From Duganella sp. 1224 (GTDB lineage Bacteria > Pseudomonadota > Gammaproteobacteria > Burkholderiales > Burkholderiaceae_D): DNA of 64,000 nt. How positions within the stretch are numbered: position 1 is the first letter of the stretch; each line of letters opens with the position of its first letter. Location of the stretch: contig NZ_JACBYS010000001.1 in the NCBI RefSeq assembly GCF_013408245.1, positions 744,001 to 808,000 on the forward strand, given 5' to 3'. The translations under genes were made by a program, and so were the position numbers. The notes under the pieces are model-generated. The model worked only from the letters and a program-made list of their open reading frames with translations. It did not search any database and had not been told where the DNA came from. Shown piece by piece: positions 1 to 64,000 of the stretch.

Positions 1-59
1 CCGACCTGGGTGGCAGCAGCTATCTGCTGGCCGGGAACATCGTCTTTAAAATTAACTAA
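1..59 (+). CDS. C-terminal end of an unidentified protein (partial)
   Basis: An open frame enters from the left edge and stops with TAA at 57-59. Only about 18 residues are visible, ending in GNIVFKIN. The alternating hydrophobic end would fit the last beta strand of an outer-membrane protein or of a TonB C-terminal domain. Its position 12 bases before exbB makes a TonB or receptor gene plausible, but the fragment is too short to decide. Confidence 0.5.
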   Translation, partial: DLGGSSYLLAGNIVFKIN

Positions 60-71
60 CAAGGAATCGCC

Positions 72-857
72 ATGAGTGCTACCCAAGCCGCTGCCCATCT
101 GACGCCGCTGGAACTGTTCGAGCAGGCCGATGTCATCGTCAAATCCATCCTCGTCCTGCTGACACTGGCCTCGCTGGTGAGCTGGGGCGTCATCATCGAC
201 AAGCTGCTGCGCTTCGCCAGGCTGCGCCGCAACGCCATCCGCTGGACCTCGGCGCTGGCGGGACAGCGCTCGCTTGGCAGGCTGGCGCAGGAACTGAAGC
301 AGCACGCGCAAGATCCCTTTGCACGCATCTATCACGCCATTGTCGACGAATGGCACACTACCCACCGTCAACAACTGCACCAGAGCACGTCGGGCCGCGA
401 CAGCCTGAAAGAGCGCATTAACCGTGTCGGCCAGATCGCCAGCAACGTGGAAGTGGAGCAGTTGCAGCGTGGCCTGTCGGTACTGGCCACCGTGGGATCG
501 GTGGCGCCGTTCGTCGGCCTGTTCGGCACCGTGTGGGGCATCATGAACGCCTTCCAGGGCATCGCCGCCAGCAACAACACCAGTCTGGCCGTGGTGGCGC
601 CGGGCATCGCGGAGGCCTTGTTTGCCACCGCGCTTGGGCTGGTGGCGGCGATTCCCGCCGTGGTGGCGTACAACCGCGCATCGGGCGACCTGAATCACTA
701 CGCCGGCCGCCTTTCCACGCTGGTCGGCCTGGTGGAGGTGCAGTTATCGCGCCAGCTGGAGGCAGGGGACTCGCAACTGGACAACGTGGAGGTGGCGCCG
801 GCCAAGGCGGAACGCGCTAGCCACAACGTCACGCCGCTGTCGGCGCAGGGAGCCTGA
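72..857 (+). CDS. exbB: ExbB/TolQ/MotA-family proton channel subunit
   Basis: Inner-membrane subunit of the proton-driven motor that energises TonB-dependent outer-membrane transport. The 261-residue product has the family layout: a membrane segment at about 20-42, a cytoplasmic loop, and two further segments at about 135-160 and 178-200. The typical Gly/Pro-rich VGSVAPFVGLFGTVWGI stretch forms the second segment. A Shine-Dalgarno-like AAGGA lies 6 bases before the ATG. exbD follows 2 bases after the stop, so the pair is co-translated. TolQ is the main alternative, but there is no tol-pal context and a TonB receptor lies downstream. Confidence 0.92.
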   Translation: MSATQAAAHLTPLELFEQADVIVKSILVLLTLASLVSWGVIIDKLLRFARLRRNAIRWTSALAGQRSLGRLAQELKQHAQDPFARIYHAIVDEWHTTHRQQLHQSTSGRDSLKERINRVGQIASNVEVEQLQRGLSVLATVGSVAPFVGLFGTVWGIMNAFQGIAASNNTSLAVVAPGIAEALFATALGLVAAIPAVVAYNRASGDLNHYAGRLSTLVGLVEVQLSRQLEAGDSQLDNVEVAPAKAERASHNVTPLSAQGA

Positions 858-859
858 TC

Positions 860-1282
860 ATGGGCGTACGACTCTCTTCCGGTCCGGCGGCGCGGCCGGC
901 GCCCGTCAGCGACATCAACGTGACGCCGCTGGTGGACGTGATGCTGGTGCTGCTGATCGTGTTCATGGTGGCGGCGCCGATGATGACGGCCGGCGTCAAG
1001 GTCGACCTGCCCACCTCCAACGCCAAGCCGCTGCAGGAGCCCAAGCCGCCGATCGTCGTCAGTATCGATGCCGAAGGCACGGTGTACGTCAACCAGACGG
1101 CATCCACGCCTGACACGCTGCTGCCGCTGATGCAGAAGGAAGCGGAGGGCGACAAGGAGCGCCGTATCCACTTGCGCGGCGACCAGGCGCTGGCTTATGG
1201 CCGCATCGTCAAGACCATGGGCGCCCTCAATGATGCCGGTTACGCCCGCATCGCGCTGGTGTCGGAACAGCACACGCAATAA
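860..1282 (+). CDS. exbD: ExbD/TolR-family biopolymer transport protein
   Basis: Partner of ExbB in the TonB motor. The 140-residue product has a short cytoplasmic N-terminus, a single membrane helix at about 21-43 and a periplasmic domain. The conserved proton-pathway aspartate of the family is Asp26, in TPLVDVMLVLLIVF. The start is 2 bases after exbB, and a binding-protein gene follows after 22 bases. In this setting it most likely serves the TonB receptor at 2321. Confidence 0.92.
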   Translation: MGVRLSSGPAARPAPVSDINVTPLVDVMLVLLIVFMVAAPMMTAGVKVDLPTSNAKPLQEPKPPIVVSIDAEGTVYVNQTASTPDTLLPLMQKEAEGDKERRIHLRGDQALAYGRIVKTMGALNDAGYARIALVSEQHTQ

Positions 1283-1304
1283 CTCACTCAATAAAGGTTG
1301 GAGC

Positions 1305-2297
1305 ATGGATTCGAGGACTTCGAAGGGCGGCGCTCGCCGTCAATTCCTGAGAAAGGGCGCGGCGCTGGCCGCATTGGTGGGCGGTTGGAGCAACGTCACC
1401 CGCGCCACGGCGGTGCAGTTGCGCGACACCACGCTGCGCGTCGGCACCTACAAGGGCGGCGACAGTTACTACTTTACCGAAGCGGGCGTGGACAACATTC
1501 CCTACAAGACCAATGTGGCGGAATTCTCGGGCGGGAATCTGATTGTGGAAGCCATGTCTTCCGGTTCGCTGGACTTTGGCGGCATGAGCGAGATCCCGCC
1601 GATTTTCGCCGCTGCCGGTGGCGCGCCGCTGAAAGTCATCGCCGTGCTGCGCGGTGACGTGAATAACCAGGTCGTGCTGGTGCCGAAGAATTCGGCCATC
1701 ACCGATCCGGCCCAGTTCAAGGGCAAGCGGATCGGCTATGTGCGGTCCACCACGTCGCACTATTTTTTAATCCAGCTGCTGAAGGAGAACGGCCTCACGT
1801 TCAAGAACATCCAGCCGGTGGCGCTGCCGCCGCAGGACGGGCTGGCGGCTTTCAAGAGCGGGCAACTGGACGCCTGGGTCATCTACGGACTGGTGGTGGA
1901 ATTCGCCAGGAGCCAGGGCGCGCGCGTGCTGCGCACGGCGAAGGGCTACCTGTCCGGTAATTATGTCATCAGCGCCACCACGCAGGCGATTGCCGATCCG
2001 CTCAAGCACCAGGCGGTGGGCGACTATCTGCAGCGCGTGGCCCGGGTCTACGACTGGATCAATCGCAATCCGGACAAGTGGGCCGCGCGCAGCGGCCAGA
2101 TCGCCGGCGTGCCGCCGCAATTCTTCCTCAACCAGGTGAAGAACCGCAGCGAACCATACAAGTTGATACCGGTCGACGACGCGGCCATCAAATCACAACA
2201 GAAAGTCGCGGACGTGTTTGCGGATGCCGGCCTGCTGGGCCGCCGCGTCGATGTGCGTCCGATCTGGGATCGCAGTTTTACACAGTATCTGAGCTGA
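1305..2297 (+). CDS. SsuA/TauA-like ABC transporter substrate-binding protein, Tat-type signal
   Basis: Predicted periplasmic binding protein of the NMT1/SsuA class (aliphatic sulfonates, taurine, nitrate-type ligands), 330 residues. The frame is open further upstream, but the ATG at 1305 is preceded by AAAGG and begins a signal peptide with a twin-arginine motif (RRQFLRK) and a hydrophobic stretch. The body has family features such as SGSLDFGGMSE and GLAAFKSGQLDAW, the two lobes around the ligand pocket. It sits between exbD and a TonB receptor, with a second paralogous binding protein at 4800 and a sulfur-type monooxygenase at 5822. The ligand is inferred to be an organosulfur compound. No permease or ATPase gene accompanies it. 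Confidence 0.85.
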   Translation: MDSRTSKGGARRQFLRKGAALAALVGGWSNVTRATAVQLRDTTLRVGTYKGGDSYYFTEAGVDNIPYKTNVAEFSGGNLIVEAMSSGSLDFGGMSEIPPIFAAAGGAPLKVIAVLRGDVNNQVVLVPKNSAITDPAQFKGKRIGYVRSTTSHYFLIQLLKENGLTFKNIQPVALPPQDGLAAFKSGQLDAWVIYGLVVEFARSQGARVLRTAKGYLSGNYVISATTQAIADPLKHQAVGDYLQRVARVYDWINRNPDKWAARSGQIAGVPPQFFLNQVKNRSEPYKLIPVDDAAIKSQQKVADVFADAGLLGRRVDVRPIWDRSFTQYLS

Positions 2298-2320
2298 TAA
2301 AAACGAGAGGAAAAAAACGC

Positions 2321-4810
2321 ATGCAGCATTATTCGAAGAAGATCGCTTTGACGCCACTGAGCCTGGCGCTGATGACCATCGGCGCGCCGGCGCTGGCGCA
2401 GACCAGCGTGGGGCAGGTGCAGGACGTGGTGGTGACCACCGCCGTGCGTGGCGAAGCGCGCACCGTGGCGGACAGCCCGGCGCCGGTGGACGTCATCAGC
2501 GGCGAACAGTTAATCCATACCGGCCGCGCGGAGTTGGCCGAGGCGCTGGCACGTCTGCTGCCGTCCTTTAACTTCGGCACCAACCAGGCGGGCGTCAACT
2601 CGGTGGTGCGGCCGGTGAGCAATCGCGGCCTGGGGCCGGCGTACACGCTGGTGCTGGTAAATGGCAAACGGCGCCACAATGGCGCACTGCTGACCAATGG
2701 CGGCGGCGATACCAGCGGCGTCAACGCCATCGATCTGGACACCATTCCGCTCAGCGCCATCGACCACATCGAGGTGCTGAAGGACAGCGCCGCCGCCCAA
2801 TACGGTTCGGACGCGGTGGCGGGCGTGGTCAACGTGATCCTCAAGACCGGCAACCATGGCGGCGAGGTGTCGGCCAGCTACGGCAGGCTGCAACACGGCG
2901 ATGGCGACCTGTCGAACAAGAAGATCGAAGGCGACGCCGGCTTCGCGCTGGGCGAGGACGGCTTCCTGCACCTCGCCGCCGCGGCCCGCAAGCGTGGACA
3001 GGCGTGGTACAACTTCCCGTCGACGAACCTGGTGGCGTATTCGCCCGCCTCCAATCCGAAAAACGCCACCTGGAATCGGGACGGCGCCCACAACGGCGAT
3101 CCTGGCATCGAGGCGTATGACCTGGCGTTCAACGCCGAGAAGCCGTACAGCGCCGACATCACGTTGTACGCCTTCGGCACGGCCGGCACGCGCAACACGG
3201 TGGCCGGGAATAACTTCCGCCGCCCGAACGGGCTGGCCACCATCGCGCAGATTTTCCCGGACGGGTACTTCGCGCTGAATAATATGAGCGCCTTCGACTA
3301 CCAGTTGAACGTCGGCGCGCGCGGCAGGGCGGCCGGCTGGAGCTGGGACCTGAGCACCGGCTATGGCAAGAACCGCGCCCGCCAGTACAGCAACCTGACA
3401 CTGAATCCATCGCTGGGCCCTTCGTCGCCGACCAGCTTCGATAACCTGGCCACCTATCAGTTCGAGCAGTGGACCACCAACGAGGACTTCACGCGCGCGG
3501 TGGATGTCGGCTGGAAGAAACCGCTGCAATGGTCGTGGGGGCTGGAACAGCGCGTGGAACGCTTCTCCACCTTTGCCGGCGACCCGCTGGGCTACAGGAA
3601 CGGCGGCTACATCTTCAAGCCCGGCGACCAGGAAGGCAATCCCAACGTCGGCAAACCGGCGGCGGTAGGCGCGCAGGCCGGCGTGGCGCTGTCGCCGGCG
3701 GACGCCACCAGCATCCGCCGCACCGTGCTGGCGGTGTACAACGACCTTGGTTTCTATCCGGTGGATGACTGGTTCGTGGATGGCGCGGTGCGCTTCGAGC
3801 ATTACAACGACAGCGCGGGCAACACGGCCAGCGGCAAGATCAACAGCCGCTACGACTTCTCGTCCAGGGTGGCGGTGCGCGGCACGGTGGGTAGCGGTTT
3901 CCGCGCGCCGTCGCTGACGCAGACGGGCTATTCGCAGACCGACAACCGCACCAACATCAATCCGGTGACGGGCGTGGTGGAACCGAGCTTGTCGAAGCTG
4001 CTGCGCAACGACTCGGATCTGGCGCACAAGTTTGGCGCGCGCGATCTCGATCCGGAAAAGTCGCTTAATTTCGGCCTCGGGCTGGTGCTCAAGCCCGCGG
4101 AGAGCGTCAATGTGACGCTGGATGCGTATCAGGTCAAGGTGAAGGACCGCATCGTCCGCACCGGCTACATGTTTGGCCCGGCCTTCGCGCCGACGCTGGT
4201 TGCCGCGGGTCTGACGGGCAGCGAGTGGGTGCAGTATTTCGCCAATGCGGTCGACACGCGCACGCGCGGCGCCGATCTGGTGGCCGATGCGACCAGCGAT
4301 TATGGCAGCTATGGCCTGGTGCGCTGGGGCGCTGCGCTGAACTGGAACAAGACCACGGTAACGCGCATTAATCCGACGCCGGCGCAAATTACCGCGCTGG
4401 GCGCCAATCCGGGCGGCAGTTCGGTATGGTTCGGTTATTCGGCGGGCGGCGGCATCGGCGACCTGTCGGCGACGCCCAAGACCAAGCTGATACTGTCGGC
4501 GCGCTGGTTCGTCGGCGATTTTGAAACCAACGTGCAGACCACGCGCTATGACTCGTACACCTGGCAGACCACCGCCAACCGCGCGCAGGATTACCACTTC
4601 GGCGCAAAGTGGCTGACGGACTTTGACCTCAGCTATGCGGTGACCAAAAAGACCAGGCTGGTGATCGGCGCGGCCAACGTGTTTAACACCCGGCCGGACA
4701 AGAATGGTCCGGGCGATGCCAACTCGGGCGGCAACAGCTTTGTCTATGGCCCGGCGCCGTTTGCGCCGAGCGGCGCCTACTATTATGGCAAGGTGACCTA
4801 TGCCTTCTGA
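2321..4810 (+). CDS. TonB-dependent outer-membrane receptor
   Basis: An 829-residue outer-membrane receptor: signal peptide to about residue 28 (ending APALAQ), an N-terminal plug domain beginning near VVVTTAVRGEARTVAD, then a large beta barrel ending in the aromatic C-terminal residue Phe (KVTYAF). Plug features include VLKDSAAAQYGSDAVAGVVN. The ATG at 2321 was chosen because a purine-rich leader (GAGAGGAAA) precedes it and the signal peptide starts there. It is flanked by two SsuA-like binding proteins and preceded by exbBD, so it probably imports the same ligand, inferred to be an organosulfur molecule too large or scarce for porins. The last 11 bases overlap the next gene. Confidence 0.92.
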   Translation: MQHYSKKIALTPLSLALMTIGAPALAQTSVGQVQDVVVTTAVRGEARTVADSPAPVDVISGEQLIHTGRAELAEALARLLPSFNFGTNQAGVNSVVRPVSNRGLGPAYTLVLVNGKRRHNGALLTNGGGDTSGVNAIDLDTIPLSAIDHIEVLKDSAAAQYGSDAVAGVVNVILKTGNHGGEVSASYGRLQHGDGDLSNKKIEGDAGFALGEDGFLHLAAAARKRGQAWYNFPSTNLVAYSPASNPKNATWNRDGAHNGDPGIEAYDLAFNAEKPYSADITLYAFGTAGTRNTVAGNNFRRPNGLATIAQIFPDGYFALNNMSAFDYQLNVGARGRAAGWSWDLSTGYGKNRARQYSNLTLNPSLGPSSPTSFDNLATYQFEQWTTNEDFTRAVDVGWKKPLQWSWGLEQRVERFSTFAGDPLGYRNGGYIFKPGDQEGNPNVGKPAAVGAQAGVALSPADATSIRRTVLAVYNDLGFYPVDDWFVDGAVRFEHYNDSAGNTASGKINSRYDFSSRVAVRGTVGSGFRAPSLTQTGYSQTDNRTNINPVTGVVEPSLSKLLRNDSDLAHKFGARDLDPEKSLNFGLGLVLKPAESVNVTLDAYQVKVKDRIVRTGYMFGPAFAPTLVAAGLTGSEWVQYFANAVDTRTRGADLVADATSDYGSYGLVRWGAALNWNKTTVTRINPTPAQITALGANPGGSSVWFGYSAGGGIGDLSATPKTKLILSARWFVGDFETNVQTTRYDSYTWQTTANRAQDYHFGAKWLTDFDLSYAVTKKTRLVIGAANVFNTRPDKNGPGDANSGGNSFVYGPAPFAPSGAYYYGKVTYAF

Positions 4811-5798
4811 TCCGGATGCGATCCGCCGCCGTCTGCTGGCGATTCTGCCAGCGGCGGCGTTCCTCGGGGCCTGCGGCAAGACCGCGCCGGGAGCCAGCGG
4901 CACCGGCGCGCCGCCTGAGCTGTCCAAGGTGACGCTGGTGCTGGGCGACCAGGTGCGGCTGTTGCAAACCAAGGCCGAAGCGGCCGGCGTGCTGAAAGAT
5001 GTGCCATACAAGATCCAGTGGGCGAGCTTCCAGGGCGCGGCGCCGCTGTTCGAAGCGGTCGTCTCCGGCGACGTGGATACCGCGATGGCCGCAGACACGC
5101 CGGCGCTGGCGGCGGCTGCCGGTGGCGCGCGCGTGAAGGTGGTGGCGGCCAGCGTATCGTCGCCGGTCAGCGTCGCCATCCTGGTGCCGCCGGATTCGCC
5201 GATCAAGACCGTGGCAGACCTCAAGGGCCGCAATGTGATCGTCTCCTCCGCCCGTGGCAGCGTGGCGCACTTCCTGCTGTTTGGCGCGCTGCGCGAGGCG
5301 GGCCTGACGCCGCGGGACGTCAACACCGGCTTCCTGCTGCCCAGCGACGCCGCCGTCGCCTTCTCCAGCGGGAAAATCGAGGCCTGGGCCACCTTCGGAA
5401 CCTACCAGGCCGCGGCGGAACTGCGCGGCGCACGGGTGCTGCGCAACGGTGTCGGCATCAATTCCGGCATCGGCGTCATCGCCGCGTCGGACGCGGCGCT
5501 CGCCGACCCGGGCAAGCGCGCCGCGCTGGCGGACGTGCTGCAACGGCTGGCGCAATCGAATGTCTGGGCCAACGCCCATCCCAAGGAGTACGGCGACGTA
5601 TTCCAGCGCCTGACAGGCCTGCCGCCGGACGTGGCGCGGCTGGCCGTCAGCCGCGACAGGCCGCAACTGCGGGCGGTCGACAGCGAGATCGTGCGCCAGT
5701 TGCAGGAAGTCGCCGACACCTTCTACGAAGCCAAGTTATTCCCACGCCGGGTGGACGCGAGCAAGCTGGTCGACCCCAGCCTGTTCCATCCCGCCTGA
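4800..5798 (+). CDS. SsuA-like substrate-binding lipoprotein
   Basis: A second NMT1/SsuA-class binding protein (332 residues), paralogous to the one at 1305. The N-terminus has an Arg-rich stretch, a hydrophobic core and a lipobox FLGAC with Cys25 as the lipidation site, so it is predicted to be membrane-anchored rather than soluble. Family features are [22 protein letters not shown] and the later [17 protein letters not shown]. The ATG lies inside the 3' end of the TonB receptor gene, giving tight translational coupling. Having two related binding proteins, one with a Tat-type signal and one lipidated, in one operon is unusual. Sulfonate binding is inferred from family and context. Confidence 0.85.
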
Positions 5799-5821
5799 CC
5801 CTGACATCAAGGAGCACCACC

Positions 5822-7150
5822 ATGAGCACCCGACAACTAAAACTCGGCTTCATCCTGCACGGCGTTGGCCCCGGCTGGGGCGACTGGCGTCACCCGGACG
5901 CCGACCCCACCGCCAGCACCAATATCGACTTCTATCTGCGCCAGGCCAGGTTGGCGGAGCAGGCCAAATTCGATTTCCTGTTCGTCGCCGACAGTGTCCA
6001 CATCACCGAAAAATCCAGCCCGCACTACCTCAACCGCTTCGAGCCGCTGACTATTCTGTCGGCGCTGGCCACCGCCACCAGCCACATCGGCCTGGTGGGC
6101 ACGCTGACCGTCAGCTACAGCGAGCCGTACACGGTGGCGCGCCAGTTCGCGTCGCTGGACCACATCAGCAAGGGCCGCGCCGGCTGGAACGTGGTCACGT
6201 CCTGGCTGTCCGGCAGCGCGGAAAACTACGGCAAACCGTCGCACCCGCCGCATGAAGTCCGTTACCGCATCGCCGCCGAACACCTGGACACCGTGCGCGG
6301 CCTGTGGGATTCGTGGGAAGACGATGCCCTCACGCGCGACAAGGCCAGCGGCCAGTTCTTCGATCCGGCCAAGCTGCATACGCTGAACCACAAGGGGGAA
6401 TTCTTCTCGGTGCGCGGCCCGCTGAACATCAGCCGTTCGCCGCAAGGGCAGCCGGTGATCTTCCAGGCCGGCGCCTCGGAGGACGGCCGCAATTTCTCGG
6501 CCCGCCACGCGGACGCCTTCTTCACCGAGAACGCGTCCTTCGAAGCGTCGCAAGCCTACTACGCCGATATCAGGCGCCGCGCCGCCGCCTTTGGCCGCGC
6601 GCCGGAGCGGCTCAACGTGCTGCCGGCGCTGCGCGCCATCGTCGGCCGCACCGGGGAAGAGGTGGAACATCTCTACCAGGAAGCCGTGAGCCTGATCAGG
6701 ATTGAAGACGCCCTGGTGGCATTGGCCCGTTCCTTCAACGAGCATGACCTCAGCCAGTACCCGCTGGATGGCCCGTTCCCCGACATCGCCCACCACGGCG
6801 CCGAGAGCAACCGCAGCTCGTCCGAGCGCATCGTCCGCACCGCGCGCGAGGAGAAGCTGACGCTGCGCGAAACCGCGTTGCGCCACGCCAGCCCCCGCCG
6901 CGAATTCGTCGGCACCGGCGTGCAGGTGGCGGACGCCATTCAGCGCTGGTTCGAGGGCGGCGCGGCCGATGGCTTCATCCTGTTTGAATCGCTGCCGCGC
7001 CAGCTGGACGCGTTTGTCGCCGAAGTGGTGCCGGTGCTACGGGAGCGCGGCCTGTTCCGCGAGGAGTATGAACACAGCACCTTGCGTGGTAATCTGGGCC
7101 TGGACGTGCCGGAAAACCGCAACACCGCCGCACGCCGCCAGGCCGCGTAA
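5822..7150 (+). CDS. FMN-dependent NtaA/SnaA/DszA-family monooxygenase
   Basis: A 442-residue flavin-dependent monooxygenase of the bacterial luciferase-like class, NtaA/SnaA/SoxA(DszA)/DmoA branch. These two-component enzymes use reduced FMN to cleave C-S or C-N bonds. Typical features are the N-terminal [22 protein letters not shown] in the middle, and [24 protein letters not shown]. The ATG at 5822 follows AAGGAG. It comes 23 bases after a binding-lipoprotein gene, so it probably desulfonates or opens the imported compound. A flavin reductase partner is not seen in the window. The specific substrate cannot be read from sequence. Confidence 0.9.
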
Positions 7151-7162
7151 GGAGGAGACAAG

Positions 7163-9310
7163 ATGAGTGAAGCACAACAACGCGATCTGCCGCCGCGCCT
7201 GCGGCATTTCGTCAGCCAGCTGGAACGCATGATCGGCCAGGACGAGGCGCGGATCGTCGAGCAGGGCTCGGCCGCGCTGCGTGAACTGGTGGCGCATGAC
7301 GACTGGCTGCCGCCGGAGGCGGCCGCGCCGCATCCACAGTTCTATCGCCAGTATCTGCTGTACCGCGATCCGGCCGCGCGCTTCTCGGTGGTCAGCTTTG
7401 TCTGGGGGCCGGGGCAATCCACGCCGATACACGACCACACGGTATGGGGATTGATAGGCCTGCTGCGCGGCGCCGAGATATCGCACGACTTCCGCCGCAA
7501 TGCGGACGGCACGCTGGCGCGTCACGGCGAGCCGCAGCGGCTGGAGACGGGTACGGTGGTGGCGGTGTCGCCAACGCTGGGCGATATCCATCAGGTCTAC
7601 AATGCCTACAGCGACCGGGTATCCGTCGGCATTCACGTGTACGGCGCGGATATCGGCGCGGTGGACCGCCATGTCTACACGCTGGACGGCCAGGTCAAGC
7701 CATTCCGCTCCGGTTATGCGCCGCAAATCCCGTATCGCGGCTATGCGGAGGTGAGGGCGGAGCTGCTGGCGGGACGGGAAATCGCCTTGCTGGATGTGCG
7801 CGAGGAGGATCCGCACGCGCAGGCGCATCCGCTGTTCGCCGCCAATTTCCCGTACGGCCGCATTGAAGCCGATGCCTACACCAGGTTGCCGCGCCGCGAC
7901 GTGCCGATCGTGGTGCTGGACGATGGCGAGGGACTGGCGTTGCCGTCGGCGCTCAAGCTGCACCAGTTGGGTTACACCAATGTGGCTTTGCTGGAGGGCG
8001 GCGTGTCCGGCTGGCGCGACGCCGGCGGAGAGCTGTTCCGCGACGTGAACGTGCCGAGCAAGTCCTTCGGGGAACTGGTGGAGCATGCGCGGCATACGCC
8101 ATCGCTGTCCGCGCCGGAGGTGAAGGCGCTGATCGACCGCGGCGACAACATCGTCATCCTCGACGCGCGCCGCTATGACGAATACCAGACCATGAGCATC
8201 CCCGGCAGCATCAGCGTGCCGGGCGCGGAGCTGGCCTTGCGCGCACGCGAGCTGGCGCCGGATCCGGCCACCCGCATCATCGTCAACTGCGCGGGACGGA
8301 CGCGCAGCATCATCGGCACGCAGTCGCTGATCAACGCCGGCGTGCCGAATCCGGTGTCGGCGCTGCGCAACGGCACCATCGGCTGGACGCTGGCGGCGCA
8401 GCAGCTGGAACATGGCCAGTCGCGCAGCTATCCGCCGGCGCGGGAAGCCAACCGGCAGGTGGCGGCGCGGGATGCGCGGGCGCTGGCCGACCGCGCCGGC
8501 GTCAGGCGGCTGGACCGCGCGCAACTGGCGGCGCTGCATGCGGAGCACGCGCGCACCAACTACTTCTTCGACGTGCGCAGTCCCGGCGAGTACGCCGACG
8601 GCAGGCTGCCGCACTTCCGCTCCGCGCCGGGCGGGCAGTTGGTGCAGGAAACCGAGCAGTTCGCGCCGGTACGCGGCGCGCGCATCGTGCTGGCGGACAG
8701 CGACGGCGTGCGCGCCAACCTTACCGCGCACTGGCTCAGGCAGATGAACAACGACGTGTATGTGGTGGACGGCCTGGAGCCGGCGGACTTCAGTGTCGCC
8801 GGCGCGTGGCGGGATGAGCTGCCGCCGCATCCGCAGGTGAACGAGATCAGCGTCGACACGCTGGCGCAATGGCTGGCTAGCGCGCCGGGGCAGGTGGCGG
8901 TGCTGGACTTCACGTCCGGCGTCAACTACCAGAAGCGGCACATTCCCGGCGCCTGGTTCGCGTTGCGCTCGCAGCTGGCGGCCGCGCTGGCGCAGCTGCC
9001 GGACGGCGTGCAGCGCTATGTGCTCACTTGCGGCAGCAGCCTGCTGGCGCGCTATGCCGCCGCCGACCTGAAGGCGCTGACCAAGTTGCCGGTGTTTGTG
9101 CTGGCTGGCGGCACGGCCGCGTGGCTCGCGGACGGCAAGCCGGTGGAGTCGGGCGCCACGCGCCTGGCGTCGCCGCTGATCGACCGCTATCGTCGCCCAT
9201 ACGAAGGCACGGACAATCGCGCGGAGGCCATGCAAGCGTATCTGGATTGGGAGTTCGGCCTGGTGGCGCAATTAGCCAGGGATGGTACGCACGGCTTTAA
9301 CGTGATCTGA
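7163..9310 (+). CDS. Thiol dioxygenase-like cupin fused to four rhodanese domains
   Basis: A 715-residue fusion. Residues about 1-190 form a cysteine/mercaptopropionate dioxygenase-type cupin: His90 and His92 (PIHDHTVWG) with His143 (DIHQVYN) match the three-His iron site, and the usual cupin glutamate is absent as in thiol dioxygenases. Four rhodanese-like domains follow. Reading the active-site loops in order, the catalytic position is Asp253 (VVLDDGEG), Cys376 (VNCAGRTRS), Asp512 (LADSDG) and Cys623 (LTCGSS), so domains 2 and 4 look active and 1 and 3 inactive. A good ribosome site (AAGGAGGAGA) precedes the ATG, 12 bases after the monooxygenase. Inferred role: oxidation or sulfur transfer of thiols released upstream in the operon. 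Confidence 0.85.
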   Translation: MSEAQQRDLPPRLRHFVSQLERMIGQDEARIVEQGSAALRELVAHDDWLPPEAAAPHPQFYRQYLLYRDPAARFSVVSFVWGPGQSTPIHDHTVWGLIGLLRGAEISHDFRRNADGTLARHGEPQRLETGTVVAVSPTLGDIHQVYNAYSDRVSVGIHVYGADIGAVDRHVYTLDGQVKPFRSGYAPQIPYRGYAEVRAELLAGREIALLDVREEDPHAQAHPLFAANFPYGRIEADAYTRLPRRDVPIVVLDDGEGLALPSALKLHQLGYTNVALLEGGVSGWRDAGGELFRDVNVPSKSFGELVEHARHTPSLSAPEVKALIDRGDNIVILDARRYDEYQTMSIPGSISVPGAELALRARELAPDPATRIIVNCAGRTRSIIGTQSLINAGVPNPVSALRNGTIGWTLAAQQLEHGQSRSYPPAREANRQVAARDARALADRAGVRRLDRAQLAALHAEHARTNYFFDVRSPGEYADGRLPHFRSAPGGQLVQETEQFAPVRGARIVLADSDGVRANLTAHWLRQMNNDVYVVDGLEPADFSVAGAWRDELPPHPQVNEISVDTLAQWLASAPGQVAVLDFTSGVNYQKRHIPGAWFALRSQLAAALAQLPDGVQRYVLTCGSSLLARYAAADLKALTKLPVFVLAGGTAAWLADGKPVESGATRLASPLIDRYRRPYEGTDNRAEAMQAYLDWEFGLVAQLARDGTHGFNVI

Positions 9311-9350
9311 ATCACGGCGGCGCGTCCTGCGGCGACGGCTGGAAAGCGGT

Positions 9351-10229
9351 TTAAGTCTTTGCGCAAGGACCGCGCGAGCGCCACGGCTTCTGCTGGTAGG
9401 CCAGCCGCGCGGGCAGCGTGACGGTGACGCGCGCGCCCTGACCGCTAACGTTGCATAGCGCCAGCCGCGCGCCGATCTTTGCCGCGCGCTCAAACATGCC
9501 GGGCAAGCCCCAATGGCCCGCGCGCCCCCGCGCCTGCAGCACCGAGCGCGGAATGCCCGGCCCCACGTCGGTGATCGACAGGCTGACATGCCAGCGTCCA
9601 TAGCGCAGTTCAACCTCCACCGCCCGGTGCGCGTGGCGGTAACTGTTGATCAGCGCCTCGCGCCCGATCGCGCCCAGTTCCTCCCGGACGATGCAGTGCA
9701 GCTCGCGCGCCGCGCCCACGATGTGGATGCGCGCTGGTTCTTTCACGTACTCGTCGGCGAACTGGTCGGCGGCCTCGGTCAATGCGGCTTCCAGCGTGAT
9801 ATCGTGCGGGCTGGGCGCGCGCAGGTTTTGCACGCGGTCGCGCCCCTCTTCGAGCGAAGAGATGGCCTGGCTGACGATGCTCTCGATTTCCGCGCGCAAG
9901 CCATGCTTTTCCTTCGGCAGGCCAAGCGCCACCGCCTGCACCTTGAGGATCAGGCCCTGCACCGATTGCAGCAGCGTGTCATGCAGTTCGCGCGCGATGC
10001 GATGTCGCTCGTCCAGGCGCTCCTGCAAACGGCTGTGCGCCTGCTCCGCCGCCTGGCGCAGGCGATGCTTGTGCCAGGCCCACAGCGACAGGGCCGCCAG
10101 CCCCGCCAAGAGCAGCCGGAACCACGGCGTCTGCAACACCGTCATGGCGGCGGCCGACTCCAGTACCGGACCGCTGGCGGCATAACTCATCCCCAGCAGC
10201 GAGGCAAATAGCAGGATTCCGGTTAGCAT
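9351..10229 (-). CDS. NarL-type sensor histidine kinase, short form without sensor domain
   Basis: A 292-residue kinase with one or two N-terminal membrane segments, a short linker, a HisKA_3 dimerisation domain with phospho-acceptor His83 in RIARELHDTLLQ, and a HATPase domain near the C-terminus (ITDVGPGIP). The segment TPWFRLLLAGLAALSLWAW followed by a coiled linker resembles the membrane region that, in two-component propeller kinases, follows a long periplasmic beta-propeller. Here that sensor is absent and the upstream bases are intergenic. No NarL-type response regulator is adjacent. It is convergent with the rhodanese fusion gene and divergent from the GlxA-like regulator. Confidence 0.8.
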   Translation of the reverse strand: MLTGILLFASLLGMSYAASGPVLESAAAMTVLQTPWFRLLLAGLAALSLWAWHKHRLRQAAEQAHSRLQERLDERHRIARELHDTLLQSVQGLILKVQAVALGLPKEKHGLRAEIESIVSQAISSLEEGRDRVQNLRAPSPHDITLEAALTEAADQFADEYVKEPARIHIVGAARELHCIVREELGAIGREALINSYRHAHRAVEVELRYGRWHVSLSITDVGPGIPRSVLQARGRAGHWGLPGMFERAAKIGARLALCNVSGQGARVTVTLPARLAYQQKPWRSRGPCAKT

Positions 10230-10237
10230 AGGAGATG

Positions 10238-10243
10238 ATTATA
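10238..10243 (-). promoter_or_regulatory. Candidate -10 hexamer for the short histidine kinase
   Basis: A perfect TATAAT reads on the minus strand 8 bases before the kinase ATG. Transcription from it would begin almost at the start codon, giving a leaderless mRNA. No good -35 hexamer is visible and no Shine-Dalgarno sequence precedes the ATG. Confidence 0.4.
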
Positions 10244-10340
10244 CGAAGGCGCGGGCGCCGGAGGCAGCCAAACAAACGACAAAAACAGACAAGTCATGAT
10301 CAAGCAGACAGGTCTGCCGCTGGCGCGCTGTGACGTCTTT

Positions 10341-10346
10341 TATAAT
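10341..10346 (+). promoter_or_regulatory. Candidate -10 hexamer for the GlxA-like regulator
   Basis: A perfect TATAAT lies 36 bases before the regulator ATG at 10382. I see no convincing -35 element 16-18 bases upstream, so the promoter may depend on an activator. Confidence 0.45.
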
Positions 10347-10381
10347 AGTCAGTGGTCGCGCTTGTTCTCACGGAGTCAGTT

Positions 10382-11335
10382 ATGGCAGCAAAAGTAGCAC
10401 TTATCATTTTCCCCAGGTTTAACGTGCTGGATTTGTCGGTCGCCACCGTGCTGGGCATGGCAAACCACTTCGCCCCCGGCACCTACGAGCTGGAGATCGT
10501 CTCCATGAGCGGTGGCATCGTCCCTAGCATGACGGGCATCGGAGTTGATACAAAGAAATTCGAAGAGCAGCGCTATGACACCATCATCGTTGCCAGCATG
10601 CCCGGCATCCCCACGCCGTGGCCGGAACTGACCGAGCGCTTGCGCCGGGCGCTCAAGGAATCCAGGCGCGTGGCCAGCATCTGCACCGGCGCGTTCCTGC
10701 TCGGCGCGGCCGGCGCCTTCGACGGGCGCGAAGTGACGACGCACTGGCTCCATACAGATGAGTTAATGAGCACGCTGCCCGGCGCCGTGGTGGTGCCGGA
10801 CCGGATGTTCGTGCGCGATGGCCACGTGTGGAGTTCGGCCGGCATGACGGCGGGAATGGATCTGGTGCTGAGCATGGTGGAGGCGGACGTCGGCCCCGAG
10901 GTGACCAAAATGATCTGCAAGGCGATGGTGTTGAGTCACCGCCGCCCGGGCGGCCAGAGCCAGTTCTCGGTGCTGGCCGAGATCGACGCCAAGCAGGAAC
11001 GCATCCAGCAGGCGCTGGCCTTCATCCGTGACAATTTAAACGAGTCGTTAACGGTAGAATTGCTGGCCGATCAAGTCAACTGGAGCCCGCGTCACTTCAG
11101 CCGCGCCTTCAAGGCGGAAACCGGCCTGTCGCCGGCCAAGGCGATCGAGAAATTGCGCGTGGAGGCGGCGAAGAACCTGATCGAAAGCGGCCATTCGTCG
11201 GCCGCGCGCATCGCCGCCCAGACCGGATTTGGCGACGAGGCGCGGATGCGGCGCGCCTTCCTGCGCGAGTTGAACGACGTGCCGCAAAAAGTATTGAAAG
11301 GCTCGCGCGCCCGCAAGGCCGCGCTGGCGCCGTGA
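10382..11335 (+). CDS. GlxA-family transcriptional regulator (DJ-1/PfpI domain plus AraC helix-turn-helix)
   Basis: A 317-residue regulator. The N-terminal half is a DJ-1/PfpI-like domain (starting VALIIFPRFNVLDLSV) with the characteristic Cys in VASICTGAFLLGAAG. The C-terminal quarter has two AraC-type helix-turn-helix motifs, including NWSPRHFSRAFKAETGLSPAKAIEKLR broken across the family signature. The ATG at 10382 is preferred over an in-frame GTG at 10352 because CGGAG precedes it and the protein fold starts there. The next gene, a cupin, follows after 25 bases. Targets are unknown. The divergent kinase and the cupin are candidates by position only. Confidence 0.88.
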   Translation: MAAKVALIIFPRFNVLDLSVATVLGMANHFAPGTYELEIVSMSGGIVPSMTGIGVDTKKFEEQRYDTIIVASMPGIPTPWPELTERLRRALKESRRVASICTGAFLLGAAGAFDGREVTTHWLHTDELMSTLPGAVVVPDRMFVRDGHVWSSAGMTAGMDLVLSMVEADVGPEVTKMICKAMVLSHRRPGGQSQFSVLAEIDAKQERIQQALAFIRDNLNESLTVELLADQVNWSPRHFSRAFKAETGLSPAKAIEKLRVEAAKNLIESGHSSAARIAAQTGFGDEARMRRAFLRELNDVPQKVLKGSRARKAALAP

Positions 11336-11360
11336 CCAACCACCCACTGGAGGAGCCGAG

Positions 11361-11837
11361 ATGCCTGTCATCCGTGCCGCGCAAAGACACATTGAAACGA
11401 TAGAGACGTCCCGTGATGGCGTCAGCAACCGCGAGGAATGGATTAGCGAGCCCGCCGGGCTGACCGCGCTGGGCGCCTTCGTCCACGTGCTGGCGCCGGG
11501 CACGCGTTCGTCCATCAAGCACTGGCATGCCGCCGAGGACGAATTCGTGTACGTGCTGGAGGGCGAAGTCACGGTGATTGAAGGGACGGACGAATATCTG
11601 CTCGGTCCCGGCGACGCCGCGGCCTTCCCCCAGGGCAGCGCCGTCGGTCACTACCTGTGGAACAAGAGCGCGGCCGCGGCGCGCTGCCTGGTGGCCGGCA
11701 CGCGCGCGCCGGTCGATCAAGTCACGTATCCAGACCACGACCGGGTCATGCTGCGCGACCGCGCCTTGCCGGATGATATCTGGACCGACACCTCCGGCAA
11801 CCCGGCTGACAACCCGTACAAGGATTGGGCGCCGTGA
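11361..11837 (+). CDS. Small cupin-domain protein
   Basis: A 158-residue single cupin. The two conserved boxes are visible: HVLAPGTRSSIKHWHAAEDE with HxH and Glu, then GPGDAAAFPQGSAVGHYL with the later His. It resembles the quercetinase-like or sugar-sensing cupins that bind one metal. A strong ribosome site (GGAGGAG) lies just before the ATG. It follows the GlxA-like regulator by 25 bases, so the two are probably one transcript. The substrate cannot be stated. Confidence 0.8.
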   Translation: MPVIRAAQRHIETIETSRDGVSNREEWISEPAGLTALGAFVHVLAPGTRSSIKHWHAAEDEFVYVLEGEVTVIEGTDEYLLGPGDAAAFPQGSAVGHYLWNKSAAAARCLVAGTRAPVDQVTYPDHDRVMLRDRALPDDIWTDTSGNPADNPYKDWAP

Positions 11838-11906
11838 GCGGGCAGGGATGATCTCGCTTGCGCGGCATAGGGCGCCAGTCCTGTATGATCCGCTGCAAGG
11901 GGGGGA

Positions 11907-14588
11907 ATGTTCATCAATATTCAGGATGTCACGCTGCGCCGGCAGTTGTTGATCGCGATCGCCCTGGTGGCGATGGCCACCGGCCTCCAGCTTCTATTGA
12001 GCTTGCTGATAGGCGCGCGGGCGCCGTTTCTGATCTTCGTCCCGACCGCCGCCCTTGCTTCCGCCTTGCTCGGCTGGCCCGCCGCGGCCGTGGTATTGGG
12101 CGGCGGCGTGGCGTATGGCATCTACATCCTCGGCCCCACGTACCAATTCTGGATCGACGACCCGGCTGACCGCATCGTCGTCGCGGCCTTTCTGGCCGTC
12201 GGCGTGCTGTTCAGCGGCCTGGGGGCCGCCGTGCGGCGGGTGGCGCGCCGCGCCGCGCTGGCCGAGCGCGCGCTGGCCGACGAGCGGCTGAGCCGCGAAC
12301 GCGACACCCTGGCCAATTTCCAGGAGATGTTCGACCAGGCGCCCGGCTTCATGACCATGTTGCGCGGCCCCGAGCACGTGTATGTGCTGGAGAACGAATC
12401 GCATCGCCACTTCCACGGCCATCGCCAGGTGATCGGCCAGCCGATCCGGCGCGCCTTTCCCGAGCTGGAGGGGCAGGGCATACTGGCGACCCTCGACGAG
12501 GCCTACCGCACCGGCATTCCCCGCACCGCCTACGACGTGCCGCTGCAACTGCGCCGCCAGCCACACGGCGCACTCGATCAGCTGTACATGGACCTGGTCT
12601 GCCAGCCGGTGCGGGACAAGGACGGCCGGGTCACCGGCATTTTCGTCGAGGGCTTCGACGTCACCGAGAAGAAGGCGATGCGCGACGCCCTGCGCGAGAG
12701 CCATCTGCGGCTGCAACAGGGCCTGTCCGCGGCCCGCATGGCGATGTGGGTGTGGGACCTGGCCAGCGACCGCGTGGCGTTCTTCGACAACGCGGAGACG
12801 GTGTTCCACGCCAGCCGCGCCGAACTGGATGGGGGGTGGGACGTCATCGACCGCGACGACCAGGCGCGGCTGGCCAGCCTGCGGGCGGCGGCGCTGGCCG
12901 CCGGCGGCGCCGCCGTCGAGACGGTCCAACGCACGCTGCCGGACCGCGAGCCGCTCTGGCTGGAGCTGCGCGCCGCCCCGGCCGCCGGTCCGGATGGCGT
13001 GGTGACGCAGCTGCGCGGGATTGCCATCGATGTCTCGCTGCAGAAGAATGCCGAGCGGCGCGCGGTGGAGCACGAAACGCAGCGCCGCCTGTCGGACGCC
13101 AAGGCCACGGCGGCCGACCAGCGCCTGCAACTGGCGGTGGACGCGGCCGGGCTGGGCATCTTTTACTGCCCGCTGCCGCTGGACGCCATCTACTGGAATG
13201 CCACCTGCAAGGCGCAATTCTTCCTGCCGCCGGACGCCGAGATCGACATCGACCTGTTCTACCGGCTGATTGCCGAGGAGGACCGGCCGCGCGTGCGCGA
13301 GGCCATCCGCCGCGCGGTGGAGGAACAGGCGGACTACGACGTCGAATACCGCACGCTCGCCGGCGACGGCCGTTCGCGCTGGATTCGCGCCAAGGGCCGG
13401 GTCTACCTGGACGGCGAGGGCCTGCCGGCGCGCTTCGACGGCATCACCATCGACATCCAGCAGCAGAAGGAATCCGAAGCCGCGCTGCAGGCGGCCAACC
13501 GGCACAAGGACGACTTCCTGGCGATGCTGGCGCACGAGTTGCGAAATCCGCTGGCGCCGATCAGTTCAGCGGCGGGCCTGCTGATGCGGATCGGTCACGG
13601 CGACGAGCACATGTTGCGCATGAGCCAGGTGATCGACCGCCAGGTCAAGCACATGGCCGGGCTGCTGGATGATTTGCTGGACGTGTCGCGCGTCACCCGC
13701 GGCAAGATCGAGCTGGAGCGCGCCACGGTCGATCTGAAAGCCACGCTGGCCGGGGCCGCCGAACAGGTGCTGCCGCTGATCAGGCGCCGCGCCCACCAGC
13801 TGACCATGCACCTGACGCCGGAGCGCACCATGGTGTCCGGCGACGAGAAACGGCTGGTGCAGGTGTTTGTCAACCTGCTGACCAATGCGGCGCGCTACAC
13901 GGCGGAGGGCGGCGTCATCGATCTGCAGCTGTCGGTGGAGGATGGCCAGGCGGTGGTGCGGGTGCGCGATAACGGCATAGGCCTGAACAGCGAACTGATA
14001 CCGCGCCTGTTCGATCTGTTCGTGCAGGGCGAGCGCGGCATCGACCGCCAGCAGGGCGGCCTGGGCATCGGCCTGTCGCTGGTGAAGCGGCTGACCGAAC
14101 TGCATGGCGGCGCGGTGGCGGTGCACAGCGCCGGACCGGCCAAGGGCAGCCTGTTCACGGTGCGGCTGCCGTTGCTGGCCGCCGGGCCGGGCGCAGCGGC
14201 CGGGCAGCCCCCGCCATCGGCGGCGGCGCCGGCGGCGCGGCGTATCATCATTGTCGACGACAACGAGGATGCCGCGCAGGCGCTGGCCGCGGTGCTGCGC
14301 GTTGCCGGGCACACGGTGCGGGTGGAGCACGATCCGCTGGCCGCGCTGGAGCGCGCCGTGCTGGAGCCGGCCGAGGTGTTCCTGCTCGATATTGGCATGC
14401 CGGTGATGGACGGCTACACGCTGGCGCGTCACCTGCGCGAGCATGCCGCCACCCGGGACGCGCGCATCATTGCCGTCACCGGTTACGGGCAGGAGCAGGA
14501 CCGGCGGCATGCGCTGGCGGCCGGCTTCGACGCCCTGCTGGTCAAGCCGGTGGACCACGAGAGGCTGGCGGCGTTGCTGGTCCCTTAG
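11907..14588 (+). CDS. Hybrid sensor histidine kinase with MASE/DUF4118-type membrane domain, PAS repeats and receiver
   Basis: An 893-residue hybrid kinase. Residues about 10-110 form several membrane helices of the DUF4118/KdpD-like kind. Three PAS-like domains follow (about 135-255, 270-375 and 405-520), the last ending in GITIDIQQQKESE. Then come HisKA with phospho-acceptor His543 (LAMLAHELRNPLAP), a HATPase domain (VFVNLLTNAARYT, RVRDNGIGL, GGLGIGLSLVKRL) and a C-terminal receiver with phospho-acceptor Asp828 (FLLDIGMPVMDGY). All catalytic motifs are intact. A run of seven G residues precedes the ATG. It has no dedicated output partner next to it. The signal sensed is unknown. Confidence 0.9.
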   Translation: MFINIQDVTLRRQLLIAIALVAMATGLQLLLSLLIGARAPFLIFVPTAALASALLGWPAAAVVLGGGVAYGIYILGPTYQFWIDDPADRIVVAAFLAVGVLFSGLGAAVRRVARRAALAERALADERLSRERDTLANFQEMFDQAPGFMTMLRGPEHVYVLENESHRHFHGHRQVIGQPIRRAFPELEGQGILATLDEAYRTGIPRTAYDVPLQLRRQPHGALDQLYMDLVCQPVRDKDGRVTGIFVEGFDVTEKKAMRDALRESHLRLQQGLSAARMAMWVWDLASDRVAFFDNAETVFHASRAELDGGWDVIDRDDQARLASLRAAALAAGGAAVETVQRTLPDREPLWLELRAAPAAGPDGVVTQLRGIAIDVSLQKNAERRAVEHETQRRLSDAKATAADQRLQLAVDAAGLGIFYCPLPLDAIYWNATCKAQFFLPPDAEIDIDLFYRLIAEEDRPRVREAIRRAVEEQADYDVEYRTLAGDGRSRWIRAKGRVYLDGEGLPARFDGITIDIQQQKESEAALQAANRHKDDFLAMLAHELRNPLAPISSAAGLLMRIGHGDEHMLRMSQVIDRQVKHMAGLLDDLLDVSRVTRGKIELERATVDLKATLAGAAEQVLPLIRRRAHQLTMHLTPERTMVSGDEKRLVQVFVNLLTNAARYTAEGGVIDLQLSVEDGQAVVRVRDNGIGLNSELIPRLFDLFVQGERGIDRQQGGLGIGLSLVKRLTELHGGAVAVHSAGPAKGSLFTVRLPLLAAGPGAAAGQPPPSAAAPAARRIIIVDDNEDAAQALAAVLRVAGHTVRVEHDPLAALERAVLEPAEVFLLDIGMPVMDGYTLARHLREHAATRDARIIAVTGYGQEQDRRHALAAGFDALLVKPVDHERLAALLVP

Positions 14589-14629
14589 CGGCAGCGCCGC
14601 GCCGGCGAAAAATGTACAATCAAACTCCA

Positions 14630-14647
14630 GCGCGCCCCGGGGCGCGC
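14630..14647. repeat. Perfect 18-base GC palindrome upstream of the aldo/keto reductase
   Basis: GCGCGCCCCGGGGCGCGC is a perfect palindrome without loop, 20 bases before the ATG at 14668. A TACAAT sequence (14615-14620) could be the -10 of a promoter, which would put the palindrome in the 5' leader, where it could act on translation or bind a dimeric regulator. Confidence 0.4.
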
Positions 14648-14667
14648 GCCATCTTAGGAGGATTGCG

Positions 14668-15696
14668 ATGAATTTCAAGCGTCTTGGACAATCCGGCCTG
14701 CGCGTGCCGGAACTGAGTTTCGGCACGGCGACGTTCGGCGGCGGCAATGACTTCTTCAAGGCCTGGGGCAGCACCGACGCCGGCGGCGCCGCGCGCCTGA
14801 TCGATGTGTGCCTGGAACACGGCGTCTCCATGTTCGACACCGCCGACGTGTATTCCGACGGCCTGGCCGAACAGATACTCGGCGAGGCGATCAAGGGCAA
14901 GCGCAACCGCCTGCTGATCTCCACCAAGGTAACCTTCCCCACCGGCGACGGACCGAATGATTTTGGCTCGTCGCGCCAGCACATCATCGACGCGGTCGAC
15001 AAGTCGCTCAAGCGGCTGCAGGTCGAGCATATCGATCTGCTGCAACTGCACGGCCAGGACTACAACACGCCGGTGGAGGAAACGCTGTCCACGCTGGACC
15101 AGCTGGTCCGCGCCGGCAAGGTGCGTTACATCGGCGCGTCCAACTTCTCCGGCTGGCATCTGATGAAGTCCCTGGCGGTGGCGGACCGTTACGGCTATCC
15201 GCGCCACGTGGCGCACCAGATCTACTACTCGCTGCTGAACCGCGACTATGAATGGGAACTGGCGCCGCTGGCGGCAGACCAGGGCGTGGGCGCGGTGGTC
15301 TGGAGTCCGCTGGGCTGGGGCAAACTGACCGGCAAGATCCGCCGCGGCCAGCCGGCCAAACCAGGCACACGCGCGCACGACATCGCCGGCACCGGTCCGC
15401 ACTTTGAAGAGGAACGGCTGTTCCGCATCGTCGAGGCGCTGGACGTGGTGGCCGAACAGACCGGCAAGTCGATCCCGCAGATCGCGCTGAACTGGCTGCT
15501 GGGGAAAAAGACCGTCTCCAACGTCATCATCGGCGCGCGCGACGAGCGGCAGCTGATCGAGAACATCGGCGCCACCGGCTGGTCGCTGACGCCGGAGCAG
15601 AACGCGCTGCTGGAGCAGGCCAGCGATGTGCCGCCGGCCTATCCGGTGTGGCACCAGCGCAGCTTCGTCATGCTGAATGAGCGCGGCGCGGCCTAG
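14668..15696 (+). CDS. Aldo/keto reductase
   Basis: A 342-residue NADPH-dependent aldo/keto reductase of the YajO/YghZ-like branch. The family signature is intact: Asp and Tyr in FDTADVYSDG, Lys in LISTKVTFP, and His in LLQLHGQDYN. The C-terminal coenzyme-binding part is NVIIGARDERQLIENIGA. The ATG at 14668 is chosen because TTAGGAGGATT precedes it. The gene end overlaps the 3' end of the convergent TonB receptor gene by 4 bases. It probably reduces small aldehydes or sugars; the physiological substrate is not evident. Confidence 0.9.
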   Translation: MNFKRLGQSGLRVPELSFGTATFGGGNDFFKAWGSTDAGGAARLIDVCLEHGVSMFDTADVYSDGLAEQILGEAIKGKRNRLLISTKVTFPTGDGPNDFGSSRQHIIDAVDKSLKRLQVEHIDLLQLHGQDYNTPVEETLSTLDQLVRAGKVRYIGASNFSGWHLMKSLAVADRYGYPRHVAHQIYYSLLNRDYEWELAPLAADQGVGAVVWSPLGWGKLTGKIRRGQPAKPGTRAHDIAGTGPHFEEERLFRIVEALDVVAEQTGKSIPQIALNWLLGKKTVSNVIIGARDERQLIENIGATGWSLTPEQNALLEQASDVPPAYPVWHQRSFVMLNERGAA

Positions 15697-17768
15697 AAGT
15701 TTTTGATCAGCGTGGCGCGCACGGAGCGCGATTCGATCGGGTGGAAGTGGATGTCGGCGACCGGCGCCGCTTCGCCCTTCAGCTGCGACTCGTAATAGTA
15801 GTCGATGGCCGAATCGCGGCGGTTGGTGAGGTTGAACGCTTCCAGCTCCAGCCGCAGGTCCTTGCGGATCTTCCAGCCGAAGCGGCCGTTCAGCGTCATG
15901 CTGGCGCTGGAGCGCACGCTGTTATCTTCGATCAGCGGGCGCGGGCCGAAGTAGCGCAGCTTCAGCGATCCGGAATACGGTCCGCCGTCATCCACTGTCA
16001 CGGCCAGTTGCCCGGTGCCTTCGATGGCGCCGGGGATGTAGCTGCCTTCCGCGACGTCGCCGCGCGAACGGGCGCGCGCATAGGCCAGATCCAGGTCCAC
16101 CGACAGCCACTTCAGCGGCTTGTAGTAGTTGGAGAACTCCACGCCGTAGCGGCGGCTCGGCGGGCCGGCCTCGGTGCTGCCGGCGTCGCCGGCGTAAGTC
16201 AGTTCGGAATCGAAATCCAGGCGGTAGACCGACAGCGACGTCTGCAACCCCGGCAGCCACGCGGTGCGGGCGCCCAGCTCCATGCCGCGCGAGCGCACCA
16301 GCGGCCGCACCTTGTCCGCCGCCAGTCCGGTCCTGGGATCGATGGTGATGGTGGCGCCGCGCGCGTCGTTGCTGTGGAAGCCGCTGCCGACGTTGGCGTA
16401 CACCTCGGCGCTCTGCCACGGGCCGTAGATCAGGCTCAGGCTCGGGCTCACCAGGTGGTCGCTGGCCTTGCCGGAGTTGGCCGCCAGATCGCTGCGGACG
16501 TCGAAACGGTAGCTGTCGAGGCGCGCGCCGGCCACGGTGCGGAAGGCCGCGTTCCAGCGTGTGTTGTTCTCGACGAACAGGCCGGCGCTGGACTCGACGA
16601 TGTGATCCTGCCGCGTGACCGACAGCGTGCGGCGCGCCTGCGTGTGGTACAAGCCGTTGAAGATGTTGTCGTTCTGGAGCTGCACGCCGACGGTGGTTTC
16701 GGTGTTGCCGGTGTCGGTGTGATGGTGCCAGCTGTGCGAGGCATTCAGGCCACTGGTCACGCGCTTGTCCGGCTGCGCGAACTGGTCGCCGTGCACCGGA
16801 TCGTCCATGAAGTAGGTGAAGTCGGACCACAAGTCCAATTGGTTGGCGATGACGTAGGCGTTGACTTTCGATGCGCTGTCGTCGGTGGTGCGGCGCCAGG
16901 CGCCGGACAGGCTGTAACGGTGGGCCTTGCCGCCGTCCGTGTTGTCGATGGCGTCGTTGCGGCCGATCTGGCCGTCGCGTACCGCGCGCAGCGGAATCTG
17001 GTCGGTGGAGTTCCAGTCGGCCCTGTAGGCCATCAGGCTGACGTTGAAGCCGTTGTTGGCGTAGCCTTCGCTGTAGCGCAGCACGGCGTTGAGCTTCTGG
17101 TAATCGTCCGGCCGCGTGAACGGGCCGTCGTTGTGCATGGCCTCGACCGCGTACAGCAGGCTGCCGCGCGATGTCTCCGCCGAATCGGCCAGCAGCGCGC
17201 GGCCATAGCCGTTCTGGCCGGCCGCCACGCTGGCCACGCCCTGCAACAAGCGGTTGGCATACACCACCGACGCGGTGCCGGCCGAGGCGAAGTCGCCTTC
17301 CTCGGCGGAGTAGGGGCCTTTCTTGTAGTCGAGCCGCACCGCCAGTTCGGGGATCAGGAAATTCAGGTCGGTCCAACCCTGGCCGTGCGCGTGGCTGCGC
17401 TGGTTGACCGGCATGCCGTCCACCGTGGTGCGCAAGTCGGTGCCGTGATCGAGATTGAAGCCGCGCAGGTAGAACTGATTGGCCTTGCCTTCGCCGCTAT
17501 GCTGGCTCACCACCAGTCCCGGCACCGCCTCCAGCATTTCGCCGGGACGATAGACGGTGCGCGCCGCCAGTTCGTCCTGCGTGACGCTGCCGGCGCTGGC
17601 GGCATCGGCCACGCCCATCTGGTTGGTGCGCGAGCCGTCCACCAGCACGCGTTGCAGCATCATCGGGTCGTCGGCCTGGGCTGAGCCCATGGCCAGCAAG
17701 AGGACGACTTTAAGGGGCGATTTGATCGATGCTGTCTTGATCGAAGAAGAGGGTTTTGACGGTGCCAT
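15693..17768 (-). CDS. TonB-dependent outer-membrane receptor
   Basis: A receptor of 691 residues with signal peptide (hydrophobic VVLLLAMGSAQA), plug domain (PGEMLEAVPGLVVSQHSGEG, then FYLRGFNLDHGTDLRT) and a beta barrel ending in Phe (RATLIKNF). The start at 17768 is preferred over an ATG at 17780 because GGAAA precedes it, but both lie inside the 3' end of the DUF6702 gene, so the two genes overlap by about 59 bases. The plug wording is like siderophore/metal-type receptors. It is the last gene of an operon with an M1 peptidase and DUF6702 protein. Peptide or metal-peptide uptake is only a guess. Confidence 0.88.
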   Translation of the reverse strand: MAPSKPSSSIKTASIKSPLKVVLLLAMGSAQADDPMMLQRVLVDGSRTNQMGVADAASAGSVTQDELAARTVYRPGEMLEAVPGLVVSQHSGEGKANQFYLRGFNLDHGTDLRTTVDGMPVNQRSHAHGQGWTDLNFLIPELAVRLDYKKGPYSAEEGDFASAGTASVVYANRLLQGVASVAAGQNGYGRALLADSAETSRGSLLYAVEAMHNDGPFTRPDDYQKLNAVLRYSEGYANNGFNVSLMAYRADWNSTDQIPLRAVRDGQIGRNDAIDNTDGGKAHRYSLSGAWRRTTDDSASKVNAYVIANQLDLWSDFTYFMDDPVHGDQFAQPDKRVTSGLNASHSWHHHTDTGNTETTVGVQLQNDNIFNGLYHTQARRTLSVTRQDHIVESSAGLFVENNTRWNAAFRTVAGARLDSYRFDVRSDLAANSGKASDHLVSPSLSLIYGPWQSAEVYANVGSGFHSNDARGATITIDPRTGLAADKVRPLVRSRGMELGARTAWLPGLQTSLSVYRLDFDSELTYAGDAGSTEAGPPSRRYGVEFSNYYKPLKWLSVDLDLAYARARSRGDVAEGSYIPGAIEGTGQLAVTVDDGGPYSGSLKLRYFGPRPLIEDNSVRSSASMTLNGRFGWKIRKDLRLELEAFNLTNRRDSAIDYYYESQLKGEAAPVADIHFHPIESRSVRATLIKNF

Positions 17769-18204
17769 CGGTTTCCACATTCACGGTGTTTCTTTGCGAC
17801 GGCAGGAAGTCTATCAGCAAAGCGTTGTGGATGCGGCTACCTTTTTCGATTTTCGTGCCGGGGATTTCCTGGAACACGAGCACCGTGTCGGCATCGACCT
17901 TGGCGCCGACCCAGTGCAGCGGCAGGGCCTTGCCGTTCTTGTCGGTGATGCTGAACTGTTTTTCCACGTAGCGGCGCAGCGGCGCTTCGCTGTCCGGTCG
18001 GCCCAGGTCGAACTGGCGGCCATACAGATTGGTCAGCAGCGCGGCGAGATCGTGCCCCGTGTAGCTGTGCACGATCTCGGTGCTGCCGGTGCGCTGGTTG
18101 TAGCTGATGTCCGCTATGCCCATGTGGAAGTTATGGGCCGTTGCGGCCATGCTGGCTGCGGCCAGCATGGTTGCCACCACCGCGCGCAGGCGGCGTGCGA
18201 TCAC
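17710..18204 (-). CDS. DUF6702-family exported protein
   Basis: A 164-residue protein with a signal peptide (cleavage near AATAHNFH) and the DUF6702 pattern: HNFHMGIADISYN at the mature N-terminus, VHSYTGHDLAALL, and a C-terminal FFDQDSIDQI. Members are small periplasmic beta-rich proteins of unknown function. The start overlaps the M1 peptidase stop by 4 bases (ATGA) and its end overlaps the TonB receptor start. These overlaps show tight coupling of the three products. I infer a shared role in binding or processing a ligand at the outer membrane. Confidence 0.75.
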   Translation of the reverse strand: MIARRLRAVVATMLAAASMAATAHNFHMGIADISYNQRTGSTEIVHSYTGHDLAALLTNLYGRQFDLGRPDSEAPLRRYVEKQFSITDKNGKALPLHWVGAKVDADTVLVFQEIPGTKIEKGSRIHNALLIDFLPSQRNTVNVETDGTVKTLFFDQDSIDQIAP

Positions 18205-20546
18205 TTCTTCTCGTCCTTCTTCAGCGGCGTGTTGAAGTCGCGCATCAGGTTATTGCGATCGCGTTCGGTCTTGAACAGTTCCAGGCGCGATTGCGTTACC
18301 TTGCGCGGCCACGCGTTGTTGGACGTGTCGATGTCGGCGGTTTCCCAGTACGGGTCCTGGGTCAGGCTGACCATCGGTTCGTCGGTCACAATCAGCTTGG
18401 TGATCTTCTTCGGCGAGTAGCGCCATACCTCGGCCGGAATGCGCTCGATATACTTCTTGCCGCTCTTGAGTTCAATCTCCAGGATCAGCGGCATCACCAT
18501 GCCGCCCAGGTTGGAGAAGTCCACCAGGTACAGGTGCTTGCCCTGATCCAGCAGCTTCTTCTCCCACGGCTCCAGCTTCTCGATGGATTCGGCGTAGGTG
18601 TTGCGGTCCTTGTTGGTGACGGTGAACTCGTCGTGCTCGTTGTAGAAGTCCTTCAGTTCCGGATGGGCGTCCACGCGCTTCGGCAGGGCCTTGTTGCGCT
18701 GCTCGGAGACGGAGATCGGCTGCGCGTCCTTCTGCGCTTTCTTCCAGGCCTTCTCGATTTCCGGGTTCTTGGTGCTCACGCCGTATTCGGTGATGCCGTC
18801 GATGCTGATGTCCACCGGATCGGTGGTGTAGAACCAGCCGCGCCAGAACCAGTCGAGGTCCGTGCCGGAGGCGTCTTCCATGGTGCGGAAGAAGTCGGCC
18901 GGGGTGGGGCGCTTGAACTTCCAGCGTTGCGCGTACTCGCGGAAGGCATAGTCGAACAGCTCGCGGCCCAGGATGGTTTCGCGCAGGATGTTCAGGCCCG
19001 TCGCCGGCTTGGCGTAGGCGTTGTTGCCCAACGCGGCGATCGACTCCGAGTTAGTCATGATCGGCACCTGGTTGCGGCTCTTCATGTAGTCGACGATGTT
19101 GCGCGGCTCGCCGCGGCGCGACGGATAGCCGTCTTCCCATTCCTGCTCGGCCAGATACTGCACGAAGGTGTTCAGGCCCTCGTCCATCCAGGTCCACTGG
19201 CGCTCGTCCGAGTTGATGATCATCGGGTAGTAGTTGTGGCCCACTTCGTGAATGATCACGCCGATCAGGCCATACTTGGTCTGCTGCGACCAGGTGATCT
19301 GGCCGGTCTTCTTGTCCTTGCTCGGACGCGGACCGTTAAAGGAGATCATCGGGTATTCCATGCCGCCCACCGGACCGTTGACCGAGATCGCGGTCGGATA
19401 CGGATAGTCGAAGCTGTACTTGTTGTACTTGTCGATGGTGTGGATGATGGCCTGGGTGCTGTACTTGCCCCACAGCGGGTTGCCTTCCTTCGGATAGTAG
19501 GACATCGCCAGCACGTTGGTGGAATCCTTCTTGAAGCCTTGCGCATCCCAGATGAACTTGCGGCTCGACGCCCAGGCGAAGTCGCGCACGTTGCTGGCCT
19601 TGAAGTGCCAGGTCTTGGTGGCGGTGGCGCGCGATTTTTCGGCGGCAGTGGCTTCTTCCTGCGTCACGATGACCACCGGCGCGGTGGCGGTGCGGGCCTT
19701 GGCCAGGCGGTCGCGCTGCGCCTGCGTCAGCACGTCGTTCGGATTTTGCAGTTCACCGGTGGAAGCGACGATGTGGTCGGCCGGCACGGTCAGCTGCACG
19801 TCGTAGTCGCCGAATTCCAGCGTGAATTCGCCGGTGCCGAGGAACTGCTTGTGCTGCCAGCCGTAGACGTCGTAGTAGGCCGCCATGCGCGGGAACCACT
19901 GGGCGATTTCGAACAGGTCGTTCTTGTCTTCGTCAAAGTGCTCGTAGCCGGAACGGCCGCCCAGCACCTGCTGCTCGTTGATGTTGTAGGACCAGTCGAT
20001 GTTGAAGACGAACTTCTCGCCCGGCTTGAGTGGCGTCGGCAGGTCGATGCGCATCATGGTGCGGTTGATGACGTACTTCAGCGGCTGGCCGCTGGCGGCC
20101 ACGGTCTTGATCTTGAAGCCGCCGTCGAATTCACGGCCGGCCAGGATGCCGCGCATGCCTTCGAACTTGTAGCCGTCCTCCGGGCCGGCCGGCTTGGCCC
20201 ACGCCTCGCGCGATGGCTGGGTCAGCATCATGCGCGCGTCGGAATCCTTCTTATAGATGTTCTGGTCCAGCTGCACCCACAGGTAATTCAGCGTGTCCGG
20301 CGAATTGTTATGGTAGGTGATCTGTTCGCTGCCGGTGAGGGCGCGCTTGGCTTCGTCCAGCGAGGCGCTGATGGTGTAATCAGCGCGCTGCTGCCAGTAG
20401 GCGTGGCCTGGTGCACCGGATGCGGTGCGGTAGGCGTTTGGAGTCGGCAGGATTTCTTCGAGCTGACGGAATTTGTCGTCGAAAGGTTCCGCCGCGTAGG
20501 CGGAAACTGTCAGGCAGAGTGCCAGGAAGCCAAGTTTCTTGTGCAT
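18201..20546 (-). CDS. M1-family zinc metallopeptidase
   Basis: A 781-residue exported peptidase with signal peptide ending near AYAAEP. The gluzincin motif is intact: His433-Glu434-x-x-His437 (IHEVGHN) with the third zinc ligand Glu456 (WMDEG), exactly 18 residues later, and the exopeptidase motif upstream is the variant GGMEYPMI. The N-terminal beta domain and a C-terminal extension are present. It opens a three-gene operon with DUF6702 and a TonB receptor. A ribosome site (GGAGG) lies 9 bases before the ATG. It probably trims peptides in the periplasm or at the outer membrane. Confidence 0.9.
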   Translation of the reverse strand: MHKKLGFLALCLTVSAYAAEPFDDKFRQLEEILPTPNAYRTASGAPGHAYWQQRADYTISASLDEAKRALTGSEQITYHNNSPDTLNYLWVQLDQNIYKKDSDARMMLTQPSREAWAKPAGPEDGYKFEGMRGILAGREFDGGFKIKTVAASGQPLKYVINRTMMRIDLPTPLKPGEKFVFNIDWSYNINEQQVLGGRSGYEHFDEDKNDLFEIAQWFPRMAAYYDVYGWQHKQFLGTGEFTLEFGDYDVQLTVPADHIVASTGELQNPNDVLTQAQRDRLAKARTATAPVVIVTQEEATAAEKSRATATKTWHFKASNVRDFAWASSRKFIWDAQGFKKDSTNVLAMSYYPKEGNPLWGKYSTQAIIHTIDKYNKYSFDYPYPTAISVNGPVGGMEYPMISFNGPRPSKDKKTGQITWSQQTKYGLIGVIIHEVGHNYYPMIINSDERQWTWMDEGLNTFVQYLAEQEWEDGYPSRRGEPRNIVDYMKSRNQVPIMTNSESIAALGNNAYAKPATGLNILRETILGRELFDYAFREYAQRWKFKRPTPADFFRTMEDASGTDLDWFWRGWFYTTDPVDISIDGITEYGVSTKNPEIEKAWKKAQKDAQPISVSEQRNKALPKRVDAHPELKDFYNEHDEFTVTNKDRNTYAESIEKLEPWEKKLLDQGKHLYLVDFSNLGGMVMPLILEIELKSGKKYIERIPAEVWRYSPKKITKLIVTDEPMVSLTQDPYWETADIDTSNNAWPRKVTQSRLELFKTERDRNNLMRDFNTPLKKDEKK

Positions 20547-20599
20547 CGGTTGTATTTCCTCCAGATAAGAGGATAAATTGTATAGCAGGTTTGCAATCG

Positions 20600-20617
20600 A
20601 TTACCCGCTGATACAAT
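20600..20617. promoter_or_regulatory. Operator-like inverted repeat upstream of the M1 peptidase operon
   Basis: Around the perfect 8-base palindrome AATCGATT the bases GGTTTGCAATCGATTACC keep partial outer symmetry. The central CG and A/T-rich arms are of the kind bound by LacI- or GntR-type dimers. It lies between the esterase stop and the peptidase start, about 55 bases before the ATG. No regulator is assigned. Confidence 0.25.
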
Positions 20618-20633
20618 AAAATACAAACCGCTG

Positions 20634-22145
20634 TTACCGTTTTGCCTGCGACTCCTGAAATTGATAGTGCGCGTCGTCGGTCGCTGTGATAGCTTTCGAC
20701 GTCGCGTCCAGCTGCATCAGGCGGGAACCCGCGCCGGCGCTGGCTTGCGGCCATTCCGGCAGGCCGGCGCCATTCGGGTTGCCGGTCTTGATGAAGTTGG
20801 CGAAGTAGTCCTGCATCTGCTTCGAGAGCGCATAATCTTCCGCCGCCCACGCATAGACCTTGTTCAAGGGCAGATTGCCCATCGCGTATTCGATCTCCAC
20901 CGAGTGGTTGGCGCCTTCCTGGCCCGGACGCGGACGGGTGTAGTAGTAGCGCCAGGTCGGCTTGCCGCTGGTGCGCGCGTGGCTGTCGATCCATTTCCAG
21001 GTGCCGTAGCCGATGAAGCGGTCGCTGGCCAGTTCCGTCGCAGCCTGTTTGACGTCGCCGCTGTAGGCTTGTTGCGCGGCGCCGGCCTGGTCGCCGTACA
21101 GTTTTTGCAGCGCGGCGGCGAAGTTTTCGCCGGTCGGCTCGGCGTCGCCGAGGATTTGCTTGTAGTGGCCCTCATACGAATTCCAGCCGGCCAGCAGCGG
21201 TACTTTGGCCTGTTCGCCCGCCGCGTACATGGCGACCGGCGACTTCGGAATCACGTAGCCGTCCTGGATGGCGAAGAACCAGGCGCCCGGTTTCTTGAGG
21301 TCGTCCAGCAGTTTGTCGGCGGGCAGGGCGCGCAGTTCCTTCAGCGTCGGCGCGCCGATGCCTTGCGCGAAGGTGGCGCCGGCCTGCTCGGCGGCGGCCA
21401 GCGGCGCCGGCGCCATCAGGCCAAGCAGCGAGCCGCTTTCGCCGATGGCGCCGGCAATCAGGCCCTTGGCCTGCGGATTGATCATCTGCGCGCTGACCGA
21501 GAACGAGCCGGCCGACTCGCCGGCGATGGTGACGCGCGACGGGTCGCCGCCGAAGGCCGCGATGTTCTTCTTCACCCACTGCAGCGCCGCCGCCTGGTCC
21601 ATCAAACCGTAGTTGCCGGAGGCGTGGTGCGGCGACTCCCTGGTCAGTTCCGGGTGGGCCAGGAAGCCGAACACGTTGAGGCGGTAGTTGACAGTCAGCG
21701 TGACGATGCCCTTGGCGGCCATGCTCTCGCCGTCATAGCGCGGCTCCGAGCCGTCGCCGGCCGCGAAGCCGCCGCCGTAGAAGTACACCAGCACGGGCAG
21801 CTTTTCCCTGGCCGATTTGGCCGGCGTCCAGACATTCAGGAACAGGCAGTCTTCGCTGACGCCGTCGGAGCGGAACACCATGTCGCTGAACAGCGGCAGT
21901 TGCATGCAGCGCGCGCCGAAGTGGTCGGCCTTGCGCGTGCCTTTCCATTTGGCCGCCGGCTGCGGCGCCTGCCAGCGCAGCTTGCCGACCGGCGCCGCCG
22001 CGTATGGAATGCCTTTGTACGCGGTGACGCCGGAGGCTTCCGTCACGCCTTCGACCGCGCCGGTGGCGGTGCTGACGCGGGTGGTGGCGTGGGCGGAGCA
22101 TGCGAGCAGACTGGAAGACAGGAACAGCAGGCCGGCTTTTTTCAT
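20634..22145 (-). CDS. Type-B carboxylesterase, exported
   Basis: A 503-residue alpha/beta-hydrolase of the carboxylesterase/lipase type-B family with a signal peptide (LLACSAHA). The nucleophile elbow is GESAGS with Ser211, the oxyanion region is YFYGGGFAAGDGS, and the catalytic His lies in ANHSVEIEY. Length matches the family. It has its own promoter region with an inverted repeat upstream and is separated from the peptidase operon by 88 bases. Given the neighbouring xylan genes, feruloyl- or acetyl-ester cleavage is possible but not shown. Confidence 0.88.
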   Translation of the reverse strand: MKKAGLLFLSSSLLACSAHATTRVSTATGAVEGVTEASGVTAYKGIPYAAAPVGKLRWQAPQPAAKWKGTRKADHFGARCMQLPLFSDMVFRSDGVSEDCLFLNVWTPAKSAREKLPVLVYFYGGGFAAGDGSEPRYDGESMAAKGIVTLTVNYRLNVFGFLAHPELTRESPHHASGNYGLMDQAAALQWVKKNIAAFGGDPSRVTIAGESAGSFSVSAQMINPQAKGLIAGAIGESGSLLGLMAPAPLAAAEQAGATFAQGIGAPTLKELRALPADKLLDDLKKPGAWFFAIQDGYVIPKSPVAMYAAGEQAKVPLLAGWNSYEGHYKQILGDAEPTGENFAAALQKLYGDQAGAAQQAYSGDVKQAATELASDRFIGYGTWKWIDSHARTSGKPTWRYYYTRPRPGQEGANHSVEIEYAMGNLPLNKVYAWAAEDYALSKQMQDYFANFIKTGNPNGAGLPEWPQASAGAGSRLMQLDATSKAITATDDAHYQFQESQAKR

Positions 22146-22157
22146 GGGTCTCAGTGT

Positions 22158-22184
22158 TATAGTTTGATCGGAAGATTAACTATA
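22158..22184. promoter_or_regulatory. Inverted repeat upstream of the carboxylesterase
   Basis: Perfect 7-base arms TATAGTT (22158-22164) and AACTATA (22178-22184) flank a 13-base spacer, starting 12 bases before the esterase ATG. The position would allow a repressor to block the promoter or the ribosome site. The binder is unknown. Confidence 0.35.
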
Positions 22185-22241
22185 TCGCAAAACGCCCATG
22201 GTGGGCATGACTGCTTATGCTGCGCCGCCGCAGCCTGATGG

Positions 22242-23348
22242 TCACTTGGCCTTGGCGGCGACCTTGGTCGATGGCCGCAGGCGCGGCGCGGCGTCGGACT
22301 GGCGGCGTACCAGCGTGTGCCTGGTCACCACGTGCTGCGGCGCTTCCGGCGTGCCGTTGCGCTGCGCGCGGATCAGGCGCACCAGCGACTGCACCGCTTC
22401 TTCCGCCATATCGGTGATCGGCTGGCGCACGGTGGTCAGCTCCGGCCAGATGGTGGTGGCCAGCGCGGTATCGTCAAAGCCGGCGACGGTCAGGTCGCCC
22501 GGCACGTCCAGTCCCAGGCGGTGGGCGATCGCCACCACGGCTGCGGCCATGTCGTCGTTGCTGGCGAAGATGGCGGTCGGGCGCTGTTCGAGCCCCAGCA
22601 GCGATTCCGCCGCATCCAGGCCGGAACGGTAGGTGAACAGGCCCTGCACGATCAGCTCCGGCGCGCTCTGCGCGTGCTTTTCCGCGATGGCCGCCTTGAA
22701 GCCGGCCAGGCGGCGCGCGCTGGCGCTCTGGTTGGGATGGCCGATGACGAAGCCGATGCGCTGGTGGCCCAGCGCGATCAGGTGGCAGGTCATCGCATAC
22801 GCGGCCTCGTAGTCGTCGATACTGACGCCGCCGACGCGGGCGTCAGGCTGGCCGCAGGCCACGGTGATGGCCGGCGTGCCGGACGTGGCAATCAGCTCGA
22901 TCAGGTTATGCACGTCGCACAGCGGCGGCGGCAGGATGATGCCATCGACGCCGTTCGAAATCAGACGGCGCGCCTGTTCGACGCCGTGTTCGTCGGCCTC
23001 GCATTTTTCCACCACCAGCTGCACGTTGTTTGGACTGGCCTGGTTCAGCAGGCCGACCAGGAATTCGCTCAGGTAGCCGGCGGACGGATTCGAATACAGG
23101 AAGCCGACGCGGATCGGCCGCGAGCCGGCCAAGCGGCGCGCGGCCTGGTTGGGCACATAGTTGAGGGCAGCGACGGCCGCGTCGACGCGGTTGCGGGTTT
23201 TCTCGCGGACGTTGGTATCGCCGTTCATCACGCGCGATACCGTCATCGGAGACACGCCGGCCAGCTGGGCCACATCGGCCATGGTCGGCGCTTGCGAGCG
23301 GTTCTGCACGGCCGGTACCGGCGCCGGTTTCACCTTGGTTTTGGTCAT
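22242..23348 (-). CDS. LacI-family transcriptional regulator, likely of xylan/xylose genes
   Basis: A 368-residue repressor. The N-terminal helix-turn-helix is MADVAQLAGVSPMTVSRVMN (from about residue 23), with the hinge helix at NQAARRLAG, followed by a periplasmic-binding-protein-like sensor domain (VGFLYSNPSAGY, IFASNDDMAAAVV). It lies 57 bases downstream of the GH67 gene on the same strand and at the edge of the xylan gene block. I infer it controls the block through the xyl-box-like sites at 25581 and 32636. The N-terminal tail before the HTH (about 22 residues) is longer than usual. Confidence 0.9.
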   Translation of the reverse strand: MTKTKVKPAPVPAVQNRSQAPTMADVAQLAGVSPMTVSRVMNGDTNVREKTRNRVDAAVAALNYVPNQAARRLAGSRPIRVGFLYSNPSAGYLSEFLVGLLNQASPNNVQLVVEKCEADEHGVEQARRLISNGVDGIILPPPLCDVHNLIELIATSGTPAITVACGQPDARVGGVSIDDYEAAYAMTCHLIALGHQRIGFVIGHPNQSASARRLAGFKAAIAEKHAQSAPELIVQGLFTYRSGLDAAESLLGLEQRPTAIFASNDDMAAAVVAIAHRLGLDVPGDLTVAGFDDTALATTIWPELTTVRQPITDMAEEAVQSLVRLIRAQRNGTPEAPQHVVTRHTLVRRQSDAAPRLRPSTKVAAKAK

Positions 23349-23374
23349 CTGTCCTCAGTAAATAATAAAGCTAT

Positions 23375-23410
23375 GTTAAGCCCGGGACTTTACCACAAGC
23401 GGGGCTTAAC
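23375..23410. repeat. Stem-loop between GH67 gene and LacI-type gene
   Basis: GTTAAGCCC (23375-23383) and GGGCTTAAC (23402-23410) are perfect 9-base inverted arms with an 18-base loop. Read on the minus strand, the GH67 TAA stop lies in the first arm. No T-run follows, so this is not a classical terminator. It may set expression of the regulator relative to GH67, protect the GH67 mRNA 3' end, or be an operator. Confidence 0.5.
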
Positions 23411-25565
23411 CACGACCCGGGGCATACGGATAGCTCAGGGATTTGTAGTATGCCAGCGGGTGCGCGGGCGCTTTCACGCCCGGCGGCAGCGCCAGCCCGG
23501 ACACCGACTGGAAATAGGCGACGCAGGCGTCGCGCCACAGAATGGCGTTGTTGACCTGGCGCGCCAGGCGTTGTTCTTCCTCGGTGTAGCGGCCGGCGTC
23601 GATCAGCGGTTTCAATGCCACCCAGCGCGCGTGCAGCGCCTGCGCGTCGGCCACGCCTTTGTCGTAGCGGTTCAGCATTTCCGCCCACAGCGTGCGGCCG
23701 GACGGCATCACGTAGTCCCATGGCAGATGGTGGAACCACAGCAGGAACTGCTCCGGCGTGGTCTTGGGATCGGCGTACTGGCGGGCGATCTCCGGCGCAT
23801 ACTGCTCCAGCGCGTTGCTGCCCTTGGCGGTGCGGTCGAAACCGATGCCGTCGCGGCTGGCGCGGTGGTAGTAGACCGGGTTCCAGTCCGGGCGCTCCAG
23901 ATTGTCCACCCACGGCGCCGGGCCGAAATGGTGGCCGGTGCCCATGATGTGGTGCAGGCCCAGTGGCGTCATGTAGTTGACCACCGTTTCGCGCGACATC
24001 ATCATCATGTCGACCACCGGCGGCACCACGCGCCGGTCCGGGCCGAAGGTGAGGGCGGCCCATTCGGCGGCGATGTCGCGCGCCTTGGCTTGCGGATTCC
24101 AGGCCATGCGGCCGAAGGCGTACCAGTTGGCCTGGTCGAAGTTGGAGCCGGCCCAATTGCGGTCGCTGCCGATATTGGCCACACCGGCCATGCCGCTCAG
24201 GGTATTGGCGACGGCGCCGGCGGCGGTTTTAGTGTCGCTTTCCAGCGTCTCCTCGAACAGCGTGCCGAGGTAAGCCAGGTCGGTCGAGTAGCCCAGGTAC
24301 TCCTTGGTGATCTGGAATTCCATCATCAGCGGCGTGTTCGGCATGGCGCCGAACAACGGGTGGAACGGCTCGCGCGGCTGGAAGTCGATGGCGCCGTTCT
24401 TCACCTGTACCAGCACGTTGTCGGCGAACTTGCCGTCCAGCGGCTTGAATTCCTCATAGGCCTGGCGCGCGCGGTCATCGGCCAGGTGCGCGCCCTTGGG
24501 GGCGTAGACGAAGGCGCGCCACATGACGATGCCCTTGTGCGGCGCCACGGCGGCGGCCAGCATGTTGGCGCCGTCGGCGTGGCTGCGGTGGTAGTCCTGC
24601 GGGCCGGGCTGGCCTTCCGAATTGGCCTTGACCAGGAAGCCGCCGAAGTCGGGAATGGCCTTGTAGATTTCGTCGGCCTTGCGCTGCCACCAGGCGCGCA
24701 CTTCTGGCGACAGCGGATCGGCGGTGCTGGTTTCCTTCAGTTCCAGCGGCGTCGAGAAACGGGCCGACAGGTAGACCTTGATGCCGTAAGGGCGCAGCAC
24801 GTCGGCGACGGCGGCGGCCTTGGCGATGAACGGCGCGGTCAGCACTTCCGGCTTGGAGTTGACGTTGTTGAGCACCGTGCCGTTAATGCCCAGCGAGGCG
24901 TTGGCGCGGGCGTAGTCGGTGTAGCGCTGGTCCTTGATGTCCGGCAGCGCCCACCAGTCCCAGATCGACTGGCCGGCGTAGCCGCGTTCCACGGTGCGGT
25001 CCAGGTTATCCCAGTGGTTCAGCAGGCGCAGTGGCAGCCTTGGCGCGGACGATGCTTCCAGTTTGGCGCCGGTGGCGGCGTCGCGCAGCCAGGCGTAAGC
25101 GCCGTACAGCAGGCCGATGTCGCTGTTGGCGGCGATCAGCGTGACGTTGTGGTTCTGGATGCGGGTCAGGCGCAGCAGGTAGCCCTCGTTGCCCAGCTTC
25201 GCCAGTTCGGCGCGCAGTGGCGAGGCGGCGGCGCCCAGTTCCGGCAGGCGCGCGGGGGTGGCGAGCAGCAGGGCGCCGTCGGTGATGCGCGTTGCGGTCA
25301 TTGCGTCCGGCACGGTCGGCGCGGCGGACTTGCCCAGCATGCCCGCCAGGCCTTTTCGCAGCTCCGCGACGGCGGCTTGCGTGGTCGGCGTGGGCGCGCC
25401 CGGCAGCACGATGGCGCGGGCTTGCGCCTGCACGCTGGCTTGCGCGGCGCGGTCCAGCGGCCGGTAGCGCAGCCACAGGTCGTAGCCGTCTTCGTCGGCG
25501 GCGCTAGCGGTCGCGGTCAGCGTGAAAAGCAGCGTCGCCAGCGCGGCCGAAAAGGTAAATCGCAT
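23406..25565 (-). CDS. aguA: GH67 xylan alpha-glucuronidase, exported
   Basis: A 719-residue alpha-glucuronidase that removes (4-O-methyl)glucuronic acid from the non-reducing end of xylo-oligosaccharides. A signal peptide ends near TATASAADE. The GH67 catalytic signatures are present: Glu317 in FLVKANSEGQPGP (acid), Asp394 in NGAIDFQPREP and Glu422 in QITKEYLG (base pair), by comparison with characterised GH67 enzymes from memory. Length is typical. It is divergent from the GH10 xylanase at 25647, with an operator-like site in between, and is followed by the LacI-type gene. Confidence 0.94.
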   Translation of the reverse strand: MRFTFSAALATLLFTLTATASAADEDGYDLWLRYRPLDRAAQASVQAQARAIVLPGAPTPTTQAAVAELRKGLAGMLGKSAAPTVPDAMTATRITDGALLLATPARLPELGAAASPLRAELAKLGNEGYLLRLTRIQNHNVTLIAANSDIGLLYGAYAWLRDAATGAKLEASSAPRLPLRLLNHWDNLDRTVERGYAGQSIWDWWALPDIKDQRYTDYARANASLGINGTVLNNVNSKPEVLTAPFIAKAAAVADVLRPYGIKVYLSARFSTPLELKETSTADPLSPEVRAWWQRKADEIYKAIPDFGGFLVKANSEGQPGPQDYHRSHADGANMLAAAVAPHKGIVMWRAFVYAPKGAHLADDRARQAYEEFKPLDGKFADNVLVQVKNGAIDFQPREPFHPLFGAMPNTPLMMEFQITKEYLGYSTDLAYLGTLFEETLESDTKTAAGAVANTLSGMAGVANIGSDRNWAGSNFDQANWYAFGRMAWNPQAKARDIAAEWAALTFGPDRRVVPPVVDMMMMSRETVVNYMTPLGLHHIMGTGHHFGPAPWVDNLERPDWNPVYYHRASRDGIGFDRTAKGSNALEQYAPEIARQYADPKTTPEQFLLWFHHLPWDYVMPSGRTLWAEMLNRYDKGVADAQALHARWVALKPLIDAGRYTEEEQRLARQVNNAILWRDACVAYFQSVSGLALPPGVKAPAHPLAYYKSLSYPYAPGRG

Positions 25566-25580
25566 CTTGTCTCCGTTTTA

Positions 25581-25594
25581 TGGTAGCGTAATCA
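25581..25594. promoter_or_regulatory. xyl-box-like operator between GH67 and GH10 genes
   Basis: TGGTAGCGTAATCA matches 11 of 14 bases of the Xanthomonas xyl-box as I remember it (TGGTAGCGCTAACA). It lies 16 bases before the GH67 ATG and 53 before the GH10 ATG, so one dimer could control both. A second half-site, TGTTAGC, is at 25611-25617. Direct binding by the LacI-type product at 22242 is inferred. Confidence 0.5.
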
Positions 25595-25646
25595 TTTCAT
25601 TATGCCACGATGTTAGCAAACAATTCCAACGAGGAGTGAGACAAAC

Positions 25647-26753
25647 ATGAAGATATCCCGACGCGGCGTTCTGGCCGTGATGGCGGCGGGCGGTTTGCTG
25701 CCGCTGCATGCGGCCGATATGCCAGAACCCTTGAAGGTGCTGGGCAAACGCAAGGGCCTCAATGTGGGCAATGCGATTGGCGGGCGCTGGTTCCGTGATC
25801 CGGCCTACAAGGCGTTGATGGCGCGCGAATGCAATATGCTGGTGGCCGAGAACGAGGGCAAGTGGCAGGCGCTGGAGCCGCGTCCCGGGGTTTATCAGTT
25901 TGGTCCGGCGGACGAAATGTATGCGTGGGCGCGCTCGCAGGGGATGCTGGTGCGCGGGCATAACCTGATCTGGCAGGACGCGAAGTGGTTGCCGAAGTGG
26001 GTCAACGAATATGATTTTGGCGCGCAGCCGGCCGTGGCGGCAGAGGCGTTGCTGCGCAAGCATATCGTGACGGTGTGCGAGCATTTCGGCGATGGGATTC
26101 ATAGCTATGATGTGGTGAACGAGGCGGTGGATCCGAAGACCGGCGAGCTGCGGGCGAATGTGTTCACGCAGCGGCTGGGGGCGGTGGAGCAGATCGACCT
26201 GGCGTTCCGGGTGGCGCGGGAGAAGGCGCCGAAGGCGCAGTTGGTTTATAACGATTACATGCGGGCGGATCTGGGGAGCGCGAAGCATCGGGCGGGTGTG
26301 TTGAAGCTGCTGCATGATCTGAAGTCGCGTGGCACGCCGGTGGATGCGCTGGGGTTGCAGAGCCATATCGGGTCGTGGGATGAGATGGGGATGGGCAGGC
26401 ACCAGGAGGCGTGGCGGCGCTTCCTGGATGAGGTGACTGGCATGGGCCTGGATTTGCTGGTGACGGAGTTTGATGTGAATGACCGCAAGCTGCCGGCGGA
26501 TGTGGCGGTGCGCGACGCGGGCGTGGCGACGCTGGCGAAGGAGTATCTGGATGTGACGTTCAGTTATCGGCAGTGCAAGGACTTTTTGATGTGGGGGATG
26601 GCGGATAACGCGAGCTGGCTTCAGGGCTGGGATGAGGCGCCACGCACCGATGGGTTGAAGATGCGGCCGACGCCTTTTGATGATCAGTTGCGCGCGAAGC
26701 CGCTGCGGGATGCGATTGCGGCGGCGATTCAGGGGATGCCGGCGCGAGGGTGA
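25647..26753 (+). CDS. GH10 endo-1,4-beta-xylanase
   Basis: A 368-residue retaining xylanase. The acid/base is Glu159 (DVVNEAVD) and the nucleophile Glu274 (LLVTEFDVND), and other GH10 positions such as RGHNLIWQ and the final WGMADNASWLQ are intact. The N-terminus is a twin-arginine-like signal (SRRGVLAVMAAGG). There is no carbohydrate-binding module. From about 26050 onward synonymous codon choice shifts to more GGG, GAT and CAT than in neighbours. It is divergent from GH67 across a candidate operator and is followed by the palindromic repeat at 26764. Role: cutting the xylan backbone outside or in the periplasm. Confidence 0.94.
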   Translation: MKISRRGVLAVMAAGGLLPLHAADMPEPLKVLGKRKGLNVGNAIGGRWFRDPAYKALMARECNMLVAENEGKWQALEPRPGVYQFGPADEMYAWARSQGMLVRGHNLIWQDAKWLPKWVNEYDFGAQPAVAAEALLRKHIVTVCEHFGDGIHSYDVVNEAVDPKTGELRANVFTQRLGAVEQIDLAFRVAREKAPKAQLVYNDYMRADLGSAKHRAGVLKLLHDLKSRGTPVDALGLQSHIGSWDEMGMGRHQEAWRRFLDEVTGMGLDLLVTEFDVNDRKLPADVAVRDAGVATLAKEYLDVTFSYRQCKDFLMWGMADNASWLQGWDEAPRTDGLKMRPTPFDDQLRAKPLRDAIAAAIQGMPARG

Positions 26754-26763
26754 TCAAGGCCGG

Positions 26764-26820
26764 CTGACCCCGCACGGCCAGGCGGGGTCTGACCCCGTTC
26801 GGGGTCAGACCCCTAAGTGG
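26764..26820. repeat. Palindromic 57-base repeat, copy 1
   Basis: The element contains a hairpin formed by GGGGTCTGACCCCG and CGGGGTCAGACCCC plus an upstream CCCCGC/GCGGGG stem. It is identical to the copy at 43577 except for one base. Here it lies between the convergent ends of the GH10 and GH115 genes, where it could act as a bidirectional terminator. Confidence 0.85.
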
Positions 26821-26849
26821 TAGGGCAAGCATATCGCTTAGGTTGTGGG

Positions 26850-29714
26850 TTAGCGGCGGGGACTTTCGGGCGGCCCGAGATAGCTGGGTTTTACCCCGCC
26901 CGCATTGACTACCAGCTTTTGCAGCACCACCCCCGGGTCCACCACCCAGAACTTGAGGGTGTGGGGGCCGGGTTGCGTGATCGTATGCCGCGAAGTGAGC
27001 ACCGTCGCCCCATCGGCCACCGTCTTTTCCCATGCCTTTTCGCTGCCGTCCGCATGCATGTTGATGATCTGCGGCGCTTCGTCATCAAACGATATCGCAT
27101 ACCGCAGACCTGCTCCCGGCTGGAACTTCTGCGTCGGCGCCAGCGTCGTCTGCACCTCCACCTTGCCGGCGCTGAATAGCTGCATCTCGTACTCCAGCCG
27201 CATGCGCGGCGTCTCTTCCGCCGATGCATCCACTGGCAGCGTCGTCATGCCGGACAGCGTGCGGCCATGATCCGGAATCCGCAGCCACGAGCGCTGGTCC
27301 GCCGCCACCGCCCGCGTGTAGTGCTCCGCCTCCATTGACACCACGCCATCCGTCTCGATAAATCCTTTCAGCGCGTCCGCGCCGGCCGGCTTGCGCAGCG
27401 GGACCTTCACCGTGGTCTTGCCGCCCGCGCCAGACACCGTCAGCGTCGCGCTCCGCGCGCCATCCGGCACCTCGGCCCAGCGCACATCCACCATCACGCG
27501 CTGCTGGCGATCCACCTTGCCGGCCGGCTTGTCCAGCGTAATCCACGGCTCGCTCGCGGACACCGTGTAGTCAAACGCCTGCCGCCCGCGGTTGAAGATA
27601 TCGATGAACCGCGCCTTCTTCTCAAACACATCCAGCGCCGGCAGCGCCAGCGCCTCGCCGCCCGGCCCCGGCCAGACCTGCGCGCTGCCTTCCACTGCCA
27701 CGCCCATGTCCGCCTCTTCCGGCACCTGCATCTCGGTCACCGGCGGCATCACGTTGCGCGGCGGCTGGTTCCAGTACGTGTAGCCCAGGTGCGTCTGCGA
27801 CATCATGTGATTCCACTTGCCGCCGCTGATGTCCTGATGATAGCGGCGCACCAGCTCCGCGTCCTCCGCAAACAGCGCCCGTGCCCGCGCGGCCAGGTCG
27901 TTGGTGGCGGTGCGACCTTGCAGGCCATACAGCTGATTCAGTCCGGCCGTTACATACAGCTCATTCGCCACCGCGCTGGCCTTGACCGGATACAGCACCA
28001 ACTGGAAGAAGGCGTCGCGCTTGTCGGCCGGCAGGGCGGCGGAGATTTTCTCCGCGCGCGCCGCAAGCGCGTTGTAGTCGTCGACGATGCGCGTCGCCTC
28101 GTTGTAGTTCACCAGGCTGTAGGTGGTCGGCTCCAGCATCTCCGGCCGGCGGCGGCCGTTGTACCTGGCGTATTTGGCGACGATGTCGGCGATATCGTCT
28201 GCATGCGCCGGCCCGAATTCGCGCGCCGCCCACAGCTTGAGGTAATCCGGCAGCCGTTCGGCCGGCCATGCCGCCGGGTTCCACGCGTAGGTGAGGAAGA
28301 ACTCGATCGGCACCTCCATCGGCTTGAGGTCGCCCACGTTGACGATCCACATGCGGTTGGCCTGGTACTGCCACGCCAGGTGCATCTGCTCCCATACCTT
28401 GGGCAGCGGCGTCACGTTGATCCACTTGTACGAGCGCGGGCCGCCGACGTAGTCGAAGTGGTAATAGATGCCGGCGCCGCCGGCGCGCTTGCGTTCGTCG
28501 GCGGTCGGCAGGCGGCGGATATTGCCCCAGTTGTCGTCGCACCACAGCAGCATCACGTCGTCCGGCACGCGCATGCCTTTCTCGTAATACTCCTGTACCT
28601 CCTTGTACAGTGCCCATACCTGCGGCACCTTGGTCACATCCGGATTGACTTCTTTGGCGATGATGTCGCGCTGGTCCTTGACGATGCGCTCCAGCAGCGC
28701 CACATTGGCGCCTTCCGACATCGGCTCGTCGCCATCGCCGCGCATGCCCAGCGTGATCAGCTTTTCCTGGCCTTGCGAGACGCGCAGGCCCTGGGTCCAG
28801 AACTCCCGCAGAGCATCGGCGCTGCGGTTGTAGTCCCACGGCTTGCCGCCGCCGTAGCGGCGCCACTCATCGTGCGCGCGCATCATCGGCTCGTGGTGCG
28901 AGGTGCCGATGACGACACCGTATTCATCGGCCACCTTGCCGTTCAATTTGTCGTCGTCGTAGAAGGCCTTGCCCCACATGGCCGGCCACAGGTAGTTGCC
29001 GCGCATACGCAGGATCAGTTCATATACTTTTTCATAGAACTGATGATTGAAGCCGCCGTAGCGCTGCTTGACCCAGTCGGTCAGCGCCGGCGCCTCGTCG
29101 TTGAGGAAGATGCCGCGATACTGCACCACCGGCGCATCGCTGACCGCCGCGCCGGCCGACGCGTACACGCTGGCGTGCTTCGCCGCCGGCACGTCGGCCC
29201 ACCAGTTCCACGGCGAGACGCCGATCTGCTCCGACATCTCGTAGATGCCGAAGATAGTGCCGCGCTTGTCGCTGCCGGCGATGACCAGCGCCCGATCCAC
29301 GCCGGGCAGCGGCTGGCGCAAGGTCTGCACCTGCCAGCCTTCCCACTTGCCCTTGATGGACGAGACATCCAGCTTGCCCGCGGCCACCAGTTGATCGATC
29401 AACGCGCTCTTGCCGACGGTGCCGACGATGATCACGTCCGCGCCGGCCGGCTTGCCGCCCTTGACCAGCAGCGGCCTGGCGGCGCTGACGCGGGCGATGT
29501 CGGCCTGCAGGTCGCCTGCGGCGCGGATCACACCCGCGTGGTCGGCGGCGTCGATGTAGATGCGGGCGGCCTGGCCGTTGCTGGCCAGCGCGACGGCGTC
29601 AGGCGGCGGTTGATCGAACCAGGCCAGCTTTTTCTGGCCCAGGGCCTGCGCGGGCAGGGCGTGACACAGCAGGGCCAATAGCATGGCCCCTGCGGCAAGA
29701 ACGGGTTGTCTCAT
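26850..29714 (-). CDS. GH115 xylan alpha-glucuronidase, exported
   Basis: A 954-residue enzyme of family GH115, which removes glucuronic acid from internal and terminal xylose units of polymeric xylan. A signal peptide ends near LPAQALG. Family signatures visible include YRGIFLNDEAPALTDW, RGNYLWPAMWGKAFYDDD, GTSHHEPMMRAHDEW and TLGMRGDGDEPMSEG, followed by C-terminal beta domains. Length matches the family. It is the last gene of an operon with an SGNH esterase and a GH43 enzyme, starting 6 bases after the GH43 stop. It complements the GH67 enzyme encoded nearby. Confidence 0.93.
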   Translation of the reverse strand: MRQPVLAAGAMLLALLCHALPAQALGQKKLAWFDQPPPDAVALASNGQAARIYIDAADHAGVIRAAGDLQADIARVSAARPLLVKGGKPAGADVIIVGTVGKSALIDQLVAAGKLDVSSIKGKWEGWQVQTLRQPLPGVDRALVIAGSDKRGTIFGIYEMSEQIGVSPWNWWADVPAAKHASVYASAGAAVSDAPVVQYRGIFLNDEAPALTDWVKQRYGGFNHQFYEKVYELILRMRGNYLWPAMWGKAFYDDDKLNGKVADEYGVVIGTSHHEPMMRAHDEWRRYGGGKPWDYNRSADALREFWTQGLRVSQGQEKLITLGMRGDGDEPMSEGANVALLERIVKDQRDIIAKEVNPDVTKVPQVWALYKEVQEYYEKGMRVPDDVMLLWCDDNWGNIRRLPTADERKRAGGAGIYYHFDYVGGPRSYKWINVTPLPKVWEQMHLAWQYQANRMWIVNVGDLKPMEVPIEFFLTYAWNPAAWPAERLPDYLKLWAAREFGPAHADDIADIVAKYARYNGRRRPEMLEPTTYSLVNYNEATRIVDDYNALAARAEKISAALPADKRDAFFQLVLYPVKASAVANELYVTAGLNQLYGLQGRTATNDLAARARALFAEDAELVRRYHQDISGGKWNHMMSQTHLGYTYWNQPPRNVMPPVTEMQVPEEADMGVAVEGSAQVWPGPGGEALALPALDVFEKKARFIDIFNRGRQAFDYTVSASEPWITLDKPAGKVDRQQRVMVDVRWAEVPDGARSATLTVSGAGGKTTVKVPLRKPAGADALKGFIETDGVVSMEAEHYTRAVAADQRSWLRIPDHGRTLSGMTTLPVDASAEETPRMRLEYEMQLFSAGKVEVQTTLAPTQKFQPGAGLRYAISFDDEAPQIINMHADGSEKAWEKTVADGATVLTSRHTITQPGPHTLKFWVVDPGVVLQKLVVNAGGVKPSYLGPPESPRR

Positions 29715-29720
29715 GTTGTT

Positions 29721-31343
29721 TTATTTTTCCAGCGGGGTGTAGTCGAACCAGGCGAAATCGGCTGGTGGCATGCCTTCCTTGCCGGCGCCTTCGGCGTACA
29801 TGCCGATAAAGACGCCGGTGAAGCCGCCCGCCGCTTCCGACGACAGCGGCGCGGTGGGGACGGTGCCGATCGGCTTGAGCTGGCCGTCGCCGCTGCCGTA
29901 ACTGAAGGTGTACTGGCCAGCCGTCGATTCAACCTGCAGCACCACCGGTCCCGCCGGCAGCGGCGCCGAGGCCTGCAGCGTGGTCACGCCCTTGGCGCGC
30001 GCCACCAGCTCCAGCCGGCGCTCCGGCGCGCCGGTGATGCGCAGCTCGTAGTAGTTCTTTTCGTTCTGGCGCAGCACCAGGCCGGCCGCCTGCGTGGCGG
30101 CGGAAGGCTGAAACGCCACTTGCGTGGCGGCGCGCATGCGCATGTGTTCCTGGCGGCGCGCCACGAAAGCTGGTTGCGCGATGTCGTTCATGGTGACGCT
30201 GCTGCCTTTCAGGCGCAGGTAGCCGGGCCGCTCGGTCAGCGACCACAGGCCATCGCCGGGGCCGCGCAGCATGGTCCATTGCAGGCCAAGCTTGGGCGCC
30301 TTGAAGTCGTCGCGCACCGGTTCGAGCGGCCATGGCGAGGAGGGCGGCAGGCCGGCGGCGGACATCTGCACCGCCAGCGGCTTGCCCTGGTTGACCACCA
30401 GCCAGCCGTCGGCGTTCCACTCGACGGGCGTCAGCAGGGTTTCGCGGCCGAGGTGATGCTGCTTGTCGACCGGACGGATGCCCAGCAGCGGCATCCACCA
30501 TTTGCCTTCCGGCGTTTGCACCAGGTCGCCGTGGCCGGTGGCCTGTAGCGGCAGTTCCGGGTGGCCGCGGTGGGTCAGGATGGGATTGGCCGGGTTGGCG
30601 GTGAACGGGCCGAATGGCGAGGTGGAACGCGCCATCGTCAGGCTGTGGTTATACGAGGTGCCGCCCTCGGAGATCATCAGGTAATACAGGCCGTTGTACT
30701 TGTACAGGTGCGGGCCTTCCGGCCACACGCCGCCGGTGCCGGACCAGATCAGGCGCGGCGCCTCCAGCAGCTTGCCGGCCTTGAGGTCGATCTCGGCCTG
30801 ATAGACGCCGCCATGTTCGCCGCCGCCGTGGCGGGTGTAGTACACCTTGCCGTCGTCGTCGAAGAACAGCGACGGGTCCATGGCGAAGGTTGGGTCGTTC
30901 AGCCACACTGGCTCCGACCATTCGCCGGCCGGGTCCTTGGTGTGGACGTAGAAGGCGCCGCCGCCCTCCATATTGGTGGTGACCATGTAGAACACGCCGT
31001 CGTGGCAGCGCAGCGTGGGCGCATAAATGCCCTGCGAGCTGCGCGTTTTGGCCAGATTCAGCTGGCTGGCGCGCGTGAGCGCGTGGCCGATCTGGCGCCA
31101 GTGCACCAGGTCCTTGCTGTGGTAGATCGGCACGCCCGGGAAGTATTCAAAGCTGCTGGTGGCAAGGTAGTAATCGCCGCCCACGCGGCAGATGCTCGGA
31201 TCGGCGTGGAAGCCGCTCAACACCGGATTGGTGTAGGTGGCGTCGGCGGCGGCAGCGGTGGTGGCGACGCCTGGGGCGGCGGCCATCAGCGCGGTCAATG
31301 CCAGGCGCGCGGCGGCTGCCGCGGCGGCGGGGAATTTGCTCAT
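29721..31343 (-). CDS. GH43-family beta-xylosidase / alpha-arabinofuranosidase
   Basis: A 540-residue glycoside hydrolase with signal peptide. The GH43 triad is visible: base Asp48 (GFHADPSIC), pKa-modulating Asp156 (FAMDPSLFFDD) and acid Glu209 (VWPEGPHLYK). A C-terminal beta-sandwich (from about residue 340) is of the type seen in the long GH43 xylosidases. The ATG overlaps the SGNH gene stop by one base and the GH115 gene follows. It probably releases xylose or arabinose from xylo-oligosaccharides. The precise specificity cannot be read from sequence. Confidence 0.92.
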   Translation of the reverse strand: MSKFPAAAAAAARLALTALMAAAPGVATTAAAADATYTNPVLSGFHADPSICRVGGDYYLATSSFEYFPGVPIYHSKDLVHWRQIGHALTRASQLNLAKTRSSQGIYAPTLRCHDGVFYMVTTNMEGGGAFYVHTKDPAGEWSEPVWLNDPTFAMDPSLFFDDDGKVYYTRHGGGEHGGVYQAEIDLKAGKLLEAPRLIWSGTGGVWPEGPHLYKYNGLYYLMISEGGTSYNHSLTMARSTSPFGPFTANPANPILTHRGHPELPLQATGHGDLVQTPEGKWWMPLLGIRPVDKQHHLGRETLLTPVEWNADGWLVVNQGKPLAVQMSAAGLPPSSPWPLEPVRDDFKAPKLGLQWTMLRGPGDGLWSLTERPGYLRLKGSSVTMNDIAQPAFVARRQEHMRMRAATQVAFQPSAATQAAGLVLRQNEKNYYELRITGAPERRLELVARAKGVTTLQASAPLPAGPVVLQVESTAGQYTFSYGSGDGQLKPIGTVPTAPLSSEAAGGFTGVFIGMYAEGAGKEGMPPADFAWFDYTPLEK

Positions 31344-32614
31344 TATTTATTGTCTCCACATTGTTTTCGCAGCGCCGCCAGCGGCACGGTTTCCGCCAAT
31401 GCGCGGTAGCCGGCCAGCGATGGATGCAGGTGATCGCCGCTGTCGTACACCGGCTTGATGCGGGCCGGTTGCGATGGATCGCGCAGCGTGGCGTCAAAGT
31501 CGGCCACGGCGTCGAACACGCCGGACGTGCGTATCCACTGATTCAGCGCCTGGCGGTCTGCTTCGTTTTCTGGTTCTGGATGGTAGTAGTCGCCGCCGAC
31601 ATACGGCGTGACGGTGGCGCCGATCAGGCAGATGCCATGGGCATGCGCGCGTTCGGCGAGCTGGCGGTGGGCCAGTTTGAGGTCGGCCAGCAGTTGCTGG
31701 CGGTCGGATGGTGTATCGGGGCCGTTGCGGTGCTGGACGCCCAGGTCGTTGACGCCGATCAGCACCAGCGCGTGCGTAACGCCGGCGCGCGACAGCACGT
31801 CGCGGTCGAAGCGCGACACCAGCGGCGCGCCGATGCCCTCGCGCAGCATGCGGCCGCCGCCGATGCCGGCGTTGACCACGCCCAGCGTGTGCTGGTTGTC
31901 GCGCAGGCGCGCAGCCAGCACGTCGGTCCAGCGGGTGTTGGTGTCGGGCGGCACGCCGTAGCCGTCGGTGATGGAGTCGCCGATGGCCACCAGCGCGCCC
32001 ACCTTGCGCGGCGCCAGCACTTCCACGTCGCTGATGGCGTACCAGCGCGTGACCTTGCCGGCATCGGCCCACGCGGCGTCCATCACGCGGTTGCCCTTGG
32101 TGAGGAAGGTGTGGGCGCGGGCGCCGTTATGCGCGGTCTGGCGCGCCGGTTCAGCCTTGAAGTACAGCGAAATCGCCAGGTCGGCGGCCGGCTTCAGCTC
32201 CATGGCGACTGCGTCGCTGTAGTATTCCGCGCCGGCGGGAATGGTGACATTGGCGCGGCCGTCAAAGGTCAGTGGGCGCAGGGTAGGGGGCTGGACAACG
32301 GCCTGTCCCGGCGCTGCCGCCAGCGCCACGCTGGCGCCGTCGAGCGTCAATGGTGCGGTGCCGTACACATTGCTGACCCGCACCCGGAATTGTTTGCCGC
32401 CCAGAGTGAGGCGCACCACCTGGCGCAGGCTGGCGTCGCGCCACTGTTCGGCCGCCAGTTGGTTGTTCGCATCGGGAATTTGCTGCGCCGCACCCCAACT
32501 GGCCACCCAGTGTGAAGCCGCTGGCGCCGGCGATGCGGCGGCCGCTGCCTGCAGCAGGCAGGCGGCGGCGATGGCGCCAAAATAACGGGGGAAAGCGTGT
32601 TGACTTGATCGCAT
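31343..32614 (-). CDS. SGNH/GDSL-family esterase, exported
   Basis: A 423-residue hydrolase with signal peptide. The SGNH blocks are in order: block I GDSITDGYG (nucleophile Ser), block II Gly in NAGIGGGRM, block III GVNDLG (Asn), and block V DHLHPS (Asp and His). An N-terminal beta domain of about 200 residues precedes the catalytic part, as in the SGNH proteins often annotated rhamnogalacturonan or xylan acetylesterase. It is the first gene of the SGNH-GH43-GH115 operon, and deacetylation of xylan is the likely job. An AAGGAA ribosome site precedes the ATG. Confidence 0.88.
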   Translation of the reverse strand: MRSSQHAFPRYFGAIAAACLLQAAAAASPAPAASHWVASWGAAQQIPDANNQLAAEQWRDASLRQVVRLTLGGKQFRVRVSNVYGTAPLTLDGASVALAAAPGQAVVQPPTLRPLTFDGRANVTIPAGAEYYSDAVAMELKPAADLAISLYFKAEPARQTAHNGARAHTFLTKGNRVMDAAWADAGKVTRWYAISDVEVLAPRKVGALVAIGDSITDGYGVPPDTNTRWTDVLAARLRDNQHTLGVVNAGIGGGRMLREGIGAPLVSRFDRDVLSRAGVTHALVLIGVNDLGVQHRNGPDTPSDRQQLLADLKLAHRQLAERAHAHGICLIGATVTPYVGGDYYHPEPENEADRQALNQWIRTSGVFDAVADFDATLRDPSQPARIKPVYDSGDHLHPSLAGYRALAETVPLAALRKQCGDNK

Positions 32615-32635
32615 AATTCCTTCACACTGACAAAA

Positions 32636-32649
32636 TGTTAGCGCTATTC
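32636..32649. promoter_or_regulatory. xyl-box-like operator between the hemicellulase and xylX operons
   Basis: TGTTAGCGCTATTC has the perfect 8-base core TAGCGCTA of LacI-family operators and matches 10 of 14 bases of the remembered Xanthomonas xyl-box. A CTGACA (32627-32632) upstream could be a -35 element for xylX, which would place the operator between -35 and -10. The site is in the 106-base gap between two divergent operons, so one site could control both. Confidence 0.55.
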
Positions 32650-32720
32650 ATTTTAGGTTACTCGCATGGTACGCGCAACAAAAAAAGCCGGCAGAAGCCC
32701 AACGAGACAAGGACAGTTCT

Positions 32721-33905
32721 GTGAACAATCAATTGAAGCACGCGCCAGCGCTGGCGCACCTCCCCGCCGACCTCGCGGATGCCCTGCTGGTCGGCCGCGT
32801 CTGGCGTCAGGATGTTAACGGCCCGAGCGTGGTCGTGGTCCGCAAGGGCGAAGTTTTCGACATCACCGCGCAAGCGGCCACCGTTTCCGATCTGCTGGAC
32901 CGCGACGACGTTGCCGCCTTCGCCCAGGCCGCGCAAGGCGAATCGCTGGGCAAGGTCGAGGCGCTGATCGAGACGGCGCTGAGCGGCGCGGAGGCGCCGG
33001 TGCGCCTGCTGGCGCCATGCGACGTGCAGGCCATCAAGGCCTGCGGCGTGACCTTTGCCGTCAGCCTGCTGGAACGCGTGATCGAAGAACAAGCGGGCGG
33101 CAACCCGGCCCGCGCCGACGAGCTGCGCAAGTCGCTGCTGAAGGATATCGGCGCCGACCTGTCGGCCATCAAGCCAGGTTCGCCGGAAGCGGAAAAGCTG
33201 AAGCAGGAATTCATCGCGCGCGGCGCCTGGTCGCAATACATGGAAGTGGGGATCGGCCCGTATGCGGAAGTGTTCTCGAAATCGCAGCCGATGTCGGCGG
33301 TGGGTTTGGGCGCGGACGTGGGCCTGCACCCGGAATCGAAGTGGAACAATCCGGAGCCGGAGATCGTGCTGGCGGTGAACAGCCGCGCGCAAACGGTCGG
33401 CGCCACGCTCGGCAACGACGTCAATCTGCGCGACATCGAGGGCCGCAGCGCGCTGTTGCTGGGCAAGGCCAAGGACAACAACGCCTCGTGCGGCATCGGC
33501 CCGTTCATCCGCCTGTTCGACGGCCGCTTCACCATCGACACCGTGCGCAATGCGGAACTGCGCCTGCTGATCGAAGGCGCGGAAGACGGCTTCCGCCTGG
33601 ACGGCGAGAGCCGCATGCGCGAAATCAGCCGCGACCCGCTGGACCTGGTGTCGCAAACCGCCGGCGCCCATCACCAGTACCCGGACGGCTTCATGCTCTT
33701 CCTCGGCACCATGTTCTCGCCGATCAAGGACCGCGGCGCGCCGGGCGCCGGCTTCACCCACAAGCTGGGCGACCGCGTCAGCATCAGCAGCCCGTCGCTG
33801 GGCATGCTGGTCAACCACGTACAACTCAGCACCACCGTGGCGCCATGGACCTTTGGCGTGCGCGCACTGTATCGCAATCTGGCCCAGCGCGGCCTGCTCA
33901 ACTAA
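32721..33905 (+). CDS. xylX: 2-keto-3-deoxy-D-xylonate dehydratase, FAH family (Weimberg pathway)
   Basis: A 394-residue fumarylacetoacetate-hydrolase-family protein. The metal site is visible: Glu-x-Glu in NPEPEIVLAV and the downstream Asp in GNDVNLRDIEG. In the Weimberg pathway the FAH-family XylX dehydrates 2-keto-3-deoxyxylonate to 2-oxoglutarate semialdehyde. That assignment rests on the following xylB, xylC and xylD homologues. The start is a GTG at 32721 with AAGGACAG upstream. The next gene follows 23 bases later. Confidence 0.85.
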   Translation: MNNQLKHAPALAHLPADLADALLVGRVWRQDVNGPSVVVVRKGEVFDITAQAATVSDLLDRDDVAAFAQAAQGESLGKVEALIETALSGAEAPVRLLAPCDVQAIKACGVTFAVSLLERVIEEQAGGNPARADELRKSLLKDIGADLSAIKPGSPEAEKLKQEFIARGAWSQYMEVGIGPYAEVFSKSQPMSAVGLGADVGLHPESKWNNPEPEIVLAVNSRAQTVGATLGNDVNLRDIEGRSALLLGKAKDNNASCGIGPFIRLFDGRFTIDTVRNAELRLLIEGAEDGFRLDGESRMREISRDPLDLVSQTAGAHHQYPDGFMLFLGTMFSPIKDRGAPGAGFTHKLGDRVSISSPSLGMLVNHVQLSTTVAPWTFGVRALYRNLAQRGLLN

Positions 33906-33928
33906 AAACAAATCTCTGGAGAGAATAA

Positions 33929-34708
33929 ATGGGGAAACCTTTGGTCTTCGCTACCTACCCGGACCTGGCGGATAAGCGGGTTCTGGTCACCGGCGGCGGC
34001 TCCGGCATCGGCGCCGGCATCGTGGACGCCTTCGTCAAACAGGGCGCGCAAGTGTTCTTCATCGACATCGTGGAGGAGGCGTCGCGCGCGCTGGTGGAAA
34101 GCCTGAAAGGCGCCAAACACGCGCCGGTGTTCTTCCACTGTGACCTGACCGATCTGGATGCGCTGGCCAAGGTCATCGCGCAGATCGAGCAGGATCATGG
34201 CGCCATCGAAATCCTGATCAACAACGCCGCCAACGATCACCGTCACCAGGTGCACGAAGTGACCGGCAAGTACTGGGACAACAGCCTGGCGGTCAACCTG
34301 CGCCACCAGTTCTTCTGCGCGCAGGCGGTGGCGCCGGGCATGAAGAAGGCCGGCGGCGGCGTGATCCTGAACTTCGGTTCGATCTCGTGGCACCTGGCGC
34401 TGCCCAACCTGACGCTGTACATGACCGCCAAGGCGGCCATCGAGGGCCTGACGCGCGGCCTGGCGCGTGACCTGGGCCAGGACGGCATCCGCGTCAACAC
34501 CGTCATTCCTGGCTCGGTGATGACCGAGCGCCAGAAGGCGTTGTGGCACTCGCCGGAAGCCGGCCAGGCGATCCTGGATGCGCAAGTGCTGCCGCAAAGC
34601 GTGGAGACGGAAGACATCGCCGCCATGGCGCTGTTCCTGTCCTCGGATAACGCACGACGCTGCTCCGGCCGCGACTACTTCGTTGACGCCGGATGGTATG
34701 GAGCATGA
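33929..34708 (+). CDS. xylB: D-xylose 1-dehydrogenase, SDR family (Weimberg pathway)
   Basis: A 259-residue short-chain dehydrogenase that would oxidise D-xylose to xylonolactone with NAD(P). The nucleotide-binding motif is TGGGSGIGAGI, the NNAAN motif is INNAAND, and the catalytic Ser (NFGSISWH) and Tyr-x-x-x-Lys (YMTAK) are present. Family members also oxidise other sugars such as arabinose. The xylose assignment comes from the operon with xylX, xylC, xylD and xylFGH. A GGAGAG ribosome site precedes the ATG. Confidence 0.85.
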   Translation: MGKPLVFATYPDLADKRVLVTGGGSGIGAGIVDAFVKQGAQVFFIDIVEEASRALVESLKGAKHAPVFFHCDLTDLDALAKVIAQIEQDHGAIEILINNAANDHRHQVHEVTGKYWDNSLAVNLRHQFFCAQAVAPGMKKAGGGVILNFGSISWHLALPNLTLYMTAKAAIEGLTRGLARDLGQDGIRVNTVIPGSVMTERQKALWHSPEAGQAILDAQVLPQSVETEDIAAMALFLSSDNARRCSGRDYFVDAGWYGA

Positions 34709-35580
34709 ACCTCTACCAGCCTGAGTGCATCTGGCCACTGGGCGCGACCCTGGCCGAGGGACCGGTATGGCATCCAGAGGACAAGTCGCTGTATTTCGTC
34801 GACATCAAGCAGCGCGCGATTCACCGCTGCGCCGAGGACGGCGGCCGCCGCCAGAGCTGGACGGTGCCGGATGAAGTGGGCTTCGCGCTGCCGATGCATG
34901 GCGGCGATTTCGTCTGCGGCCTGCCGGGACGCCTGGACCGCTTTTCGTTCGACACCGGCGCGCTGACCACGCTGCATGCGCTGGAATCGCACCTGCCGGG
35001 CAATCGCCTGAACGACGGCTACGTGGACCGCCACGGCGCGCTGTGGTTCGGCTCCATGGACAACGCCGAGGAAGCGCCGAGCGGCGCGCTGTATCGCCAG
35101 TCCGGCGGCACGGCGCCGCAGCACAAGGACGGCGGCTACGTCATCACCAACGGCCCGTGCGTCAGCCCGGACGGGCGCACCTTCTATCACACCGACACGC
35201 TGGAAAAGACCATCTACGCGTTTGAGCTGGACGAGCAGGGCAACCTGTCCAACAAGCGCGTGTTCGTGCGCATCGAGGGTAGCGGCTACCCGGACGGCAC
35301 GGCGGTCGATGCCGATGGTACGCTGTGGGTCGGCCTGTTCGCCGGCGGCCGCATCGAGCGCTACTCGGCGGCCGGCCAATTGCTGGACACCGTGAGCATG
35401 CCGTGTTCGAATATCACCAAGGTCACGTTCGGCGGCGACGATCTGCGCACCGTGTTTGTGACCACCGCCCGCAAGGGTCTGTCGGCGGAAGAATTAAGCC
35501 GTGAGCCGCTGGCCGGGGGCATTTTCAGCTTCCGCGTGGCCTCGCCGGGACAATTGCAACATCTGTACTTACCTGAATAG
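34705..35580 (+). CDS. xylC: Xylonolactonase, SMP-30/gluconolactonase family
   Basis: A 291-residue six-bladed beta-propeller lactonase that would hydrolyse xylonolactone to xylonate. Metal-site features are Glu18 in LAEGPVWHP, Asn in NRLNDGYVDRHG, TNGPCVSPDGRT, and Asp in YPDGTAVDADG. I place the start at the ATG that overlaps the xylB stop by 4 bases (ATGA). An in-frame ATG at 34693 would add 4 residues. The overlap indicates translational coupling with xylB. Confidence 0.87.
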   Translation: MNLYQPECIWPLGATLAEGPVWHPEDKSLYFVDIKQRAIHRCAEDGGRRQSWTVPDEVGFALPMHGGDFVCGLPGRLDRFSFDTGALTTLHALESHLPGNRLNDGYVDRHGALWFGSMDNAEEAPSGALYRQSGGTAPQHKDGGYVITNGPCVSPDGRTFYHTDTLEKTIYAFELDEQGNLSNKRVFVRIEGSGYPDGTAVDADGTLWVGLFAGGRIERYSAAGQLLDTVSMPCSNITKVTFGGDDLRTVFVTTARKGLSAEELSREPLAGGIFSFRVASPGQLQHLYLPE

Positions 35581-35587
35581 GCAATCT

Positions 35588-37363
35588 ATGAGCACCCAAT
35601 CGCGTCGCTACCGCTCGCAGGACTGGTTCGATAATCCGGACCACATCGATATGACCGCGCTGTATCTTGAGCGCTTCATGAACTACGGGATCACGCCGGA
35701 AGAGCTGCGCTCCGGCCGTCCCATCATCGGCATCGCGCAATCAGGCAGTGACCTCAGCCCGTGCAACCGCATCCACCTGGAGCTGGCCAAGCGCGTGCGC
35801 GACGGCATCCGCGACGCCGGCGGCATCGCGATGGAGTTCCCGCTGCATCCTATCTTTGAAAACTGCCGCCGTCCGACGGCGGCGATCGACCGCAACCTGG
35901 CGTATATGGGCCTGGTCGAGATCCTGCACGGCTACCCGATCGACGCGGTGGTGCTGACCACCGGCTGCGACAAGACCACGCCGTCGCAGCTGATGGCCGC
36001 CGCCACCATCGACATTCCGGCCATCGTGCTGTCCGGCGGGCCGATGCTGGACGGCTGGCTCGACGGTGAGCTGGTGGGCTCCGGCGCGGCGATCTGGAAG
36101 GGCCGCAAGCAACTGGCCGCCGGCAAGATCGACAACGAGAAGTTCCTCGAAATCGCCGCCGCCTCGGCGCCGTCGGCGGGCCATTGCAACACCATGGGCA
36201 CCGCATCGACCATGAACGCCATCGCCGAAGCGCTGGGCATGTCGCTGACCGGCTGCTCGGCGATTCCGGCGCCATACCGCGAGCGTGGCCAGATGGCCTA
36301 CGAAACCGGCAAGCGCATCGTGGAGATGGCCAAGCAGGATCTGAAGCCGTCACAGATCCTCAGCCGCGACGCCTTCCTGGACGCCATCGTGGTCAACGCC
36401 GCCATCGGCGGTTCCACCAACGCGCAACAGCACATCGTCGCCATGGCGCGCCACGCCGGCGTGGAGCTGAAGTCGAGCGACTGGATGGAGTATGGCCACA
36501 AGGTCCCGCTGCTGCTGAACATGCAGCCATCCGGCAAATTCCTCGGCGAGCGCTTCCACCGCGCCGGCGGCGTGCCGGCCGTGATGTGGGAACTGGAGCA
36601 GCAGGGCAAGCTGCGCTCCAAGCGCCTGACCGTCACCGGCAAGACCATGGCGGAAAACCTGGTCGGCCGCGAAACCAACGACCGCGAGGTGATCTATCCG
36701 TTCAACGCGCCGCTGAAGGAGGACGCCGGCTTCTTCGTCCTGAAGGGCAACCTGTTCGACTTCGCCATCATGAAGACCAGCGTGATTTCGCCGGAATTCC
36801 GCCAGCGCTACCTGAGCAAGCCTGGCCAGGAAAACATCTTCGAATCGCGCGCCATCGTGTTTGATGGCTCGGGCGATTACCATGACCGCATCAACGATCC
36901 GTCGCTGAATATCGACGAGAACTGCATGTTGGTGATTCGCGGCGCCGGCCCGATCGGCTGGCCGGGTTCGGCGGAGGTGGTCAACATGCAACCGCCGGAT
37001 GCGCTGATCAAGCGCGGCGTCAACTGGCTGCCGACGCTGGGCGACGGCCGCCAGTCCGGCACCTCGGACAGCCCGTCGATTCTGAACGCCTCGCCGGAGA
37101 GCGCGGTGGGCGGTGGTCTGGCCTACATCCGCACCGGCGATACCGTGCGCGTGGACCTGAACCAGGGTAGCTGCAATATGCTGATCAGCGACGAGGAACT
37201 GGCGAAGCGCAAGGCGGAAGGCATTCCGCCGGTGCCGGCCAGCCAGACGCCGTGGCAGGAGCTGTACCGCGCCACCGTGGGCCAGATGGAGACCGGCGCC
37301 TGCATGGAGCTGGCGCTCAAGTACCAGGGCGTGGGCGAAAAGCTGGCGCGCCACAACCACTAA
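35588..37363 (+). CDS. xylD: D-xylonate dehydratase, IlvD/Edd family
   Basis: A 591-residue iron-sulfur dehydratase that converts D-xylonate to 2-keto-3-deoxyxylonate. IlvD/Edd signatures are present: TTGCDKTTPSQLMA and GHCNTMGTASTMNA with cluster cysteines, the magnesium/lysine region SGGPMLDGW, and the C-terminal NASPESAVGGGLAYI. Length agrees with known xylonate dehydratases rather than the slightly shorter dihydroxyacid dehydratases. The ATG at 35588 lies 7 bases after the xylC stop. A REP-like double hairpin follows the stop. Confidence 0.88.
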   Translation: MSTQSRRYRSQDWFDNPDHIDMTALYLERFMNYGITPEELRSGRPIIGIAQSGSDLSPCNRIHLELAKRVRDGIRDAGGIAMEFPLHPIFENCRRPTAAIDRNLAYMGLVEILHGYPIDAVVLTTGCDKTTPSQLMAAATIDIPAIVLSGGPMLDGWLDGELVGSGAAIWKGRKQLAAGKIDNEKFLEIAAASAPSAGHCNTMGTASTMNAIAEALGMSLTGCSAIPAPYRERGQMAYETGKRIVEMAKQDLKPSQILSRDAFLDAIVVNAAIGGSTNAQQHIVAMARHAGVELKSSDWMEYGHKVPLLLNMQPSGKFLGERFHRAGGVPAVMWELEQQGKLRSKRLTVTGKTMAENLVGRETNDREVIYPFNAPLKEDAGFFVLKGNLFDFAIMKTSVISPEFRQRYLSKPGQENIFESRAIVFDGSGDYHDRINDPSLNIDENCMLVIRGAGPIGWPGSAEVVNMQPPDALIKRGVNWLPTLGDGRQSGTSDSPSILNASPESAVGGGLAYIRTGDTVRVDLNQGSCNMLISDEELAKRKAEGIPPVPASQTPWQELYRATVGQMETGACMELALKYQGVGEKLARHNH

Positions 37364-37374
37364 ACCCCGTCACC

Positions 37375-37444
37375 GTCATTCCGGCGAAAGCCGGAATCCA
37401 TGCTGAGCATGCGTTCCATGGATTCCGGCCTGCGCCGGAATGAC
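37375..37444. repeat. REP-like double inverted repeat between xylD and xylF
   Basis: Outer 11-base arms GTCATTCCGGC (37375-37385) and GCCGGAATGAC (37434-37444) enclose inner 13-base arms GCCGGAATCCATG (37390-37402) and CATGGATTCCGGC (37417-37429). The first and last halves can also fold as separate short hairpins. Such elements are common intergenic repeats in betaproteobacteria. Here it could stabilise the upstream mRNA or lower read-through into xylFGH. Confidence 0.85.
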
Positions 37445-37477
37445 ACACGGGGGGAGAATAATTATGGAGACGATGAA

Positions 37478-38482
37478 GTGAAAAAGATTGTTGTGAGCGC
37501 CGTGCTGGGCGCAATGATGGCACTGGGCGCCGGCAGCGCCATGGCCGACGCCAAGAACCCGAAAATCGGCTTTTCGATCGACGACCTGCGCCTGGAACGC
37601 TGGGCGCGCGACCGCGACTACTTCACCGCCGAGGCGGAGAAGCTGGGCGCCAAAGTCTACGTGCAATCGGCCGACGCCAGCGAGCAGCGCCAGATCGCCC
37701 AGATCGAAAACCTGATCTCGCGCGGCGTCGACGTGCTGGTGATCGTCCCCTACAACGCCACGGTGCTGAACAACGCCGTGCGCGAGGCGAAGAAGGCCAA
37801 GATCAAGGTGGTGTCGTACGACCGCCTGATCCTCAACGCCGACATCGACGCCTACATCTCCTTCGACAACGCCAAGGTCGGCGAGCTGCAGGCCAGCACG
37901 CTGGTGGCGCTGAAACCGAAGGGTAACTACTACCTGCTCGGCGGCGCGCCGACCGACAACAACGCCAAGATCCTGCGCGAAGGCCAGCTCAAAGTGCTGC
38001 AACCGCTGATCGACAAAGGCGACATCAAGGTGGTCGGCAAGCAGTGGACCAAGGACTGGAGCGCCTCCGAAGCGCTGGCCATCATCGAAAACGCGCTGAC
38101 CGCCAACGGCAACAAGATCGATGCCGTGGTGGCATCCAACGACGCCACCGCCGGCGGCGCGATCCAGGCGCTGGCGGCACAAAAGCTGGCCGGCAAGGTG
38201 CCGGTGTCCGGCCAGGACGCCGACCTGGCGGCCGTCAAGCGCGTCATCGCCGGCACCCAGGCCATGACCGTCTACAAGCCGCTGAAGGTGATCGCCACCG
38301 AAGCCGCGCGCCTGTCGGTGAAACTGGTGCGCAATGAAGCGCCGGCCTACAACTCGACCTACAACAACGGCATGAAGAACGTGAACACCGTCCTGCTGGC
38401 GCCCGTCGCGCTGACCAAGGCGAATGTGAACGTGCTGGCCGACGACGGCTTCTACACCAAGGCGCAGCTGACCGCCAACTAA
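37478..38482 (+). CDS. xylF: D-xylose ABC transporter periplasmic binding protein
   Basis: A 334-residue sugar-binding protein of the XylF type. It has a signal peptide (KKIVVSAVLGAMM to AMADAK), then KIGFSIDDLRLERWARDRDY, the xylose-binding N-terminal strand pattern, and later VVASNDATAGGAIQAL and VSGQDADLAAVKR. The start is a GTG at 37478 with GGAG 8 bases upstream. A five-codon reading frame (ATG at 37464) ends in a TGA overlapping this GTG. The gene leads the xylFGH transporter, 9 bases before xylG. Confidence 0.92.
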   Translation: MKKIVVSAVLGAMMALGAGSAMADAKNPKIGFSIDDLRLERWARDRDYFTAEAEKLGAKVYVQSADASEQRQIAQIENLISRGVDVLVIVPYNATVLNNAVREAKKAKIKVVSYDRLILNADIDAYISFDNAKVGELQASTLVALKPKGNYYLLGGAPTDNNAKILREGQLKVLQPLIDKGDIKVVGKQWTKDWSASEALAIIENALTANGNKIDAVVASNDATAGGAIQALAAQKLAGKVPVSGQDADLAAVKRVIAGTQAMTVYKPLKVIATEAARLSVKLVRNEAPAYNSTYNNGMKNVNTVLLAPVALTKANVNVLADDGFYTKAQLTAN

Positions 38483-38491
38483 GGAATCAGC

Positions 38492-40018
38492 ATGGCCGAA
38501 TATCTTCTGGAAATGCGCAACATCGTCAAGGAATTTGGCGGTGTGCGCGCCCTGAACGGCATCGACATCAAGCTCAAAGCCGGCGAGTGCGCCGGTTTGT
38601 GCGGCGAGAACGGCGCCGGCAAGTCGACGTTGATGAAAGTGCTGTCCGCCGTCTACCCGCACGGCACCTGGGAAGGCGAAATCCTGTGGGACGGGCAGCC
38701 GCTGCGGGCCCAGTCCATCCGTGAAACCGAGGCCGCCGGCATCGTCATCATCCACCAGGAACTGATGCTGGTGCCGGAACTGTCGGTGGCGGAGAATATC
38801 TTCCTCGGCAACGAGATCACGCTGCCGGGCGGCCGCATGGACTACGCGGCCATGAACCGCCGCGCCGAGCAGTTGCTGAAAGAGCTGAACATCAATGACG
38901 TCAACGTGGTGCTGCCGGTGAAGCAGTACGGCGGCGGCCACCAGCAACTGATCGAGATCGCCAAGGCACTGAACAAGAACGCGCGCCTGCTGATCCTGGA
39001 CGAGCCGTCGTCGTCGCTGACGGCGGCCGAGATCAAGGTGCTGCTGAATATCATCCATTCGCTCAAGGCCAAGGGCGTCACCTGCGTCTACATCTCGCAC
39101 AAGCTGGATGAGGTGGCGGAGATTTGCGACACCATCGTCACCATCCGCGACGGCCAGCATATCGCCACCACGCCGATGTCCGAGATGAATATCGACCGCA
39201 TCATCGCCCAGATGGTGGGCCGCGAGATGACGCAGCTGTATCCGCAGCGCGAGCACACGCCAGGCGAGGTGATTTTCGAAGCGCGCAACGTGACCTGCTA
39301 CGACGCCGACAACCCCGAGCGCAAGCGCGTAGACAACATCTCCTTCCAGTTGCGCCAGGGCGAAATCCTCGGCATCGCGGGGCTGGTGGGCGCCGGCCGC
39401 ACCGAGCTGGTGTCGGCCATCTTCGGTGCCTATCCGGGGCCATGCGAGGCGGAAGTCTGGCTCAATGGCCACAAGCTGGATACCAGTTCGCCGGTCAAGG
39501 CGATCCGCAACGGCCTGGCCATGGTGCCGGAAGACCGCAAGCACCACGGCATCGTGCCGGACCTCGGGGTCGGCCATAACATGACGCTGACGGTGCTGAA
39601 GGACTTTGCACGCGCCACGCGCATCGACCAGGAAGCCGAACTGGCCACCATCCGCAAGGAGATCAAGAGCGTCAAGCTGAAGACCTCCAGCCCATTCCTG
39701 CCGATTACCGGTCTGTCGGGCGGCAACCAGCAGAAGGCGGTGCTGTCCAAGATGCTGCTGACCAAGCCGAAGATCCTGATCCTCGACGAACCCACGCGCG
39801 GCGTCGACGTCGGCGCCAAGTTCGAGATTTACCAGCTGATGTTCGACCTGGCCAGGCAGGGCATGTCGATCATCATGGTGTCGTCCGAGCTGGCCGAGGT
39901 GCTGGGCATCTCGGACCGCGTGCTGGTGATCGGCGAGGGCCGGCTGCGCGGCGATTTCGTCAACGACAATCTAAGCCAGGAAACGGTACTGGCGGCGGCG
40001 CTGGATCAGGCGCATTGA
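38492..40018 (+). CDS. xylG: D-xylose ABC transporter ATP-binding protein
   Basis: A 508-residue double ABC ATPase of the sugar CUT2 class. The first half has Walker [10 protein letters not shown], a degenerate signature (KQYGGGHQQ) and Walker [12 protein letters not shown]. The second half has the usual degenerate Walker A of the family (GLVGAGRTE), an intact signature LSGGNQQK and Walker [15 protein letters not shown]. The pairing of one intact and one degenerate site is normal for XylG/RbsA proteins. It energises XylH. TAAGGA lies just upstream of the ATG. Confidence 0.93.
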
Positions 40019-40032
40019 TATTAGGACTACCA

Positions 40033-41172
40033 ATGAAAAGTAACTTGAAACAGCTGTTCACGCAGTACAAGATGCTGGCCCTGCTGATCGCCGTGGCGCT
40101 GATCTGGGCCTTCTTCAGCTATCACACCGAGGGCGGCTTCGTCACGCCGCGCAACCTGTCCAACCTGATGCGCCAGATGGCCATTACCGGCATCGTCGCC
40201 TGCGGCATGTCGCTGGTGATCATCGCCGGCGAGATCGACCTGTCGGTCGGTTCGCTGCTTGGCCTGTTGGGCGGCATCGCGGCGGTGCTGGACGTGACGC
40301 ACCATCTGCCGCTGCCGGCCACGCTGGTGATCGTGCTGGTGGTGGGCCTGCTGATTGGCCTGTTCAACGGCTATCTCACGGCCTACCTGGGCATTCCGTC
40401 GTTCATCGTGGGCCTGGGCGGCATGCTGGCCTATCGCGGCATTGTGCTGGGCGTGACCGGCGGCACCACCATCGCGCCGGTGTCGGACGATATGGTCTAC
40501 ATCGGCCAGGCCTACCTGTCGCCAACGCTGGGCATCGCGCTGGGCGTGTTGCTGTTCGTGGTGGCGATCTACCTGATCTTCCAGCAGCGCCGCAGCCGCG
40601 CCGCGCACGCGCTGGAGGTGGCGCCGATGTGGCGTGATGCCGCCAAGCTGGCGATTCTGGGCGTGGTGTTGGCCGCCTTCATCATCACCTTCAACGACTA
40701 CGAGGGCATTCCGCTGCCGGTGCTGCTGTTGCTGGCGCTGCTGGGCATCTTCAGCTATGTCACCACGCAGACGGTGTTCGGCCGCCGCGTGTACTCGGTC
40801 GGCTCCAACATGGAGGCCACGCGCCTGTCGGGCATCAACGTCAAATCAATCAAGCTGTGGATCTTCGGCATCATGGGTCTGATGTGCGCCCTGGCGGGCC
40901 TGGTCAATACGGCGCGCCTGGCGGCCGGTTCGCCATCGGCCGGCACCTCGGGCGAGCTGGATGCCATCGCCGCCTGCTTCATTGGCGGCACCTCGATGCG
41001 CGGCGGCTCCGGCACCGTGCACGGCGCGCTGATCGGCGCGCTGGTGATGGCGTCGCTGGACAACGGCATGTCGATGCTGGACGTCGACACCTACTGGCAG
41101 ATGATCGTCAAAGGCGCGATCCTGACCCTGGCCGTGTGGGTGGACGTCAGCACCCGCGCAGGCAAACGATAA
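40033..41172 (+). CDS. xylH: D-xylose ABC transporter permease
   Basis: A 379-residue inner-membrane permease of the BPD_transp_2 (CUT2) type with about ten hydrophobic helices. Family segments are SLVIIAGEIDLSVGSLLGL, GIPSFIVGLGGMLAYRG and FIGGTSMRGGSGTVHGALIG. The ATG at 40033 follows AGGACTACC. It completes xylFGH and lies 29 bases before the GH3 gene, with no terminator seen between them, so the GH3 enzyme may share the transcript. Confidence 0.93.
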   Translation: MKSNLKQLFTQYKMLALLIAVALIWAFFSYHTEGGFVTPRNLSNLMRQMAITGIVACGMSLVIIAGEIDLSVGSLLGLLGGIAAVLDVTHHLPLPATLVIVLVVGLLIGLFNGYLTAYLGIPSFIVGLGGMLAYRGIVLGVTGGTTIAPVSDDMVYIGQAYLSPTLGIALGVLLFVVAIYLIFQQRRSRAAHALEVAPMWRDAAKLAILGVVLAAFIITFNDYEGIPLPVLLLLALLGIFSYVTTQTVFGRRVYSVGSNMEATRLSGINVKSIKLWIFGIMGLMCALAGLVNTARLAAGSPSAGTSGELDAIAACFIGGTSMRGGSGTVHGALIGALVMASLDNGMSMLDVDTYWQMIVKGAILTLAVWVDVSTRAGKR

Positions 41173-41201
41173 AAAAATAAATCCAAACATGGAGACAATG
41201 C

Positions 41202-43580
41202 ATGACCAACCACCGCAGGCAGTTCCTCACTTCCATGACCGGCCTGGCCGGTCTTACCGTCATGCCGGCGTTCGCGGCGCCGGCCAAGGCGCCGTACAAG
41301 GACGCATCGCTGCCAGTTGAAAGGCGCGTCGATGATCTGCTCGGCCGCATGACGCTGGAAGAAAAAATCATGCAGCTGCATTGCACCTGGCAGACCAAGG
41401 TGCGCATCCAGGACGAGAAGGGCGAATTCGTCGCCGCCAAGGCGCAGCAGGAATTCCCGAACGGGATGGGCATGCTGGCCCGTCCATCGGACCGGCGCCT
41501 GGGACAGGGGGGCGGCGCGGCCGGCGATGACGGCCAGGTGATCAACCGCACCCCGCTGGAAACCGCCACCTACGTCAACGCGGCGCAGAAATGGGCGATG
41601 GAACAGACCCGCCTCGGCATCCCGATGTTCATGCACGAAGAAGCGCTGCACGGCTACGCGGCGCGCCATGCGACCAGCTTCCCGCAAGCGATCGGCATTG
41701 CTTCGTCCTTCGATCCCGAACTGACCACCAGGATCTTCAGCGTGGCGGCGCGTGAAATGCGCGCGGCCGGCTCGCACCTGGCGCTGGCGCCAGTGGTGGA
41801 CGTGGCGCGCGAGCCGCGTTGGGGGCGTATCGAGGAAACCTTCGGCGAAGATCCGTACGTCTGTGGCGAGATGGGCAAGGCGGCGATACTCGGTTTCGCC
41901 GGCACCAGCCCCAGGCTGGCCAAGGACAAGGTGTTTGTCACGCTAAAGCACATGACGGGCCACGGCCAGCCGGAAAACGGCACCAACACCGGGCCGGCCG
42001 AAGTCACCGAACGCACTTTGCGCGAGGAGTTCTTTCCGCCGTTCGAGCGCGCGATCAAGGAGTCCAACGTTGGCGCGGTCATGCCGTCGTATAACGAGAT
42101 CGGTGGTGTGCCGTCACACGCCAATCACTGGCTGCTGCACAAGGTGCTGCGCGAGGAGTGGGGCTTCAAGGGGCTGACCGTGTCCGACTACATGGCCGTG
42201 GCGGAACTGGTGACGCGCCATAAGCTGGTGGATTCGGAGAAGGAGGCCGGCTATCGCGCTTTCAAGGCCGGTGTCGACATCGAGACGCCGGACGGCAAAG
42301 GCTTCAAGCACCTCGGCGCACTGGTGAAAGAGGGACGCGTCAGCGAAAGCGAGATCGACGCCGTGGTGCGCCGGGTGCTGACCATGAAGTTTGAAGCCGG
42401 GCTGTTTGAAAATCCGTACGTCGACGCCAAGGCGGCCGACGGCCTGACCGCCACCAAGGATGCCCTCGCGCTGGCGCGCCTGGCCGCCACGCGCACGGCG
42501 GTGCTGCTGAAGAACGACAAGGGCCTGCTGCCGCTGGACGGCAAGAAGGTCGGCAAGGTGCTGCTGATCGGCACGCACGCCAAGGACACGCCGATCGGCG
42601 GTTATTCGGATATTCCGCGCCATGTGGTGTCGATCCATGAGGGCCTGGAGGCGGAGGCCAAGGCGCAGGGTTTCACGCTGGCGTATTCTGAGGGCGTGCG
42701 CATCACCGAAAGCCGCATCTGGGGCAAGGACGAAATCAAATTCACCGATCCGGCGGTGAATGCGAAGCTGATCGCCGACGCGGTGGAGGCGGCCAAGTCG
42801 GCCGACACCATTATCATGGTATTGGGCGATAACGAGCAGACCAGCCGCGAGGCGTGGGCCGACACCCACCTCGGCGACCGCGAATCGCTGGACCTGATGG
42901 GGCAGCAGAACGACCTGGCGCGCGCCATTTTCGCGCTGGGCAAGCCGACCGTGGTGTTTTTGCTGAACGGCCGTCCGCTGTCGATCAACTTCCTGGCCGA
43001 GAAGGCGGACGCGATCATCGAGGGCTGGTACATGGGCCAGGAGACGGGGCACGCGGCGGCGGATCTGTTGTTCGGCCGCGCCAACCCGGGCGGCAAGCTG
43101 CCGGTGTCGATCGCGCGCAGCGTCGGGCAACTGCCGATCTTCTACAACCACAAGCCGTCGGCGCGGCGTGGTTATATTGATGGTTCGACCAAGCCGTTGT
43201 ATCCGTTTGGCTTTGGCCTGAGCTATACCACGTTTGCGATGTCGGCGCCGCGGTTGGCCAAGGCGACCATAGGCGTCAATGAGTCCACCAGGGTGGAGGT
43301 GGATGTGACCAACACCGGCAAGCGGGCGGGCGATGAGGTAGTGCAGATTTATATCCGCGACGATGTCAGCTCGGTCACGCGGCCGGTGCTGGAGTTGAAG
43401 GCGTTCAGGCGCGTGACGCTGCAGCCGGGGGAGAAGCGCACGCTGAGCTTTGATATCAAGCCGTCGGACCTGTGGTTCTATAACACCGAGATGCAGCGCG
43501 TGGTGGAGCCGGGCAGCTTCACTATCCATGCTGGCCCGGATAGCGTTAATCTGAAGTCGACCAAGCTGATGGTGAGCTGA
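41202..43580 (+). CDS. GH3-family beta-glucosidase/beta-xylosidase, exported
   Basis: A 792-residue GH3 enzyme with a twin-arginine-type signal (RRQFLTSMTGLAG). The N-terminal barrel carries the nucleophile Asp329 in LTVSDYMAV. The second alpha/beta domain and a C-terminal fibronectin-III-like domain (VTNTGKRAGDEVVQIYI, LKAFRRVTLQPGEK) follow. GH3 members of this BglX-like form act on beta-glucosides or xylosides. The position right after xylFGH suggests xylo-oligosaccharides. The TGA stop is part of the palindromic repeat that begins at 43577. Codon choice near the 3' end differs from the rest of the gene. Confidence 0.92.
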   Translation: MTNHRRQFLTSMTGLAGLTVMPAFAAPAKAPYKDASLPVERRVDDLLGRMTLEEKIMQLHCTWQTKVRIQDEKGEFVAAKAQQEFPNGMGMLARPSDRRLGQGGGAAGDDGQVINRTPLETATYVNAAQKWAMEQTRLGIPMFMHEEALHGYAARHATSFPQAIGIASSFDPELTTRIFSVAAREMRAAGSHLALAPVVDVAREPRWGRIEETFGEDPYVCGEMGKAAILGFAGTSPRLAKDKVFVTLKHMTGHGQPENGTNTGPAEVTERTLREEFFPPFERAIKESNVGAVMPSYNEIGGVPSHANHWLLHKVLREEWGFKGLTVSDYMAVAELVTRHKLVDSEKEAGYRAFKAGVDIETPDGKGFKHLGALVKEGRVSESEIDAVVRRVLTMKFEAGLFENPYVDAKAADGLTATKDALALARLAATRTAVLLKNDKGLLPLDGKKVGKVLLIGTHAKDTPIGGYSDIPRHVVSIHEGLEAEAKAQGFTLAYSEGVRITESRIWGKDEIKFTDPAVNAKLIADAVEAAKSADTIIMVLGDNEQTSREAWADTHLGDRESLDLMGQQNDLARAIFALGKPTVVFLLNGRPLSINFLAEKADAIIEGWYMGQETGHAAADLLFGRANPGGKLPVSIARSVGQLPIFYNHKPSARRGYIDGSTKPLYPFGFGLSYTTFAMSAPRLAKATIGVNESTRVEVDVTNTGKRAGDEVVQIYIRDDVSSVTRPVLELKAFRRVTLQPGEKRTLSFDIKPSDLWFYNTEMQRVVEPGSFTIHAGPDSVNLKSTKLMVS

Positions 43581-43633
43581 CCCCGCACGGCCAGGCGGGG
43601 TCTGACCCCGTACGGGGTCAGACCCCTAAGTGG
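43577..43633. repeat. Palindromic 57-base repeat, copy 2
   Basis: The element differs at one base from the copy at 26764 and supplies the stop codon of the GH3 gene. Its hairpin is GGGGTCTGACCCCG paired with CGGGGTCAGACCCC. It may terminate or process the xylFGH-GH3 transcript. Confidence 0.85.
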
Positions 43634-43734
43634 TCAAGCTGGCGTCGAGGCAAAAGGTTGCGGGGTAGGGCCTCGCGCGCGCCGTCATCATTTTTTACGC
43701 TGTAAAATCGTCCCACGGCGAACAGAGGAGAGAC

Positions 43735-44214
43735 ATGATGACGGCCAAGAATACGATCTGCCTGTGGTACGACAAGGACGCGGAAGAAGCGGCCAAGTTC
43801 TATGCCCGCACCTTCCCCGATAGCGCAGTGAGCGCCGTCCATCGCGCGCCGACCGATTTCCCCGGCGGCTCGGCGGGACAGGTGCTCACGGTCGAGTTCA
43901 CGGTCTGTGGCATACCGTGCCTGGGCCTCAACGGCGGCCCGGCCTTTACGCACAGCGAGGCCTTTTCCTTCCAGATTTCGACGGAGGACCAGGCGGAGAC
44001 GGACCGCTACTGGGAAGCCATCGTCGGCAACGGCGGTGCCGAGAGCGCCTGCGGCTGGTGCAAGGACAAGTGGGGCCTGTCATGGCAGATCACCCCGCGC
44101 GTGCTGACCGAGGCCATGCTGAAGGGCGGCGAGGTCGCCCAGCGCGCCTTCCAGGCCATGATGACGATGCAAAAAATCGACGTCGCCCGCATCGAAGCGG
44201 CCGTGCGTGGCTGA
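43735..44214 (+). CDS. VOC-family (PhnB-like) protein
   Basis: A 159-residue vicinal-oxygen-chelate protein of the PhnB / 3-demethylubiquinone-methyltransferase-like type. Typical wording is CLWYDKDAEEAAKFYARTFPDS at the start (first strand-helix unit), GGPAFTHSEAFSFQI and GWCKDKWGLSWQITP. GAGGAGAGAC provides the ribosome site. An adjacent second ATG at 43738 is equally possible. Its stop overlaps the next gene's GTG by 8 bases. Function is unknown; family members are putative small-molecule binders or enzymes. Confidence 0.85.
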   Translation: MMTAKNTICLWYDKDAEEAAKFYARTFPDSAVSAVHRAPTDFPGGSAGQVLTVEFTVCGIPCLGLNGGPAFTHSEAFSFQISTEDQAETDRYWEAIVGNGGAESACGWCKDKWGLSWQITPRVLTEAMLKGGEVAQRAFQAMMTMQKIDVARIEAAVRG

Positions 44215-45394
44215 CGGCCTGACGCGCGCGCTGGGCGGCATCTGGCTGGCACTGGCCTGCCTGGCCGGACCGGCGGCACCGGCGCTGGCTCAATCCCCAT
44301 CCCCATCGCCCGATATCGTCAGCCTGGACCGGCCGCGCATTTTGCGGGCGGCCGATGCCGCGCTGGCGGAAGCGCCGGTGACCATTACCGCGTTTCCCAG
44401 TCCGCGCAGCAGTGGCGGGCCGCATGACTTTTACTCGGAAGGCGACTACTGGTGGCCCGACCCGGCGCACCCGGGCGGGCCGTACATCCAGCGCGACGGG
44501 TTGACCAATCCCGATAACTTCGTCGCCCATCGGCGCGCCCTGGTGCGGTTTTCGATGCAGATGCCGGCACTGGCGGCGGCGTGGAGGATTTCCGGCGATG
44601 GCCGTTATGCGCGGCACGCCGTCGACCACCTGCACGCCTGGTTCATCGGTCCGGACACGCGGCTGAATCCGAATCTGCAGTATGCGCAGGCGATTTCCGG
44701 CGTCACCAAGGGACGTGGCATCGGCATCATCGACACCGTGCACCTGGTCGAAGTGGCGCGCGCCATCGAGGTGCTGCGCGACGGCGGCCAACTCGCGGCC
44801 GACGAGCAAGCCGGCATCGAGCGCTGGTTCACCGAGTATCTGCATTGGCTCACCAGCAGCAAGAACGGCCACGATGAGCGCGACGCAAAGAACAACCATG
44901 GCACCTGCTGGCTGCTGCAGGTGGCCGCATTCGCCCACCTGACCGGCGATCAGCAACTGCTGGCCACTGCGCGCGAGCGCTTCAAAACCGTGCTGCTGCC
45001 CACCCAGCTCGCTGCCGATGGCAGCCTGCCGCTGGAGCTGAAACGCACCAAGCCTTACGGTTACGCGCTGTTTGACCTGGAGGCGCTGGCCGCGCTGTGC
45101 CAGATCCTGTCCACGCCGGACGACAATCTCTGGACCTACGCCACGCCGGACGGCAGGAGCATGGCCAAGGCCATGGCCTGGATGGCGCCCTACATCCGCG
45201 ACAAGCGCGCCTGGCCGCTGCCGCCGGACGTCATGTACGACAAGCAGTGGCCGATGCGCCATGCCAGCCTGCTGTTCGCCGGGCGCGCGCTGGGCAGGGC
45301 GGATTATCTGGCCCTCTGGGCCGGCCTGCCCGCCGACTCCACGGTGGAGGAGGTCAACCGCAATTTCTTCATCCGCCAGCCCGTGCTCTGGTAA
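44207..45394 (+). CDS. Alginate-lyase-fold (PF05426-like) exported protein
   Basis: A 395-residue protein with signal peptide (ACLAGPAAPALAQS) and an alpha/alpha-toroid alginate-lyase-type domain. Visible family features are YWWPDPAHPGGPYIQRDG, LNPNLQYAQAISG and NNHGTCWLLQVAAFA, the last carrying the Asn-His pair expected in the active site. The start is a GTG inside the VOC gene. Uronate-containing polysaccharide cleavage is likely. Given the xylan locus nearby it could act on a plant or exopolysaccharide rather than alginate. Confidence 0.82.
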   Translation: MADGLTRALGGIWLALACLAGPAAPALAQSPSPSPDIVSLDRPRILRAADAALAEAPVTITAFPSPRSSGGPHDFYSEGDYWWPDPAHPGGPYIQRDGLTNPDNFVAHRRALVRFSMQMPALAAAWRISGDGRYARHAVDHLHAWFIGPDTRLNPNLQYAQAISGVTKGRGIGIIDTVHLVEVARAIEVLRDGGQLAADEQAGIERWFTEYLHWLTSSKNGHDERDAKNNHGTCWLLQVAAFAHLTGDQQLLATARERFKTVLLPTQLAADGSLPLELKRTKPYGYALFDLEALAALCQILSTPDDNLWTYATPDGRSMAKAMAWMAPYIRDKRAWPLPPDVMYDKQWPMRHASLLFAGRALGRADYLALWAGLPADSTVEEVNRNFFIRQPVLW

Positions 45395-45470
45395 GGTGCG
45401 CTGCCGTACATACGACTAACTCAGCCGTTGTTACGATGGTTTCACTGTCCAATAAAAAGTGAGGCACATC

Positions 45471-45839
45471 ATGGCAAGCGCAAAACAGGTTCTGGTGGTG
45501 GATGATAATGTCGATGTGGTGGAGTCGCTGTCGGCGCTACTGCAGTGCCACGGCTACGAGACCGCCGCCGCGCACAACGGCTACGAGGCCTGCGACTGGG
45601 TCAAGGACGCCATGCCCAAGGCAATCATCATGGATCTGGGCATGCCATGGATGGACGGCTTTGGCGCGGTGCGCGCGATCCGCCGCATGCCGGGCGCGCA
45701 GTCGCTGCCGATCATCGCGCTGACCGGTTCCGCCGACCGCGATTCGGTCAAGAAGGCGGTCGCCGCCGGCTTTACCCAGCACTTCTCCAAGCCGCTGAAC
45801 TTCGACCACTTAAACAGCTACCTCGCCAGCTTGTCCTGA
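45471..45839 (+). CDS. Single-domain response regulator (CheY-like)
   Basis: A 122-residue stand-alone receiver. The acidic pair is in LVVDDNVDVV, the phospho-acceptor Asp in IIMDLGMPWMDG, the Thr/Ser in ALTGSA and the Lys in FSKPLN. There is no output domain. The ATG at 45471 is preferred over a GTG at 45459 because GTGAGGCA lies in front of it. Its last 30 bases overlap the 3' end of the convergent MFS gene. No kinase is adjacent; the hybrid kinase at 11907 has its own receiver. Confidence 0.9.
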   Translation: MASAKQVLVVDDNVDVVESLSALLQCHGYETAAAHNGYEACDWVKDAMPKAIIMDLGMPWMDGFGAVRAIRRMPGAQSLPIIALTGSADRDSVKKAVAAGFTQHFSKPLNFDHLNSYLASLS

Positions 45840-46985
45840 GCGACGGCCGGCGAACACCAGCAGCAGGCCGGCGGCGGCCATCACGGCGCCGGCCACCGGC
45901 ACTGCGGCATACCCCATGCCGGCCGAGATGACGTAGCTGCCGATGGCCGCGCCCAGCGCGTTGCCCAGATTGAACGCGCCAACGTTGACCGATGACGCCA
46001 GCCCCGGCGCCTCGGCCGCCGCGTGCATCACGCGGATCTGCACCGGCGGCACGATCGCAAACGCTGCCGCGCCCCACAAGATGACGCCAACCAGCGCGCC
46101 CCAGTGGCTGCTGAACAGCAGCGGCAGCACCAGCATGATCACCGCCAGCGCCGCCAGGAAGATCTTGGTGGCGCCATCCAGCGACCAGTCGGCCACCTTG
46201 CCGCCGACCCCATTCCCGATTGTGAAGCCAACGCCGATCAGCACCAGCGCCAGCGTGACGAAGCCGGACGAGGCGCCGGTCAGCGTGGTCAGCACCGGCG
46301 CGATATAGGTGTACAGCGCGAACATGGCGGCCGAGCCCATGACCGTGGTGGCCATGGCCATCAGCACCGTGGGGCTGGCCAGCACGCGCAGCTCCTTGCG
46401 GATGTCCGGCATGGCGCCGGCCTCGCCGCGCGGCAAGGCAAAGATCAGCGCCGCCATCGCCAGCAGGCCCAGGCCCGCCGTGCCGGCAAACGCCATGCGC
46501 CAGCCGATCTGCTGGCCGACCCAGGTGGCAGCGGGCACGCCGCCGATATTGGCGATGGTCAGGCCCATGAACATGGTGGCGACGGCGCTGGCGCGCTTGT
46601 CCGGCGTGACCAGGTTGGAGGCGACCACCGAGCCGATGCCGAAGAAGGCGCCGTGATTCAGGCTGGTGACCAGGCGCGACGCCAGCAGCGTCCAGTAGCC
46701 GGGCGCCATGGCCGACAGCAGGTTGCCGACCACGAAAATCGACAGCAGCACGATCAGCGCGTGCTTGGCCCGCAGGCGGGCCAGCAGCAGCGTCATGACC
46801 GGCGCGCCGATCATCACGCCCAGCGCGTAGGCGCTGATCAGCAGGCCGGCGCTGGGGATGGAGACATGGATGCCGTCGGCGATCACCGGCAGCAGTCCCA
46901 TGGGCGAAAATTCGGTGGTGCCGATGCCGAAGGCGCCAACCGCTAGTGCCAGCAGTGCCCAGGTGGGCTGTTTGTTCGTATCCAC
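45810..46985 (-). CDS. MFS transporter, DHA1/AraJ-like efflux family
   Basis: A 391-residue major facilitator with about 12 membrane helices. The N-terminal wording ALAVGAFGIGTTEFSPMGLLP is typical of AraJ/YdhP-like sugar or drug exporters, and motif A is the variant MTLLLARLRAKHALI. Length is normal for the family. A TATAGT -10-like sequence lies upstream on its strand. Substrate unknown. It overlaps the response-regulator gene tail-to-tail. Confidence 0.9.
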   Translation of the reverse strand: MDTNKQPTWALLALAVGAFGIGTTEFSPMGLLPVIADGIHVSIPSAGLLISAYALGVMIGAPVMTLLLARLRAKHALIVLLSIFVVGNLLSAMAPGYWTLLASRLVTSLNHGAFFGIGSVVASNLVTPDKRASAVATMFMGLTIANIGGVPAATWVGQQIGWRMAFAGTAGLGLLAMAALIFALPRGEAGAMPDIRKELRVLASPTVLMAMATTVMGSAAMFALYTYIAPVLTTLTGASSGFVTLALVLIGVGFTIGNGVGGKVADWSLDGATKIFLAALAVIMLVLPLLFSSHWGALVGVILWGAAAFAIVPPVQIRVMHAAAEAPGLASSVNVGAFNLGNALGAAIGSYVISAGMGYAAVPVAGAVMAAAGLLLVFAGRRSGQAGEVAV

Positions 46986-47110
46986 TGTGTTCTTTCAGCT
47001 AAGCAAAAGGCTTACTATAGTGGAGTCGGCGGTTTTGTGCTGAGGGGCGGGCGGGCATGCGCGGCTGCTCTGCCCTCTGGCTGTTGCCGCGATTGCCCGA
47101 AAGGGTAACT

Positions 47111-48781
47111 TTAACGCAGGGTTTCGGTCAGTACGCGGCCTTCCGCGCCGGCCGGCGGACGCACGTGCAGCAGGTTGGCCAGCGTCGGCGCGATGTCGAC
47201 CACTTCGGCGTACTGGCCGTAGGCGCCCGGCTTGATCCAGCGTTTACCCATGATCATCAGCGGCACGTTGGTGTCGTAGGCATACGGCGAGCCGTGCGAG
47301 GTGCCGCTATTGCCGGTGCCGAAGTACCAGAACGGCTTGAGCACCACCATCAGGTCGCCGGACGACTCGCGGTTCCAGGCGCGGCGCATCAGGGTGTTGA
47401 TGTGCGTGCCCTGCACCGCGCCGCTTTCAAACTGGGTGCGGGTGTAGGTGTCGACCACGCCGTTTTGCGCCAGCAGGTACTTGGCGGCGGCGTTTTCCAC
47501 GTCTTCGCGTTTCAGCTTGTTTTGCTCGGCCAGCACGTAGTCCAGGTGGATGTTCGGCAGCGACCAGGCTTGCACCAGTTTCGAGACGCCGAATTTGGCG
47601 GCCAGATGCTGGTCCAGCGCGGCCATCAGCTTGTCGCCGTCGAGGCGCTGGGCGTCGTAGTTCTGCGTCTTGGAGAATTCCGGCGTGTTGGGGAAGCCGT
47701 GGTCGGCGGTCAGCACCACCAGCACGTTGTCCATGCCGATGCGCTTGTCCAGGTAGTTGAAGAAGTCGGCCACCATGCGGTCCAGGCGTTGCAGGTGGTC
47801 GTGCGACAGCTTGCTCTCCGGGCCGAAGGCGTGGTTGACGTAGTCGTGCGCCGACAGGCTGACGCCCAGCAGGTCCGGCACGCCGGCCGGATTGCGGCCG
47901 AGGTTTTCGCCTTCCACCGCCGCGCGCGCGAAGTCCAGCGTCAGCTGGTCGAGGAACGGGCCGACGCGCAGGCTGGCGTAGTAGCCGGCGTCGATCTCGC
48001 CGCTCTCGCTGTAGTAGGTGTAGGGCAGGCGGTTGTGCGAGCCCGGTTTGGGAATGTTCAGGTCTTCCGGCGCGTCGCCGGCGTAGGCAGCTTCCGGCAG
48101 CAGCGGCGCCCAGGTCTTGCCGTAGTAGCGGTCCTGCGGCTTGGCGGCCAGGTACTTTTGCACCCACTCCGGATGCTGCTTCATGTAGTAGGTGCTGCTG
48201 GCGAAGTTGCCGGTTTTGTCCATGTACATGTAGGCGGTGCCGGTTTTACCGGCCAGCAGGATGGCGCCGCGGTCCTTGCCGGACACGGTGACCACCTTGC
48301 TGCGGCTGCCGGTGGCGTAGCGCAGTTCATCGCCCAGCGTGTTGACCTTTAGCTTGGCCGGCGAGGTGCCGTCGCTGGGTTTGGTCTCTTCGCCGATGTA
48401 GGTGTAGTTGCTGTCCTCGGTGCAGTACACCGACTTCTTGGTGAGCGGATCGATCCAGTTGTTGCCGATGATGCCGTGCACATAAGGATAGGCGCCGGTC
48501 AGCACGGCGCTGTGGCCGATGGCGGTGACGGTGACGCCGTGCGCCTGGTGCGCGTTGCTGAACGAGGCGCCCTGGTCCAGCATGCGGCGCAAGCCGCCCT
48601 GGCCAAACTGGTCGCGGTAGCGTTGCACCTGTTCGTTCGGCAGGCCGTCCACCACCAGCACGACCACCAGCTTGGGCAGGGTGGAGGCGGTGGTGGGCGC
48701 CGCAGGCGCGGCGTGAACGTGGGACAGGGCAAGGCAGGATGCGGCGATGGTGATCGCGCGCAGGGACAAGTTCTTGGTCAT
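47111..48781 (-). CDS. PafA-like alkaline phosphatase superfamily protein, exported
   Basis: A 556-residue exported phosphatase/phosphodiesterase of the alkaline phosphatase superfamily. It has a signal peptide (SCLALSHVHAAP), metal ligand Asp45 in VVLVVDGLP, a Thr nucleophile (Thr84 or Thr86) in HGVTVTAIGHSAVLTG, and later ligands in SLSAHDYVNHAFGP and LTADHGFPN. The length and YPYVHGIIGN segment fit the PafA type of phosphate-irrepressible monoesterase. It appears monocistronic. Choice between monoesterase and nucleotide phosphodiesterase is not certain. Confidence 0.85.
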   Translation of the reverse strand: MTKNLSLRAITIAASCLALSHVHAAPAAPTTASTLPKLVVVLVVDGLPNEQVQRYRDQFGQGGLRRMLDQGASFSNAHQAHGVTVTAIGHSAVLTGAYPYVHGIIGNNWIDPLTKKSVYCTEDSNYTYIGEETKPSDGTSPAKLKVNTLGDELRYATGSRSKVVTVSGKDRGAILLAGKTGTAYMYMDKTGNFASSTYYMKQHPEWVQKYLAAKPQDRYYGKTWAPLLPEAAYAGDAPEDLNIPKPGSHNRLPYTYYSESGEIDAGYYASLRVGPFLDQLTLDFARAAVEGENLGRNPAGVPDLLGVSLSAHDYVNHAFGPESKLSHDHLQRLDRMVADFFNYLDKRIGMDNVLVVLTADHGFPNTPEFSKTQNYDAQRLDGDKLMAALDQHLAAKFGVSKLVQAWSLPNIHLDYVLAEQNKLKREDVENAAAKYLLAQNGVVDTYTRTQFESGAVQGTHINTLMRRAWNRESSGDLMVVLKPFWYFGTGNSGTSHGSPYAYDTNVPLMIMGKRWIKPGAYGQYAEVVDIAPTLANLLHVRPPAGAEGRVLTETLR

Positions 48782-48861
48782 AGAGGATCGTCAGGTTGAA
48801 TAGGATAGCTTGGGCGTGCCGGATGCTATCCTATTCCTGTGACGGGACGATGACAAGAAGT

Positions 48862-50340
48862 TCAGGCCTTGCGCTTTTCGCCGGCCACCAGCTGCACGAT
48901 GATGGCGACCACGATGTTGAGCGCGAGCGCCAGCAAACCGGTGTAGGCGGTGTAGCTGTCGCCGCCGATCACCAGCGTGTGCACCGGCTTGATGCCGTCG
49001 CTGAAGGCCAGCGCGCTGCCGGCGACGATGCCGACCGCCCAGCCGCTGAGCAGCGCGCGGGCGCCGAACCAGCCGAAGAACAGGCCGAACACCACCGACG
49101 GGAAGGTCTGCAGGATCCACACGCCGCCCAGCAGTTGCAGGTCCAGCGCGAACTTGGTCGGCAGGAACAGGATGAACACCAGCGCGCCCACCTTGACCAC
49201 CAGCGACACCAGCTTGGCCACCTTGGCCTCGCCCTCCGGCGTCACCGCCGGATTCACATACGGCTTCCAGAAATTGCGGGTGAACAGATTGGCCGCGCCG
49301 ATCGACATCACCGCCGCCGGCACCAGCGCGCCGATGGCGATGGCGGCGAAGGCGAAGCCGCTGAACCAGCTCGGGAACAGGGCGTTGAACAGCGCCGGCA
49401 CCACGTCGTTGTTGCTGGCCACCGTGAGGTGGGCGGCATACGCCATGAAGCCCAGCAGCGCGATCAGGCCAAGCAGGATGGTGTAGGCCGGCAGGAACAC
49501 GGCGTTCTTGCGGATGGTGTCCGCGCTGTTGGCGGCGAAGATGCCGGTCAGCGTGTGCGGATACATGAAGGCCGCCATGGCCGACCCCAGCGCCAGCGTG
49601 GCGAACGGCAGGATCTGCGCCGGCTTCAGCGTCAGGCCGGTGGCGCCGCCCTTGGCGGCGAAGGCGTCGCCGGCGGCGCTGAACACCGCGCCATAGCCGC
49701 CCAGCTTGGCCGGCACCAGGATCACCGCCACCAGCACCACGATGTAGATCATCAGGTCCTTGACGAAGGCGATCAGCGCCGGCGCGCGCAGGCCGGCGGC
49801 GTAGGTGTACAGCGCCAGGATGACGAAGGCGGCGGCCAGCGGCAGCTCGCCGGTCAGGCCCAGCGCCTTGATCACCACTTCCATGCCCACCAGTTGCAGC
49901 GCGATGTAGGGCATGGTGGCCACCACGCCGGTCAGCGCGATGGCGAATTCCAGCGGGCGCGAACGGTAGCGGCCAAACACCACGTCGGCGGCGGTGACGT
50001 GGCCGGCCTTTTGCGCGGCGTGCCACAGCTTGGGCATGATGGTGTAGACGATCGGGTACACCAGGATGGTGTAGGGCAGGGCGAAGAAGCCGTAGGCGCC
50101 CACCGCGTACACCAGCGCCGGCACGGCGATCACGGTGTAGGCGGTGTAGAAGTCGCCGCCCACCAGGAACCAGGTGATCCAGGCGCCAAAGTTGCGCCCG
50201 CCCAGGCCCCATTCCTCCAGGTGGTTGCCTTGCTGCTTGGCGCTCATCCAGCGCGAGGCGCCGAAGCCCAGCACCGTCACCAGCACGAAGAAGAAGATGA
50301 AGACGCCGAGGGCGGTCCAGTTGACTTGATCCGGGATCAT
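48862..50340 (-). CDS. Sodium:solute symporter (SSS family)
   Basis: A 492-residue SSS-family transporter with about 13 membrane helices. Family features are WFLVGGDFYTAYTVIAVPAL, RYRSRPLEFAIALTG and ALVPAAVMSIGAANLFTRNFW. It overlaps the preceding DUF3311 gene by 4 bases, a standard partnership in which the small protein is an accessory subunit. The solute, possibly an organic acid or sugar acid, is not readable from sequence. Confidence 0.92.
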   Translation of the reverse strand: MIPDQVNWTALGVFIFFFVLVTVLGFGASRWMSAKQQGNHLEEWGLGGRNFGAWITWFLVGGDFYTAYTVIAVPALVYAVGAYGFFALPYTILVYPIVYTIMPKLWHAAQKAGHVTAADVVFGRYRSRPLEFAIALTGVVATMPYIALQLVGMEVVIKALGLTGELPLAAAFVILALYTYAAGLRAPALIAFVKDLMIYIVVLVAVILVPAKLGGYGAVFSAAGDAFAAKGGATGLTLKPAQILPFATLALGSAMAAFMYPHTLTGIFAANSADTIRKNAVFLPAYTILLGLIALLGFMAYAAHLTVASNNDVVPALFNALFPSWFSGFAFAAIAIGALVPAAVMSIGAANLFTRNFWKPYVNPAVTPEGEAKVAKLVSLVVKVGALVFILFLPTKFALDLQLLGGVWILQTFPSVVFGLFFGWFGARALLSGWAVGIVAGSALAFSDGIKPVHTLVIGGDSYTAYTGLLALALNIVVAIIVQLVAGEKRKA

Positions 50341-50519
50341 GGCTGGTCTCCCTTCTTCTTGTCATGCTGATAGACGAACCAGATGATCAGCGACGTCAGC
50401 GGGACCCAGGCAAACTGGTACCAGTAGAAGAAGGGGAAGCCAAACAGCGAGGGGAGTTCGTGGTTGTAGAAGGGCAGCCAGAGCAGGCCAAGAAAGGGCA
50501 GAGCAAGCAGGTAATGCAC
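50337..50519 (-). CDS. DUF3311-family small membrane protein
   Basis: A 60-residue protein with two hydrophobic segments (LLALPFLGLLWLPFYN and WVPLTSLIIWFVYQ) and a charged tail (HDKKKGDQP), the standard DUF3311 form. It is translationally coupled (4-base overlap) to the SSS symporter and likely forms part of that transporter. Confidence 0.85.
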   Translation of the reverse strand: MHYLLALPFLGLLWLPFYNHELPSLFGFPFFYWYQFAWVPLTSLIIWFVYQHDKKKGDQP

Positions 50520-50793
50520 GATGACTCCATATTTTTAGGTTATGGTGCAATAGTATAAAACCAGCACAAACCGCGCCACCTCCGATGTAGGGATAAAATT
50601 GTAGCGGGCTTGTTACAAACAAAAGCTATCGGGCTGCCGCGCCGATTGATTTTCTTAATTGCAATGGTGCGATTAAGCAACTAATTTGCCGCAAAAGAGC
50701 AGTTTTTTACCGGAGATGCCGGCACGAAATGATCACTATTGCCAAAACGCTGATAGAATGTAGTGGTGAGGAATCTTCTTGCAGGAGTCGATG

Positions 50794-51462
50794 ATGATTA
50801 ACGTGAACAACATTGGTGGCGGTACGCTGTCGGCAGCGCTGGTTGCTGACAAAGCGCTGGCGCCCGTCAAGGTTCAATCTGCCACGGACAGCAGCAACGC
50901 GGACCTGAGTGCATCGGTTGCCGCGTATTTCTCGTTGCCTGGCTTCAATGCCACCAGCCCCCTGCAGGCTGACACCAGCAATGCCGCCAACACCGGCGAC
51001 CAGGCCAACGCGCTGGTCAAGGCCGTGTCGGCAGACGATACGCTGAAAAGCGCGCTGCAACAGTTCGACGAGGGCCTGAAAAAACTGGTCCAGCGTCCGG
51101 AAACCCAGATCTTCCAGGCCCGCTTTGGCGCCGACAATGCCGCCAACAATGGCGTCAATGGCGGTAACGGCGTCAACAGCGCCAACGCGCCCGATCCGCT
51201 GCTGTCGCCCGAACCGCTGCCGGGCGTGGGCGAGGACGGCGTGCTGGGCGTGCCGCCGCCGGCCGCTGAAATGGCCGCCGACACCAATCACGACGGCAAG
51301 ATCAGCGAAGACGAGCGCATCCGTTACGAAGCGCCGCTGACCTACCGCAGCCTGGCGCATGACGATGGCGTCGACGCCCAGACCAACGGCCCCAGCGCGT
51401 TCTCGCTGACCGAGGTGAATACCGCTTACGGCGCCGTGGGCGCCGCCGCTGTCGCGGCCTGA
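50794..51462 (+). CDS. Hypothetical protein with an EF-hand calcium-binding motif
   Basis: A 222-residue protein with no signal peptide. It is rich in Ala, Asn and Asp, and carries one clear EF-hand loop, DTNHDGKISEDE, in its C-terminal third, followed by a short tail. I do not recognise the rest. The second of two adjacent ATGs (50794) has the better distance from CAGGAG. The gene is transcribed alone, divergent from the DUF3311/SSS pair, and ends in a strong terminator. The bases 50520-50790 hold the shared divergent promoter region; I see no further gene there. Confidence 0.75.
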   Translation: MINVNNIGGGTLSAALVADKALAPVKVQSATDSSNADLSASVAAYFSLPGFNATSPLQADTSNAANTGDQANALVKAVSADDTLKSALQQFDEGLKKLVQRPETQIFQARFGADNAANNGVNGGNGVNSANAPDPLLSPEPLPGVGEDGVLGVPPPAAEMAADTNHDGKISEDERIRYEAPLTYRSLAHDDGVDAQTNGPSAFSLTEVNTAYGAVGAAAVAA

Positions 51463-51486
51463 TCGCGTCTTTACCAGTCTTATCCC

Positions 51487-51526
51487 AAAAAAGGGCTTTG
51501 CCAGCGATGGCAAAGCCCTTTTTTTT
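51487..51526 (+). terminator. Rho-independent terminator
   Basis: A perfect 10-base stem GGGCTTTGCC/GGCAAAGCCC with loop AGCGAT (51503-51508) is followed by eight T. A run of A precedes the stem, so it may also terminate on the minus strand. It ends the EF-hand protein transcript 25 bases after the stop. Confidence 0.95.
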
Positions 51527-51652
51527 ATATCTCTCACGGCAATTAAATCACACCTGAGCCATAAAAAATGCGAACATCGTAGTTGAATGTACAGTCATTT
51601 AATCTTTAGTGTACGTCAACTTTAAATATTGGTAACAGTGCGGGAGATTGTA

Positions 51653-53194
51653 GTGAAAAGAAGAATCTTCAGGCAGTTCAACACGCTGGCCTTGCGGGCC
51701 GGCGTGGCGGCGTTGATCGCCGCCGGAGTGGGCGGTTGCGCGCTAGGCCCCGACTTCAAGGCACCCGCTGCGCCGGCCACTGCCGGCGACAGCTACACGC
51801 CGACGCCGCTGCCACAGCAGACGGTGTCGGCGCCGGGCATGGGCGGCGCGGCCCAGCAGTTCGCCTTCGGGCAGGAGATCCCGGCCCAGTGGTGGTCGCT
51901 GTTCAATTCGCCGGCGCTGGATCAGCTGATCCGCGGCGCGCTGGCGCAAAATCCGAACATGGCTGCTGCCGAGGCGACCCTGCGCCAGGCGCAGGAAAAC
52001 TACAACGCCCAGGCCGGCAATCTGCTGTATCCGTCGGTCAGCGCCCAGTTGGGCGGCGGCCGCCAGAAGGTCAGCGCGGCCACCGCCGGCGCGGCCGCCG
52101 GCGTCTATAACGTCTATAACGCCTCGGTCAACGTCGCCTATACGCCGGACGTGTTCGGCGGCACGCGGCGCACGCTGGAAGGCGCGCAGGCGGCCATCGA
52201 CTATCAGCGCTTCCAGGTCGAGGCGACTTACCTGACGCTGAGCGCCAACGTGGTCACCACCGCCATCCAGGAAGCCTCGCTGCGCGCGCAACTGCAGGCC
52301 ACGCGCGAGGTGCTGGATGCGCTGACCAAGCAGCAGAACGTCATCGAGAAGCAGTTCGAGTACGGCGCCATTCCGCGCACCACGGTGCTCAGCCAGCGCA
52401 ACCAGGTGGCGCAGATCAACGCCACCATCGCGCCGCTGGAGAAGGCGCTGGCAGCGGCGCGCCACCAGCTGTCGGTCCTGGCCGGCAAGCTGCCGGGCGA
52501 GGGCGGCATGCCGGAGTTCACGCTGGCGTCGCTGACGCTGCCGCAGCAGCTGCCGGTGTCGCTGCCCTCGGCGCTGGTGCGCCAGCGGCCCGACATCCGC
52601 GCCAGCGAGGAGGCGCTGCACCAGGCCAGCGCCGCCATCGGCGTGGCCACGGCGGCGCAGTATCCGCAGTTTTCGCTGACCGCGTCCTACGGGTCCAGCG
52701 CCGCCACCTTCGGCAAGCTGTTCGACTCGCAGACCACCGCCTGGAGCCTGCTGGCCGGCGTGGCGCAGCCGATCTTCAATGGCGGCGCGCTGAGCGCCCA
52801 GCGGCGCGCGGCCGAAGCGGCGTATGACGCCGCCTCCGCGCAGTACCGCGCCACCGTGCTGACCGCGTTCCAGAACGTGGCCGACACGCTGCGCGCGCTG
52901 GAGTCCGATGCCGCCGCGCTGCAGTCGCAGGCGCAAGCCGAGGCGCTGGCCAAGGAAACGCTGGATCTGGCCGAGCAGCAGTACAAGCTGGGTGGCATCA
53001 GCTACCTGACGCTGCTGGACGCGCAGCGCAGCTACCAGCAAACCCATATCGCCCTGGTGCAGGCGCAGGCCGCCCGCTACGCCGATACCGCCGCGCTGTT
53101 CCAGGCGCTGGGCGGCGGCTGGTGGAATCGCGCCAACGGCGTTCCCGCCGCGACGGCGGTTTCCGCCGCCGCCCCGTACGGCAAAAACCAATAA
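51653..53194 (+). CDS. RND efflux outer-membrane lipoprotein (OprM/NodT family)
   Basis: A 513-residue outer-membrane channel lipoprotein. The signal peptide has a lipobox GVGGC, followed by LGPDFKAPAAP, the usual start of NodT-family factors. The two OEP repeats contain ALAQNPNMAAAEATLRQAQ and RQRPDIRASEEALHQASA. The GTG at 51653 is chosen because GGGAG precedes it and it opens the lipoprotein signal; alternative starts lie upstream at 51629 and 51638. It is the first gene of a tripartite efflux operon, an order less common than adaptor-pump-channel. Confidence 0.9.
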   Translation: MKRRIFRQFNTLALRAGVAALIAAGVGGCALGPDFKAPAAPATAGDSYTPTPLPQQTVSAPGMGGAAQQFAFGQEIPAQWWSLFNSPALDQLIRGALAQNPNMAAAEATLRQAQENYNAQAGNLLYPSVSAQLGGGRQKVSAATAGAAAGVYNVYNASVNVAYTPDVFGGTRRTLEGAQAAIDYQRFQVEATYLTLSANVVTTAIQEASLRAQLQATREVLDALTKQQNVIEKQFEYGAIPRTTVLSQRNQVAQINATIAPLEKALAAARHQLSVLAGKLPGEGGMPEFTLASLTLPQQLPVSLPSALVRQRPDIRASEEALHQASAAIGVATAAQYPQFSLTASYGSSAATFGKLFDSQTTAWSLLAGVAQPIFNGGALSAQRRAAEAAYDAASAQYRATVLTAFQNVADTLRALESDAAALQSQAQAEALAKETLDLAEQQYKLGGISYLTLLDAQRSYQQTHIALVQAQAARYADTAALFQALGGGWWNRANGVPAATAVSAAAPYGKNQ

Positions 53195-53218
53195 CTCAAA
53201 CACGCAGGAGAACGATTC

Positions 53219-54379
53219 ATGGCCAAGCGTCCAACGACCAAGCGCATGCTCATCATGGTGGGGTTGGTGATCTTGTTGATCGCCGTACTCGCGTTCGGAA
53301 AATTTTTACAGATTAAAAAGCTGATCGCCAGCGCGCCCAAGCCGGGCGCGCAGGTGGTCACCGCCGTCAAGGTGCAGTCGGCCGAATGGCAGCCGCAGCT
53401 CACCTCTGTCGGCACGCTGTCGCCGGTGCGCGGCGTCGATGTCACCACCGAGATCGCCGGCCTGGTGCGCGAAGTGCGCTTCAAGTCCGGCGACGAGGTC
53501 AAGGCCGGGCAGGTGCTGTTCGAACTGAACGCCGACTCCGACATCGCCCAGCTGCGCGCGCTGCAAGCCAACGCCGACCTGGCGGCCACCACCCTCAAGC
53601 GCGACAAGCTGCAACTGCAGGCGCAGGCCATCAGCCAGGCGCAGGTCGATGCCGACGAGGCCGACCTGAAGTCGCGCCAGGCCCTGGCCGCGCAGCAAAA
53701 GGCGCTGGTCGACAAGAAGACCATCCGCGCGCCGTTCGCCGGCAAGCTGGGCATCACCGCCGTCAATCCGGGCCAGTACCTGAATCCGGGCGACAAGCTG
53801 GTGACGCTGCAGACCATCGACACCGTCTACGTCGACTTCTTCGTGCCGCAGAAGCAGCTGGCCAGCCTGTCCATCGGCCAGAAGCTGAACCTGACCAGCG
53901 ATGCCTATCCGGGCGTGGGCTTCGCCGCCAAGGTGACCTCGATCAGCCCGAAAATCGACGCCGCCACCCGCAACGTGCAGGTGCAGGCCACGGTGCCCAA
54001 CACCAAGCGCCAGCTGTTGCCGGGCATGTTCGCCAACGTCAGCCTGGATCAGGGCGAGCTGAAAAAATACCTGACCCTGCCGCAGACCGCCATCACCTAC
54101 AACCCGTACGGCTCGACCGTGTTCCTGCTGGCGCCACCGCCGGCCGACGCCAAGGACACGCTCAAGGATGACAAGGGCCAGCCCTACCTGGTGGCGCAGC
54201 AGGTATTCGTGACCACCGGTCCGACCCGCGGCGACCAGGTGGCCATCCTCACCGGCCTGAAAGAGGGCCAGACCGTGGTCACCAGCGGCCAGCTGAAACT
54301 GAAGAACGGCACGCCGGCGGTCATCGACAACAAGGTGCAACCGGCCAACAGCCCGAATCCGACGCCGCAGGAACACTGA
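53219..54379 (+). CDS. RND efflux periplasmic adaptor subunit
   Basis: A 386-residue membrane fusion protein. An N-terminal membrane anchor (LIMVGLVILLIAVLAFG) precedes a lipoyl domain (SVGTLSPVRGVDVTTEIAG), a short alpha-hairpin, and beta-barrel and membrane-proximal domains (IRAPFAGKLGITAVNPGQY, ATRNVQVQATVPN, VALVVTSG-like end). No lipobox is present, so it is anchored by the helix. The start follows CAGGAG, 24 bases after the channel gene. It bridges the pump at 54392 and the channel at 51653. Confidence 0.92.
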   Translation: MAKRPTTKRMLIMVGLVILLIAVLAFGKFLQIKKLIASAPKPGAQVVTAVKVQSAEWQPQLTSVGTLSPVRGVDVTTEIAGLVREVRFKSGDEVKAGQVLFELNADSDIAQLRALQANADLAATTLKRDKLQLQAQAISQAQVDADEADLKSRQALAAQQKALVDKKTIRAPFAGKLGITAVNPGQYLNPGDKLVTLQTIDTVYVDFFVPQKQLASLSIGQKLNLTSDAYPGVGFAAKVTSISPKIDAATRNVQVQATVPNTKRQLLPGMFANVSLDQGELKKYLTLPQTAITYNPYGSTVFLLAPPPADAKDTLKDDKGQPYLVAQQVFVTTGPTRGDQVAILTGLKEGQTVVTSGQLKLKNGTPAVIDNKVQPANSPNPTPQEH

Positions 54380-54391
54380 GGATAACGCGCC

Positions 54392-57300
54392 ATGAACTTT
54401 ACCGATATCTTCATCAAGAAGCCGGTGCTGGCCAGCGTGATCAGTTTGCTGATCGTGGTGCTGGGCCTGCGCTCGCTGTTCAGTCTTCCGGTCAACCAGT
54501 ATCCGAAGACGCAGAACGCGGTGGTGACCATCTCCACCACTTACTACGGCGCGGACGCGGCCACGGTGGCGGGCTTCATCACCCAGCCGCTGGAATCGGC
54601 CATCGCGCAGGCGCAGGGCATCGACTACCTGTCGTCGTCGTCCAACAGCGGCGTGTCGACCATCACCGCCACGCTGCGCCTGAACTACGACTCCAACCGC
54701 GCGCTGACCGAGATCACCACCCAGGTCAACTCGGTCAAGAACCAGCTGCCGCAACAGGCGCAGCAACCGGTGCTGACGGTGCAGACCGGCCAGACCACCG
54801 ACGCCATGTACATGGGCTTCTACAGCGACACGCTGCCGACCAATAACGTGACCGACTTCCTGCTGCGCGTGGTCAAGCCCAAGCTGGATTCGATCCAGGG
54901 CGTGCAGACCGCCGAGCTGCTGGGCGCCCGCCAGTTCGCGCTGCGCGCCTGGCTGGACGCCGGCAAGATGGCGGCGCACGGCGTCACCGCGGCGGAGGTC
55001 AGCCAGGCGCTGGCCGCCAACAACTACCTGGCCGGCCTGGGCTCGACCAAGGGCCAGGCGGTGACCGTGCCGCTGACCGCCGGCACCGACCTGCACACGG
55101 TGGAGGAGTTCAAGCAGTTGGCGGTCAAGCAGCAGGACGGCGCCATCGTCCGCCTGGAGGACATCGCCAACGTCACGCTGGGTTCGGAGAACTATGACTT
55201 CAACGTCGCATTCAGCGGCGTGCGCTCGGTGTTCATCGGTATCAAGGTGGCGCCGGAGGCCAACATCCTGGATGTGGCCAAGCGCGTGCGCGAAGCCTTC
55301 CCCGGCATCAAGTCGCAGCTGCCGACCGGCCTGACCGGCGAAATCGTCTACGACTCCACGGAGTTCATCAACACCTCGATCGAGGAAGTGGTGAAGACGC
55401 TGGTGGAGGCGCTGATCATCGTGACCGTGGTGATCTACCTGTTCCTCGGCAGCTTCCGCGCGGTGATCGTGCCGGTGGTGGCCATGCCGTTGTCGCTGAT
55501 CGGCACCTTCTTCGTGATGCTGCTGCTCGGGTATTCGATCAACCTGCTGACGCTGCTGGCGATCGTGCTGGCCATCGGCCTGGTGGTGGACGACGCCATC
55601 ATCGTGGTGGAGAACGTGGACCGCCACATGAAGCAGGGCATGAAGCCGTTCGACGCCGCCATCGTCGCGGCGCGCGAGCTGGGTAGCCCGATCCTGGCGA
55701 TGACCGTGGTGCTGATCGCGGTGTACGTGCCGATCGGCTTCCAGGGCGGCCTGACCGGCGCGCTGTTCACCGAGTTCGCCTTCACGCTGGCCGGCGCGGT
55801 GGCGGTATCCGGCATCGTCGCGCTGACGCTGTCGCCGATGATGTGCGGCCACTTCTTCGACCATTCGCAGGACGAGGGCAAGTTCGTCAAGGCCATCGAC
55901 CGCGTGTTCACCAAGGTGCACGACGGCTACCTGCGCGTGCTGCGCAACCTGCTCAACACCTGGGTGGTGCTGATCGTGTTCGGCTTCATCGTGTTTGGCC
56001 TGCTGATCATCCAGTTCAAGCTGTCGCAGTCCGAGCTGGCGCCGGAAGAGGACCAGGGCATCGTGCTGTCGCAGGTGGTGGGCGCGCCCACCGCCACGTC
56101 GGACCAGATGCAGGCTTACGCCAAGCAGATTTTCGATGTCGCCAAGTCGCTGCCGGAATATGACCAGATGTTCCAGATCACCGGCGTGCCGACCACCAAC
56201 GCCGGTATCGGCGGCGTGCTGTTCAAGCCATGGGACAAGCGCAGCCGCTCGGCGCACGAGATCCAGCAGGAGCTGCAGGCCAAGTGGAACCAGATCGCCG
56301 GCGGCCGCGTGGCGGCGTTCCAGTTCCCGGCGCTGCCGGGCAGCTCGGGTCTGCCGGTGCAGTTCGTGATCACCACCACCGAGCCATTCGAGAACCTGAA
56401 CACGGTGGCGCAGGCGGTGCTGGACAAGGCGCGCAAGGACAACAAGTTCTATTTCGTCGACGTCGACCTGAAAATCGACACCCCGCAGGCGACCGTGGAC
56501 GTGGACCGCGACAAGCTGGCCACGCTGGGCCTGACGCAGCAGGACTTCGGCAATGCCATGGCGGCGGCGCTTGGCGGCGGCTACGTCAACTACTTCTCGA
56601 TCGCCGGCCGTTCGTACAAGGTGATCCCGCAGGTGCAGCAGGTGGACCGCTTGAATCCGAACGACGTGCTGGACTTCTACATCAAGACGCCGACCGGCGA
56701 CATGATCCCGGCCAGCACCGTGGCCAGCATCAAGTACAGCGTGCAGCCGGAATCGATCACCCGCTTCCAGCAGCTGAACTCGGCGACGATTTCCGGCGTG
56801 ACCGGCTCGTCGCAGGGCGAGATCCAGCAGTACCTGCGTGACGCGCTGAAGGAAGTGGCGCCGGCCGGCTACACGGCCGACTTCTCGGGCGAATCGCGCC
56901 AGTACGCGGCGGAGTCGGGCGGCTTCCTGGTGACCATGCTGTTTGCCGTGATCATCGTGTTCCTGGCGCTGGCGGCGCAGTTCGAGAGCTTCCGCGACCC
57001 GGTCGTGATCCTGTTCTCGGTGCCGATGGCGCTGTTCGGCGCGATGACGTTTATCTTCCTCGGCTTCGCCTCGGTCAACATCTACACGCAGGTGGGGCTG
57101 GTGACGCTGATGGGCCTCATCTCCAAGCACGGCATTCTGATCGTGGAGGTGGCCAACCATCTGCGCGAGGCCGGCAAGTCCAAGCGCGAGGCGATCGAGG
57201 AGGCGGCGGCCACCCGTCTGCGTCCGATCCTGATGACCACCGCGGCCATGGTGTTCGGCGTGATCCCGCTGGTGATCGCGTCGGGCGCCGGCGCCGCCGG

Positions 57301-57466
57301 CCGTCACGCCATGGGCCTGGTGATCTTCACCGGCCTGTCGATCGGCACCTTGTTCACGCTGTTCGTGGTGCCCGCCATGTATCTGTGGCTGGCGGGCGAG
57401 CACAAAGCCCACACCCAGCCGGCGGACGCGCCACCCTCCGAGCCGTCCACGCAGCCCGCGCACTGA
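54392..57466 (+). CDS. RND-family efflux pump (AcrB/MexB type)
   Basis: A 1024-residue inner-membrane proton antiporter of the HAE-1 class with 12 helices and two large periplasmic loops. The paired proton-relay aspartates are in GLVVDDAIIVVENVDRH. Other family markers are GVSTITATLRLNYDSN, LAPEEDQGIVLSQVV and VGLVTLMGLISKHGILIVEV. Length is typical. It is 12 bases downstream of the adaptor gene. No regulator is adjacent, so substrate class (drugs, solvents, plant phenolics) is open. Confidence 0.94.
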   Translation: MNFTDIFIKKPVLASVISLLIVVLGLRSLFSLPVNQYPKTQNAVVTISTTYYGADAATVAGFITQPLESAIAQAQGIDYLSSSSNSGVSTITATLRLNYDSNRALTEITTQVNSVKNQLPQQAQQPVLTVQTGQTTDAMYMGFYSDTLPTNNVTDFLLRVVKPKLDSIQGVQTAELLGARQFALRAWLDAGKMAAHGVTAAEVSQALAANNYLAGLGSTKGQAVTVPLTAGTDLHTVEEFKQLAVKQQDGAIVRLEDIANVTLGSENYDFNVAFSGVRSVFIGIKVAPEANILDVAKRVREAFPGIKSQLPTGLTGEIVYDSTEFINTSIEEVVKTLVEALIIVTVVIYLFLGSFRAVIVPVVAMPLSLIGTFFVMLLLGYSINLLTLLAIVLAIGLVVDDAIIVVENVDRHMKQGMKPFDAAIVAARELGSPILAMTVVLIAVYVPIGFQGGLTGALFTEFAFTLAGAVAVSGIVALTLSPMMCGHFFDHSQDEGKFVKAIDRVFTKVHDGYLRVLRNLLNTWVVLIVFGFIVFGLLIIQFKLSQSELAPEEDQGIVLSQVVGAPTATSDQMQAYAKQIFDVAKSLPEYDQMFQITGVPTTNAGIGGVLFKPWDKRSRSAHEIQQELQAKWNQIAGGRVAAFQFPALPGSSGLPVQFVITTTEPFENLNTVAQAVLDKARKDNKFYFVDVDLKIDTPQATVDVDRDKLATLGLTQQDFGNAMAAALGGGYVNYFSIAGRSYKVIPQVQQVDRLNPNDVLDFYIKTPTGDMIPASTVASIKYSVQPESITRFQQLNSATISGVTGSSQGEIQQYLRDALKEVAPAGYTADFSGESRQYAAESGGFLVTMLFAVIIVFLALAAQFESFRDPVVILFSVPMALFGAMTFIFLGFASVNIYTQVGLVTLMGLISKHGILIVEVANHLREAGKSKREAIEEAAATRLRPILMTTAAMVFGVIPLVIASGAGAAGRHAMGLVIFTGLSIGTLFTLFVVPAMYLWLAGEHKAHTQPADAPPSEPSTQPAH

Positions 57467-57474
57467 GTGTCATC

Positions 57475-58494
57475 GTGAGCGGTACCGGCAAAGCCAGCGC
57501 CCCGCGCTGGCGCTGGCTGTCGGGAGGGCGCCAGCGGCGTCAGGAAGAAGTGATCCTGATGCTGCTGTGTGCCCTTAGCATTCCCAGTATTCTCCCCTTT
57601 GGCATTTACCGGCTGCTGCAAGGCAGCTGGGCCTCGGCCATGGTCGACATGGCGCTGGTGCTGGCCATGTCGGCGGTGATCGCCCACGTGTGGCGCACCG
57701 GCCGTTACCAGGTCGCCAGCCTGTGCGTGACCATCTTCTATTCCGGCGGCATGCTGGCCACGGTCTACCTGCGCGGCGTGGGGCTGGTGTACTGGGTCTA
57801 CCCGACCATGATCGCGGCGTACTTCGTGCTGCGGCCATCGGTGGCGCTGGCGATCAACAGCGTCGGGCTGGTGGTGCTGGTGGCCATCCTGCACGGGCAG
57901 GTGGAGGTGCTCAACCTGGCCACCATCATCGTGACCATAGGCCTGGTCAACCTGTTCGCCTACATCTTCTCCTACCGCACCGGCATCCAGGCGCGGCGCC
58001 TGCACAAGGCGGCGGAGCGCGACTTCCTGACCGGCGTGGGCAACCGCCGCGCGCTGGACCGGCTGCTGGCGGAATACGCGCAGGAACGCAGGCCGCAGCT
58101 GGAATCGAGCCTGCTGCTGCTGGACCTGGACCATTTCAAGCAGATCAACGACCAATACGGCCACGCCGCCGGCGACAAGGTGCTGGTGCGGCTGGCGGCG
58201 CTGATGCAGCGGCATACGCGGTCGTCGGACCGGATCTTCCGTTACGGCGGCGAAGAGTTCGCGATTATCGCCACCGGCGCGGGACTGGACGCGGCCGCCG
58301 TCCTGGCCGAGGGCATGCGCGGCGCGGTGGAATCCGCCACGCTTCTGGAAGGGCACCCGATCACCATCTCGATCGGTGTGGCGTACATGGACAAGTCGCA
58401 GACACCGGAGGCCTGGCTGGCGCTGGCCGACAAGATGCTGTATGCGGCCAAGCAGGGCGGGCGCAATGCGGTGCGCGTGGCGGAGGTGTCCTGA
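57475..58494 (+). CDS. Diguanylate cyclase with membrane sensor domain
   Basis: A 339-residue GGDEF protein. About five membrane helices (residues about 30-175) precede a GGDEF domain. The active site is the functional variant GGEEF (RYGGEEFAIIA), and an inhibitory I-site RSSD lies five residues before it. The DFLTGVGNRRALDRLL and LLLDLDHFKQINDQYGH segments are intact, so it should make cyclic di-GMP. The start is uncertain: GTG at 57475 is the first after the pump stop (8 bases later), and an ATG at 57559 would remove 28 residues. It may be co-transcribed with the efflux genes. Confidence 0.87.
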   Translation: MSGTGKASAPRWRWLSGGRQRRQEEVILMLLCALSIPSILPFGIYRLLQGSWASAMVDMALVLAMSAVIAHVWRTGRYQVASLCVTIFYSGGMLATVYLRGVGLVYWVYPTMIAAYFVLRPSVALAINSVGLVVLVAILHGQVEVLNLATIIVTIGLVNLFAYIFSYRTGIQARRLHKAAERDFLTGVGNRRALDRLLAEYAQERRPQLESSLLLLDLDHFKQINDQYGHAAGDKVLVRLAALMQRHTRSSDRIFRYGGEEFAIIATGAGLDAAAVLAEGMRGAVESATLLEGHPITISIGVAYMDKSQTPEAWLALADKMLYAAKQGGRNAVRVAEVS

Positions 58495-58841
58495 TGCGGA
58501 TTTTATTCGTGGCCTTGCTGGCGACGCACACCCTGGCCGCAGGCCAGCAGCGCAACGAGCCGGCCATTGCGCTGACCGATGACATCATCAGGAAAGCGGT
58601 GCGCGAGACGATTGCGGAGGATCCGCGACCGCTGCCGTCGTCCAATGCGCAAGCGGGAGCGTTCCGCGCCAATCCGGTGGAGGCGCGCATGAGCGCGGCG
58701 TTCGAGCAGGCCAAGGTGCCGGATTGCCTGCATCCGGACGCGCTCAAGCTGCAGCCGGCGCAGATTGGTCCGGTGGCGGTGGTGGGCCCATACTCGCTGC
58801 CATGGGTGATTGCCGCGGCGGCGCGCGGCAAATGCCGTTAA
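58494..58841 (+). CDS. Small exported protein of unknown function
   Basis: A 115-residue protein with a signal peptide (ILFVALLATHTLAAGQ). The mature part is polar, with two cysteines (PDCLHPD and the C-terminal GKCR). I do not recognise a family. Its ATG shares one base with the diguanylate cyclase stop (TGATG), so the two are translationally coupled. That suggests a shared role, for example as a periplasmic partner of the membrane sensor, but this is only positional. Confidence 0.65.
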   Translation: MRILFVALLATHTLAAGQQRNEPAIALTDDIIRKAVRETIAEDPRPLPSSNAQAGAFRANPVEARMSAAFEQAKVPDCLHPDALKLQPAQIGPVAVVGPYSLPWVIAAAARGKCR

Positions 58842-58895
58842 CGATGGAACGAAGTCGCGCCGCCCGATTGAGCGTTGTCGCAACCCGAAAAGGTC

Positions 58896-58925
58896 GGGGT
58901 ATGACCCCGTATGGGGTCAGACCCC
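58896..58925. repeat. Short copy of the palindromic repeat, copy 3
   Basis: A hairpin of GGGGTATGACCCCG and GGGGTCAGACCCC corresponds to the right half of the repeats at 26764 and 43577, without the first stem. It lies between convergent genes (small exported protein and NnrU), like copy 1. Confidence 0.75.
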
Positions 58926-58968
58926 TGTTCGCCGCAGTGCGGGTTGAGCGATTCCCGCGAACTCAGTA

Positions 58969-59544
58969 TCAGAAGGGACGCACGCCGATCAGCGGCAGGT
59001 GCAACCACATCGCAAACACCCCCGCGCCGACGATGCCGATCACGATGGTGATTGCCGTGGCGCCGCCGCTGCCTGGCAGGTACATGGTGCCCAACGCCGC
59101 ATCACGCCGGCGCGAGGCGCGGAACAGCAGGATGGCCCAGATCAGGAAGCTGCCAAACAGCAGGATGTCGTGCAGCGTGCCGTTGGCGATCAGGTGGGCC
59201 AGCGCCCAGGTCTTGATCCCGATGGTCATCGGGTGGTGCAGCCTGGCCTTGATGCCGTTGCGCGGGACGAAGCCGGCGGCGATGAAGACGAACGCAATCA
59301 CCGCCAGCAGCGCCGCCAGGTGGCGCGTGAACAGCGGCGGAATCCAGACGACGACCGGTGCCTGGCGCGCCAGGCCATAGCCCCAGACAATCAGCAGCAG
59401 GCCGGTGATGGATACCACCGAGTACATGGCGCGCCATGGCAGGAAGCCGATGCGCGCGCGGGCCGCGTTGCGCCAGTCTTCGGCGAAGATGCGGATGGAG
59501 TGCAGTCCGAGAAAAATGATCAGGCCCAGTATCAGTATCGTCAT
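58969..59544 (-). CDS. NnrU-family membrane protein
   Basis: A 191-residue membrane protein with about five helices and the NnrU-type N-terminus ILGLIIFLGLHSIRIF and conserved MTIGIKTWALAHLIANG. NnrU relatives were first linked to nitric-oxide/nitrite reductase expression and resemble heme-handling isoprenylcysteine-methyltransferase-like proteins. Here there is no denitrification gene nearby. It lies 63 bases downstream of the MaoC-like gene and may be the last gene of that transcript. Confidence 0.85.
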   Translation of the reverse strand: MTILILGLIIFLGLHSIRIFAEDWRNAARARIGFLPWRAMYSVVSITGLLLIVWGYGLARQAPVVVWIPPLFTRHLAALLAVIAFVFIAAGFVPRNGIKARLHHPMTIGIKTWALAHLIANGTLHDILLFGSFLIWAILLFRASRRRDAALGTMYLPGSGGATAITIVIGIVGAGVFAMWLHLPLIGVRPF

Positions 59545-59607
59545 CGCGCTTTCCGTGGTTGTCTGCTGGCGTGACGATACACCGCTGCGCGCCGTCGCGC
59601 AACGCCG

Positions 59608-60567
59608 CTAGCGCAGGTTTCCGGCCAGATGAACGGTGGCGCCGCCGACCAGTCGAACCGGGCGGCTGCCGTCGCTGCCCGGCGGCGCGATGTGCACGGA
59701 CAGCGCGGGGCAGGGGAGCGGCACCGGCTTGATGAAGCGGACGTCGATCTCTTGGAAATCGACACCATGCTGACGCAGGATTTCGTAGCTCCGCACGAAG
59801 CTGCCAAAGCCGTGCAGCACCAGGCCGCGAAATACGGAACGTCGCGCCAGCGGCCCGCACCAGTGGATAGGATTGAAGTCGCCCGTCAGCAGCGCGAAGC
59901 GCAGGCCGTCGCGGACATCGGCGTGCCACTGGCCGGCGATGAGCCATGCCGGTTCTTCCGCCTGCAGCGGTACGGTTTTGGCGGCGCGTGGACCGGGCAG
60001 CAGGAAACTCATATGCAGGCGCGTCTCGACCAGTGCGGGCTGCCGCGCGGTGCCGGTCACGACGGCCACCACCACCTTGACGCGGCCGGGCGTCTCCTCG
60101 ATCTGCTCGACGGCGGCGTTGACGCGCAACGGCGTATGGCGCGGCAGCGGTCCATGTATGCGCAAGGTGACGCCCTGATTAATCACGCTGGTCAGCTTGT
60201 AGGGCATACGCAGCAGCAGCTCGCCGACCAGCGGCAGGCTCCATTGCGACACCATATGCGGCGGCAGTTCGCAGTCATAGCCCGCCGCACCCGCCCAGCG
60301 GACGTACGCCGCCACCAGATCATCCGACGGCGCGGCAACCATGCGCACCACCGGCGCAACACGCCCCACCACCGCCAGCCCCGCGCCATCGACACCGCTA
60401 CCGCCGACAACGCCGCCACCGCCACCGCCGCCGGTGCCCTCGTCGCCGCGGTTGCCCGGCCGGGACGCCTGCGTGATCGCGTCCAGCACGGTATGGCCGA
60501 CGACCCGCGCACCGGTCAGCAGCATTGGGAGCTGGTGGCGCAGCAAGCCATACGGCACGTCGCTCAT
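59608..60567 (-). CDS. MaoC-like (hot-dog fold) dehydratase-domain protein
   Basis: A 319-residue protein. The C-terminal part holds a MaoC/hydratase-2 motif, LTGDFNPIHWCGPLARRSVF followed by LVLHGFGSF, with Asp and His in catalytic positions. An N-terminal hot-dog-like half (from about residue 85) gives a double-hot-dog layout. Between the halves' leader and core, residues about 40-62 are a Gly-rich low-complexity tract encoded by GCC/ACC-type triplet repeats on the plus strand. It overlaps the serine hydrolase stop by 4 bases. Likely acyl-CoA or acyl-ACP hydration, substrate unknown. Confidence 0.82.
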   Translation of the reverse strand: MSDVPYGLLRHQLPMLLTGARVVGHTVLDAITQASRPGNRGDEGTGGGGGGGVVGGSGVDGAGLAVVGRVAPVVRMVAAPSDDLVAAYVRWAGAAGYDCELPPHMVSQWSLPLVGELLLRMPYKLTSVINQGVTLRIHGPLPRHTPLRVNAAVEQIEETPGRVKVVVAVVTGTARQPALVETRLHMSFLLPGPRAAKTVPLQAEEPAWLIAGQWHADVRDGLRFALLTGDFNPIHWCGPLARRSVFRGLVLHGFGSFVRSYEILRQHGVDFQEIDVRFIKPVPLPCPALSVHIAPPGSDGSRPVRLVGGATVHLAGNLR

Positions 60568-61964
60568 TGCTGAACCGCCTTCACAACCGCCGCCAGCAGG
60601 GCCTGCGGCTGATACAGCAACCGATGCGGCGTCAAACCAAGCCGCACCACCACCAACTGCTGCGACGGCACCACCGCAATGCTCTGCCCATCATGCCCCT
60701 CCAGCCAGTACGTATCGTCCGGCAGCTGAAACCGCGCATCAGGATTCTGCCCCTCCGGCGTGTCGCCAGCAGGTCCATAACGCCACACCTGCCCCTGGCC
60801 GTACTGCCCGCCCGATGCCGGCACCACCTGCTGCATGCCGGCGATAAAGCCCTCGGGCAGCATGCGCTTGCCCTGCCATACGCCGTCCTGCAACAGGAAC
60901 TGCCCAAAGCGCGCCCAATCCTGCGTGGTTGCGTACATATAGCTCGACCCCACCAGATTGCCGCGCGCATCCGCCTCCATCACCGCGCTGCTCATGCCCA
61001 ACGGCGCAAACAGACGATCATGCGGCAGCGACAACACGCGCGCCGACGTCGCCGACGTGGCGTCGCCACCCGCCGCCGCCCGCTGCCACACCCGCGACAG
61101 CAGCACCGTGCCGCCACTCGAATAATTCCACTTCCCGCCGGGCGGCTGCTCCAGCGGCTGCGACGCCACAAAGCCCGCCATATCCGGCTCCAGGTACAGC
61201 ATGCGCGTCACATCCGACACATCGCCATACGCCTCGTTCCAGCGCAAGCCGCTGGTCATCGACATCAACTGCTCGAGCGTGATCTGCGCGCGTGGATCGC
61301 CAGGAGGCCAGAAACCGCTCTGCTGCAAGGACAAGCTGCCGTCCGCGATCTGCATCCCCGCCAGCACCGCGCTGACCGTCTTCGTCATCGACCACCCCAG
61401 CAGCGGCGAGGCCGCCGTAAAGCCCACGCCATAGCGCTGCGCCACCAGCCGTCCGCGATGAATCACCGCCAGCCCGCGCACACCAGGACCGGCCAGCACG
61501 TCCTGCTCCAGCAAAGCCTGCACCGCGGGATTGGTCTCCGCCAGCGAACCGGTAGGCCACGGCACATTGGGCGAGGGCGCCCAGATCTTGATGGGATTGA
61601 ATTGATATTGCGCCGCCCGCGCCACATCGCCATCGGGCGCCACCGCGCAGCCGGTGCCGGGCCGGTACACTGCCATGCCATCGCCGACAAAACCAAAGAA
61701 CTGCGCGCGCACGGTCTTGCGCTGTTGGTCCACCCGTACCTGCAGATACTTCAGCACAGGATGGCCAGGCGCCTGCACGTCGTCGGCCAGTACTGCCTGG
61801 CCGTCACGTCCGGCGATAAACACATTGGAACATACGATCTTGGCGCCGTAATTCGCGCCCACTCGCAGCAATTCGGGCGGCTTCACCGCCAGCGTCGCCA
61901 CACCGCCCGCCGCAATCACCACCACCGCGCCAGTGGCGATCAGGATTTTTGATGCTATTGACAT
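60564..61964 (-). CDS. Serine hydrolase, class C beta-lactamase-like, membrane-anchored
   Basis: A 466-residue beta-lactamase/transpeptidase-fold hydrolase. An N-terminal membrane helix (ILIATGAVVVIAAGG) anchors it. The active site has Ser192-x-x-Lys195 (WSMTKT), Tyr in NYSSGGT, and a C-terminal HDGQ in place of the KTG-type motif. It resembles the 6-aminohexanoate-dimer-hydrolase branch rather than true beta-lactamases. It starts 21 bases after the rhombosortase stop and is coupled to the MaoC-like gene, so it belongs to the same transcript. Confidence 0.85.
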   Translation of the reverse strand: MSIASKILIATGAVVVIAAGGVATLAVKPPELLRVGANYGAKIVCSNVFIAGRDGQAVLADDVQAPGHPVLKYLQVRVDQQRKTVRAQFFGFVGDGMAVYRPGTGCAVAPDGDVARAAQYQFNPIKIWAPSPNVPWPTGSLAETNPAVQALLEQDVLAGPGVRGLAVIHRGRLVAQRYGVGFTAASPLLGWSMTKTVSAVLAGMQIADGSLSLQQSGFWPPGDPRAQITLEQLMSMTSGLRWNEAYGDVSDVTRMLYLEPDMAGFVASQPLEQPPGGKWNYSSGGTVLLSRVWQRAAAGGDATSATSARVLSLPHDRLFAPLGMSSAVMEADARGNLVGSSYMYATTQDWARFGQFLLQDGVWQGKRMLPEGFIAGMQQVVPASGGQYGQGQVWRYGPAGDTPEGQNPDARFQLPDDTYWLEGHDGQSIAVVPSQQLVVVRLGLTPHRLLYQPQALLAAVVKAVQQ

Positions 61965-61985
61965 GCCAGCCCATATAAAAGATGC

Positions 61986-62492
61986 TTAATCTGTCAACGA
62001 TTGTACCGTGAATGCGGCGAGCACCGCACCGAGTAAATGCGCCTGCCACGCCACGGCCACGCCGGGCGGCAGGCCCGACCAGCTGGCGACATAGCCCAGC
62101 GCTTCTGCAGCGATTTTGACCGACAGCGCGACACCCAGCAGCACCAGCGCCGCCCGCGCACGGCGGCCGGCGCGTGGCCACAAGGTGCCAGCCGCCAGCA
62201 CCACCAGCATCACCGCCATGCCGGACGCGCCACGGTAATAGAGGAGATCCGGCGCCAACAGCAGCAGCCCGGCGGAGATCAGCGGTGCGCTGAGCGCCAC
62301 GATCAGGCAAAGGCGTCGCCAGCCCAGCGCCGGCAGGGCGATGGCGCCCGCCGCCAGCGCCGTCGCAAAGTCCATCAGCGCGTGGCGCGCCGAATAGTGG
62401 ACCAGATGGCAGGTCCACAAGCGCCAGATCTCGCCGGACAGGATGGCGTGGCGGTCAAACTGCCACAGTTCAGGCACGGCGGCGGACGGCAT
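61986..62492 (-). CDS. rrtA: Rhombosortase (rhomboid-family protein-sorting protease)
   Basis: A rhomboid-like membrane protease of 168 residues from the ATG at 62492. Features are IWRLWTCHLVHYSARHAL (the WR..T.HLVH region), catalytic Ser90 in RGASGM and catalytic His152 in WQAHLLGA, with about five predicted helices. This is the rhombosortase pattern; these enzymes process proteins with a GlyGly-CTERM tail. The frame is open to 62621, but an early start would overlap the lipoprotein gene by over 150 bases. At 62492 the overlap is 23 bases. This start lacks the expected first helix, so the true N-terminus is uncertain. Confidence 0.8.
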   Translation of the reverse strand: MPSAAVPELWQFDRHAILSGEIWRLWTCHLVHYSARHALMDFATALAAGAIALPALGWRRLCLIVALSAPLISAGLLLLAPDLLYYRGASGMAVMLVVLAAGTLWPRAGRRARAALVLLGVALSVKIAAEALGYVASWSGLPPGVAVAWQAHLLGAVLAAFTVQSLTD

Positions 62493-63312
62493 AGGCCACG
62501 CCGGCCAGCAGCGCCGCCAGCACAAGGCTGATCCAGCCCATGCCGCCGCCGCCATGCCCGCCGCCGTGGTAACCGGCCTTGTTCTCGACCTGGTAATTGG
62601 CGTCGTTCTTGATCCGCTCACGGAAATTATCCAATTCCGTTTGCAATTGCGGGATCAGTTGATCGACAGCGCGCTCGTAACCCTCGCCGGCGGCCTGGCG
62701 CTGTTTCTCGGTCAGGCCGGCCAGACTGGCGCCTCCCTTGATGCGGCTGGTGCCCGGCGCGCGGAACAGCAGCTTGTGGCTCTGGACGTCGAACACGGCG
62801 GCATCCACCATCGTCTGCACGTCATACTGGTCACCATGGATCACGTAGGCGCCGATGATGGTCCAGTACAGCACCGACAGCGCGTTGCTGTCGTTGAACT
62901 GTACCTGGTCGTAGGAGAGCAGGGTGACCACTTCCACATCGAACATGCGCGCCACCTGTTCCAGATTGGTGAAGCCGCCCTTGGCCTGCAGGTACTGGCT
63001 TGGGATGATGTCGATCTTGCCGATGTACTGGTGTTTGGAGAACGCGTCGCGCACGCGCTCCAGCAGTTTGATTTTTGCGGCTTCCGGCAATCCGTTATTC
63101 CAGTTCGATCCGGGCACGAAGGCAATCCCCACCTTGACCGGAGGCCGCAGCCTGACCACGCTCGGCGCCAGCGACGGCGATTCCTTCGCATTCGGATACA
63201 GATAGTCGACCAGGCTACCCGTCTGCTTGGCGCCATTCGGGTTATGCCAGACAGCGCAGCCGCTCATCACGACAGCGACAGCGACAATCAACAGGGCTTT
63301 AAGAAATTGCAT
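62470..63312 (-). CDS. Rhombotarget-type lipoprotein with GlyGly-CTERM-like tail
   Basis: A 280-residue protein with two sorting signals. The N-terminus is a lipoprotein signal with lipobox VMSGC (Cys19). The C-terminus has a Gly/His-rich stretch (HGGGHGGGGMG), a membrane helix (WISLVLAALLAGVAYAV) and a final RRRA, the layout of GlyGly-CTERM signals. The middle is a CsgG/TolB-N-like alpha/beta domain (VKVGIAFVPGSNW, VEVVTLLSYDQVQF). The ATG at 63312 is preceded by GGAGAA. An upstream in-frame ATG at 63357 lies within the CPBP gene and is less likely. The adjacent rhombosortase is its probable processing enzyme. Confidence 0.82.
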   Translation of the reverse strand: MQFLKALLIVAVAVVMSGCAVWHNPNGAKQTGSLVDYLYPNAKESPSLAPSVVRLRPPVKVGIAFVPGSNWNNGLPEAAKIKLLERVRDAFSKHQYIGKIDIIPSQYLQAKGGFTNLEQVARMFDVEVVTLLSYDQVQFNDSNALSVLYWTIIGAYVIHGDQYDVQTMVDAAVFDVQSHKLLFRAPGTSRIKGGASLAGLTEKQRQAAGEGYERAVDQLIPQLQTELDNFRERIKNDANYQVENKAGYHGGGHGGGGMGWISLVLAALLAGVAYAVRRRA

Positions 63313-63994
63313 GTGGTTCTCCACTAGGTTGCTGATGCAGGATGTGGTAGCTGCCAATCGCGCCGACCAGCGGCAGGCCTATATGGATGGCGATTAGCCA
63401 CCATAGGCTGCCGGTCAGCACATAGCCCGCGCCGAACAGCAGCGCGGAGACAATGCTGCCGCCGAGCTGGATCGGAGTGCGATAACCATGTGCCAGGCCA
63501 TACGCCAGGCCGGTGATGGCGACCGCGCCCCAAGCGCCGGCATAGGGCGTCAGCACCAGCGTGAGAAAGCCGCGGTATAGCAGCTCCCAGCCGGCGCCGA
63601 CGAAGAGTGTCGTCAGCAGGAAGAGCCGGAACTCGCGCGGTGTGCGTGGCATCTTGTCGTTGGACTCCGCCAGGGCACGCAGCTTCGCGGCCTTGTCCGG
63701 CGTGGTCTTCTTCGTGGCGGCGGCGTACATGGCGGACAGGCCGATGGCGGGAATCAGCAGGCACCATAGCGCGGCGCCGGCGCGGGGCATATCCAGTCCC
63801 AGATCATGCGCGGAGTAGCCGTTGGCCCAACAGGCCGCCGCCAGCGCCATCAGCGCCAGGCTGATGGTGCGCATGGTTCTGACGTAGCCTTGCGCGCGCG
63901 GGCGCGAAGCCACATCGCGTTGGCGTACGCTGCGCCACAGCTGGACTGCGGGGTAAATCAGGATGAGGTAGAACGCCAGCGCCAGGTCTATCAT
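63299..63994 (-). CDS. CPBP-family intramembrane metalloprotease
   Basis: A 231-residue membrane protein of the CPBP/Rce1-like (Abi) family. Family motifs are partly changed: GWELLYRGFL keeps one Glu and the Arg of the EExxxR motif, LAHGYRTP carries the second-motif His, and IAIHIGLPL the third. The N-terminal half has several helices and a charged loop. Its stop overlaps the lipoprotein ATG by 14 bases, so it is the first visible gene of this minus-strand operon. Upstream control lies beyond the window edge (6 bases remain). Confidence 0.78.
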   Translation of the reverse strand: MIDLALAFYLILIYPAVQLWRSVRQRDVASRPRAQGYVRTMRTISLALMALAAACWANGYSAHDLGLDMPRAGAALWCLLIPAIGLSAMYAAATKKTTPDKAAKLRALAESNDKMPRTPREFRLFLLTTLFVGAGWELLYRGFLTLVLTPYAGAWGAVAITGLAYGLAHGYRTPIQLGGSIVSALLFGAGYVLTGSLWWLIAIHIGLPLVGAIGSYHILHQQPSGEPHAIS

Positions 63995-64000
63995 GTTTCG

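Follow-up and report, generated by a model that had tools for sequence, protein, structure and literature searches.

A lipoprotein and rhombosortase pair in Duganella sp. 1224 with an enzyme apparently lacking TM1

The rhombosortase/GlyGly-CTERM system (TIGR03902/TIGR03501), known from RssP and VesB of Vibrio cholerae, consists of a rhomboid-family serine protease and targets with a C-terminal tail of a Gly-rich stretch, a TM helix and basic residues. Adjacent single-target pairs have already been described; both genes are reported to lie at most one gene apart in 16 of 21 single-target genomes (Haft and Varghese 2011, PMC3237569). The rhombotarget lipoprotein, TIGR04179, is named as one of two full-length proteins with a variant GlyGly-CTERM ending (PMC5300114). 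The lipoprotein/rhombosortase pair of Duganella sp. 1224 shares the protease family and the tail architecture with RssP-VesB and is itself of a known kind. Two features set it apart: its target is an N-terminal lipoprotein, and its enzyme apparently has five helices, not six. The apparent five-helix form, together with a repeated joint absence of tail and enzyme among relatives, represents variants of the known pair.

The pair is encoded on the minus strand of the window, the whole stretch of 64,000 nucleotides that was analysed. In brief, 63299..63994 encodes a CPBP/Rce1-like membrane protein of 231 aa, 62470..63312 encodes a rhombotarget lipoprotein of 280 aa, and 61986..62477 encodes a rhombosortase of 163 aa from a GTG start, with five predicted TM helices and TM1 apparently missing. 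The CPBP and lipoprotein genes overlap by 14 nt and the lipoprotein and rhombosortase genes by 8 nt, the rhombosortase start codon being embedded in the final codons of the lipoprotein gene. It should be noted that the lipoprotein start was taken as ATG 63312, where the ORF list instead begins at TTG 63357. The rhombosortase start was taken as GTG 62477, with an ATG alternative at 62492 and the ORF-list start, 62621, deep within the lipoprotein gene. Coordinates and profile matches confirm the three overlapping minus-strand genes of the preliminary description, and the observation is real, not chance.

The lipoprotein gives a full-length match to TIGR04179 (E 2.5e-82, 276.1 bits, cut-off 150). 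From the N to the C terminus it has a signal peptide with lipobox MSGC, a periplasmic domain, a Gly-rich stretch, a TM helix and RRRA. The lipobox and the tail, GGGHGGGGMGWISLVLAALLAGVAYAVRRRA, are read directly from the protein sequence, and the earlier reading of a lipoprotein ending in a Gly-rich stretch, a helix and RRRA therefore stands. The last 30 codons (62473..62562, minus strand), matched by our tail profile A3, form the GlyGly-CTERM-like tail, the presumed rhombosortase target. Cys19 is invariant across the 28 rows of alignment A1. Residue +2 is Ala, which by the E. coli rule directs a lipoprotein to the outer membrane, so that an outer membrane destination is expected. The proposed check with the GlyGly-CTERM profile TIGR03501 (cut-off 15.5 bits) turned out negative for the window's own tail, which was not among the genome matches at E up to 10. 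The reach of TIGR03501 for variant tails is thus limited; the window tail is a variant tail within TIGR04179. In an AlphaFold2 model (pLDDT 79.6) the lipoprotein domain weakly resembles PelC/CsgG/FlgT-type domains, with identities of 7 to 15% and rmsd of 4.0 to 5.4 to the PelC, CsgG, LptE, FlgT and HpaA folds. Other domains, ribosome-factor domains among them, score 8.0 to 8.2, so the fold match shows no function, and a function read from the modelled fold would be a weak lead.

The rhombosortase matches TIGR03902 at E 4.5e-28 and 98.2 bits (98.5 in a repeat), above the cut-off of 84. Its catalytic residues, Ser85 (codon 62223-62225, minus strand) and His147 (codon 62037-62039, minus strand), are invariant in the 36 rhombosortases of alignment A2, 34 of which match TIGR03902 at 1e-23. 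This bears out the preliminary description of a rhomboid protease with Ser and His in rhombosortase positions, and both profile searches that it proposed, for the rhombosortase and for the rhombotarget lipoprotein, gave matches over the curated cut-offs. The GlyGly-CTERM type target with which a rhombosortase co-occurs is present here as the adjacent TIGR04179 protein, and the earlier reading of a rhombosortase paired with a rhombotarget lipoprotein is supported.

Profile searches of the whole genome gave one TIGR04179 match and one TIGR03902 match. Searches of this genome with three profiles (TIGR03501, TIGR03867 and A3) turned up no second terminal GlyGly-CTERM tail. TIGR03501 gave three matches, one of them over cut-off (L004, 17.8 bits). 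This protein was rejected as a second substrate, as its TM helix is followed by 44 further residues and is not a terminal tail; the other two matches are also internal, with 396 and 77 residues after them. TIGR03867 had no match over cut-off, and its three weak matches are internal. Profile A3, built from 18 tails, found the window tail at E 6.6e-11 and the next match at E 0.03; the latter was rejected as a signal-peptide-like stretch, similar E values also occurring in genus genomes that lack the pair. Two weaker matches had E 0.78 and 0.88. At this sensitivity, the genome-wide count supports a putative dedicated one-to-one rhombosortase/rhombotarget-lipoprotein arrangement, in line with the single-substrate system suggested earlier.

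The class draw of 369 genomes gave TIGR04179 in 19, with 18 of these above the cut-off, and the family draw of 294 genomes gave it in 17. Of the 18 above the cut-off in the class draw, seven have the rhombosortase adjacent to the lipoprotein and ten have it elsewhere in the genome, and one (G159) has only a 52-bit rhomboid. The 26 genus members of the family draw divide cleanly: with the rhombosortase taken at E up to 1e-10, eight have both genes and 18 lack both. A rhombosortase over cut-off is present in 38 of the 294 family genomes, and only 12 of these 38 have the lipoprotein; G642, where the enzyme adjacent to the lipoprotein scores 78.9 bits and is thus under cut-off, would be the thirteenth if counted. 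The tie between lipoprotein and rhombosortase is one-way, a point against our best explanation. Named genomes gave 460 relatives, and in 66 of the best 80, which were used here, a rhombosortase-like gene lies downstream in the same orientation.

Some genomes carry other arrangements. G309, from the class draw, has a rhombosortase over cut-off next to the lipoprotein and a second, also over cut-off, on a different contig, possibly a split between a dedicated and a general rhombosortase. L143, L144 and L148 belong to the same GTDB genus as L128-L139 and hold a second lineage of the pair, with a six-helix enzyme and neither a redoxin nor a serine hydrolase gene in the vicinity; this points to repeated gain of the pair. 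In L126 (genus genome G457), CMD, redoxin and serine hydrolase genes adjoin without the pair; this looks like an empty site for it. The lipoprotein frames of L186 (Candidatus Protistobacter heckmanni) and L193 (a Zoogloea MAG) appear broken, and a rhombosortase-like gene still follows. L200, a MAG with an apparently wrong Klebsiella pneumoniae label, holds the family lipoprotein together with fragments of a rhombosortase.

Fourteen of the best 80 of 460 relatives have no adjacent enzyme: nine are tailless, four are tailed and one (L180) is cut by the contig end. Five of the nine tailless are of Undibacterium type, three belong to a Zoogloea clade and the last is L195, with only 57 nt left before its contig ends. 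When the nine tailless genomes were searched in full, none gave a rhombosortase over cut-off. The same searches of the four tailed relatives located the enzyme elsewhere in two, fragments in one and none in L172, a possibly incomplete metagenome assembly that counts against our best explanation.

Scored over 92 rows, 81 have tail and enzyme, ten have neither, one has the tail only and none has the enzyme only. A rhombosortase is thus found for 81 of 82 tailed lipoproteins and, over cut-off, for 0 of 10 tailless ones. In the named loci, the enzyme was scored as present on an adjacent match to our own profile at E 1e-4 or a genome match over the TIGR03902 cut-off. L044 (tail state unknown) and L200 (enzyme fragmented) were left out, G032 (22 bits) and the L186 enzyme (47 bits) were uncounted, and G159 was scored as enzyme-less despite its 52-bit rhomboid. 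On a tree of 94 lipoproteins, from which L163, L180, L186 and L193 were left out, the tail changes three times, and the enzyme changes in the same direction in all three independent pairs. With just three independent changes a sign test is not significant (p 0.25), and the counts do not distinguish gain from loss. By this comparison, tail and enzyme appear to go together.

The window protein resembles TIGR04179 in its full-length match, lipobox and tail. In contrast, some proteins over the cut-off, from Undibacterium and one Zoogloea clade, are tailless, and their genomes gave no rhombosortase over cut-off. The tailless proteins L169, L202 and L195 score 250 to 269 bits, and the name "rhombotarget lipoprotein" is therefore misleading for them.

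We consider it likely that the two genes form a dedicated pair in which the rhombosortase cuts the C-terminal anchor of the lipoprotein, that the enzyme of this clade is a five-helix form with the Ser/His core kept, and that the CPBP gene came to lie beside them later. The lipoprotein precursor would be anchored in the inner membrane at both ends, by its N-terminal lipid and its C-terminal TM helix. The adjoining rhombosortase would cut the C-terminal anchor at the boundary between the Gly-rich stretch and the TM helix, after which the N-acylated lipoprotein could move from the inner to the outer membrane. A second lipid may perhaps be added to the new C-terminus, by analogy with V. cholerae VesB, the cut C-terminus of which is reportedly joined to a glycerophosphoethanolamine-containing moiety (PMC6219818). 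Because of this report, the "release" at the C-terminus proposed in the preliminary description is uncertain. In the Duganella/Rugamonas clade, shortening of the junction would have removed TM1 and kept the Ser/His core, leaving a five-helix protease.

The apparent absence of TM1, missing from the preliminary description, is shared by a clade of 14 Duganella/Rugamonas genomes, the window included. The junction (62457..62477, minus strand) measures 13 nt from the lipoprotein stop to the conserved DR codon in all 14 members and at least 73 nt in the other pairs measured. For this DR anchor, L154, L157, L160, L162, L167 and L178 were unanchored, L181 was mis-anchored, and L134, where the anchor fell seven codons late, was re-read by eye. 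Measured from a WR anchor, the spacing is 43 nt in ten clade members (three mis-anchored) and 103 to 400 nt in the correctly anchored others; outside the clade 40 were anchored, five of them wrongly (L167, L183, L187, L188 and L194), and 13 were unanchored. The clade junction is 72 nt, or 24 codons in frame, shorter than the commonest spacing, a difference from which we infer a deletion that removed TM1 and made the genes overlap. A 13-nt junction leaves no room for TM1, and the enzyme thus appears to depart from the core of six TM helices of rhomboids. A literature search limited to titles and abstract openings showed no natural TM1-less bacterial rhomboid. A structure model shows five helices, and its alignment with GlpG begins at residue 119; it was built from the chosen short start and is thus no test of the start. 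Likewise, TIGR03902 is no test of TM1, since its position 3 falls on residue 4 of the short form.

TM1 could be hidden, if translation started upstream within the lipoprotein gene or if frameshifting lent the lipoprotein helix as TM1. An in-frame ATG does lie 33 codons before DR in the window, and the upstream stretch, read through the lipoprotein frame, has a hydropathy of 1.27, near two weak TM1 controls at 1.29, which counts against TM1 loss. However, the frames of L131 and L159 are open for just 16 and 13 codons before DR, and L133, L135, L137 and L139 have no start codon 50 to 7 codons before DR. The upstream hydropathy is -0.39 to 0.73 in ten members and 1.1 and 1.27 in two, with two too short to score. 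The orientation of the lipoprotein helix, from periplasm to cytoplasm, would also be the reverse of that of TM1. Topology and frame likewise speak against a lipoprotein-rhombosortase frameshift fusion, which was rejected, and we regard a hidden TM1 in general as very improbable.

Alternatively, a rhombosortase without TM1 may be decaying or inactive, the lipoprotein tail then being a permanent second anchor. Many rhomboids carry Asn at a position where the window enzyme has Asp, which would fit such a loss, as would a dN/dS a little above that of the six-helix sister. Rhomboids are also described with at least six helices (PMC3237569). Against decay, the frame is open and the catalytic Ser and His are conserved in 14 of 14 clade members, and dN/dS is below 1 in all 91 clade pairs. 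The tail is also retained in all 14 lipoproteins, whereas elsewhere tail and enzyme are absent jointly. We therefore think decay or inactivity unlikely. Going further than our preferred reading of a five-helix form, we tentatively raise the idea, which we hold to be rather doubtful, that the five-helix enzyme of Duganella and Rugamonas is an active rhomboid with its N-terminus outside and only one, co-translated substrate. The C-terminal helix of the substrate would take the space or contact of TM1, so that helix loss fixed the enzyme on one target.

The CPBP-like membrane protein gene is present as first described (PF02517, 3e-12, 47.1 bits, gathering cut-off 22.4). The preliminary description saw in it a second maturation or immunity-like step, that is, a second protease or immunity partner in a three-gene cassette. 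The shared strand, the overlap with the lipoprotein gene and the presence of CPBP in four Duganella loci speak for this. The neighbourhood survey nevertheless detected the gene in only 4 of the 88 tree loci with at least 700 nt upstream (the window, D. margarita, D. levis and D. radicis), and not in the other 84; six of the 94 tree loci have less upstream DNA and fall outside this denominator. The profile used for CPBP derives from three closely related copies, and a far-diverged CPBP gene would escape it. In six Duganella/Rugamonas relatives (L131, L132, L133, L136, L137 and L139) a redoxin gene lies directly before the lipoprotein with no CPBP gene between, and in the window the redoxin gene is upstream of CPBP. 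Read by eye, all four copies have Trp for the first Glu of EExxxR and Pro for the Asn of HxxxN; the window has WELLYRG and HIGLP, and so lacks the motifs of an active CPBP glutamic protease. In such proteases, the first motif Glu and a His are described as holding water, and the Asn as part of the oxyanion hole (PMC11980579, on myxosortase). The CPBP sorting proteases MrtJ, with JDVT-CTERM, and MrtX, a myxosortase, are alike in that a CPBP-family gene lies beside a tailed target. They differ in that the window protein scores 15.2 bits with the MrtJ model NF033192 (cut-off 75), has replaced motif residues and is not conserved with the target. We rejected CPBP as a conserved component on its 4 of 88 loci, its absence from relatives at the same chromosomal place and the two replaced residues, and consider a three-gene cassette extremely unlikely. 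Judged from sequence comparison, the gene is most likely a later neighbour or passenger outside the system, and its product perhaps not a protease. A serine hydrolase gene, 0.4 to 4.3 kb downstream in 13 named clade loci, was also judged a neighbour; it occurs in 19 of 31 genus genomes drawn, with the pair within approximately 1.5 kb in only 3 of 20 loci (L108, which is the window, L109 and L121).

For a lipoprotein, the fact that tail and enzyme are missing together provides comparative evidence that the tail serves the enzyme. A family name given by score alone is no guarantee that a protein is a rhombosortase target, and the tailless relatives are natural controls for what C-terminal processing adds. 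If the five-helix enzyme is active, it would be a natural minimal rhomboid, and TM1 of the six-helix core would be dispensable when serving a single target.
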